Of a stretch of DNA of 37,470 nt, positions 1 to 37,470 are shown one piece after another (positions within the stretch are counted from its first letter, which is position 1; each line of letters opens with the position of its first letter). Origin of the DNA: an uncultured Clostridia bacterium (lineage in GTDB: Bacteria > Bacillota > Clostridia > Oscillospirales > UBA644); assembly GCA_944382895.1 (NCBI GenBank), contig CALWNV010000012.1, forward strand, positions 1 through 37,470, in the 5' to 3' direction. The notes under the pieces were generated by a model. That model made no database searches. It saw nothing but the letters and a program-made list of their open reading frames with translations, and was not told where the DNA came from. The position numbers and the translations under genes are program-made.

Positions 1-114
1 CTCCGCTGTGAAAGCGGTAAAGAATTTGAAATCAAAAATTTTAATCTTACAATTGCAATCGATGCGGCCGGAAACAATCTTTTTAAACATACCGGAGGAA
101 ACAATGCAGAATAA
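1..114 (+). CDS. C-terminal end of an unidentified protein (partial, runs off the left edge)
   Basis: Frame 1 is open from the first base to a TAA at 112-114 and encodes about 37 residues. The composition is ordinary for a protein (mixed charged and beta-type residues, ending GGNNAE). The competing frame through the same bases, which gives the next small gene, looks less protein-like before its ATG at 104. Too little is present to name a family. Its stop overlaps the start of the next gene by 11 bases, which suggests translational coupling. Confidence 0.5.
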   Translation, partial: LRCESGKEFEIKNFNLTIAIDAAGNNLFKHTGGNNAE

Positions 115-205
115 AACAGCCCGCATAATCGCTCTTATACTCGTAATATCACTGTGTCTGAGTTTATTTGCTTCGCTCATTTATATTTTAACTAATTTAG
201 GATAA
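104..205 (+). CDS. 33-residue single-pass membrane protein
   Basis: The ATG at 104 is preceded by a clear ribosome-binding site (GGAGGAAAC). A GTG further upstream in the same frame lies inside the preceding gene and has no such site. The protein starts with a short polar, basic stretch (MQNKTAR), followed by about 22 hydrophobic residues that would form one membrane helix, and ends TNLG. It overlaps the upstream partial gene by 11 bases and lies 31 bases before a second small membrane protein, so the two probably share a transcript. I do not recognise the family. Small single-helix proteins of this kind often modulate a larger membrane partner, but nothing here identifies one. Confidence 0.55.
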   Translation: MQNKTARIIALILVISLCLSLFASLIYILTNLG

Positions 206-236
206 AATTAAATTAATTGAACAGGAGGTTTTCTTT

Positions 237-443
237 ATGCAGGACAAAATCAGTGTCACACTTAAAACAATCATGAAAATCGTTGTTGCCGCGGCAATAC
301 TCGGCGCGGTCATCGCGACAGTCGTTATATTGATCAACAACAATTCCAAAGTAAACGCTATGTTCAATTCCGCGTTGGACAAATGTAAAGACGTATCAAA
401 CAAAGTAAAAACCAGATATTTTTCCGCTGTTACAGATAACTGA
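237..443 (+). CDS. 68-residue single-pass membrane protein, unknown function
   Basis: The ATG at 237 follows a strong AGGAGG site. Residues 1-12 are polar and basic, and residues 13-34 form one hydrophobic helix rich in Ala, Val and Ile. The remaining half is a charged, probably helical tail with one Cys (DKCKDVSNKVK). This layout recalls YtxH-like small membrane proteins, but I cannot assign it to that family with confidence. It follows another small membrane protein and is followed about 100 bases later by an intrinsic terminator, so it is probably the last gene of an operon that begins outside the window. Confidence 0.6.
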   Translation: MQDKISVTLKTIMKIVVAAAILGAVIATVVILINNNSKVNAMFNSALDKCKDVSNKVKTRYFSAVTDN

Positions 444-540
444 TAAAGAGCTTTAATCATTAACCCATTGATGATTTAACGCTGTTTATACAGTCAGCAA
501 GATGTCGAATTAAATAATTGGATTCACATTGCATGAAGAA

Positions 541-587
541 AAATACAAACCGATGATAATAAATTCTTATCGGTTTGTATTTTTTTA
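541..587 (+). terminator. Intrinsic terminator after the small membrane protein operon
   Basis: A perfect 14-base stem (AAATACAAACCGAT at 541-554 pairing with 569-582) is followed by a T run. The bases just left of the stem are A-rich, so the hairpin could also stop transcripts arriving from spoIIR on the minus strand. Confidence 0.85.
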
Positions 588-682
588 TCACACATCTCTA
601 AACCCGAAGATTTATTTTTTAATTGCTCCGGTAATTTTTCGATAAAATAAATATGATCAACCGGTTTAATATATAATTCAAA

Positions 683-1282
683 CTATTTGAAAAGATTTTT
701 GAAAAAATCAATTATCCAAAAATCAAAATGAATATCTCCTTCGGAAACCTGCGATGATGTCCGGAACCGCTCCGGAACTTTTTCTGTATCCGTCTCAATA
801 TTTCCGCTGCTTCCGCTAAGACAAACGCAGGGATACAACACGCACCACCAATTATGTCCTTTACCACTCCCCAATTCTATTATCAACGCGTCATAATTCC
901 CCTGCGGCAAATAAAATCCGTCATATTCGCGTCTTTCGAACCATTCGTTATCGATATACGCAGATGAGGAATAGGCAAATCCGTTTTCCTTAATAACTTT
1001 ATCCGCGACCGAAACAATTTCATTAAGATTTTCTGTAAGTATACGATAAGCTTCTTCTTTTTCCGAACATTCTTCAAGCAAAACAGTCGTTCGCTCCAAA
1101 ACAGCGTCACGTACTTTCAATTTAAGTGCCTGATCTTCGTCTGAATCCGAATTTGCTCTTATATGCAATCTTATAAAGTTACTGAGTTCTTTTTTTTCTT
1201 TAGCAAAAGAATAGACTGATAAAGGCATTATTAAAAACGCGAGAACAAGACATACTATTGATATTTTTTTTGCTGTCTTCAA
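683..1282 (-). CDS. spoIIR: Stage II sporulation protein R (SpoIIR)
   Basis: SpoIIR is the forespore-made signalling protein. It is secreted into the intermembrane space and triggers SpoIIGA to cleave pro-sigma-E in the mother cell. The 199-residue product starts with a signal-anchor (about residues 5-27). It contains the family hallmark around residues 37-60 (FIRLHIRANSDSDEDQALKL) and the C-terminal NWWCVLYPCVC block; the length is typical. The start is a TTG at 1280-1282, supported by an AAAGGAGTGA site; no ATG fits better. A sigma-F-type promoter lies directly upstream, which fits forespore-specific expression. It is transcribed alone, away from the divergent TIM-barrel gene. Confidence 0.95.
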   Translation of the reverse strand: MKTAKKISIVCLVLAFLIMPLSVYSFAKEKKELSNFIRLHIRANSDSDEDQALKLKVRDAVLERTTVLLEECSEKEEAYRILTENLNEIVSVADKVIKENGFAYSSSAYIDNEWFERREYDGFYLPQGNYDALIIELGSGKGHNWWCVLYPCVCLSGSSGNIETDTEKVPERFRTSSQVSEGDIHFDFWIIDFFKNLFK

Positions 1283-1303
1283 TTTCTATCACTCCTTTAA
1301 GGT

Positions 1304-1333
1304 AATTTTTACCTGTAAATCATTGTTTTATAC
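1304..1333 (-). promoter_or_regulatory. Sigma-F-type promoter of spoIIR
   Basis: On the minus strand GTATA (1333-1329) is separated by exactly 15 bases from GGTAAAAATT (1313-1304). The sigma-F consensus known from Bacillus is GYWTA-N15-GGNRANANTR, which this matches except for the last base. The start codon is 22 bases downstream of the -10 element. This is the promoter type expected for spoIIR. Confidence 0.75.
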
Positions 1334-1362
1334 TTGACTTTGAAATTTCTCTATGATATACT
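1334..1362 (+). promoter_or_regulatory. Sigma-A promoter for the TIM-barrel gene
   Basis: TTGACT at 1334-1339, a 17-base spacer, then TATACT at 1357-1362; an AAAGGAG site and the ATG at 1384 follow. It directly abuts the divergent sigma-F promoter of spoIIR. Confidence 0.75.
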
Positions 1363-1383
1363 CATTCAAAAGGAGCTGATACA

Positions 1384-2997
1384 ATGAAACTATCCCATAA
1401 AATAATGTTCAATGAAGACGCAGCGCATCATTTTGAACAATACGGACTTGCCGGAAAAGTTCCTACGCCGGAGCTTGAAAAAGAATTTATTTATCAATAT
1501 AAAGATAGCCAGATAACCGATTATTTGATAAACATCAACTATAAACTTTCACTTGGGCCTTCTAAAAGCATGATGTCGTATGCGGAGAAATACTTTCAAA
1601 AAACAGAAAACGGAAAACCTGTTGATTATACTGATAATCTTTTTTATAAATGTTTTATAGAAAACGGATATGACGTTTTTGCGCACTGGATTGAATTGTT
1701 GAGAGAAATAAATATACGTCCGTGGCTCTCGTTCAGAATGAATGACTGCCATGACAGTTTCGCAGAACAAAGCTTTTTGCTTGATGATTATTTCCATGAA
1801 CATAAAGAGCTGAGGAGAGTAACACATCATCAGCCAACAGAATACTTTGACAACTGCTACAACTTTGAAAAGGAACCAGTGCGCGATAAAATGTATTATT
1901 ATATAGAAGAATCTCTTGAGCGCTATGATGTAGACGGTATAGACCTTGATTTCATGCGTGAACAGTTTTGCTTTTCCGTCGGAGGAGAATATTCCGGACG
2001 TGAGATCATGCTTGACTATATAAGAAATATACGCGCGCTTGTTGACAAATTTTCAGAACGCCGAAATAAAAAAATAGAAATATCTATAAGAATACCGCAA
2101 GACCCTTCCGACGCGTTCTACCAGGGATTTGACGCGGTTACAATGGCAGCGGAAGGACTTGTTGATATAATAGTAATATCCCCACGATGGTGTCCGACAG
2201 ACAACGATCTCCCCGTTGAACTATGGAAAACTATTCTAAAGCCTTATGATGTTCAGCTTTCAGCCGCGCTTGAACTTATCGTTCAGACCTGTACGGGCGG
2301 AGAACTTTTTTGGCTCCAAACACACGAAACGGCAATGGCTGCAGCATATCAAGCTTTATGCGCAGGAGCCGACTGCGTGTATTTTTTCAACTTCATGCGT
2401 ACAAACACGACTGATTACAACAATCCTGATGATCAGGTCATGTACCAAGATTTATTCAAATGGGACAACTACCGGCATCTTTTCAAAAACGCGGGAGAAA
2501 AAGAAACCGCTGCATTGTGTACAAGGCGGCATATCCCGACTTTTCATGATACCGTGCCTTTCTGGGAAGAAAGATTCCGTCCGTTTCCTGCCGTATGCAG
2601 CGATCCCGATGTTTTTCTTAAAGTACGAGTACGAACAGGTATCGTCCAACACACAGATTCAGTAAAAATAATTCTCGGATGTTCATACAACCCACCCGGC
2701 ACATATAAAGACTCTGATGATATGAAAAAAATATATGCATACGGCGAAAAACTTCCTGCCGACACTACCCTTCTGCCCTTGTACAATTTTAATGTATATC
2801 TCAACTCCAATAAACTCATATGCACACAAACAGAAGATATCAAACCATTTTTTACACGTAAAAAAGGTTATGTGTTTGAGGTGGATGACAATTCGATACT
2901 CGACCAGGTAAATGTAGTGGAAATCACTATGCGAAAAGACGGAATGCCATTCAATACGGATTATCTGGAAATACGCGTTGAGCCTTCAAAAATCTGA
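1384..2997 (+). CDS. Cytoplasmic TIM-barrel protein resembling glycoside hydrolases, no family assigned
   Basis: This 537-residue protein has no signal peptide or membrane segment. Its central part looks like a (beta/alpha)8 barrel of the glycoside-hydrolase-like type. Barrel-type strand motifs are RPWLSFRMND (about residues 112-121), VDGIDLDFMREQF (about 182-194), KKIEISIRI, VDIIVISPRW and ADCVYFFNFM (about 333-342). The acidic residues in GIDLDFMRE and the later AALEL strand are candidate catalytic positions. The last 120 or so residues are probably a beta-rich domain. The ATG follows an AAAGGAG site. The gene stands alone, with its own promoter and terminator. The substrate is unknown, and the hydrolase role is inferred from fold-like motifs only. 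Confidence 0.55.
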   Translation: MKLSHKIMFNEDAAHHFEQYGLAGKVPTPELEKEFIYQYKDSQITDYLININYKLSLGPSKSMMSYAEKYFQKTENGKPVDYTDNLFYKCFIENGYDVFAHWIELLREINIRPWLSFRMNDCHDSFAEQSFLLDDYFHEHKELRRVTHHQPTEYFDNCYNFEKEPVRDKMYYYIEESLERYDVDGIDLDFMREQFCFSVGGEYSGREIMLDYIRNIRALVDKFSERRNKKIEISIRIPQDPSDAFYQGFDAVTMAAEGLVDIIVISPRWCPTDNDLPVELWKTILKPYDVQLSAALELIVQTCTGGELFWLQTHETAMAAAYQALCAGADCVYFFNFMRTNTTDYNNPDDQVMYQDLFKWDNYRHLFKNAGEKETAALCTRRHIPTFHDTVPFWEERFRPFPAVCSDPDVFLKVRVRTGIVQHTDSVKIILGCSYNPPGTYKDSDDMKKIYAYGEKLPADTTLLPLYNFNVYLNSNKLICTQTEDIKPFFTRKKGYVFEVDDNSILDQVNVVEITMRKDGMPFNTDYLEIRVEPSKI

Positions 2998-3023
2998 TAT
3001 TATGAAAAGCTTGGATGTTCAAA

Positions 3024-3070
3024 GATTAAAAGCGCATCTGCTTTTTTATGCAGATGCGCTTTTAATCAAT
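3024..3070 (+). terminator. Intrinsic terminator after the TIM-barrel gene
   Basis: A perfect 18-base stem (3024-3041 with 3050-3067) encloses an 8-base T-rich loop. The tail is a modest AATTTTAT. It lies 26 bases after the stop codon. Confidence 0.85.
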
Positions 3071-3126
3071 TTTATATGTTTATATCATTAACTATGAAAT
3101 AAATCAAATAAAAAAAGCTGATCCTT

Positions 3127-4005
3127 TTATAATACACTGAAATACTTACCGGAAAAATCGGGAATAAAATTTTTACCGACACTTTCCTCTCCTTGTACAA
3201 AAGCGTTAACTACTCCTAATCTCTCGGCAAAACGAACAACCTCTCGATATTCCATTGACGAAACCTTCCTGTTTAATTCTGGGAAATTTACAAAAGCACG
3301 CATCGGGGTATACTGACACATAATAGATATATAAATATCATTCCCAAAATTCTCATAAAGCCATTCGATTATCCTTTTACTTTCTAACGTATGTCCGGGA
3401 AGCACAAGGTGTCTTACAAGAAGGCCTTTTTTCATCATGCCGCACTCAAACACAGGGTTTCCTACCTGTTTGAACATTATCCGGAGAGCGTTTTTCGCAA
3501 CTTCAGGATAATCCGGTGCGTTTGAAAATTTTTCCGCGCTTGAACGGTAGAAATACTTGAAATCAGGCAGATAAACATCAACGCTTTCATTTACATAATC
3601 TAATGACTTCTCGCTTTCATATCCGCTTGTATTATATATGACAGGAATTTTCAGAGAAGATCTTTTCAAAGCAGACGCAATTTGGACTGCATAATGAGTG
3701 GGGGTAACAAGATTTATATTATGAACCCCCAAAGATTGCAGGGAAAGAAATAAAGCACTCAGTTCGTCTACTGTAAAGCCTCTCCCCTTCTCTGTCCGAG
3801 AAATTTCCTCATTCTGACAAAAAACACATTTCAAGGAACAGCCTGAAAAGAAAACCGCCCCGGAACCTTTTTTACCGCATATACAAGGCTCTTCTCCGTA
3901 ATGAGCGGCGGCCCGCGCAATATAAACGATCTCGCCCGTACCGCAGAAACCTTTCCCTTCGCGGCGGTCCGCACCGCACATACGAGGACAAAGATTACAT
4001 TCCAT
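3127..4005 (-). CDS. Radical SAM protein, PflX-like (pyruvate formate-lyase activating enzyme-like)
   Basis: The N-terminus carries a Cys-rich segment (CNLCPRMCG, then GFCG), followed by the radical SAM cluster motif CSLKCVFC (CxxxCxxC) near residues 62-69. This layout is that of the COG1313/PflX group, whose true substrate is not known. The protein is expected to bind a 4Fe-4S cluster and cleave S-adenosylmethionine. I chose the ATG at 4005 because GGGAGAAG sits just before it and the conserved MECNLCPRMCG begins there; a longer frame upstream to 4044 adds unrelated residues. It follows corA after a hairpin and ends about 60 bases from the terminator of the convergent TIM-barrel gene. No glycyl-radical enzyme is nearby. 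Confidence 0.8.
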   Translation of the reverse strand: MECNLCPRMCGADRREGKGFCGTGEIVYIARAAAHYGEEPCICGKKGSGAVFFSGCSLKCVFCQNEEISRTEKGRGFTVDELSALFLSLQSLGVHNINLVTPTHYAVQIASALKRSSLKIPVIYNTSGYESEKSLDYVNESVDVYLPDFKYFYRSSAEKFSNAPDYPEVAKNALRIMFKQVGNPVFECGMMKKGLLVRHLVLPGHTLESKRIIEWLYENFGNDIYISIMCQYTPMRAFVNFPELNRKVSSMEYREVVRFAERLGVVNAFVQGEESVGKNFIPDFSGKYFSVL

Positions 4006-4042
4006 AACTTCTCCCAAAACCAAATAATAGTATACAAAACAC

Positions 4043-4068
4043 AAAGAGGCCTCAAACGCCTCTTTTTT
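4043..4068 (-). terminator. Hairpin between corA and the radical SAM gene
   Basis: The arms AAAGAGGC (4043-4050) and GCCTCTTT (4058-4065) pair perfectly, with a 7-base loop. It begins just after the corA stop. The minus-strand tail is only moderately T-rich (GTGTTTTG), so termination may be partial. The plus-strand side has six T. Confidence 0.6.
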
Positions 4069-4074
4069 GTTTAA

Positions 4075-5022
4075 TTATTTCATCATTCTGTCATTACGTA
4101 AAATCAGCCATGTAATCAAAATCCCCACAGCGGAAATAACCAAAGGGACCCACCAGAAATGAGCAAGAGGTAAAGAAGAAACCTCATCCGATAACGCAAT
4201 ATTCATCCCATAAAACCCGGTAACGATCGACGGGATAGCGAACAATATCGATATAAGAGTAAAGCGCTTCATGACAATATTAAGATTATTTGATATTATC
4301 GAAGCCATGGCGTCAGAAGTTCCTATAAGGATGCTCGAATATATCTGAGACATTTCAATAGCCTGAGCTATTTCTATAAGAACGTCATCAAGAAGATCCT
4401 TGTCGTCTTCGTATAGTTTGATATAACGGCCTTTGAGAATCTTATTTAATGTTGTTTCATCCGCACGCAAAGATGTAGTGAAATATATAAGTGACTTTTC
4501 CAGATCAAGCATTTGAATAAGTTCCTTGTTTTTCATAGAAACCTGAAGTCGTTTTTCTATGGCAATCGAATACTTGTCTATCTGATGCAGATATTGAAGA
4601 TACCTGTTCGCGGTTTTCAGAAGAAGAGTCAGCATAAACTGAGTTTTATGCGCCGTTTGTATATTTTTGACATAACCGTCTTCAATATCGTTTATAACAG
4701 AAAAATCACGCAGACAAACAGTTACAAAATAATCATCCGTTATAATCATGCCCAACGGCATTGTCTCATAAATAACGGTATCTTCATCCTTATGAGTATA
4801 CGGTACGTCTACTATTACAAGAACGTTCCCGTCTTCTGCTTCAACACGAGACGTTTCCTCTTCGTCAAGCGCGGCTTTTATAAAAGACTCTTCAACATTG
4901 AGCAGATTCACAAGCTCGGATATTTCATCATCGGTAGGATTAGAAGCATTTATCCAGCAATTCTGCTCCGGTTTATCAAGCCTGACGATCTTTCCTTCTT
5001 TTGTCTTAAAAAAATCAACCAT
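4075..5022 (-). CDS. corA: CorA-family divalent cation (Mg2+) transporter
   Basis: CorA proteins form homopentameric Mg2+ or Co2+ channels in the inner membrane. This product has a long acidic and helical cytoplasmic N-terminal domain. Two membrane helices at the C-terminus (about residues 252-270 and 286-308) flank the signature YGMN at residues 271-274. It ends with a short basic tail. I chose the ATG at 5022 (315 residues, MVDFFKTKEG), which has an ideal GGGGGAGGT site; a longer frame to 5100 would run through the leader region. The leader has its own sigma-A promoter and a possible small Cys-rich ORF, so Mg2+-linked control of this gene is plausible but not shown. Confidence 0.88.
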   Translation of the reverse strand: MVDFFKTKEGKIVRLDKPEQNCWINASNPTDDEISELVNLLNVEESFIKAALDEEETSRVEAEDGNVLVIVDVPYTHKDEDTVIYETMPLGMIITDDYFVTVCLRDFSVINDIEDGYVKNIQTAHKTQFMLTLLLKTANRYLQYLHQIDKYSIAIEKRLQVSMKNKELIQMLDLEKSLIYFTTSLRADETTLNKILKGRYIKLYEDDKDLLDDVLIEIAQAIEMSQIYSSILIGTSDAMASIISNNLNIVMKRFTLISILFAIPSIVTGFYGMNIALSDEVSSLPLAHFWWVPLVISAVGILITWLILRNDRMMK

Positions 5023-5078
5023 GTCTTTTACCTCCCCCAAACGGTAAAGCGACATGGCATTATTACCCCATACAAAAA

Positions 5079-5150
5079 TTATGCGCGCAAACAGCCGCAA
5101 TTACCGCTATTTTCTTTTTTACAACTTCGACCGTAAGGGTCCGCCGTCAC
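5079..5150 (-). CDS. Possible 23-residue Cys-rich micropeptide in the corA leader
   Basis: Within the corA 5' leader, a GTG at 5148-5150 opens 23 codons ending in TAA at 5079-5081. The peptide contains DPYGR followed by SCKKENSGNCGC, with three Cys and a basic stretch. This looks like a real peptide rather than random coding. AAGGAG lies about 11 bases upstream of the GTG, a little far but usable; an in-frame TGA lies just before. It could be a regulatory leader peptide for corA or a small metal-binding protein. I cannot assign a family from the sequence alone. Confidence 0.4.
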   Translation of the reverse strand: MTADPYGRSCKKENSGNCGCLRA

Positions 5151-5182
5151 GACTGTTCACTCTCCTTTTTGCAATTTAATTT

Positions 5183-5211
5183 ATTATACAACATTTTTTC
5201 GAAAAAATCAA
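5183..5211 (-). promoter_or_regulatory. Sigma-A promoter for the corA leader
   Basis: On the minus strand TTGATT (5211-5206), a 17-base spacer, then TATAAT (5188-5183). The predicted transcript starts near 5176, which leaves a leader of about 150 bases before the corA ATG. The -35 overlaps the last codons of the upstream HAD gene. Confidence 0.7.
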
Positions 5212-6035
5212 GCCTTATCGGTAAATTTCCCATCAAGATATTCAACAACGGCGCTGATCGCCCCTTCACGATGATGACGGACAACTTTTTCGGCAAGAGG
5301 TTTCAAGTCTTCGGCAGCGTTTTCGGGAACAAACGCATGCCCTGCGGCTTTAAGCATTGAGGCGTCATTGTAATAATCTCCTACCGCAATAGTATTTTTC
5401 ATTTCAATTCCGAGAATATCCGATAGTTTTTTCAGCCCTGTAGCTTTAGAAACACCGTCTTTCATCACTTCCATAAGTGTCGGAGTAGAACAAACACATT
5501 GTATACCTGTTAAATCAAGTGTAGACGAATACGACATCATTTCTTCAACAGTAGCCTCGTCCGCCGCAAGAAGAATTTTCACCCACGGAAGAGGTAAAAC
5601 ACGAAAATCCTCCCGAGATCCCTGCATATTTATCTTTTTTTTCATGTTTTCCGTAGCCTCATCGTCGTTGACGGTAAACATCTTATCTTTGTATAAAATA
5701 ACTTTAGGCACAAAAGGAAATTTTTCACACATTTTACCGAGAAAAATTTTTATATTCTCATCATATATCTCATCTGAAAAAAGAATGTGGTTCTTATTAA
5801 AATCATAAATCATTTGTCCGTTAAACAATATCGCAGGAGCGTTTTTAGGTATATCCACAGTAAGTTCCCGAGCTGCTACAAGACTTCGTCCGGTCGCAAA
5901 AGTAAAAAAACCACCGTTTTCTATAAAATATTCAATAGCCGTATTATTCTCAGGAAGTATCAGTTTTACTGATTTATCACCGAACAAAGTCCGGTCAAGA
6001 TCGCTTACCATCAGCAGCCCGCTGAATTTACCCAT
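5208..6035 (-). CDS. HAD-superfamily hydrolase, Cof type (sugar-phosphate phosphatase-like)
   Basis: The 275-residue product has the Cof/HAD-IIB layout. Motif I is SDLDRTL at residues 11-17 (nucleophile D12, acid/base D14). Motif II is the FATGRS block near residue 47. A large cap domain follows, then motif III/IV as KATGLKKL and GDYYNDASML near the C-terminus, which binds Mg2+. Motif I is DxDRT where most relatives have DxDGT, a small variation. Family members remove phosphate from sugar phosphates, PLP or flavin precursors, and the substrate cannot be read here. It lies 4 bases downstream of the DHHW gene, so the two form an operon. Confidence 0.8.
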   Translation of the reverse strand: MGKFSGLLMVSDLDRTLFGDKSVKLILPENNTAIEYFIENGGFFTFATGRSLVAARELTVDIPKNAPAILFNGQMIYDFNKNHILFSDEIYDENIKIFLGKMCEKFPFVPKVILYKDKMFTVNDDEATENMKKKINMQGSREDFRVLPLPWVKILLAADEATVEEMMSYSSTLDLTGIQCVCSTPTLMEVMKDGVSKATGLKKLSDILGIEMKNTIAVGDYYNDASMLKAAGHAFVPENAAEDLKPLAEKVVRHHREGAISAVVEYLDGKFTDKA

Positions 6036-6039
6036 ATCC

Positions 6040-7146
6040 CTACATCCCCATTTTTAATATATTTCTATCTTCACTGAAAGTTTTTGCGTTATATAGAACC
6101 AGTATATGCGTTGCACCAAGCTCATTTACCATTTCAACTATATCATTATTAAGATATCTTAAATCAATAAGATATACCGTTTCAAAAGAAGAAGCAAGAA
6201 ACGGGGCCATACAATGAGAATAGCTGTCCTTTATCACAACAAGTGTTTTGCCGTTGTTTATACCGGAACTTATTTTAAGGAAAGCGGGAGTCCCGCCTAA
6301 AAAGTAAGAATATTTATCTTTTTTGCTTAAAAATTCATCATAATAAAATGTTTCTGTTACCGCCCCGTTATCGTATTCAAGAGAAACTTTTCCTCCGTTA
6401 TCAAATTTATATATAGTATCGGGCGAAACAGAAAAATTACCTTTTGAGTGAAATGTACCTAAAAAAGAATCTGACACTTCTTCAATTTCATAATCTGTAA
6501 TCGAAGACGCGGTCACGTGCATATCCGCACATATTTTTTCATAGGCGTAAAATGCACCCAAAGTAGTCCAATGATGGTCTGTACGATAATAAAGATATTC
6601 ATCCTTGAATGTAGTCAATTGTGTACAAAGATCAACCGAGGGACAATCAATGCTGTTATAAATATTATCAATATAACTTTTCTGATCAACTACCTGCGCA
6701 TTCGGAGGTAGCATGTCTGAATTGATATAAAGGCTATTCGGAGCAATCGCAAAATATACCGGAGCGTCAACTTTCCCAACAAACGAGTTTATCGCCTGTA
6801 TCTGATTTTTTTCAAGTTCTTTATCAATATTCTCAAAAGTATCGAATAATATATCATCTCCTACATATACTCCGTTTATCTCCGTATTCTGCATAAGCCT
6901 CAGTATATTTGTTCTGATTGAAATAAACCCGTCACGAAAAGGAAAATTATCACACAGAAAGGTCTCAAAATCTTCCCCGAAACTACCGTTTGAAACCTTT
7001 ATAACGGAAATTTCAGGAAACCGTGCGAGATATCTGTTTTCCGTTTCCGAAAAAGATTTTTTAGGCAAAAGAAAAAGCAGAAAAAACATAAATGCCAAAA
7101 ACAATAAAAACATCGTCGTGATCAAACCGTTCAGATATTTTTTCAT
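6040..7146 (-). CDS. DHHW-family membrane-anchored protein (AlgX/DltD-like SGNH type)
   Basis: The 368-residue protein has an N-terminal membrane anchor (about residues 8-27) and an extracytoplasmic domain. The domain carries the family signature TDHHWTTLGA at about residues 189-198, plus a conserved FSETENRYLA segment after the anchor and YFAIAPNS near residue 131. These are features of DHHW/AlgJ-AlgX-like proteins, which usually act with an MBOAT O-acyltransferase to acetylate a surface polymer. No MBOAT gene is present in this window, so the partner must be elsewhere or absent. The gene is preceded by a likely sigma-A promoter and followed, 4 bases later, by the HAD gene. Confidence 0.75.
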   Translation of the reverse strand: MKKYLNGLITTMFLLFLAFMFFLLFLLPKKSFSETENRYLARFPEISVIKVSNGSFGEDFETFLCDNFPFRDGFISIRTNILRLMQNTEINGVYVGDDILFDTFENIDKELEKNQIQAINSFVGKVDAPVYFAIAPNSLYINSDMLPPNAQVVDQKSYIDNIYNSIDCPSVDLCTQLTTFKDEYLYYRTDHHWTTLGAFYAYEKICADMHVTASSITDYEIEEVSDSFLGTFHSKGNFSVSPDTIYKFDNGGKVSLEYDNGAVTETFYYDEFLSKKDKYSYFLGGTPAFLKISSGINNGKTLVVIKDSYSHCMAPFLASSFETVYLIDLRYLNNDIVEMVNELGATHILVLYNAKTFSEDRNILKMGM

Positions 7147-7212
7147 TTTATCGCTCCGTCTGTTTTATATATAATTATTTCCTGACGCTTTTCTGTGTTT
7201 ATCTCTGATAAT

Positions 7213-7241
7213 ATTCTATCACAAAAATGTAGGAATGTCGA
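7213..7241 (-). promoter_or_regulatory. Sigma-A promoter for the DHHW-HAD operon
   Basis: On the minus strand TCGACA (7241-7236), a 17-base spacer, then TAGAAT (7218-7213). The -35 lies inside the left arm of the dyad at 7233-7271. Confidence 0.65.
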
Positions 7242-7271
7242 TACAAATAATGTAAAAACTTATCGACATTC
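7233..7271. repeat. 11-base inverted repeat between divergent promoters (candidate operator)
   Basis: GAATGTCGATA (7233-7243) and TATCGACATTC (7261-7271) are perfect inverted copies 17 bases apart. The left arm covers the -35 of the leftward promoter. The right arm ends 3 bases before the -35 of the rightward promoter. Each arm contains TGTCGAT, one base from the Spo0A box TGTCGAA. Confidence 0.6.
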
Positions 7272-7274
7272 TTC

Positions 7275-7303
7275 TTGACAATTCGCGTTGTATATGTTAG
7301 TAT
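7275..7303 (+). promoter_or_regulatory. Sigma-A promoter for the zinc-ribbon membrane protein gene
   Basis: A perfect TTGACA at 7275-7280, a 17-base spacer, and TAGTAT at 7298-7303. The region downstream is very AT-rich. Confidence 0.65.
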
Positions 7304-7355
7304 ATATTATAATAATATATTTATAAATAACAGAATAAGGAGTGAATATTCAGTT

Positions 7356-7811
7356 ATGGCCTTTTGTCAAAAATGCGGAACACAACTTGCAGAAACCGCA
7401 AACTTCTGCCCCGTATGCGGAACGAGCGTAAATAACAACGAGACTTCACAACCGAGCCAACCTCAACAGCAGATACACGACACATCCAACGATAAACTTA
7501 TGGCAATCCTGTCTTATATCGGGATACTTGTTCTTATACCGATATTCGTCACACCCAGATCAGACTATGTAAAATTTCACGCTAATCAGGGCCTTGTCCT
7601 GTTGATATTTGAGGCGGCGACTGCTATACTTTCCTCAATCCTCGCTGCGATGTTTGCAGTTATTTTCTCGCCGATGGCCATAGTTGTCCCTGTTATCGCA
7701 TGGCTTCTTGAAATGGGCTATCTCGGTCTGGCGATATACGGAATAGTAAACGCTGCACAGATGAAGACGAATGAACTTCCGATTATCGGAAAGATAAAAA
7801 TAATAAAATAA
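7356..7811 (+). CDS. Zinc-ribbon plus multi-pass membrane protein (DUF4870/Tic20-like)
   Basis: The product begins with a double-CxxC zinc ribbon (FCQKCG at residues 3-8 and FCPVCG about 15 residues later). A Gln/Pro/Ser-rich linker follows. The C-terminal half has about three hydrophobic helices and the typical DUF4870 pattern (LSYIGILVLIPIF, then DYVKFHANQGLVLLIF). I chose the ATG at 7356 because the zinc ribbon begins there; an open frame to 7275 starts inside the promoter. Spacing to the AAGGAG site is rather long (about 13 bases). The molecular role of this family is unknown. It may be the first gene of an operon with the small Cys protein and pgi. Confidence 0.75.
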   Translation: MAFCQKCGTQLAETANFCPVCGTSVNNNETSQPSQPQQQIHDTSNDKLMAILSYIGILVLIPIFVTPRSDYVKFHANQGLVLLIFEAATAILSSILAAMFAVIFSPMAIVVPVIAWLLEMGYLGLAIYGIVNAAQMKTNELPIIGKIKIIK

Positions 7812-7851
7812 TTATAATATTTAATTTTATGGAGGGAGGGTATTTTCTGCG

Positions 7852-8055
7852 GTGTACGGAAAAAAGATCGAAACTGACTGCGCTTACTGTAAACACGGCT
7901 ATGTTCTTAAAAACGGAGACTACACCATATGTGATAAAGCGGGAGTCGTAATACGAAAATTCAAATGCAGAAAATTCAGATACGACCCATTAAAAAGGAT
8001 CCCTTCAAGACCGCAACGTAAAGCAGAATATAATATACATGATTTTGAATTGTAA
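7852..8055 (+). CDS. Small Cys-containing protein, probable zinc binder, unknown function
   Basis: This 67-residue basic protein has four cysteines: CAYC (residues 10-13), ICDK near residue 28 and KCRKFRYDPLKRIP near residue 39. This pattern suggests a small zinc ribbon. The CRKFRYDPLKR ending resembles short conserved proteins I associate with Clostridia. The start is GTG at 7852; a GGAGGGAGGG run lies about 12 bases upstream. It lies 40 bases after the zinc-ribbon membrane protein and 13 bases before pgi, so it is probably co-transcribed with both. No function is assigned. Confidence 0.7.
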   Translation: MYGKKIETDCAYCKHGYVLKNGDYTICDKAGVVIRKFKCRKFRYDPLKRIPSRPQRKAEYNIHDFEL

Positions 8056-8068
8056 GGTGGAAAAATAA

Positions 8069-8842
8069 ATGAATTTTAAACTTGAGACCAAACATCTGAA
8101 AAATTTTATAAACGATTGCGAATATACGGCCATACAGCCTTTTGTCAATACAGCACACGAGCTTTTAACAAATAAATCGGGGCTTGGCAACGATTTTTTA
8201 GGATGGGTAGACCTTCCACGCAACTACGACAAAGCAGAATTTGCCCGTATTCAAAAATCAGCTGAAAAAATCATATCCGACAGCGGTGTTCTTCTTGTCA
8301 TAGGGATCGGAGGCTCTTATCTCGGCAGCAGAGCCGTAATAGAAGCTATCAAATCCCCCCTTTACAATAACTTAAAAAAAGATACCCCGGAAATATATTT
8401 TCTCGGAAACAGTATAAGTTCAACATACTTTGAAGAAGTTCTTTCTCTTTGTGAGGGGAAAGATGTAAGTGTCAACGTCATATCAAAATCAGGAACAACG
8501 ACTGAACCCGCGCTCGCATTCAGAATAATAAAGGATTATATGGAAAAAAGATATGGAGAGAAAGCCCCCCAAAGAATATACGCCACGACAGACAAAGCCA
8601 AGGGGACACTGAAAGAACTCGCAGACAAAGAGGGTTATGAAACATTTGTAGTTCCGGATGATGTAGGAGGCAGATTTTCTGTACTCACAGCAGTGGGTCT
8701 TCTGCCCATAGCGTGCGCGGGCATAGATATATCTAAGTTATTAGAAGGCGCACAAAAAGCCCGCCATGATTTTTCCGATCCTGATATATCAAAAAATGAT
8801 TGTTATAAATATGCTGCCATAAGAAACATTTTAGCTCAGTAA
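8069..8842 (+). CDS. pgi: Glucose-6-phosphate isomerase, N-terminal part (frame-disrupted)
   Basis: PGI interconverts glucose 6-phosphate and fructose 6-phosphate in the cytoplasm. This 257-residue ORF covers the first SIS domain. It includes [11 protein letters not shown] (about residues 77-87), [13 protein letters not shown] (sugar-phosphate loop) and PGI signature 1, [17 protein letters not shown]. It ends prematurely after [10 protein letters not shown] with TAA at 8840-8842, where normal bacterial PGI (about 450 residues) continues. The next frame immediately continues with NGKNTEI and the rest of PGI, so a net one-base insertion near 8835-8842 explains the break. The start is supported by AAGGTGGA before the ATG. 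Confidence 0.9.
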
Positions 8843-8882
8843 TGGTAAAAATACAGAAATAACCGTAGGACAGGAGGCGGGA

Positions 8883-9401
8883 ATGATGATGTTTTCAGAA
8901 TGGATCAAACAGCTTATGGGTGAAAGCGAAGGAAAAGACGGGAAAGGGCTCTTCCCTGCCGGTATGATATTTTCGACAGATCTGCACTCACTTGGCCAAT
9001 ATGTACAGCAGGGGCAGCGCACAATGTTTGAAACAGTTATCTGGATCAAAAAAGCGCGCAAAAACATAACGGTTTCGGCAACAGAAGACAATGCGGACGG
9101 GCTTAATTTCCTTGCAGGTAAAACCATGCAGGACGTAAGTGAAAAAGCATATCTCGGAACAATTCTTGCGCATGTTAACGGAGGAGTTCCGAACGTAGTT
9201 ATAGAAATTGATGAAATGGATGAGCAAACCATGGGTTATCTTATATATTTTTATGAGAAAGCCTGCGGGATTTCCGCATATCTTTTGGGGGTAAATCCGT
9301 TTGATCAGCCCGGTGTACAAATGTATAAATCCAATATGTTTGCTCTTCTCGGTAAACCCGGGTATGAAGAAAGAAAAGCCGAATTGGAAAAAATGCTGTA
9401 A
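8883..9401 (+). CDS. pgi: Glucose-6-phosphate isomerase, C-terminal part
   Basis: This 172-residue ORF is the remainder of PGI. It contains the catalytic-Glu region [24 protein letters not shown], and the second signature [10 protein letters not shown] with the conserved C-terminal Lys. The usual signature has Glu where this has Gln (GVE to GVQ), a change in a normally fixed position. PGI homology extends upstream in this frame to 8841, before the ATG. The ATG at 8883 has an excellent AGGAGG site 5 bases away, so the fragment could be translated on its own. Whether two fragments assemble into an active enzyme or the gene is dead cannot be told from sequence. Confidence 0.85.
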
Positions 9402-9458
9402 ATCTAAAATCGATATTTATTTATTGTACACAAAATTATACTTTTTTCAAACTTCGAC

Positions 9459-9487
9459 TTGAAATGCGTATATATTGATGATATAAT
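9459..9487 (+). promoter_or_regulatory. Sigma-A promoter for the P-loop gene
   Basis: TTGAAA at 9459-9464, a 17-base spacer, and a perfect TATAAT at 9482-9487; the ATG is 22 bases further on. TTCGACT, one base from a reverse Spo0A box, lies immediately upstream (9454-9460) and overlaps the -35. Confidence 0.75.
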
Positions 9488-9508
9488 ATAGAAAAGGAGT
9501 TGGTGTAA

Positions 9509-9919
9509 ATGATTAAAATCTTTATGGGCCTTAAGGGCACCGGAAAAACAAAGGCTCTTATTGAACAGGTAAACGCTTCCGTATCAGAAGAACACGGTAG
9601 TGTAATATGTATCGAAAAAGGCGATAAACTTCGTTTTCATATAAGTCCCAGAGCACGGCTCATCAGTACCGATGAATTCAAAATAAACGATTACGATTCA
9701 TTTTACGGTTTTGTAAGCGGTCTTATAGCAGGGAATTATGACATCACCGCACTTTATATCGATTCAATCATGAAAATTTGCGGAACAGATGATATTTCTG
9801 AACTTGAAAAATTCATTGATAAACTTCAGCACATAATCTCTAACCATGACATAAAAATATTTATAACAGTCAGCTGTGACGTCAGCCTCGCGACGGAAAA
9901 TATTAAAACCTATTTTTGA
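9509..9919 (+). CDS. P-loop NTPase-like protein, unknown function
   Basis: The 136-residue protein starts directly with a Walker A motif, MGLKGTGKTKAL (GxxGxGKT, residues 7-14). A possible Walker B-like strand, ITALYIDSIMKI, lies near residue 80, and a hydrophobic strand, IKIFITVSCD, near residue 118. The length is about half of a normal ATPase domain. Similar short P-loop proteins occur in Clostridia and are often misnamed as PilT-like. The ATG follows AAAAGGAG. The gene is single, with its own promoter and a long hairpin after it. I cannot name its partner or substrate. Confidence 0.65.
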   Translation: MIKIFMGLKGTGKTKALIEQVNASVSEEHGSVICIEKGDKLRFHISPRARLISTDEFKINDYDSFYGFVSGLIAGNYDITALYIDSIMKICGTDDISELEKFIDKLQHIISNHDIKIFITVSCDVSLATENIKTYF

Positions 9920-9932
9920 TATAAAAAACGAC

Positions 9933-9977
9933 TTACATAAGAACGGACCGATTAAATATCGGTCCGTTCTTATGTAA
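9933..9977. terminator. Bidirectional terminator hairpin between the P-loop gene and spoIIE
   Basis: A perfect 20-base stem (9933-9952 with 9958-9977) encloses the loop TAAAT. The T run follows the stem on the minus strand (GTCGTTTTTTAT), so it fits best as the spoIIE terminator. It also sits 14 bases after the convergent plus-strand gene. Confidence 0.85.
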
Positions 9978-9987
9978 AGAAATAATT

Positions 9988-11784
9988 TTATGTTAACTTT
10001 GCGACTATAACCGTAGCATCATCGTAAGGCTGATTCTTTTTCTCCGCTATTTTATTAACGGTACTCAGGCAATCATTCGTACTTTTGCAGCATTCGGCAA
10101 TAAAATCACTGTTAAACTCAAATCCGTCAGAAACCATAACTATAACATCATTTTTCAAAAAAACGCAACTTTGCTCAAAGCACTCCGGCTCTTCAAGCGC
10201 ACCTAAAGGTACAGACGCTTTGCCTATCTCATAAACATTGCCCTGTCTGTAAACATATGTGGGAGCGGCGTTTGCTTTCACTATATTTCCTCTCCCATTC
10301 AAAAGGTCAATAAAAAGCATATCAAGTCCGGCGGTATTTCCTTTCCCGTTCATAAGCAAAGTCTGATTAACAAATAAAAGGGCATCATTTTTATCAAAGC
10401 CTTTCTTGATCATATTCTCTATCAACACCGAAACTTCCCGGCTTTCCTTCGCAGCATCACATCCGCTGCCCATACCGTCACAAATAGTCATAACACATCT
10501 GTTGTCCCCTGTTATAAAAACATTCCCGGTATCTCCGCATACCGACTCGCCGTTTTTACATATCCCCGTCTTTGCGTATTCAAAAATGAAAGCTTTTTCC
10601 TTATTCATGATATCTTCTCTATATTCCGCTACTATTCTTTCAGCATTATCACAAAAATCAAGCATTTGCGCAGGTTCAGGAGCTGTCGGCGACATTATCA
10701 ATTTAGGCAAACGATTAAAAGCATGCACTGTCCGGTCATACTCTTTTATCCAACATAACATTTTTTTACGGCATTTAGTGCAAACAGGGCTGCCCACTTC
10801 CTCAAGCTTTTGTTTTGATTTGCCCTGGGGCATCAGCGTTTGTTTTCTTACCAGCAAATAAGCTTTTTTTTTACCATGAGGCATATAGGCAGATAGCATA
10901 CGATCAAGCCTTTTTTTGGGTATGAACGTATAAAGAATACCCGCAATAACTATATTTATAAGCATAAACCACATATTATAAGATTCACTGTAATAAATCC
11001 CTATCAAGACATTAGAAAGCAAAAAACCCATAACCTGAGAATTTTTTCCGAGTTCTTTCAAAACGGAAGCAAGAAGCGTACCCAGAAGCAAAACTCCGCA
11101 TAACCAAATATACGAGCTGTTAAAAAAACATATTGCCGAAGAAATAAACACAGAACTGCCAAACGAGTAAAGAAATCCGAAATTCCCGGATACACATAAT
11201 AAAAGAAAAATACTGAGCACAATTCCCGCGTTTACAAAGACTTCATCAAGTGACATTATTGAGACTATAATGACCGAGGCTGTAATAAAAAAACATATAT
11301 ATTTTATTTTTTCCGGTAATTCAGCCTTTTTTTTCAAAGAAAACCCGGCTACGGAAAACACATAAGCGAAAAGACCGCTTACCGCACCGCTTATCATAAA
11401 AAGCAAATTTTCTCTGAAAGAATATGTATATATGAACATCCCGCCTATACCTCCTACCAGGCTGCCCCATACAGAATAAAAGAATGCGCCAGCCTGCGCA
11501 GAAATATCAAGAACATTACGCATGATTATGCGTGCCATATATGCGACGACCACAGCTATAACATAACGCCAGAAATCAGGCCCGTGTATACCATATCCAA
11601 GAAGAGTGCCTAACAGACCGAATAACGTTGTATTTGAGGCGTACGCTATCCCAAACGGAGCAAAGCCCTGCGCCGCAGAAATATTTGAAAGCAAAAACCC
11701 CATACCCGCATCAAGAAAATATTTTGCGACCGTTTTCGCCGAAAACTTTAGTTTTTTATTGATTTTAGCCGCAGATAACTTCAT
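9988..11784 (-). CDS. spoIIE: Stage II sporulation protein E (SpoIIE), short form
   Basis: SpoIIE is the membrane PP2C-type phosphatase that dephosphorylates SpoIIAA and so activates sigma-F in the forespore. Residues about 20-290 hold roughly ten membrane helices. A Cys cluster, CTKCRKKMLCW, sits at 335-345. The phosphatase domain follows, with the metal-binding ICDGMGSG at 434-441, VMVSDGF and the terminal DDATVIVAKL. At 598 residues it is clearly shorter than the Bacillus protein (827), mainly because the linker between the membrane part and the phosphatase is reduced; both ends look intact. The start ATG has a weak GACGGGAAAAG site. A Spo0A box and a long-spacer promoter lie upstream, as expected for spoIIE. 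Confidence 0.93.
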   Translation of the reverse strand: MKLSAAKINKKLKFSAKTVAKYFLDAGMGFLLSNISAAQGFAPFGIAYASNTTLFGLLGTLLGYGIHGPDFWRYVIAVVVAYMARIIMRNVLDISAQAGAFFYSVWGSLVGGIGGMFIYTYSFRENLLFMISGAVSGLFAYVFSVAGFSLKKKAELPEKIKYICFFITASVIIVSIMSLDEVFVNAGIVLSIFLLLCVSGNFGFLYSFGSSVFISSAICFFNSSYIWLCGVLLLGTLLASVLKELGKNSQVMGFLLSNVLIGIYYSESYNMWFMLINIVIAGILYTFIPKKRLDRMLSAYMPHGKKKAYLLVRKQTLMPQGKSKQKLEEVGSPVCTKCRKKMLCWIKEYDRTVHAFNRLPKLIMSPTAPEPAQMLDFCDNAERIVAEYREDIMNKEKAFIFEYAKTGICKNGESVCGDTGNVFITGDNRCVMTICDGMGSGCDAAKESREVSVLIENMIKKGFDKNDALLFVNQTLLMNGKGNTAGLDMLFIDLLNGRGNIVKANAAPTYVYRQGNVYEIGKASVPLGALEEPECFEQSCVFLKNDVIVMVSDGFEFNSDFIAECCKSTNDCLSTVNKIAEKKNQPYDDATVIVAKLT

Positions 11785-11813
11785 TACTTTTCCCGTCCTT
11801 GTTTTTTTCTTTT

Positions 11814-11847
11814 ATTCTATCACATAAAATCAAAAAAGACTGTCGAA
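11814..11847 (-). promoter_or_regulatory. Spo0A-type spoIIE promoter with 0A box
   Basis: On the minus strand TTCGACA (11847-11841), an exact reverse 0A box, overlaps a -35-like TCGACA. A 21-base spacer separates it from TAGAAT (11819-11814). Unusually long 21-22-base spacing with an overlapping 0A box is the known design of Bacillus spoIIE and spoIIG promoters. Confidence 0.7.
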
Positions 11848-11901
11848 AGCAAGAAGCGAATTGAATATAATTATTAAAAATAAATATATGCCACGTTTCA
11901 T

Positions 11902-11940
11902 AAAAAAAACGAAGCCGTATATAAGAAATATACAGCTTCG
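11902..11940 (-). terminator. Intrinsic terminator of the acpP-ruvX operon
   Basis: On the minus strand CGAAGC plus TATAC-type arms (11940-11929 with 11921-11910, one mismatch) form a 12-base stem, followed by eight T. It lies about 90 bases after the ruvX stop. Confidence 0.85.
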
Positions 11941-12029
11941 AAATATCAATTAATAAAACACATAAATTATAACTATATACTGTAAAGAACTGCAATATAA
12001 CATCGTGTAAAAACACAAACCATTATAAA

Positions 12030-12452
12030 TCAATTGAGATTTTTTCTACGACTATCCAACCAATCCTGTAATAAAACAGCTGCGGCAGCTGCGTCGATAA
12101 TTTTTTTCTGCTGTTTGGCATTTTTATTATTCTGATGTAATTTTTGCGAAGCAATGACCGTAGTAAACTTTTCATCAACGAATTCTATGTTTATACCAGT
12201 CTTAACGGACAGCAATTCCGCAAAAGACAAAATTTTCTCCTGCATTTCGCTTTTTTTACCGTCAGTTCTGACCGGCATACCCATAATAATACCAGTAACT
12301 TTTTTCTCACATACTACTTCACAAATTTTTCCCGCGAGTTTTTCCGTATCATATCCTGGGAATACCCCAAACGGTGTAGCGATAAGGCCAGTTGGATCGC
12401 TTATAGCAAGCCCTGTTCGTACAGTACCGTAATCAACAGCAAGGATTCTCAT
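12030..12452 (-). CDS. ruvX: Putative pre-16S rRNA nuclease / Holliday junction resolvase-like RuvX (YqgF)
   Basis: The 140-residue RNase H-fold protein begins with MRILAVDYGTVRTGLAISD, carrying the catalytic Asp in the first strand. It continues with GIIMGMPVR, IEFVDEKFTT and the C-terminal acidic motif DAAAAAVLLQDWLD. The length matches the family. YqgF/RuvX is linked to 16S rRNA 5' maturation and was earlier proposed as a resolvase. It is translationally coupled to acpP by an ATGA overlap (its ATG at 12452-12450 overlaps the acpP TGA), so both come from the acpP promoter. Confidence 0.92.
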   Translation of the reverse strand: MRILAVDYGTVRTGLAISDPTGLIATPFGVFPGYDTEKLAGKICEVVCEKKVTGIIMGMPVRTDGKKSEMQEKILSFAELLSVKTGINIEFVDEKFTTVIASQKLHQNNKNAKQQKKIIDAAAAAVLLQDWLDSRRKNLN

Positions 12453-12676
12453 TTAACGTTTTTTTCAAGAAAATCCGCAACGTCACCCACCGTCTTCATT
12501 TTCTGAGCAGTCTCTTCGGGGATCGTAATATTATAATCATCTTCAAGCGTCATAAGCATATCCACAATATCAAGGGAATCGGCACCGAGATCCTCCATGA
12601 TCCGTGTCTCAGCAGTAATTTTTTCTTTTTCAACATCAAAGCGCTCGGCAAGCATAGCCGTCAATTTTTCAAACAT
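12449..12676 (-). CDS. acpP: Acyl carrier protein
   Basis: The 75-residue acidic protein contains EDLGADSLDIVDM, with the phosphopantetheine-carrying Ser at residue 34. It has the usual four-helix length. It carries fatty acyl chains as thioesters during fatty acid synthesis. The ATG follows AGAGGAG. No other fatty acid synthesis genes are next to it. It is coupled to ruvX by a 4-base overlap and driven by a perfect sigma-A promoter about 30 bases upstream, which suggests high expression. Confidence 0.95.
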   Translation of the reverse strand: MFEKLTAMLAERFDVEKEKITAETRIMEDLGADSLDIVDMLMTLEDDYNITIPEETAQKMKTVGDVADFLEKNVK

Positions 12677-12705
12677 AGAAGCATCTCCTCTTTTTTATAT
12701 TACAC

Positions 12706-12734
12706 ATTATAAATTAAATATATAAATTTGTCAA
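12706..12734 (-). promoter_or_regulatory. Consensus sigma-A promoter of acpP-ruvX
   Basis: On the minus strand TTGACA (12734-12729), a 17-base AT-only spacer, then TATAAT (12711-12706). Both hexamers match consensus fully. Confidence 0.88.
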
Positions 12735-12772
12735 GCCTTTTTTCACAGATTATAACAGTGCGAAATTTCATT

Positions 12773-13474
12773 TCAAATCTTATCGAAATTTCCGTTCTTA
12801 CCTTCAGGATATACTGAAGTTATTGTTCTGACGGCCCGTTCAGGAGCGTCTTTGCTGTTTTTCCAGCTTTCCTCCCTGAACCGATAATCAAACTTTTTAC
12901 AAAACCAGTCGATATCATCTAAAAGTTCCTCAAGATGTTTTTTTTGTATTTCATATATCACACCGTAAAAAGTCAAAAACTCTTTTTTAGAAAGATATTT
13001 TTGCCCGTAAAAAATCATTTTCTGAAAATCAGGCAGGCAAAAAACCGACTGTTCACCCGCAAGCTGCTTAAACTTAGCGTCCTTTTCCCACATATCAAAA
13101 AAATTACTGAAAACATTTTCCATATTATATTCGACCCTGCGGCATATATAACAATCATTTTGAAGTGAAAAAATATATTTTTCAAATTTCTCAGGTTTCA
13201 TTCTCTCAAAATTCGAATATATGGTTTCCATATGCGACTGTATCATCAACGCTACCGGAAGTTTTTTTCCGACCTTTAACATCGAATCAAAATGCTTCGC
13301 ACAAAAACCCTGTTCATTTGTCTTAATTCTTATCGACGGCTCCATCATTGAAGCGCCGGTTATCGCCTCTATCTCATTATTCTCAAGCATCTTGCGAATC
13401 CCGCAAAACGGACATTCGCCGTTTTTTTTACCGAAATAGTCATTAAGAGGTATTTCATATATATGTTCCGACAT
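12773..13474 (-). CDS. DUF6062-like cysteine-rich protein, unknown function
   Basis: The 233-residue product has CPFCGIRKMLE near residue 17. The block ITGASMMEPSIRIKTN and GFCAKHF follow, with a later CYICRRVEYNM and a largely helical C-terminal half. The MMEP/GFC/CPxC arrangement matches my memory of DUF6062 proteins of Clostridia, whose function is unknown. The paired Cys motifs suggest metal or Fe-S binding. I chose the ATG at 13474 because an ideal AGGAGGAAAT site precedes it; the longer frame to 13543 has none. It is a single gene between acpP and the GNAT/ogg operon. Confidence 0.7.
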   Translation of the reverse strand: MSEHIYEIPLNDYFGKKNGECPFCGIRKMLENNEIEAITGASMMEPSIRIKTNEQGFCAKHFDSMLKVGKKLPVALMIQSHMETIYSNFERMKPEKFEKYIFSLQNDCYICRRVEYNMENVFSNFFDMWEKDAKFKQLAGEQSVFCLPDFQKMIFYGQKYLSKKEFLTFYGVIYEIQKKHLEELLDDIDWFCKKFDYRFREESWKNSKDAPERAVRTITSVYPEGKNGNFDKI

Positions 13475-13609
13475 ATTTCCTCCTGATAATAAAATCATTA
13501 TATATACAAAAATCAGTTGACACTGCCCAAAACGGAGACACAAAATCCGACCGTATCACTTCCGTAACTCAAGTTAAAACTCAGAAACATGATACATACT
13601 GAAAATATC

Positions 13610-14068
13610 TCATAGGCAAATACTGAAAATTCTTTTTTCGCTCCCGTCTATCTCAACTCCGGCAGAACATTGGATCCAGCCGGTTTTTTCATAATATCCG
13701 TCAAGATCTGTATAAAGCCATACTTTTTCAAAACCATGTTCTTTCGCGTAAGAAAGCACCGATTCCTGTAATTTTTGTCCTATATGCATTCCCCTGAAAT
13801 CTTCTTTAACAAAAAGATTCGCCAGCCACGGATACAAATCCTGTCGTGAAAGCAAATCACTCCGCCATAAGCAAACCACCCCCACAGGTTCGCCGTCACA
13901 TAATGCTATAAACGCGGCCGGCACTCCGTCCTGCCCCTTACCGCAAGCTGTCGCCGCTCGGAAAAAGTTCTCATCATAGACAGTATCTTTACCAAAAAAA
14001 GAATAAAGCATCCGAGCCGCGGAGTTATAATGTTCAGGATGTTCACAAAGATTTGCAACTTCTATCAT
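13610..14068 (-). CDS. GNAT-family N-acetyltransferase
   Basis: The 152-residue protein has the GNAT fold motifs. The FIALCDGEPVGVVCLW strand pair lies at about 53-68, the acetyl-CoA-binding loop at 85-98 (NLFVKEDFRGMHIG, RxxGxG type), and the C-terminal motif B is KVWLYTDLDGYYEKTGW. It transfers an acetyl group from acetyl-CoA to an amine, and the substrate cannot be predicted. Its ATG overlaps the end of ogg by 4 bases, so it is the last gene of a three-gene operon after the TIM-barrel lipoprotein and ogg. Confidence 0.88.
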   Translation of the reverse strand: MIEVANLCEHPEHYNSAARMLYSFFGKDTVYDENFFRAATACGKGQDGVPAAFIALCDGEPVGVVCLWRSDLLSRQDLYPWLANLFVKEDFRGMHIGQKLQESVLSYAKEHGFEKVWLYTDLDGYYEKTGWIQCSAGVEIDGSEKRIFSICL

Positions 14069-14925
14069 GATAAAATATCTCCTTCACCGAGCCGCGCATA
14101 ATAATAAATATACTGCTGAGCTATACCGGCATGATTTCCGAATTTTTTTTCATCAAAATCGCTTCCGTAAATTTTATCAATCACCTTTTTGATCCATACG
14201 TCTTTTGGAAAGACTTCTCTCCTGCCAAACGCAAACAAAAGAATACAGTCGCTTACCTTGTCACCGATCCCTTTCACTCTCATAAGCTCTTTTTTCGCCA
14301 AACCAGTTTCGGCTGACGACACATGTGAAATAAACTCCGGCTCAGATTTCATTACCTGTATAAAATCAAATATGTATCTATCCCTAAAACCCGCTTTTAT
14401 CAACGCGAGGTCTTCAAGCTTGACTCCGCTCAATTCCTCAAATGTGGGAAAAGAATAAAAAACAGTATCAGCGTACCGTATTTCTTTTCCGTATAAAGAA
14501 CACAGTTTTTCTATTATCTTTTCTATACGTTTAATATTATTATTTGAAGAAATTATAAAAGACACAATTGTCTCAAAAGGGTCCTGATTCAAAATATGTA
14601 TACCCTTACCGTACATTATCGCCCGGTTCAAAAACACATCATTCGGATCTCCCTGAAAGCTATCGTCCTCATCGTTTATATCAAGATAATTCAACCAGAA
14701 ATCATTGACTTTACATATATCGGTATTTTCTATATATATACCGTTATCCAACTGGGTCAAACACTCACAGGAACCGTTGACAATACCAAACCATTTACCG
14801 TCCTTTTCATGCCAGCGAAAGCACTGCCCGCAAGTAAACGTCTTTTCAAGAGAAATATCAGTGTTTTTGATTTCCACACCGTTTTTATATTCTTTTATTT
14901 TTATATTATTACTCATAACCATCAT
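14065..14925 (-). CDS. ogg: 8-oxoguanine DNA glycosylase/AP lyase (OGG1 type)
   Basis: The enzyme removes 8-oxoguanine from DNA and nicks the abasic site. The N-terminal domain carries FTCGQCFRW (about residues 30-38) and the middle part IISSNNNIKRI. The helix-hairpin-helix is VKGIGDKVSDC, with catalytic Lys223, followed by the catalytic Asp242 in VFPKDVWI. All key OGG1 residues are therefore present, and the 286-residue length is normal. Two adjacent ATG codons (14925 and 14922) are possible starts. The first overlaps the upstream stop as ATGA, which fits coupled translation. Confidence 0.88.
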   Translation of the reverse strand: MMVMSNNIKIKEYKNGVEIKNTDISLEKTFTCGQCFRWHEKDGKWFGIVNGSCECLTQLDNGIYIENTDICKVNDFWLNYLDINDEDDSFQGDPNDVFLNRAIMYGKGIHILNQDPFETIVSFIISSNNNIKRIEKIIEKLCSLYGKEIRYADTVFYSFPTFEELSGVKLEDLALIKAGFRDRYIFDFIQVMKSEPEFISHVSSAETGLAKKELMRVKGIGDKVSDCILLFAFGRREVFPKDVWIKKVIDKIYGSDFDEKKFGNHAGIAQQYIYYYARLGEGDILS

Positions 14926-15968
14926 CCGCCGGTTTTTTCATAATAAAAATTCTCAGTAAAGTCATATACGTCGCAGGCTGTTCTGAAAAGAGTGTTCCGT
15001 TCACTTTCGGGAAGAGTTTTATCAGGATATGTATACCAACTTTCAACCGTTATCGTATCCGGAGCTCCACCGTTACCAAGATACATCTTGATATACTCCA
15101 TGGTATAAAAATAAAAAAGCAACGGAGAAGTGTTGCCGCCTTCCGAGTTGATTATTATATTGAATTTAAGCCCCCGGCTTTTGACAACGTTCTCAAGATC
15201 CGCCAACCTCGCCGCCCAATCGATCTCATCGTCAGCAGAACCCTTACCAGTATAATATTCATAAGGATTATCGACCTCTACCCCGTCAATTTTTTCTCCG
15301 CGCGCATCTACGGTATCAAGAAAATCGGTAAGAGCAATATAATAATCACCTCGAAACATCCCGTCTTCTCCGCGACCGTAAAAATCTATTTCACCTTTCC
15401 AGCCCCAGTTAGGAAAATTTGTTCCGAGATATATCTCAATATCAGGATATATCGCACGTACCGCTGAAATATAATCCGCCATCTCGTTCCCGGCTTCCTC
15501 ATATGTAAGATAGGGATAATCCGCAGAACCCCAGCCTGAACCATAAACAGAGGTCACACGTCCTATAGCCTCATCCATAAAAAGCCTGTCTACAGTTCCG
15601 CCTGCATCACGCCACTTGTTCAAAGTAGCAAGATCGATCTCAGCCGAACGTTCACCGCATTCATCTGCCCATACATGATTATAAAGCCCTCCGACTTCTA
15701 TTGACACCTTTATATTATTTTCACAAAGCAGCTCAGCCAAAGGCCGCAAATCATCCAAGGAAGAACCTGTAATATCTCCGCAAAATATATTTAATCCGGT
15801 TATTTTTGAAAACGTTTCATCATACTCATCCGGATCTGCGTCAACAAGCTGAAAAGGATAGTGCCCACCCGTCCAGATCTGAGGGACCTCCGTACGTCTT
15901 TTTATAACCGTACACCCCGAACATAAAAAAACTGACAAAGCTACCACCATCGTAAAAACCTTTTTCAT
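14922..15968 (-). CDS. Secreted TIM-barrel lipoprotein, glycosidase-like
   Basis: The product begins with MKKVFTMVV and a hydrophobic stretch ending in LCSGC at 15-19. This is a lipobox-like site with Cys rather than Leu at -3, so a lipoprotein anchored outside the membrane is likely. The rest (about 330 residues) reads like a (beta/alpha)8 barrel: GLNIFCGDITG, IKVSIEVGGLY, VDRLFMDEAIG, IEIYLGTNFPNWGW, IDGVEVDNPYEYY, LKFNIIINSEGG and DTITVESWY. The acidic pairs in FMDEA and VEVDN are candidate catalytic residues; a GH114-like relationship is possible but unproven. I chose the ATG at 15968 (GGGAG six bases away); a TTG two codons upstream is the alternative. It leads an operon with ogg and a GNAT protein. 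Confidence 0.7.
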   Translation of the reverse strand: MKKVFTMVVALSVFLCSGCTVIKRRTEVPQIWTGGHYPFQLVDADPDEYDETFSKITGLNIFCGDITGSSLDDLRPLAELLCENNIKVSIEVGGLYNHVWADECGERSAEIDLATLNKWRDAGGTVDRLFMDEAIGRVTSVYGSGWGSADYPYLTYEEAGNEMADYISAVRAIYPDIEIYLGTNFPNWGWKGEIDFYGRGEDGMFRGDYYIALTDFLDTVDARGEKIDGVEVDNPYEYYTGKGSADDEIDWAARLADLENVVKSRGLKFNIIINSEGGNTSPLLFYFYTMEYIKMYLGNGGAPDTITVESWYTYPDKTLPESERNTLFRTACDVYDFTENFYYEKTGG

Positions 15969-16049
15969 ACACAACTCCCGGAAAATATTATTTATAGTAT
16001 ATCATTGACCGATAAACCAACTTATAAAAAAACAGATAGTCGAACGTAT

Positions 16050-16934
16050 TTATTTGTAATACACTTTTTTAAGATATTCACCCGTATATGAGGAAGGACA
16101 TGCCATTACCTGTTCAGGGGTACCACAAACAACTATTCTGCCTCCGTTATCTCCTCCGTCAGGGCCTAAATCGATTATATAATCCGCAGTTTTGATAATA
16201 TCAAGATTATGCTCTATAACAACAACTGTATTTCCTGAACTCACAAGTCTGCGCAAAACATCTATCAGCTTATGGACGTCAGCCGTATGAAGCCCGGTAG
16301 TAGGCTCATCAAGAATATAGATAGTCTTCCCGGTAGAACGCCGTGAAAGTTCCGTCGCAAGCTTCACACGTTGGCTCTCCCCGCCTGAAAGAGTAGTTGA
16401 TGACTGACCTATCTTGATATATCCAAGCCCGACATCAAAAAGGGTTTTCAGTTTACGGTAGACATTCGGGATATTCTCAAAAAATTTCAAGCCTTCCTCA
16501 ACAGTCATTTCAAGCACGTCATATATATTTTTTCCTTTGAATTTAATATCAAGAGTTTCACGGTTATACCGTTTTCCGGCACATACATCACACGGAACAT
16601 ATATATCCGGAAGAAAGTGCATTTCTATTTTTACAATACCGTCTCCTGAGCACGCCTCACATCTGCCTCCGGCTACATTAAAGGAAAATCTTCCCGCAGT
16701 ATACCCTTTCGCCTTGGCTTCCTGAGTGGATGCGAAAAGCTCACGTATCTCATTAAACATTCCCGTATATGTCGCCGGATTGGAACGCGGGGTCCTGCCT
16801 ATCGGACTTTGGTCTATATTTACCACTTTATCAAGAAGCTCTATGCCGTCAATACTATCGCATTTGCCGGGTATACATTTCGCACGGTTGAGCGTAGCCG
16901 CCAATGTTTTGTAAAGTATCTCATTAACAAGGCT
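16050..16934 (-). pseudogene. uvrA: UvrA C-terminal part, downstream of an internal stop
   Basis: This segment is in the same reading frame as the N-terminal UvrA ORF but is cut off by TAA at 16937-16935. It encodes the rest of the second ATPase domain: [19 protein letters not shown], the [18 protein letters not shown] block, the zinc module [18 protein letters not shown], the ABC signature [16 protein letters not shown], and Walker B with [11 protein letters not shown]. Everything here looks intact. The first possible start is an internal TTG at 16904 without a ribosome-binding site, so independent translation is doubtful. Without read-through, the cell would lack the distal ATPase half. Confidence 0.85.
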
Positions 16935-18818
16935 TTATTTTTCCGAACCGGGAAACCCGGTGGCTGCGGTAAACACCCCGAGGGGAATTTCCACATCAAT
17001 ATTTTTAAGATTGTTTTCTCTTGCTCCGCGTATAATGAGTTTTTTATCAGTTACCGGTAAAACAGAAGACGGAACCTCGATTTTACGTTTTCCGGAAAGA
17101 TACATACCCGTTATAGAGCTTTCACAGTTCATAATATCTTCAACAGTCCCGGCTGCAACGATATATCCACCATGTATGCCCGCTCCCGGTCCGACATCCA
17201 CGATATAATCAGATTCCATCATAGTTTCCTCGTCATGTTCGACCACAATAAGCGTATTGCCAAGGTCTCTAAGCCGTTTTAAGGTTGCGAGCAGTTTCGC
17301 GTTGTCTTTCTGATGCAGACCGATACTGGGTTCATCCAGAATATACAATACGCCCATAAGTGACGATCCTATCTGGGTAGCAAGCCGGATACGCTGGGCT
17401 TCGCCTCCCGAAAGAGTCCCTGCTGAACGCATTAAAGTAAGATATTCCAACCCTACACTTTTCAAAAAACCAAGCCGCTCTCTCACTTCTTTGAGAATAC
17501 GCTCGGCAATAACCGCATCTCTGTCAGAAAGACGCACACCGGAGATAAAATCATAAGCGTCATTGACTGATTTTTTACAAACATCAATTATGTTAAGCCC
17601 GTTTATCGTAACCGCAAGAGCAAGGGGATTAAGTCTGGATCCTTTACATTCGGGACATGTTTTATTTGTCATAAGCTGCTCGATCTCCGCACGGACGGCA
17701 TCACTTGTAGATTGTTTGTAACGGCGTTCAAGACACGGAATTATACCTTCATCATATTCGCCACCATATAACAGTTCGGAAAGAGCCTCTTGCGGCATAT
17801 CCTTGACCGGTGTCGCAATCGTTTTTCCGTATTTTTTCAATACGGAAGCATAATTCCGCATATAATAAGAATTCTTTGTAATATTTCCGAAACCGGAAGC
17901 GCAGACAGCACCCTGAAGAAGGCTGAGTTCTTTGTTAGGAATAACAAGATCCGGATCAATAACCATGGTAAAACCCAAACCAGAACAATGACGGCAAGCC
18001 CCGGCGGGATTATTAAACGAGAACATTCTCGGAGAGAGTTCTTCAATCCCTATATCATGTTCCGGGCACGAATAGCGCTGTGAATACAATGTTTCCTCCC
18101 CGTCGGGGATTGACACAAGAATAAGCCCGTTTGAAAGCTTAGAAGCGGTTTCGCATGAATCAGTAAGGCGCTTGCGCACCTCATCCCGCATAACTATCCT
18201 GTCAACAACTACCTCGATATCATGTTTTTTATTTTTGTCCAAAGGGATATCTTCTTGCAAATCATAAATTATCCCGTCGACCCTTACACGAACGTACCCG
18301 CTTTTTTTATAATCTTCAAAAAGTTTCTGATATTCCCCTTTACGGCCGCGAACGACCGGCGCAAGAATCTGTATTTTTGTCTCCTCAGGGATCTGCATGA
18401 TTTTGTCAATTATACTATCAAGAGCCTGCTGTTTTATCTCAATTCCGCACACAGGGCAATGAGGAACCCCTACGCGTGCATACAGAAGCCTTAAATAATC
18501 ATAAATTTCCGTTATCGTGCCAACAGTAGAACGAGGGTTACGTGAAGTGGTTTTTTGATCGATCGATATAGCGGGAGACAACCCGTCAATATAATCAACA
18601 TCAGGTTTCTCCATTTGACCGAGGAACATACGCGCATATGATGACAAAGACTCAACATATCTCCGTTGCCCTTCAGCATATATAGTATCAAACGCAAGCG
18701 AGGTTTTTCCAGAACCGGAAAGACCGGTAAAAACGACAAGTTTATCACGGGGAATCTCAACATCTATATTTTTAAGATTGTTTTCTCTTGCTCCCTTTAC
18801 GTAAATACTTTCTCTCAC
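16935..18818 (-). CDS. uvrA: Excinuclease ABC subunit A (UvrA), truncated by an in-frame stop
   Basis: UvrA recognises bulky DNA damage and loads UvrB in nucleotide excision repair. This 627-residue part holds the complete first ATPase domain: Walker [13 protein letters not shown] at about 33-44, the Cys pair [19 protein letters not shown], a zinc module [16 protein letters not shown], signature [12 protein letters not shown], and Walker [14 protein letters not shown]. It ends inside the second Walker A, which reads TGFPGSEK-stop where the family has TGVSGSGKSS. The start is GTG at 18818 with GGAG about 10 bases upstream, overlapping the uvrB 3' end by 47 bases. Full-length UvrA would be about 920 residues. 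Confidence 0.93.
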
Positions 18819-20796
18819 TTTTTTTCTGCTCCAATTTTTTTATTCTGTCCCTTAGTTCAGCCGCGTATTCAAACTCTAAGGCTTTAGCGGCGATCCTCAT
18901 TTGTTGCTTAAGCTCATCTAAAAGTTTCTCAAAATCCTGCGCGGTAAGATTCTCAGCGGAATCCTCCGCTTTGTCTATTGTTTTTCTTATTTCAGCGACA
19001 GACGAAATATCTTCAGCTGAATGTACAGGCTTTACAATAGTTTTAGGAATGATATTATGAGCTTTATTATACGCGATCTGAATATTTCTGCGCCGTTCTG
19101 TCTCTTTTATAGCCTTTTCCATCGATGGGGTGACACTGTCAGCATACATAATGACCTCGCCTTTCGCGTTTCGCGCAGCTCTGCCTATAATCTGAATAAG
19201 CGATGTCTCATTGCGCAAAAAACCTTCTTTATCCGCATCCAGAATGACTATAAGAGAAACTTCCGGTAAATCCAGTCCTTCCCGCAGAAGATTAATACCG
19301 ACAAGCACATCAAACTCGCCCTCTCGCAATTGTCTCAGCAATTCGACCCTGTCAAACGTATCGACTTCATGATGCATATACTTTACATTTATCTCAAGAT
19401 TTTGCAGGTATTCGGTAAGGCTTTCCGACATCCGCTTAGTCAATGTCACAACAAGCACACGCTCATGCTTTTCAACTCGTTTTCTTATCTCAATAATAAG
19501 ATCGTCTATCTGTCCTTCTGAGGGGCGCACCGATATCTCCGGATCAACAAGGCCTGTCGGTCTGATAATCTGCTCTACAATACGCGAAGAATGTTCACGC
19601 TCATATTGTGCTGGTGTTGCCGAAACATATATGACCTGATTTATTTTTTCTTTGAATTCAGGGAAAAACAGAGGACGGTTATCATACGCCGAAGGAAGGC
19701 GAAATCCGTAATCGACAAGATTTTGTTTTCTCGCGCGATCACCACCGCTCATACCTCTGACTTGAGGCAAGGAAACATGACTTTCATCTATTATCATAAG
19801 GTAATCCTTCGGGAAATAATCAAGTAATGTATACGGAGTTGATCCGGGAGCACGACCTGAGAGAATACGGGAATAGTTTTCCACGCCTTTACAATAACCG
19901 AAATTACGTAAAAATTCAACATCATACATCGTTCGCTCCCGTATTCGTTGAGCCTCTATAAGCTTGTGCTCACTTTCAAAATACGCCACTCTTTCTTCCA
20001 TTTCGCGGAGGATTTCTTCGATTGCCTTTTCACGACGCAAATCACCCGTGACATAATGTGTTGCCGGAAATATCACAGTATAATTCAATGAGCGAATAAT
20101 TTCCCCGGTAACAGGATTAATCTGAGTTATACGATCTATTTCATCACCGAAAAACTCTACACGGACAACATAATCATTTGTTGAAGCAGGGAATATCTCA
20201 ACAACATCGCCTCTGACCCTGAACATACCTCTTGCGAGATCATAATCGTTACGCACATACTGTATCTTAACAAGATCCCTCAACAGCTTGTCTCGGTCAG
20301 TCTTCTGCCCGACACGGACAGAAACGATTAGATCGTAATATTCAGCCGGATCTCCCAAAGTATATATACACGAAACGCTTGCCACAACCACAACATCCCT
20401 TCGCTCAAACAGCGATGATGTCGCGGAATGACGAAGACGATCAATATCTTCATTTATAGACATATCTTTTTCTATAAAAGTATCTGTATGCGGCAAATAC
20501 GCTTCGGGTTGATAATAATCATAATAGGAAACAAAATATTCCACGGCATTTTCCGGGAAAAATTCCTTGAATTCGGAACAAAGTTGCGCCGCAAGAGTTT
20601 TATTGTGCGCAAGGACAAGTGTCGGGCGATTTACCGACGCAATAACATTTGCCATCGTAAAAGTTTTTCCAGAACCCGTCACACCGAGCAAAACCTGTTC
20701 TCGGTCACCGCGATTTAATCCCCGCACAAGTTCTTTGATTGCCTGCGGCTGATCACCTGTGGGTTTATAACTGCTGTGTAATATAAATTTATCCAT
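18772..20796 (-). CDS. uvrB: Excinuclease ABC subunit B (UvrB)
   Basis: UvrB is the helicase-like damage verifier that UvrA loads onto DNA and UvrC then cuts beside. The 674-residue product has Walker [14 protein letters not shown] (about 37-49) and the aromatic beta-hairpin [12 protein letters not shown]. It also has the DESH box ([11 protein letters not shown]), helicase motifs V/VI ([24 protein letters not shown]) and a C-terminal UVR domain. I chose the ATG at 20796 because GGAGGAT precedes it; the longer frame adds seven residues. It is driven by a strong promoter about 150 bases upstream and leads the uvrB-uvrA operon. No LexA-type GAAC-N4-GTTC box was seen upstream. Confidence 0.96.
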
Positions 20797-21017
20797 TTTT
20801 ATCCTCCGGACACGCATTGCCGCAAGTTAAAACATATAACAAAATCATGTAAAATTCCTTTTTTCTGCATAATAATTCGCCGTATATGGGAAAATGCAGA
20901 GCTTTACGTATTTTTTCAACACACAAAAACTCCGCTTATATATATTATATCATAAAGTTATATATATGTAAATAGCGACAGAGGAATTTACATTTTATTT
21001 CATAAAAAACATTTTCC
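20797..21017 (-). other. uvrB leader and promoter-containing intergenic region
   Basis: The gap between uvrB and radC (20797-21118) holds three things: the uvrB promoter, an untranslated leader of about 140 bases, and the radC terminator. No protein-coding gene longer than 25 codons is supported. The leader contains a short ORF (ATG at 20853, 19 codons, AAGGA seven bases upstream) whose stop overlaps the uvrB start. This could couple translation but is weakly supported. Confidence 0.45.
20944..20972 (-). promoter_or_regulatory. Sigma-A promoter of uvrB-uvrA
   Basis: On the minus strand TTTACA (20972-20967), a 17-base spacer, then TATAAT (20949-20944). It matches consensus in 11 of 12 positions. 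Confidence 0.8.
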
Positions 21018-21059
21018 AATACAAAAAACACGATATACGCATACCGTGTTTTTTGTATT
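21018..21059 (-). terminator. Terminator hairpin after radC
   Basis: A perfect 15-base stem (AATACAAAAAACACG at 21018-21032 pairing with 21045-21059) lies about 60 bases after the radC stop. Each arm has a run of six A or T. Confidence 0.7.
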
Positions 21060-21118
21060 CTTAAATTCTCAAAAATTTATGATTTCTCTGTTCTTTTCAA
21101 CTACTGATTTTTTATATA

Positions 21119-21880
21119 TCAACCACTTTTATCGCAATCCTCAGAAGTCTCATCTGATTTATTATAATCAGAAAACCCGAAATAACGGCGAATATCGCTA
21201 TTCAATCTCAATATTCCGCTTTCTGCCATCGACACACAATCATTATCGGCAAAAATTATATGATCGAGAAGCTGTATCCCTAAACCTTTGAAAAGCTCTT
21301 CTATACGATATGTCGTTTCTTTATCATTAACCGAGGGTATCGCTATGCCGCTTGGGTGGTTATGGGCAAGAACAACGTACGCAGCATTAAGCCGAACAGC
21401 TTTTTCAACTATTGCTTTTATATTCATATATGCCGATTTGAAAGTTCCCTCAGGAAGCTCAAAATAACATACGACCTTTTTTTTCGCATCTAAATATAAA
21501 ACCGACGGCATCTCTGTTTTTTTGTCAATATAACGCGGCAGGAAAAACCTTCTCATATCGTCAAACGAGTTTACATAACAGATATCTTTTGTTTTACTTA
21601 TTTGCACGGCGGTATATACATCATATATAAGGTTCAGTAAAACCGCGGTTTGCTCCCCTACTCCCGGAATACTCATCAATTCTTCGGGAGTGGACTCAAA
21701 AACTCCCGACAAAGAACCAAAAGCATTTATCAGCCTGTGAGCAAGCTCATTCGTATCACCTCGCGCACGCGAATAAAAAAGAACAAGCTCCAAAATCTCA
21801 TGTTCATTCATGCCCGACAAACCGGTTTTCATATACCTTTCCCTTACCCTTTTCCGATGACCGTCATGAATATTAGGCAC
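21119..21880 (-). CDS. radC: RadC-family JAB-domain protein
   Basis: The N-terminal part has a helix-hairpin-helix region (MNEHEILELVLFY, then LMSIPGVGEQTA). The C-terminal JAB/MPN domain has the metal-binding motif VLAHNHPSGIAIPSVND. The true biochemical role of RadC is uncertain; it is named for DNA repair but behaves like a metalloprotease-fold protein. Two starts are possible: a TTG at 21886 and a GTG at 21880. I prefer the GTG because it is about 9 bases from the AAGGGGG site. The gene lies just downstream of an ABC exporter and upstream of uvrB, probably as the last gene of the nrdR operon. Confidence 0.9.
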   Translation of the reverse strand: MPNIHDGHRKRVRERYMKTGLSGMNEHEILELVLFYSRARGDTNELAHRLINAFGSLSGVFESTPEELMSIPGVGEQTAVLLNLIYDVYTAVQISKTKDICYVNSFDDMRRFFLPRYIDKKTEMPSVLYLDAKKKVVCYFELPEGTFKSAYMNIKAIVEKAVRLNAAYVVLAHNHPSGIAIPSVNDKETTYRIEELFKGLGIQLLDHIIFADNDCVSMAESGILRLNSDIRRYFGFSDYNKSDETSEDCDKSG

Positions 21881-21905
21881 AGACAAACGCCCCCTTTTTT
21901 ATTTA

Positions 21906-23675
21906 TCATTCACCGTATAAAGAACTTCCGGCATATATCTCATATAAATGTGAATATACTCCGTTACTTTTTATAAGTTCATCATGAGAACCGCTTTCTT
22001 CTATTCCATTCTCTGTCAAAACAAGTATAACTTCGGCATTCCTGACTGTAGACAAACGGTGCGCGATCACAAAAGTAGTTCTTCCTTTTGCTAGAAGCTC
22101 AAGAGACTGCTGGACAATCTTCTCACTTTCATTATCAAGAGAAGATGTCGCTTCATCAAAAATAAGGATGGGCGGATTTTTCAAAAATACTCTTGCAATA
22201 CTTATACGTTGTTTTTGCCCACCGGAAAGCTTTATACCCCTTTCCCCGACATAAGTGTCATAACCATGCTCAAGTTCTGAAATAAATTCATGTGCTCCCG
22301 CCTTCTTCGCCGCATCAACGATCATTTCATCCGTAGCATTTCTCAACCCGTATCTTATGTTTTCACGTATAGTCCCCGAAAACAGATATACATCCTGCTG
22401 GACAACACCTATGTTTTCACGTAGAGAATGTAATGTAACATCCCTTATATCATTTCCGTCTATACGGATACAGCCTTCAGAAACTTCATAAAAACGAGGA
22501 ATAAGGCTGCATAATGTAGTTTTCCCGCTTCCAGAAGGTCCTACAATCGCAACATTCGCGCCCGCATGGACCGTCAGATTGATCTTTGAAAGAACTTCTT
22601 TTGTATCCTCAGAATATTTGAAACTGACATTATCAAACATCACTTCTCCGGTAATATTCTTAAGAGTTTTCGCGTCAGGTTTATCCTGTATATCAACAGG
22701 TGTATCTATAAGCTCACAAAAACGATCAAAACCGGTCATACCGCGCTGGAACTGTTCCATAAAATCAACTATACGACGCACGGAGGTAAGCAGTGTGGAT
22801 ATATATAATAAATACGCGACAAGGTCCGCGGCGGTAATAATACCTTTTGTTATAAACAATGAGCCAACAACCACTGCGGCAAGATACATGACAGCATCGA
22901 AAAACCTTACCCCTGATGACATCATGCCCATATATCTGTAGCTGTGTTTTTTGATGCTTAAAAAACGTGAGTTTTCTTTTTCAAAATTTTCTTCTTCGAT
23001 TTTCTCGTTCGCAAATGATTTTACGACTCTTATTCCCGAAAGACAGTCTTCAACCTGCGCATTTATCTCTCCTATCTGCACGCGCTGTTCTCTGAAAGCG
23101 CGTCTCATCTTGCTGTTGTAATAGAGAGCATATGCAAACATAAACGGGATAATCGCAAAGATAATAAGTGTCAACGGAACGTTTACCGTACACAAAATTA
23201 TAAATGAACCGATAATTTTTACTCCCGCTATAAAAAATTCTTCTGGACAATGGTGTGAAAACTCTGTTATTTCAAAAAGATCGTTCGTTATCCGGGACAT
23301 GATCTGTCCGATCTTCGCGTTATCATAAAAAGAAAAAGATAATTTCTGAAGATGTTCAAACAAATCACGCCTCATATCAGTCTCGATCATCGCGCCCATA
23401 ACATGGCCGCGATATGATATATAATAATTTGCGAAAACATCGATTGCCCGTAAAATAAGTATGGCAAGCCCTGCCTGCCAGATTATAGCATACGAAACAT
23501 CACCTGTCTCGGAAGACAGTCCCTGTCCGGTAATCATACGTACCAGCATAGGAAATATCAGCTCAACAGCGGTAACTACAGCCGCACAAAACATATCAAA
23601 AAAGAAGATTGCCTTATATGGTTTATAATAAGGCAAAAATCTTTTTATATTATTAAAATTTGACTTTCTTTTCAT
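21906..23675 (-). CDS. ABC transporter, fused permease/ATPase (MsbA/MdlB-like exporter)
   Basis: This half-transporter of about 589 residues has six membrane helices in the first 320 residues, including the RPYL-like PYYKPYKAIFFFD start and the NDLFEITEFSHH coupling-helix area. A complete nucleotide-binding domain follows: Walker A GPSGSGKTTL, Q-loop GVVQQDVYLFSG, signature LSGGQKQRISIAR, Walker B ILIFDEATSSLD and H-loop IAHRLST. It would work as a homodimer exporting lipid, drug or peptide; the substrate is unknown. I chose the ATG at 23675. It lacks a strong ribosome-binding site and lies 8 bases after the nrdR stop, so coupling to nrdR is likely. A longer frame to 23708 overlaps nrdR. Confidence 0.9.
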   Translation of the reverse strand: MKRKSNFNNIKRFLPYYKPYKAIFFFDMFCAAVVTAVELIFPMLVRMITGQGLSSETGDVSYAIIWQAGLAILILRAIDVFANYYISYRGHVMGAMIETDMRRDLFEHLQKLSFSFYDNAKIGQIMSRITNDLFEITEFSHHCPEEFFIAGVKIIGSFIILCTVNVPLTLIIFAIIPFMFAYALYYNSKMRRAFREQRVQIGEINAQVEDCLSGIRVVKSFANEKIEEENFEKENSRFLSIKKHSYRYMGMMSSGVRFFDAVMYLAAVVVGSLFITKGIITAADLVAYLLYISTLLTSVRRIVDFMEQFQRGMTGFDRFCELIDTPVDIQDKPDAKTLKNITGEVMFDNVSFKYSEDTKEVLSKINLTVHAGANVAIVGPSGSGKTTLCSLIPRFYEVSEGCIRIDGNDIRDVTLHSLRENIGVVQQDVYLFSGTIRENIRYGLRNATDEMIVDAAKKAGAHEFISELEHGYDTYVGERGIKLSGGQKQRISIARVFLKNPPILIFDEATSSLDNESEKIVQQSLELLAKGRTTFVIAHRLSTVRNAEVILVLTENGIEESGSHDELIKSNGVYSHLYEIYAGSSLYGE

Positions 23676-23682
23676 TTTAATT

Positions 23683-24141
23683 TCACGACCTCTTGTTCTT
23701 CTTGACAAGGCTTTTCAATTCTTCCATAAAAGAATCAACGTCTTTGAACTGACGATAAACCGACGCGAATCTGACATAAGCAACATCGTCTATTTGAGAA
23801 AGTTTATCCATCGCAAGCTCACCTATTCTGAAATAAGGGACCTCACGCTCAAGCTCGTTATACAATGTCGATTCAATCTCAGACACGGCGCTTTCAAGTT
23901 CCGAAACAGAAACCGGACGCTTTGAGCAGGCTTTCAGCAAACTGTTAAGCAATTTTTCACGGTCAAACTCTTCACGTGTTTTGTCCTTTTTTATCACAAT
24001 AAGCGGAGAATGTTCAACTATTTCAAACGTTGTAAAACGTTTTTGGCACTTCAAACACTCCCGACGTCTGCGGATTTTTTCGTCAGAAGGACGCGAATCT
24101 ATAACTTTACTATCCTCATAACCACAAAAAGGGCATTTCAT
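23683..24141 (-). CDS. nrdR: Transcriptional repressor NrdR
   Basis: NrdR senses ATP/dATP and represses ribonucleotide reductase genes. The N-terminal zinc ribbon uses Cys 3, 6, 29 and 32 (CPFC and CLKC), followed by the conserved FTTFE and an ATP-cone domain ([16 protein letters not shown], then [13 protein letters not shown]). The 152-residue length is typical. I chose the ATG at 24141, seven bases after GGGGGGA; a TTG at 24147 is the alternative. The promoter has consensus form. No ribonucleotide reductase gene is in the window. Confidence 0.95.
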
Positions 24142-24170
24142 AATCAAATCCCCCCTAACATATTATTAAT

Positions 24171-24199
24171 ATTATACATTAAAAAAATATAAAAGTCAA
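24171..24199 (-). promoter_or_regulatory. Sigma-A promoter of nrdR
   Basis: On the minus strand TTGACT (24199-24194), a 17-base spacer, then TATAAT (24176-24171). Confidence 0.8.
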
Positions 24200-24226
24200 T
24201 ATTTAATTCTTTTCAAGAGGTGCTGA

Positions 24227-25546
24227 ATGTCAGGAATAAACATTGTGCTATCCACAATTACAGTCACAATCATGCTTTTATGCGGACTACTGTTTTCCGT
24301 CAAAACACATTTCATACCGCTGAGGAAATTCGGAAACGCGTTAAAATCGAATGAAGGGCAAACAGCAAAAAACAGGAATGGGAAAATATCATCATTTCAG
24401 TCATTCGCAACATCAGTCGCCGGGACTATAGGTGTAGGAAACATAATAGGTGTCGCGGCTGCCGTAACGATCGGTGGCCCCGGTACGGTTTTCTGGATAT
24501 GGGCATCAGCGTTGCTTACAATGGCAATAAAGTATTCGGAAATATTTCTTGCGGTAAAAAACAAACCTTCTCCCTTACCAGGGGCATTCAGTTATCTGAG
24601 AAAAGTCCTTGCAAAACCGGTTATGGATATATATGCGTTCGCAGTAATCGCAGCTTCTCTCTTTATGGGGAACATGGTTCAGACAAACGCTGTAGCCGAA
24701 TATTTCGGCAAAGCGTTCGACACTCCGCCTATATGGTCCGCGATCGCGCTTGTTTTGATTTGTTCGGTACCTTTAATAGGTCTTTCAAAAAAGATATTCT
24801 ATCTGCTCGGTATACTTGTACCGATAATGGGAGCATTCTTCATTATAGGTGGTACAGTTCTTATTTCAATGAATATGTCAGAACTGCCCAAAGCTTTTGA
24901 AAAAATTTTCAGCAGCGCATTTTCTTTTTCTTCACTTGGCGGCGCGGCAGTTTTTACCGCAATAAATAAAGGGGTCACTATCGGGCTGATATCAAACGAA
25001 GCAGGACTTGGCAGCGCGGCGTTTGCGCATTATGAGGCTGATGAAACAAATCCTCATAAAGAAGCTCTCTGGGGCGCGCTTGAAGTCTTTGCCGACAGCA
25101 TTGTGGTATCGTCTATAACCGCACTGGTTCTTTTAGTAAGCGGAAAGCAAAGCGTTTTTGACGCATTTTTCTGTCAATTCGGGTTCTGGGGCGGAGCCTT
25201 CACAGCAACAGCCGTATTATTATTCGGGGTCTCATCGGTTTTATGCTGGTCATTTTACGGAAAAACGGCAGGAGAGTTTTTTTCAAAAAAAATACTGCCG
25301 ATTTATACGGCAGCAAGTGTATGTGCTGTTTTTGCAGGAAGCCTTCTTCCCTTTGACACAGTATGGGGATTATCGGAATTTTTCAACTCGATCATGCTGA
25401 TAATAAATCTATACGGGGTCTTCCGTTTGAGAAATGAGGTCTTTAACAACTTCCCCGGCAATAACAAGCCCCGCCGAGGAAGGAACAAAAGAAATACTTG
25501 CGGGAACACGAATTCCAGGAATAGTTTCTCCCGCAGAACGACATAA
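24227..25546 (+). CDS. Sodium:alanine symporter (AGCS family) with an overprinted C-terminal tail
   Basis: The protein imports alanine or glycine together with Na+. It has about ten membrane helices and typical AGCS blocks: FQSFATSVAGTIGVGNIIGVAAA (near 65-87), GGPGTVFWIW, KYSEIFLAVK, ISNEAGLGSAAFAHYEA and FGVSSVLCWSFYG. The ATG at 24227 follows AGAGGTGCTG. Homology fades after LYGVFRLRNEV; the last 35 or so residues are polar and Arg/Asn-rich and are read antisense through the end of tcdA. The stop therefore lies 138 bases inside the convergent gene. The tail may be a recent extension after loss of the original stop. The first 390 or so residues look intact. Confidence 0.88.
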   Translation: MSGINIVLSTITVTIMLLCGLLFSVKTHFIPLRKFGNALKSNEGQTAKNRNGKISSFQSFATSVAGTIGVGNIIGVAAAVTIGGPGTVFWIWASALLTMAIKYSEIFLAVKNKPSPLPGAFSYLRKVLAKPVMDIYAFAVIAASLFMGNMVQTNAVAEYFGKAFDTPPIWSAIALVLICSVPLIGLSKKIFYLLGILVPIMGAFFIIGGTVLISMNMSELPKAFEKIFSSAFSFSSLGGAAVFTAINKGVTIGLISNEAGLGSAAFAHYEADETNPHKEALWGALEVFADSIVVSSITALVLLVSGKQSVFDAFFCQFGFWGGAFTATAVLLFGVSSVLCWSFYGKTAGEFFSKKILPIYTAASVCAVFAGSLLPFDTVWGLSEFFNSIMLIINLYGVFRLRNEVFNNFPGNNKPRRGRNKRNTCGNTNSRNSFSRRTT

Positions 25547-26128
25547 AACCGGAGGTTCGGAAGAATAAACGACTTTAACGTTTTTTATCCCGTTCTTTCT
25601 CAATTCCCTGCGCATAACTTTTGCCAAAGGACATGTATCCGTTTTTTCAATATCACAAACCCGAAACTTTGTCGGATCAAGTTTATTCCCTGTACCCATG
25701 CAGCTGATAACAGGAACCCCCGCCTCTTTAGCACAACGAATTATAAGAACTTTAGAAGAAACCGTATCTATCGCATCAACTACATATGAAAATTCTGAAA
25801 AATCCAACTGATTTGAAGTGTTTTCATCAAAATAGATCGTCCGCGACCTGACTTTGGCGTCAGGATTTATCTGTAAGACTCTTTCACACATAACATCGCT
25901 TTTATACCGACCAACAGTCGTCATAAGCGCACATAACTGTCGGTTTATATTGCTTTCGGAAACAATATCGCCGTCAACAACAGTCAGCGCGCCGATACCG
26001 GCACGAGAGAGAGCCTCTATAACATAAGACCCGACACCTCCTGCCCCGAACACAGCTACATGCGCGGCAAAAAGTTTTCTCATACCTTCAGAGCCTATAA
26101 GCATTTCTGTACGTTCTGTTCTTCTCAT
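25409..26128 (-). CDS. tcdA: tRNA threonylcarbamoyladenosine dehydratase (TcdA/YgdL, ThiF/E1-like)
   Basis: TcdA uses ATP to cyclise the t6A base of tRNA at position 37. The 239-residue product has the E1-like nucleotide-binding loop VFGAGGVGSYVIEAL (27-41) and DGDIVSESNINRQL. It continues with YVVDAIDTVSSK, the MGTGNKLDP block and the family-type end FVPSSAGLVIAGEVVKDL. The start overlaps the plsY stop by 4 bases. Its last 138 bases are overlapped by the symporter ORF on the other strand; since its C-terminal motif is typical for the family, this frame is the older one. Confidence 0.92.
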   Translation of the reverse strand: MRRTERTEMLIGSEGMRKLFAAHVAVFGAGGVGSYVIEALSRAGIGALTVVDGDIVSESNINRQLCALMTTVGRYKSDVMCERVLQINPDAKVRSRTIYFDENTSNQLDFSEFSYVVDAIDTVSSKVLIIRCAKEAGVPVISCMGTGNKLDPTKFRVCDIEKTDTCPLAKVMRRELRKNGIKNVKVVYSSEPPVLCRSAGETIPGIRVPASISFVPSSAGLVIAGEVVKDLISQTEDPV

Positions 26129-26772
26129 TTTTTCTTACCGAAATTAAATTTATTCTCAGTACCGGATATTATACGTTTTATATTTGATTTATGATTAAAT
26201 ATCAGCAGCAAACACATGAGCAAAGTTATAATTACCAAAACCCACCAAAACGGGCTGTCCCTATAAATAAAAGCTGTTGAGATCGGCATCCCCACGGAAG
26301 CAATCATTGAAGCGAGAGAAACCATTCTTGAAATAAAGAACACAGTAAGAAACACAACTACCAAAACAAGCAAAATCCGCCAATCAAGAACACCCATCAC
26401 AGCCGCGCATGTAGTTACACCCTTACCGCCCTTGAAACCATGGAAACAAGGGAATCTGTTTCCTAACATACAACCAAAAACCGCGACGCATCCGCTTATA
26501 ACAGCTCCTACCTCGCCTATCCCGAACACATCACCGGGGAAAAGATATTTTGCCAGAAGCCCGGCGGCAAATCCTTTAGCAATTTCTACAATTATCACGC
26601 TTATTCCCCACGCGGCTCCCATCGTTCGCGCGACATTGGTACCTCCGGCGTTCCCGCTGCCCCTTGTACGTATATCGAATTTTCCTATGTATCGTGTAAC
26701 AACAATCGATAAATTCACGCTTCCTACAAGATACCCGAAAAGAAGCGCGATAAACAAATACAAATATCCCAC
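26125..26772 (-). CDS. plsY: Acyl-phosphate:glycerol-3-phosphate acyltransferase PlsY
   Basis: PlsY is the multi-pass membrane enzyme that transfers the acyl group from acyl-phosphate to glycerol 3-phosphate, the first step of phospholipid synthesis. It has about five helices and the family motifs GYLVGSVNLSIV, RTRGSGNAGGTNVARTMG and FHGFKGGKGVTT. I chose GTG at 26772 because GGAGGAGG lies six bases before it; the longer frame from a TTG at 26790 begins inside that ribosome-binding site. It sits between der and tcdA, coupled to tcdA by a 4-base overlap. Confidence 0.93.
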   Translation of the reverse strand: MGYLYLFIALLFGYLVGSVNLSIVVTRYIGKFDIRTRGSGNAGGTNVARTMGAAWGISVIIVEIAKGFAAGLLAKYLFPGDVFGIGEVGAVISGCVAVFGCMLGNRFPCFHGFKGGKGVTTCAAVMGVLDWRILLVLVVVFLTVFFISRMVSLASMIASVGMPISTAFIYRDSPFWWVLVIITLLMCLLLIFNHKSNIKRIISGTENKFNFGKKK

Positions 26773-26790
26773 AAAAACCCTCCTCCGCAA

Positions 26791-28116
26791 TTATTTGTCT
26801 TTTTCTTTTTTTTCACGTATTAAAAGTTTTATAGGCGTAGCGTCAAGCCCGAAAGCCTCCCTGATACGATTTTCAATATACCGTTGATATGAAAAATGAA
26901 AAAGATCCGCATCATTACAAAAACAAACGAAAGTAGGAGGATTAGAAGCAGGCTGCGTCATATAATAAAGTTTAAGCCGTTTGCCCTTGTCTGTAGGAGG
27001 CTGGACCTTCAGCGTAGCGTCGGCAAGAACATCATTCAAAACTCCGGTAGAAACACGTGTTGAATGCTGCTGCCTAACATAATTTATCATATCAAAAAGC
27101 TTTTCGACCCTCTGCCCTGTCTTTGCAGAGATAAAAACAACAGGCGCGTATGACATGTATTTTAGATCTTCGCGTATCTTTACCTTCATTTTGTTCATAG
27201 TCCGGTCATCTTTTTCTACCGTGTCCCATTTATTTACCGCAATCAGAGACGCTTTGCCCTTTTCATGAGCAAAACCCGCGATTTTGGTATCCTGCTCAGT
27301 TACGCCGTCATTCGCATCAATCATTATAATAACTACATCCGCACGGTCAACCGCCATATATGAACGTAATACGCTATAACGTTCTATATTCTCAGTAACC
27401 TTGCTTTTCTTTCTTAGACCAGCAGTATCAATGAAAAGATACCTTCCGTGTGTATTGCAGACAAGCGCGTCAACGGCATCACGGGTAGTCCCAGGTATAT
27501 CCGAAACAATAAGTCGTTCCTCACCGAGGATCCTGTTTATCAAGGAAGATTTCCCCGCATTAGGTTTACCTATCACCGCAACTTTTACCGTATCACTGTC
27601 ATATTCAGGTTCAGGTTCAATTTCCTCAAGTTTGTCATAAACAGCGTCAAGCAAATCTCCTATACCGAGGCCGTGAGCAGACGAGACAGCAATAGGGTCT
27701 CCGAGACCGAGATTATAAAACTCATAAAAATCCACAGGAACATCTCCCGGTCTGTCGACCTTGTTCACGCATAAAACAACTTTTTTCCCGGCTTTGAGCA
27801 ACATAGACGCCACCTCACTGTCCGTTGCTGTAAGCCCCGTGAGCATATCCGTGACAAGAATGACAACATCAGCCTTTTCTATCGCTATCTGTGCCTGTCT
27901 GCGCATTTGAGATAAAACAACGTCATCCGTCCTTGGTTCAATCCCTCCGGTATCAACAAGCTGAAACGTCTTACCACGCCATTCTCCGTCGGCATAGATA
28001 CGGTCACGTGTAACACCCGGCGTATCCTCAACTATCGAGATCCGCCGACCGATTATTTTATTGAATAAGGTGGACTTCCCAACATTAGGGCGACCCACTA
28101 TAGCTATAAGAGGCAT
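26791..28116 (-). CDS. der: Ribosome assembly GTPase Der (EngA)
   Basis: Der has two tandem GTPase domains and helps assemble the 50S subunit. The first G1 motif is GRPNVGKSTLFNK (7-19), with DTPGVTRD and NKVD. The second is GKPNAGKSSLINRI near residue 182, with DIPGTTRDAVD and NKWD. A C-terminal KH-like domain ends in LIREKKEKDK. The length of 441 residues is standard. It lies 1 base after the DUF512 stop and about 19 bases before plsY, so it is in the middle of an operon. Confidence 0.96.
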   Translation of the reverse strand: MPLIAIVGRPNVGKSTLFNKIIGRRISIVEDTPGVTRDRIYADGEWRGKTFQLVDTGGIEPRTDDVVLSQMRRQAQIAIEKADVVILVTDMLTGLTATDSEVASMLLKAGKKVVLCVNKVDRPGDVPVDFYEFYNLGLGDPIAVSSAHGLGIGDLLDAVYDKLEEIEPEPEYDSDTVKVAVIGKPNAGKSSLINRILGEERLIVSDIPGTTRDAVDALVCNTHGRYLFIDTAGLRKKSKVTENIERYSVLRSYMAVDRADVVIIMIDANDGVTEQDTKIAGFAHEKGKASLIAVNKWDTVEKDDRTMNKMKVKIREDLKYMSYAPVVFISAKTGQRVEKLFDMINYVRQQHSTRVSTGVLNDVLADATLKVQPPTDKGKRLKLYYMTQPASNPPTFVCFCNDADLFHFSYQRYIENRIREAFGLDATPIKLLIREKKEKDK

Positions 28117-28117
28117 A

Positions 28118-29437
28118 TCAACACCTTTTCTTTCTGCTGTATGAACTGAGTATTTTATCTATCAAATCCTCAGCGGAACAATCTGTAACCCTGACTTTTA
28201 CGGCAAGAGCTTTTTCAATATCATCTATTGTCACATCATCAAGAAACGATCTGTCCCTGAGCATTGATGACGGAATCAAAAGATAATTTCCCAAAGGCTT
28301 ATCTTTCAGCTGACATATTATGTCCTGCCCTGTCACAAGCCCCGTAACAGTTACGTCACCGCCAAAAAATTCATTTTTAACAGGATATACACGACACGTG
28401 ATATTAGGCGCTTTCGTTTTCAACAATGAAATACAATTTCTTAAAAGTTTGGCTGAAGCTTCTCCGGTAACAACAGAAACATCAACAAAGGCCTTACGAA
28501 AACGCATATATTTTACTGAATCCGAAAACTCCTGCGCAAAAGCTATAACCATCCCCACTCCGTTTTCTATCTGTTCAAAATCCTCATAATATCCATAATC
28601 GGGGAAAGGAATAGAGGCTTTTTGAAAAAGTTCATCCGCCACATAAAATAATCGTGTTCCGAGTTCCTCAAGACATCGGTCACCGAAATCATTTACCTGA
28701 TTTACAGCGGCAGCGGCGCTTTGTCTGGTAAACGACATAAGAGGGTAAAGATTTTTTCTGTATTTTGTAAGCCCTACAGGAACTATCGACACACTTGTCA
28801 ACGCAGGATAGAGGTTTTTAAGATCACTCATCGTTTTTGCAAGAGCCTCTCCGTCATTCAATCCGGGACAAAGGACTATCTGACACCTCATATTTATACG
28901 TGCCCGCTTAAAACGTTCAAGTAATTCCATTATCCCGGCAGCCTTAGGATTTGCCATCATTTTGACACGAAGCTCAGGGTCGGTCGTATGGACGGAAATA
29001 TTCAGGGGAGAAACTCTCATTGAAACAATACGTTCGATATCGTCTTCTGTAAGATTTGTAAGCGTAACATAATTTCCGTAAAGAAGGGAAAGGCGAAAAT
29101 CATCATCTTTATAATACAATGTTTTTCGCATACCTTCAGGAAGCTGATCAATAAAACAAAAAACACACTTATTTTTACAGCTTCTTTGTTCAGACATCAA
29201 AAACGAGTCAAACTCAAAGCGTAAATCACCGTCATAAACCTCTGCTTCAAATAAAAGTTTTTCACCGTTCCGCTCAACTTCAAGCCTGACATTCTCACAA
29301 TCACTTTCCGCCTCTGTAAAAAACATATAATCCAGAACATCAACGACTTTTTTACCGTTAATACTTACAAGGATATCGTTTTTTTTCACTTTGCCATAAA
29401 AGGGACTTGTGGTATGTACATGCGTTATAGTCGCCAT
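28118..29437 (-). CDS. DUF512-domain protein with PDZ and radical SAM-like elements
   Basis: The N-terminus is PDZ-like (TSPFYGKVKKNDILVSINGKKV). Next comes a Cys motif CKNKCVFCF (CxxxCxxC) with IDQLPEGMRKTLYYKDDDFRLS. The radical SAM-like barrel follows (YVTLTNLTEDD, SPLNISVHTTDPELR), then the DUF512 domain with GDRCLEELGTRLFYVADE and VTGLVTGQDI. This architecture is that of the family named putative radical SAM enzyme TIGR03279. Its reaction is unknown. In many Clostridia it sits next to der and plsY, as here. I chose the ATG at 29437 because GAGGAG sits five bases before it. Confidence 0.9.
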   Translation of the reverse strand: MATITHVHTTSPFYGKVKKNDILVSINGKKVVDVLDYMFFTEAESDCENVRLEVERNGEKLLFEAEVYDGDLRFEFDSFLMSEQRSCKNKCVFCFIDQLPEGMRKTLYYKDDDFRLSLLYGNYVTLTNLTEDDIERIVSMRVSPLNISVHTTDPELRVKMMANPKAAGIMELLERFKRARINMRCQIVLCPGLNDGEALAKTMSDLKNLYPALTSVSIVPVGLTKYRKNLYPLMSFTRQSAAAAVNQVNDFGDRCLEELGTRLFYVADELFQKASIPFPDYGYYEDFEQIENGVGMVIAFAQEFSDSVKYMRFRKAFVDVSVVTGEASAKLLRNCISLLKTKAPNITCRVYPVKNEFFGGDVTVTGLVTGQDIICQLKDKPLGNYLLIPSSMLRDRSFLDDVTIDDIEKALAVKVRVTDCSAEDLIDKILSSYSRKKRC

Positions 29438-29457
29438 ATATCTCCTCACAACACTTC

Positions 29458-29484
29458 AAAAGGGGCTGCAGAGCAGCCCCTTTT
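29458..29484 (-). terminator. Intrinsic terminator after rpmF
   Basis: A perfect 12-base stem (AAAAGGGGCTGC at 29458-29469 pairing with 29473-29484) has a 3-base loop. The stem ends in TTTT on the minus strand. It lies 2 bases after the rpmF stop. Confidence 0.85.
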
Positions 29485-29486
29485 CG

Positions 29487-29684
29487 TTAAGCGTTTGCTT
29501 TCTTCGCTTCAATTTTAATTACTTCTTTGCCGTCATAATATCCGCAGTGTTTGCAAACTCTGTGGGACAACGTATATTCACCGCAATGTGAACACTTCAC
29601 CATTCCGGGCATATCAAGTTTCCACACGCTTGAACGTCTTTTATGCTTTCTCTGCTTAGAAATTCTTCTCTTCGGTGCGATCAT
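29487..29684 (-). CDS. rpmF: 50S ribosomal protein L32
   Basis: The 65-residue basic protein starts with the L32 hallmark [18 protein letters not shown]. It has a zinc ribbon with Cys 31, 34, 44 and 47 (CSHC and CKHC). The start is ATG at 29684, with AGGAGG nine bases before; a longer frame to 29729 has no support. It follows yceD, the usual partner order. The typical downstream plsX/fab genes are not here. Confidence 0.97.
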
Positions 29685-29719
29685 TATTAAACACCTCCTA
29701 AAAATACTTATATTTTTTA

Positions 29720-30181
29720 TTAAACGCAATTACATTGGTGGTTGTTCAGATTTATCCCGCATTTAGGACAAAGACCTTTACAACTCTCATCACAAAGAAC
29801 AACCATCGGTATCTCAAGTGATAAAGCGTCATATGCGGTTTTTGCTAGATCCACAGTACCGTTTTCAATTGAGACACTGTCATCTTTAGACTCAGAAAGA
29901 GTAATCAAAGTATCAATTTTACTTTCTATCAAAAGCTTTATATCTTCGGCACAACGGGCACATATACATTTATGTATTCCTTTTATCTGCGCTTTGAAAG
30001 AAATTATTCCTAAAGAGTTCTTAACTGTTCCCTTAATATTTACGGGAATCTCAAACTCTTTAGAAAGATCGATTTCTTCCAATGAGATCTCACGGTCAAA
30101 ATCCACCGTAAAATCTTCTGAACGAAACAAATCAGTTAAATCAAGAAAACTGTTATCCAAAACATCCGCATTATAATTCAT
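29720..30181 (-). CDS. yceD: YceD family protein (DUF177, 23S rRNA accumulation)
   Basis: YceD-type proteins are needed for normal 23S rRNA levels. The middle of the protein has the typical CxxC (CICARCAED near residue 92). The C-terminus has [18 protein letters not shown], a second Cys cluster, and NHQCNCV. The frame starts with ATG at 30181, but there is no ribosome-binding site and the -10 of a good promoter is only one base upstream of that ATG. Homology-type sequence begins about residue 9 ([11 protein letters not shown]), so a TTG at codon 8 (30160) is a possible true start. It is co-transcribed with rpmF. Confidence 0.88.
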
Positions 30182-30182
30182 A

Positions 30183-30210
30183 ATTATATCATAAATCCTA
30201 TAAAAGTCAA
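30183..30210 (-). promoter_or_regulatory. Sigma-A promoter of yceD-rpmF
   Basis: On the minus strand TTGACT (30210-30205), a 16-base spacer, then TATAAT (30188-30183). The -10 ends one base before the ATG at 30181, so transcription would begin within the first codons of the longest frame. Confidence 0.7.
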
Positions 30211-30232
30211 TAGGTAAAAATTAAAATTTCAA

Positions 30233-31423
30233 TTAAAGTTTGATTTCTCTGCCTCCATCAGAAGGCTCCGAAATATAAAATTCAGGAGTAATACCTGTAC
30301 GGGAAGTATATTTTTCCTTGACTTGACTTATAAATGTATCCAAAACGTCATCTTTAACTATACTTACAGTACACCCACCAAAACCGGCGCCAGTCATTCT
30401 CGAACCGATACAGCCCTCTATCTTAAGGCTTTCCTCCACCATTGTATCAAGATGCATACCCGTAACCTCATATAAATCACGCAACGAAATATGGGAACCT
30501 GTCATAAGTTTACCAAACTCCTCAAGATCGCCTGAAGTCAATGCCTCAACCGATTTAAGAACCCTATCGCATTCATATATTACATGCTCCGCTCTCATAC
30601 GGCATACATCATCTTTTATCAGTAGCTTGTTTTCTTCAAATTCCTCTACGGCAAAATCACGCAGACATGTTGCCTCAGGTTTTATCTGGCGAAGCTGCTC
30701 AAGAGCTTTTGCGCACTCTTCACAACGTTCGTTATACTTACTTTCGGCAAGTGAACGTTTTTTCTTAGTATTCCCTATAACTATTTTGTAACCTTTCATA
30801 TCAAGCGGAACATATTTATAAGAAAGATCTTTGCAGTCAAGAAATATCGCATGTCCCTCACGCCCCATTGCGCTGGCAAACTGATCCATGATGCCACAGC
30901 TTACTCCGCAAAAAATATTTTCCGCTTTTTGAGAAAGCTTTGCTATTTCTGTCATATCAATTTCATTTTTTTTGTCATTTGCCTCATTGGAGAATGTCGC
31001 CAACATCAAAGCCATTACAACCTCGATCGCCGCAGAAGATGAAAGTCCCGCACCCAAAGGCACCTCATCATGATACAATATATCACACGGAACTATCGTA
31101 TACCCCGCATTCTGCATAACATAAGCGACACCAGCCTGATAATTACCCCATTTAAGGCTACGGCACTCTTCGATATTTGAAATATCAATCACAGGTCTGT
31201 CATTAAGGTCTGTTGCCGCAAGACGAATCTTATCCCCTTTAGTTTTACGGACAAGCAACGTAGAAGATTGCATTATCGCGGCAGGAAAAACGAACCCACC
31301 GTTATAATCGGTGTGTTCTCCTATCATATTTACGCGTCCGGGAGATGTAAACACACGTATATCAGATTCATCCCCGCCGTAAATCTCAATAAATTTACGT
31401 TTTAATTCATTATAATCCGGCAT
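30233..31423 (-). CDS. galK: Galactokinase
   Basis: GalK phosphorylates alpha-D-galactose at C1 with ATP, the entry step of the Leloir pathway. The 396-residue GHMP kinase has the galactokinase signature GRVNMIGEHTDYNGGFVFP (about 29-47). The ATP loop is PLGAGLSSSAAIEV (about 121-134), and the C-terminal motif is MTGAGFGGCTVSIV. The ATG follows AGGAGGGGC. It is a single gene with a perfect sigma-A promoter; neither galT nor galE is in the window, so the rest of the pathway is elsewhere. Confidence 0.96.
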   Translation of the reverse strand: MPDYNELKRKFIEIYGGDESDIRVFTSPGRVNMIGEHTDYNGGFVFPAAIMQSSTLLVRKTKGDKIRLAATDLNDRPVIDISNIEECRSLKWGNYQAGVAYVMQNAGYTIVPCDILYHDEVPLGAGLSSSAAIEVVMALMLATFSNEANDKKNEIDMTEIAKLSQKAENIFCGVSCGIMDQFASAMGREGHAIFLDCKDLSYKYVPLDMKGYKIVIGNTKKKRSLAESKYNERCEECAKALEQLRQIKPEATCLRDFAVEEFEENKLLIKDDVCRMRAEHVIYECDRVLKSVEALTSGDLEEFGKLMTGSHISLRDLYEVTGMHLDTMVEESLKIEGCIGSRMTGAGFGGCTVSIVKDDVLDTFISQVKEKYTSRTGITPEFYISEPSDGGREIKL

Positions 31424-31452
31424 ACTTTGCCCCTCCTGTAAGAGCTTTTTTT

Positions 31453-31481
31453 ATTATAAAGAATATTTTACCTTTTGTCAA
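31453..31481 (-). promoter_or_regulatory. Consensus sigma-A promoter of galK
   Basis: On the minus strand TTGACA (31481-31476), a 17-base spacer, then TATAAT (31458-31453); both hexamers are perfect. No clear repressor site was seen between it and galK. Confidence 0.88.
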
Positions 31482-31508
31482 GCAAAAAAGCAAAAATACC
31501 GATACTTG

Positions 31509-31832
31509 TCAAAAAATATTCTCTACAGAAGGAAGTTCAGATAAAAGCCAACCTGATATCTCCGCTTTCAAATCAGTGATTTCATCAGAATCGGCATTTG
31601 AGTTTTTAAGCTTTTCAACCTGTTTATCAACCAAAGCGATTTTCTCACCGTTAATAAGAAAAGACAACCATATGCGACTTTTATCATATTCTTTACAAAA
31701 TTCTCCATACTCTCCTTTTTCGATAAATCTTACAAGCGTTTCACTTTCAGATTTAATAAAAAAAAGCCCGGAAATCATTACCGCCGAAATTATAACAAGG
31801 ATTATTACCGAGGAAATAAACTTAATTCTCAT
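31509..31832 (-). CDS. DUF4363 family membrane-anchored protein
   Basis: The 107-residue protein has an N-terminal membrane helix (about residues 6-27) and a helical outer domain (ESETLVRFIEKGEYGEFCKEY, then KSRIWLSFLINGEKIALVDKQVEKL). DUF4363 proteins are regularly encoded directly after DUF421/YetF genes, as here; the two genes overlap by 11 bases. Its role is unknown. Pairing suggests it works with the DUF421 protein at the membrane. Confidence 0.75.
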   Translation of the reverse strand: MRIKFISSVIILVIISAVMISGLFFIKSESETLVRFIEKGEYGEFCKEYDKSRIWLSFLINGEKIALVDKQVEKLKNSNADSDEITDLKAEISGWLLSELPSVENIF

Positions 31833-32460
31833 CTTTCTTTATCACACTTATATCCTCTTCACATACACTCATCCAAAATACTTGGGAAAATGAGGATATC
31901 CCTCTCTTTTGTAACTCGTTTATCATATCGATTTTTGAAAATCCTAATTTTTTCATATTTGTTTTTACAGGTTTGCCATCAACTATCAAAGGCAAAGGGA
32001 AAGTTTTCACATTTGTTGTTTTTTTTAGCAAAACACTTATATTGCCGCTGGTTTCAAGAACGCAGAACCTAACTTCTTCCGGAGAAAGCGCTCCCCCCTT
32101 ACGAAGTTCCTCCATAAGCTCGTCCATTGTCAGCTGTGTCTTAGACATTTCCTTTTGATTTATCTTCCCGTCTTCTATTATAAGATTATACCGCCCGGAT
32201 AAAAAAGTTCTAAAAACAGAGCTTTTAAGCGCAAAAACCGAAGACAGCATTTCAAATGCGACCAGCGCGAATATCGGAATTACAGCGTATATGATAGGTA
32301 TATCGATGTTTTGCATAGGAAGCGTCGCGAGCTCGGAAATCAATATTGTCACTGCGAGTTCGGTGGGCTCAAGTTCTCCTATCTGTCGTTTTCCCATAAT
32401 ACGCAAAGACAGCACAGTTATAACATAAAAAATAAACGTACGTATAAAAATAATGGACAC
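31822..32460 (-). CDS. DUF421/YetF family membrane protein
   Basis: The 212-residue product has about three N-terminal membrane helices with the family motif RIMGKRQIGELEPTELAVTILISELATLP (read in pieces: GKRQIGEL, then PTELAVTILIS). A soluble YetF-type C-terminal domain follows (YNLIIEDGKINQKEM, ELRKGGALSPEEVRFCVLETSGNISVL). YetF-like proteins are linked to spore or membrane functions in Bacillus, but the activity is unknown. The start is GTG at 32460 with AGAGGTGA before it. It is followed by its usual partner DUF4363 and preceded by a PAS sensor-like gene. Confidence 0.85.
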   Translation of the reverse strand: MSIIFIRTFIFYVITVLSLRIMGKRQIGELEPTELAVTILISELATLPMQNIDIPIIYAVIPIFALVAFEMLSSVFALKSSVFRTFLSGRYNLIIEDGKINQKEMSKTQLTMDELMEELRKGGALSPEEVRFCVLETSGNISVLLKKTTNVKTFPLPLIVDGKPVKTNMKKLGFSKIDMINELQKRGISSFSQVFWMSVCEEDISVIKKDEN

Positions 32461-32482
32461 TCTATCACCTCTTACAAGGTTA

Positions 32483-33574
32483 TTATTCCCCCGTAAGCTC
32501 TTTCATATAAGCTTTCTCTGCAACGTAAACATTTTCAATAAGATAAGATATACGATCATCAACCTCATCCATAACCATTGCACCCATATCATACGAAAAA
32601 AGTTTAGGAAACGAAAGACTGACACATAGTTCTTTGGATATATTTGAAATCAGTATGTTCCCTCCATTACTTTCAATCAAAATTTTTACCGCTTCAATAC
32701 TTTTTGAATTAAACACTCCGGGATTTATAAACGGGCTTTCACGCATCTGATCTTTATGTTTAAGTTCGGTGCAACGTCTTTTTAATGAAATACACCAGTG
32801 AGTGCCCCGGTCTGAGATTTCCGCTCTTATTTTTTCAGAAGGAACAGAAATCTGCTCATATAAAAAATTCATACAGTCCATGATGATTTTTACAAAAACG
32901 GTATTATCGAGAAGCGTCAGATGATATTCTATATTATTGGCAATAATTCTCAGAGGAAGTTTATCAGCAACAGCTTTCAAAGAAGAAGACAGACAGCAAA
33001 CTTCTTTTTTATCAATATACACACTTTCAACTGCGTTAAGCATCACATTCAAATTAGTTATGCCCCGCTTTAATCTATATACAGATCGTTCAAGATGTTC
33101 CAGATAAACAAGAATCTCCTTATCAGTCCGGAATTTTTTCTTGAGAAGCAAAATATTTGTATAAATCTCAGACACAGGAACACTAAGTTCATCTTTGACA
33201 ACATCAATGAATTTTCCCGTCGGAAGAATTTTCCCGCACCGTGAATTAAAATCAAACCTATCCTCTATCTTAACCGAAATATATTCATTCCCATCCTGAA
33301 GAGGGAATTTAAGGAAAGTAAAAATCCGGTAAACAGCGTTTTCACTTTCAAGCCTGAAAAAAGACTCGGTTTTCAAAGCATTCCGCACTGTTGTGCAATT
33401 TATTCCTCCGAGCATTTCTTTTAACCCGTCACGTCTGCTAACAAGTCCGAAATATTTTTTTGCTTCAGAATTTGCAAAAATAATATTAAGTTCTGTATCA
33501 AGTATAATTTCAGGAAAAGCAGATTTTTCTAAAACATCACACATATTCTTCGTGTACAGATTCATTTCCGTCAT
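32483..33574 (-). CDS. PAS-domain sensor protein resembling a histidine kinase, catalytic motifs not evident
   Basis: The 363-residue protein has an N-terminal PAS-like domain (FPEIILDTELNIIFANSEAKKYFG, residues about 20-43, read as LDTELNIIFANSEAKKYFG). A helical dimerisation-like segment follows near residues 125-185, where DELSVPVSEIYTNILLLKKK resembles an H-box but has no His. An ATPase-like C-terminal region holds SKSIEAVKILIESNGGNILISN, resembling the last G-box, while the N- and G1-boxes are not recognisable. It is cytoplasmic, with no membrane segment. The ATG follows GGAGGGAG. No response regulator is adjacent. It may be a pseudokinase sensor or scaffold. Confidence 0.65.
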   Translation of the reverse strand: MTEMNLYTKNMCDVLEKSAFPEIILDTELNIIFANSEAKKYFGLVSRRDGLKEMLGGINCTTVRNALKTESFFRLESENAVYRIFTFLKFPLQDGNEYISVKIEDRFDFNSRCGKILPTGKFIDVVKDELSVPVSEIYTNILLLKKKFRTDKEILVYLEHLERSVYRLKRGITNLNVMLNAVESVYIDKKEVCCLSSSLKAVADKLPLRIIANNIEYHLTLLDNTVFVKIIMDCMNFLYEQISVPSEKIRAEISDRGTHWCISLKRRCTELKHKDQMRESPFINPGVFNSKSIEAVKILIESNGGNILISNISKELCVSLSFPKLFSYDMGAMVMDEVDDRISYLIENVYVAEKAYMKELTGE

Positions 33575-33746
33575 TTTCTCCCTCCATTTAGTTATATTAT
33601 ACTAATATAATATATTTTATTTTGGTATTTTCTACATAATGATTGTTATAAATTTAACACATATACCATTTATTGTCACAATTATAGTATAAAATATATT
33701 TGTATAGATTTCAATAGTTTAAAAAAAAATTAGGAGGAAATACAAA

Positions 33747-34751
33747 ATGGTAAAAGTTGCAATCAACGGTTTCGGACGTATCGGACGTCTGGCTATCAGA
33801 CAGATGTTGGAGGCGGATGGGTATGAAGTTGTGGCGATCAACGATCTTACTGAGCCTAAAATGCTCGCGCATTTGCTGAAATATGATTCAGCGCAGGGAA
33901 GATACAACCATAAGGTAAGCTGCGATGACAATTCCATAACAGTGGACGGAAAAAAAATAACAATATATTCTGAAAAAGACGCTAAAAACCTCCCGTGGGG
34001 ACAGCTTGATGTAGATGTTGTTCTCGAATGCACAGGTTTTTACACATCGAAAGAGAAATCACAGGCACACATTGACGCAGGAGCAAAAAAAGTAGTAATT
34101 TCAGCACCCGCAGGTAATAATCTTCCGACGATTGTTTTCAGTGTAAACGAAAAAACTCTCACAAAAGAGGATAAAATCATTTCCGCAGCGTCATGTACAA
34201 CAAATTGCCTCGCACCCATGGCAAAAGCACTGAATGATTTTGCACCTATACAAAGCGGTATAATGGCAACGATCCACGCATATACAGGAGACCAGATGGT
34301 TCTTGACGGACCTCACAGAAAGGGAGATCTTCGCAGAGCAAGAGCGGCAGCTATAAATATTGTGCCAAACTCCACAGGCGCGGCAAAAGCAATAGGGCTT
34401 GTTATCCCCGAGCTTAACGGTAAACTTATCGGCGCGGCACAGCGCGTTCCTGTGCCTACAGGTTCTACAACTATTTTGACCGCTGTCGTCAAAGGGACTG
34501 TGACAGCCGCTCAGATAAATGAGGCCATGAAAAATGCGGCTTCGGATTCATTCGGATATAATGAGGATGAAATCGTCTCCTCTGACGTTATAGGAATGAC
34601 CTATGGTTCACTTTTTGACGCAACTCAGACAATGGTTATTAACCTTGAAAACGGTCTTTCTCAAGTTCAGGTAGTTTCTTGGTATGACAACGAAAACTCT
34701 TATACAAGTCAGATGGTAAGAACTATCAAGTATTTTGCTGAACTCGGCTGA
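33747..34751 (+). CDS. gapA: Glyceraldehyde-3-phosphate dehydrogenase, type I
   Basis: GAPDH oxidises and phosphorylates glyceraldehyde 3-phosphate in glycolysis. The 334-residue product has the NAD-binding [11 protein letters not shown] (6-16), Asp33 in INDLTEP (NAD rather than NADP preference), the catalytic [10 protein letters not shown] with Cys150, [19 protein letters not shown], and the C-terminal [16 protein letters not shown]. The ATG follows AGGAGGAAAT. An AT-rich region upstream must hold a promoter, but no hexamer pair is convincing. A strong hairpin separates it from the aldolase gene. Confidence 0.97.
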
Positions 34752-34765
34752 TAAAAAGATATATT

Positions 34766-34800
34766 GACAGAAAAAGGCAGCCATGCTGCCTTTTTCTGTC
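34766..34800 (+). terminator. Hairpin terminator between gapA and the aldolase gene
   Basis: A perfect 16-base stem (34766-34781 with 34785-34800) has loop CAT and an internal TTTTT in the 3' arm. It may be partial, since the aldolase gene follows 25 bases later with no clear promoter of its own. Confidence 0.75.
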
Positions 34801-34824
34801 ACCCTAAAAAAGGAGATGCTCTAT

Positions 34825-35511
34825 ATGCTGTATATCATTGACAGCGCCGATATTGCAAAAATTAAACGCTGTGTAGAATTCTTCCCTATTGACGGCGTAA
34901 CTACAAATCCGACAATAATATCCAAAGAACATACTGATTTCGCTTCACTTATAAAATCGATAAGAGATATTATAGGTCCCGATAAAATGTTTCATATCCA
35001 AACAAAAGCGGATACGGCGAAAGGGATAATAGATGAGGCGATCGCCCTTAACGAATTTGTCGGCGGTAATTTTTACATTAAAATACCAATCAGTGATGAA
35101 GGGCTGAAAGCGACACGAGAACTGAAAAAGATAGGTATAAAAGTCACAGAAACAGCTATTTTTACACAACAACAAGCTCTTATTGCCGCAAAAGCCGGAG
35201 CCGATTTTGTCGCCCCATACGTGAATCGACTTGACAATATTGTAAGCGACGGAGTACATGTTGTTGAAGAAATAGTCGGTTTATTCAAAATGCATGATAT
35301 GAAAAGCAAAGTACTCGCGGCAAGCTTCAAAACCGTAGAGCAAGTACATAAAATCGCGCTTGCTGGAGGACATGCCGTAACGCTTAATCCGGATCTTTAT
35401 GAGCAACTTGTATATCATCCCCTCACACAATACGCGATAGATGATTTTAACGCAGACTGGGAAAGTGTATACGGCAAACACACTATCATATCATTGCTTG
35501 ATAAAAAATAA
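34825..35511 (+). CDS. Fructose-6-phosphate aldolase / transaldolase-like protein (TalC/FSA type)
   Basis: The 228-residue class I aldolase has GVTTNPTII (24-32), the Schiff-base Lys86 in FYIKIPIS, TETAIF (108-113), APYVNRLDN (130-138) and VLAASFK. By eye alignment with E. coli FsaA, the water-binding residues Gln59, Thr110 and Tyr132 are those of fructose-6-phosphate aldolase rather than true transaldolase. The assignment to aldolase is thus favoured but not certain. I chose the ATG at 34825 (AAAGGAG nine bases away); an ATG three codons earlier is too close to that site. It follows gapA, so it may share its transcript. Confidence 0.85.
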   Translation: MLYIIDSADIAKIKRCVEFFPIDGVTTNPTIISKEHTDFASLIKSIRDIIGPDKMFHIQTKADTAKGIIDEAIALNEFVGGNFYIKIPISDEGLKATRELKKIGIKVTETAIFTQQQALIAAKAGADFVAPYVNRLDNIVSDGVHVVEEIVGLFKMHDMKSKVLAASFKTVEQVHKIALAGGHAVTLNPDLYEQLVYHPLTQYAIDDFNADWESVYGKHTIISLLDKK

Positions 35512-35550
35512 GCTTTTTTGATTTTATCATATACAAAACTTTTTTCTCCA

Positions 35551-35589
35551 AAAAGCAAGAGCCATGACGATGTCATGGCTCTTGCTTTT
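35551..35589. terminator. Bidirectional hairpin between the aldolase gene and the 3D-domain gene
   Basis: A perfect 18-base stem (35551-35568 with 35572-35589) has loop GAT. Each arm ends in AAAA or TTTT, and the minus-strand exit has further T. It lies between two convergent genes. Confidence 0.85.
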
Positions 35590-35642
35590 ACTGATTTCAC
35601 CACTATAACCTTAGTAATTCTAAATCACATGCATTCCCGCGC

Positions 35643-36638
35643 TTATTTGCCCTCACGGATAACATAACATGTCCCCGTCCGGACACCGAACTGACGCATA
35701 TCCTCAACGGAAGGAAGGAACACATCTATACGATTACCTTTTATCCCTCCCCCGACATCCTTTGCATAACAATAACCATATACAAAGCCGTCATCGGTAA
35801 CAATATAAAGCAACGAATGCATAGGTATCAGATTTCTGTCAACAGCGACATATCCTACACGTGTTTTTTCACCTGTAGCGGTAATACTTCCGCCAACTTC
35901 TCCGTACGTATATGCCGTAAATTTAATTTCAAGCTTTCTCGTATATTCAGTAGGAGCTCCGTCTCCGTAATCAATCAGCTCATCTCTTTTATCGACATAT
36001 CTGACACCGTTAACCGGCTCTTCAATAATCTTTTCACTGACGACAACTTCTTCAACAAGTTCCCCATCAATATACTTTTGTCTTTTCGTAACTTCCTTTT
36101 CCCCGTCCTTCGCGGCAATATCGGAATATTTTCCGGTAAAAGCAACATACAAAATAGGAATCTCAGTGTATTTGCAGGGAAGGACCTCAGTTTCAACGAC
36201 AGTCTTATATGTTATACGCGATACCTCATTATCGAGGTCTGATTCAGGAGTATCCGCGTCTGCAGATTCTTCCGAATCATAACTATCGTCTTCAAATAAA
36301 GAAAATGCTGTTTGAGGAAAATCATTTTCAGGAAAATCCGATCCAGAAACAGATGTTCCTTCTTTCATGTATGGATCGTAAACTTGAAATAAACCGAATT
36401 CTTGCAAATCTTTTTCCGGTTGAAGATCACCGGAGTTTTCAGCATCCTCACCGTCAACAGTTTCGGAAACTTCTGTCTGGACGTCCGTTACTGCTTCACT
36501 CTGCGCAGTTTCCATAGCGTAAATAACCATGTCATAGACCAGACACGTTACCGTAACCAAAGATACGGAAAGAAATATTGCCGCAAATCTGCTGAAAATT
36601 CTGCTGTTTTTCATAAACCTGAGTTTTCTGAAATCCAT
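35643..36638 (-). CDS. Cell-wall protein with G5 and 3D domains (YabE/Rpf-like)
   Basis: The protein has an N-terminal signal-anchor (about residues 16-41 from MDFRKL) and an acidic low-complexity linker. A G5-like domain follows (ITYKTVVETEVLPC, then KRQKYIDGELVEEVVVSEKIIEEPVNGV). The C-terminal 3D domain includes the conserved Asp residues in AVDRNLIP, AKDVGGGIKGNRIDVFL and ends FGVRTGTCYVI. 3D domains resemble lytic transglycosylases (MltA type), so it probably trims peptidoglycan, as in YabE/YocH relatives. I chose the ATG at 36638 with GGTGG upstream; GTG codons at 36650 and 36647 are alternatives. A 360-base gap upstream holds a dyad. Confidence 0.87.
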   Translation of the reverse strand: MDFRKLRFMKNSRIFSRFAAIFLSVSLVTVTCLVYDMVIYAMETAQSEAVTDVQTEVSETVDGEDAENSGDLQPEKDLQEFGLFQVYDPYMKEGTSVSGSDFPENDFPQTAFSLFEDDSYDSEESADADTPESDLDNEVSRITYKTVVETEVLPCKYTEIPILYVAFTGKYSDIAAKDGEKEVTKRQKYIDGELVEEVVVSEKIIEEPVNGVRYVDKRDELIDYGDGAPTEYTRKLEIKFTAYTYGEVGGSITATGEKTRVGYVAVDRNLIPMHSLLYIVTDDGFVYGYCYAKDVGGGIKGNRIDVFLPSVEDMRQFGVRTGTCYVIREGK

Positions 36639-36697
36639 TTTTAACACCACCGGGTTATTGCCTTAATCTTTTCATTGGCAATAATAATTTTTCTTTC

Positions 36698-36735
36698 TTA
36701 CAGTATATGGAGAATATGGGACAAATATACTGTAA
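36698..36735. repeat. 11-base inverted repeat upstream of the 3D-domain gene
   Basis: TTACAGTATAT (36698-36708) and ATATACTGTAA (36725-36735) are perfect inverted copies 16 bases apart, beginning 60 bases before the chosen start codon. No T run follows, so an operator or leader hairpin is more likely than a terminator. Confidence 0.6.
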
Positions 36736-36971
36736 TATTTGAAAACAATTATTACTTCAAATGAGAATATAATAAAAAATCATTTTCAAATTTGCTTCAT
36801 AATATACTTTTGCGATGAAGCGCATCTATGTCAACCTTACAAATCAATAGATATTCGCCGACCTGCAAGGATTGTTTATGATTTCAGGCTATGACGCATG
36901 TTCTTCGGTGGTGCAACCAAAAACATACGTATTTATAAAGGTGCAATGTAAAACCCAGTAAACAAATAATT

Positions 36972-36994
36972 GAAAAAAACGTAATACAATTCGT
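36972..36994 (-). terminator. Weak intrinsic terminator after rpsI
   Basis: On the minus strand ACG-AAT pairs with ATT-A-CGT around loop TGT (one bulged A), followed by six or seven T. The stem is short, but the tail and the position 8 bases after rpsI fit. Confidence 0.45.
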
Positions 36995-37001
36995 GTACTG
37001 A

Positions 37002-37403
37002 TTATCTTTTTGAAAACTGGGGAGCTTTTCTCGCTTTTTTAAGGCCGTATTTCTTTCTCTCTTTCATTCTGGGGTCTCTTGTAAGCAATCCGGCTTTTTT
37101 CAATATAGGTTTCATATTTTCATCAGAAGCAGCCAAAGCTCTGGCAAGTCCGTGTCTGATTGCCCCTGCCTGCCCAGAAACACCGCCTCCGATAACAGAA
37201 GCTACAATATCATATTTCCCTATAGTATTTGTAAGTTCCATCGGCTGACGTACAATAAGCTTCAACGTCTCAAGACCGAAATAATCATCTATATCACGTG
37301 AATTTACGGTTATATTCCCCGTACCTTCATAAACTCTGACGCGTGCTACGGATTTTTTTCTTCTGCCTGTGCCGTAAAAATACGGTTTTTTGGAAGTATA
37401 CAT
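37002..37403 (-). CDS. rpsI: 30S ribosomal protein S9
   Basis: The 133-residue basic protein has [17 protein letters not shown] near its N-terminus, [21 protein letters not shown] in the middle and the invariant end [11 protein letters not shown], which reaches into the ribosomal P site. The ATG follows AAGGAGGA nine bases away, which overlaps the end of rplM. It forms the usual rplM-rpsI operon. Confidence 0.98.
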
Positions 37404-37417
37404 TATTCCTATCCTCC

Positions 37418-37470
37418 TTAATCAATATTATATATTTCGGGTTTTTGGGCCTGTTGATTTTGCTCTGAGC
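37418..37470 (-). CDS. rplM: 50S ribosomal protein L13, C-terminal end (partial, runs off the right edge)
   Basis: Minus-strand translation from the right edge gives [16 protein letters not shown] and TAA at 37420-37418, matching the L13 C-terminus (typically NxxAQxPE.x). It lies 14 bases before the rpsI start, the normal gene order. Only 16 codons are inside the window. Confidence 0.85.

Follow-up and report, generated by a model that had tools for sequence, protein, structure and literature searches.

On the minus strand of the 37,470-nucleotide stretch of DNA analysed here (the window), a 23-codon open reading frame (ORF; 5079-5150 including the stop, with its GTG start at 5150) lies between a promoter-like site and the corA gene (5022-4075). 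The question raised by this locus is whether the ORF is a functional part of the corA leader and, if so, whether it acts through its product, through its RNA or through its translation. The original prediction had singled it out for its position and its composition, and both were found as described: the encoded peptide, MTADPYGRSCKKENSGNCGCLRA, contained three Cys (all in the last 14 residues) and one Lys pair, and the observation of an ORF at this place was borne out by comparative counts beyond chance. Features of the locus are collected in Table 1.

Table 1. Features of the corA leader region, in window positions.
Feature	Positions	Strand	Evidence
Promoter-like site, TTGATT (5211-5206), 17 bp, TATAAT (5188-5183)	5183-5211	-	10/12 consensus matches; no excess over shuffles
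Shine-Dalgarno (SD) of the leader ORF, AAAAAGGAGAG, GGAG at 5165-5162, 11 bases 5' of the start	5160-5170	-	Sequence; similar position in relatives
Putative leader peptide ORF, 23 codons, GTG start, MTADPYGRSCKKENSGNCGCLRA	5079-5150	-	ORF list; M-x-x-[DE]-P upstream ORF in relatives
Codons 4-5, Asp-Pro (GAC CCT), conserved core	5136-5141	-	Codon counts over 134 upstreams; synonymous variation in relatives
Strand 1, leader-ORF start region, partner of the ORF 3' part (5098-5087)	5147-5158	-	Predicted fold; role inferred
Strand 2, leader-ORF 3' part; AGCGGUAA (5108-5101) able to pair with the anti-SD strand	5087-5108	-	Window alone p = 0.10
Strand 3, anti-SD/anti-start strand, GCCAUGUCGCUUUACCGUU	5040-5058	-	Predicted fold; co-variation in relatives
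Strand 4, corA SD GGGGGAGG (5038-5031, mostly hairpin loop) and start codon (stem)	5019-5038	-	Predicted fold
corA, CorA-type divalent cation transporter, taken as Mg2+ importer	4075-5022	-	PF01544 E 1e-52; GMN motif

Taken singly, the ORF was unremarkable. ORFs of at least 20 aa were abundant in the region (60 overlapping 3000-8000, both strands), so that its length was not significant by itself. The sigma-A promoter, announced as clear, was present with both hexamers and their spacing but showed no statistical excess (shuffles averaged 6.1 promoter-like sites, and 4500-6500 had 4), and its position is what recommends it. Comparison with the sequences of relatives makes the case for the ORF convincing.

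Upstream regions of 148 corA loci were compared, from genomes taken to be Bacillota because records among them are of Oscillospiraceae, other Clostridia, and Erysipelotrichia-type and Bacillus-type genera; Flavonifractor plautii (L021) and Anaeromassilibacillus (L040) are among the relatives. Two loci without a usable match (L019 and L135) were dropped, and the 146 used were reduced to 134 by discarding duplicates whose last 150 bases were the same, a set that still holds some close relatives of one another and a few remote matches (e.g., L018) with an uncertain gene start. An SD-preceded upstream ORF (uORF) beginning M-x-x-[DE]-P was found in 81 of these 134 upstreams, window included, while dinucleotide shuffles gave a mean of 1.25 and a maximum of 4 over 20 rounds. 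Under a stricter SD definition, x-x-[DE]-P was found in 73 upstreams (0.5 in shuffles), [DE]-x-x-P in 18 (0.5) and either motif in 86 (1.0), with 48 upstreams having neither. Codon by codon, the excess was largest for Pro at codon 5 (90/134; 4.1 in shuffles) and Asp at codon 4 (67; 2.3), followed by Pro at codon 3 (43; 4.9), Ser at codon 7 (40; 5.8), Asp at codon 2 (21; 2.6) and Arg at codons 8 (34; 5.6) and 9 (42; 8.5).

Before MgtE and MgtA genes, used as a real-sequence control, the motif was detected in only one of 52 upstreams (MgtE 0/30, MgtA-type 1/22), six of these controls being weak (L204, L207, L210 and L240 with about 100 bases or fewer upstream; L192 and L241 with a possibly wrong ORF choice). 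A phylum-wide search found CorA in 202 of 398 genomes (E <= 1e-30), and 70 loci were examined among the matches listed: the motif preceded 1 of the 30 best PF01544 CorA loci and 16 of 40 others picked lower among the matches listed, gene starts being set by a simple rule that may be wrong for some and one of the 16 (L296) seemingly lying on the same contig as L064. The abundance of similar-sized ORFs in the region could suggest a chance ORF, an explanation that the motif counts, against both shuffles and real-sequence controls, leave with next to no probability.

Further acid-proline starts were seen outside these counts. Short ORFs beginning M-D-D-P, not included in the hit count, occurred upstream of four CorA genes (L267, L306, L314 and L315), and three Bacillus-type corA upstreams (L083, L096 and L091) held uORFs with DPDP or PEP further in (MSYAIDPDP, MSYSIDPDP and MDSNGPEP, respectively). 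In the window's own genome, the DNA pattern SD-RTG-xx-GAYCC gave five matches, one being the corA leader; two of the other four were inspected, of which one lay within aspS and one was intergenic without a clear partner. A longer DNA pattern matched in 31 of 59 relatives and was set aside as uninformative, control patterns matching too; one of its matches (L156) was antisense to ribosomal genes.

The two ends of the uORFs differed in their conservation. Over 33 related pairs, which are not independent of one another, differences at codon positions 1/2/3 numbered 24/17/33 in codons 2-9 and 133/103/86 from codon 10 onward, and the Asp and Pro codons varied synonymously among relatives. The N-terminus (codons 2-9) alone therefore looks constrained as protein, and the rest does not. 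The Cys-rich half, SCKKENSGNCGC, is the unconserved one, the conserved part being the Met-x-x-Asp-Pro end. Among the 81 motif uORFs (window included; in L028 an inner TTG start was scored in place of the outer MTSDP start), 27 had no Cys and only six, the window among them, had three. These counts bear on the second role originally suggested, that of a small Cys-rich metal-binding protein acting in trans, which had the cluster of three Cys in its favour: with Cys unconserved, C-terminal codons diverging without third-position bias, uORF lengths of 13-52 residues and no Pfam or NCBIfam match for the window's peptide (nor an NCBIfam match for the uORF peptide of L012), such a product is extremely unlikely, and it was rejected for its missing Cys conservation. 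The first suggested role, a leader peptide sensing metal or translation status, gained support from the recurrence of M-x-x-D-P before corA, in the register of E. coli MgtL.

The leader of the window was predicted to fold into two hairpins, the first joining the ORF start to the ORF 3' part and the second joining GCCAUGUC..UUUACC to GGUAAA.GACAUGGU and enclosing the start codon of corA together with the last part of its SD. Folding was slightly better than that of shuffles (z -1.56). An alternative pairing was available between AGCGGUAA of the ORF (5108-5101) and UUACCGUU (5047-5040). An RNA running from codon 7 to 5036, and so ending before most of the SD strand, adopted this alternative pairing (-21.3 kcal/mol); once the SD strand was included, folding of the window from codon 7 favoured the sequestering hairpin even with strand 2 free.

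Across relatives, a testable SD-covering hairpin was present in 56 of the 81 leaders. In these, strand 2 was more complementary to strand 3 than dinucleotide-shuffled versions of itself (mean z -0.99, 27% at p <= 0.05, Fisher p 1.6e-10, relatedness uncorrected), while the window alone gave z -1.36 and p = 0.10. Swapping strands between leaders weakened the 2:3 pairing from -15.76 to -12.54 kcal/mol in 17 leaders with a GAAAGGC SD (0/20000, relatedness uncorrected) and from -16.34 to -12.75 kcal/mol in 45 of the 56 (0/20000, relatedness uncorrected and with shared base composition a possible help). Pairing of strand 3 with the SD strand behaved likewise (n=17; own -10.61 against swapped -9.28, 0/20000, relatedness uncorrected). 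Computation thus showed co-variation across the relatives' sequences among three strands: the uORF 3' part, the anti-SD strand and the SD strand of corA. The original prediction had set conserved codons against conserved RNA structure as the distinction to be drawn upstream of corA; over the relatives codons 2-9 looked coding-like and the strands co-varied, and coding bias was lacking from codon 10 onward.

Co-varying paired strands, together with the folding score of the window's leader, are also what an RNA-only element such as a riboswitch would display, the ORF then being incidental. The N-terminal codons, varying mostly at third positions, argue against it, as does the failure to find an M-box in the genome (strict filters) or an Rfam family at gathering score anywhere in the window, where two weak matches (E 3.7 and 4.7) fell far under their gathering scores. 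A known riboswitch, named from the outset as a match that would explain the sequence, was ruled out on this Rfam result, and an RNA-only element in general is very improbable.

We favour, with a probability of roughly 0.7, the reading in which corA is regulated by a leader peptide, the product of this ORF, in the manner of the enterobacterial MgtL and MgtQ; the peptide probably switches this putative Mg2+ transporter gene on at low Mg2+. Ribosomes would initiate on the leader ORF. At low Mg2+, the nascent Met-x-x-Asp-Pro would destabilise the ribosome and cause drop-off near codon 5 (Asp4-Pro5), leaving strand 2, in the 3' half of the ORF, free to pair with strand 3; this pairing would stop strand 3 from closing over the corA start region, and CorA would be made. 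With ample Mg2+, ribosomes would read to the stop codon and mask strand 2, so that strand 3 would close over the SD and start codon of corA and CorA would be off. Computation supplied the conserved coding of the N-terminus, the location before corA and the three-strand co-variation in relatives. We infer the ribosome drop-off, Mg2+ as the signal, the direction of the switch and the operation of such a switch in the window's own leader.

An equilibrium accessibility test on 73 leaders (eight overlapping ones left out) spoke against the switch. Accessibility of the corA start in the drop-off state, at 0.391, fell short of the 0.445 obtained with the ribosome at the stop (Wilcoxon p 0.0015) and was the higher of the two in only 29 of the 73; compared with simple base shuffles as the null, only 41/73 leaders did better (p 0.08), and the window's accessibility was 0.23 in either state. 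A kinetic, co-transcriptional switch would presumably evade a test of this kind.

Control could instead be exerted on transcription, with translation of the uORF deciding whether a terminator or a Rho site upstream of corA takes effect, a mode reported for mgtL and corL. Rho is described as active at Salmonella mgtA as well as in the corA leaders of enterobacteria in parts of one such report (PMC11552253), and among the leaders compared here a terminator-like hairpin with a U run stood between motif and corA in 7 of 16 with a gap of more than 100 bases, against 4 of 58 with a shorter gap. One branch may for this reason act on transcription. The seven long-gap leaders with such a hairpin (L021, L022, L023, L025, L026, L035 and L104) have gaps of 108-143 bases, and hairpin and gap together suggest a transcriptional version. 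The window, searched for hairpin terminators in 4500-6500, had no terminator-like site, and the co-varying pairing of strand 3 with the SD strand likewise points away from transcription; corA translation is the likelier target in the window, and attenuation of transcription is an unlikely explanation of this leader.

Under our preferred reading the signal is Mg2+. An attenuator could also sense translation more generally (Pro or Asp charging, EF-P or ABC-F status, ribosome-targeting drugs), with DP serving as a slow site at which ribosomes stall and do not drop off. Pro at codon 5 being the most frequent feature (90/134), the basic residues that follow DP, and a strand co-variation equally compatible with stalling would all fit such a sensor. 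Its probability is nevertheless low: upstreams of the other transporter genes examined nearly lacked the motif, the Pro mostly comes with an acid at codon 4 or 2, as in MgtL, and the single-amino-acid run typical of charging sensors was not seen.

The assignment of Mg2+ leans on the identity of the downstream gene. Its product was CorA by Pfam (PF01544, E 1e-52) and contained GMN, which we take to be the CorA family motif. Its score against TIGR00383, the NCBIfam corA equivalog, was 102 bits, below the cut-off of 200.75, and it is therefore regarded as a divergent CorA; Mg2+ is taken as its putative substrate from family membership. Window-type CorA was present in 18 of 59 genomes (E <= 0.001) and in 59 of 197 genomes of the order (E <= 1e-40), the window's own included in both counts. 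The 19 further genomes searched from the same family lacked it, and the comparison of frames accordingly covers more distant genomes. Of these 19, 17 had MgtE, for which the window's genome, 93% complete, gave no match; an exchange of Mg2+ importers may have taken place in the window's lineage.

In Bacillota, Mg2+ controls transporters through the M-box (ykoK) riboswitch (RF00380). The leader proposed here would share that function but differs in kind, the M-box being an RNA aptamer. No match to the M-box covariance model was obtained in the window, and under strict filters no M-box was found in the window's genome or in 56 of 59 genomes. A leader peptide of the proposed type is a possible explanation of how Mg2+ uptake is controlled in such gut Clostridia.

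To our knowledge, destabilisation of ribosomes by early acidic and proline codons has been recognised as a Mg2+ sensor only in enterobacterial leaders; ribosome destabilisation itself was reportedly described by Chadani in 2017. No leader peptide of Bacillota corA was found in the open-licence literature, most subscription papers lying outside the search. On balance we lean towards a leader-peptide family that precedes a large share of corA genes in Bacillota, in which codons 2-5 carry the only conserved element, a code of acid and proline (xxDP, xxEP, DxxP, perhaps DDP) in the MgtL register. If this is true, more than one phylum would sense Mg2+ through the instability of ribosomes at low Mg2+, a device that would have arisen anew on unrelated RNAs and would here be linked to corA translation. 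Its conservation upstream of corA outside the enterobacterial phylum would speak for a general mechanism. The dozens of natural variants (xxDP, xxEP, DxxP) would also be material for learning which codons make ribosomes Mg2+-sensitive.

Among known systems, MgtL, the mgtA leader peptide of E. coli and Salmonella, is close in its coding start. Read from the E. coli genome record, it begins MEPDP, with acid and Pro in the same register as the MTADP of the window. In the window, too, an acidic residue and Pro fall within the first five codons before a putative Mg2+ transporter gene, in the order Thr2, Ala3, Asp4, Pro5, and the full EPDP (Glu2-Pro3-Asp4-Pro5) is absent. The two leaders are further alike in the basic residues that come next, and mutually exclusive RNA structures have been reported for MgtL. 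They differ in that mgtA belongs to another transporter family and probably another phylum, in the missing Glu2-Pro3, and in that reports place the action of mgtL at transcription, corA translation being the likelier target here. According to passages of PMC11282234, the EPDP of E. coli MgtL causes ribosome drop-off there at low Mg2+, and changing Glu2/Asp4 to Gln/Asn restored mgtL expression in an ettA mutant, with mgtA-fusion expression undetectable. As far as the relevant passages of PMC11552253 go, Rho acts at mgtA in Salmonella and is said not to be seen to do so at E. coli mgtA. The window's peptide would work like the MgtL/MgtQ kind, yet it is not filed as an MgtL, because it departs from the full EPDP and because a response to Mg2+, ribosome drop-off and a dependence on bL31 are putative here.

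A short ORF in the corA leader is shared with CorL of Enterobacteria, whose translation in E. coli is described in part of PMC11552253 as inversely related to corA expression, with a Mg2+ response. At the place described for CorL, E. coli has the annotated small ORF ysgD (L251, 2219-2275), which reads LDTPSRYWLTILSSRINS and which its position and TTG start suggest to be corL. It starts LDTPSR, with Asp2 and Pro4, an acid-Pro start that resembles the corA leaders found here. Unlike the window's leader, ysgD has its Pro in register 4 instead of 5, and CorL is Rho-dependent. The corA RNA motif is described solely in Gammaproteobacteria in the relevant portion of PMC6429828.

MgtQ, encoded between mgtC and mgtB in Salmonella, comes near in RNA arrangement. 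As given in sections of PMC8092293, it has Asp2 and Glu5, its RNA forms stems 1:2 and 3:4 or else 2:3, the 3:4 stem hides the mgtB ribosome-binding site (RBS), and its Pro codon is, per a section heading, dispensable. With only 8 codons, acids at positions 2 and 5, and a site between two genes, before mgtB, it differs from the leader ORF of the window; the two share acidic early codons and the choice between 1:2/3:4 and 2:3 pairing at the RBS of a Mg2+ transporter gene, putatively so in the case of corA.
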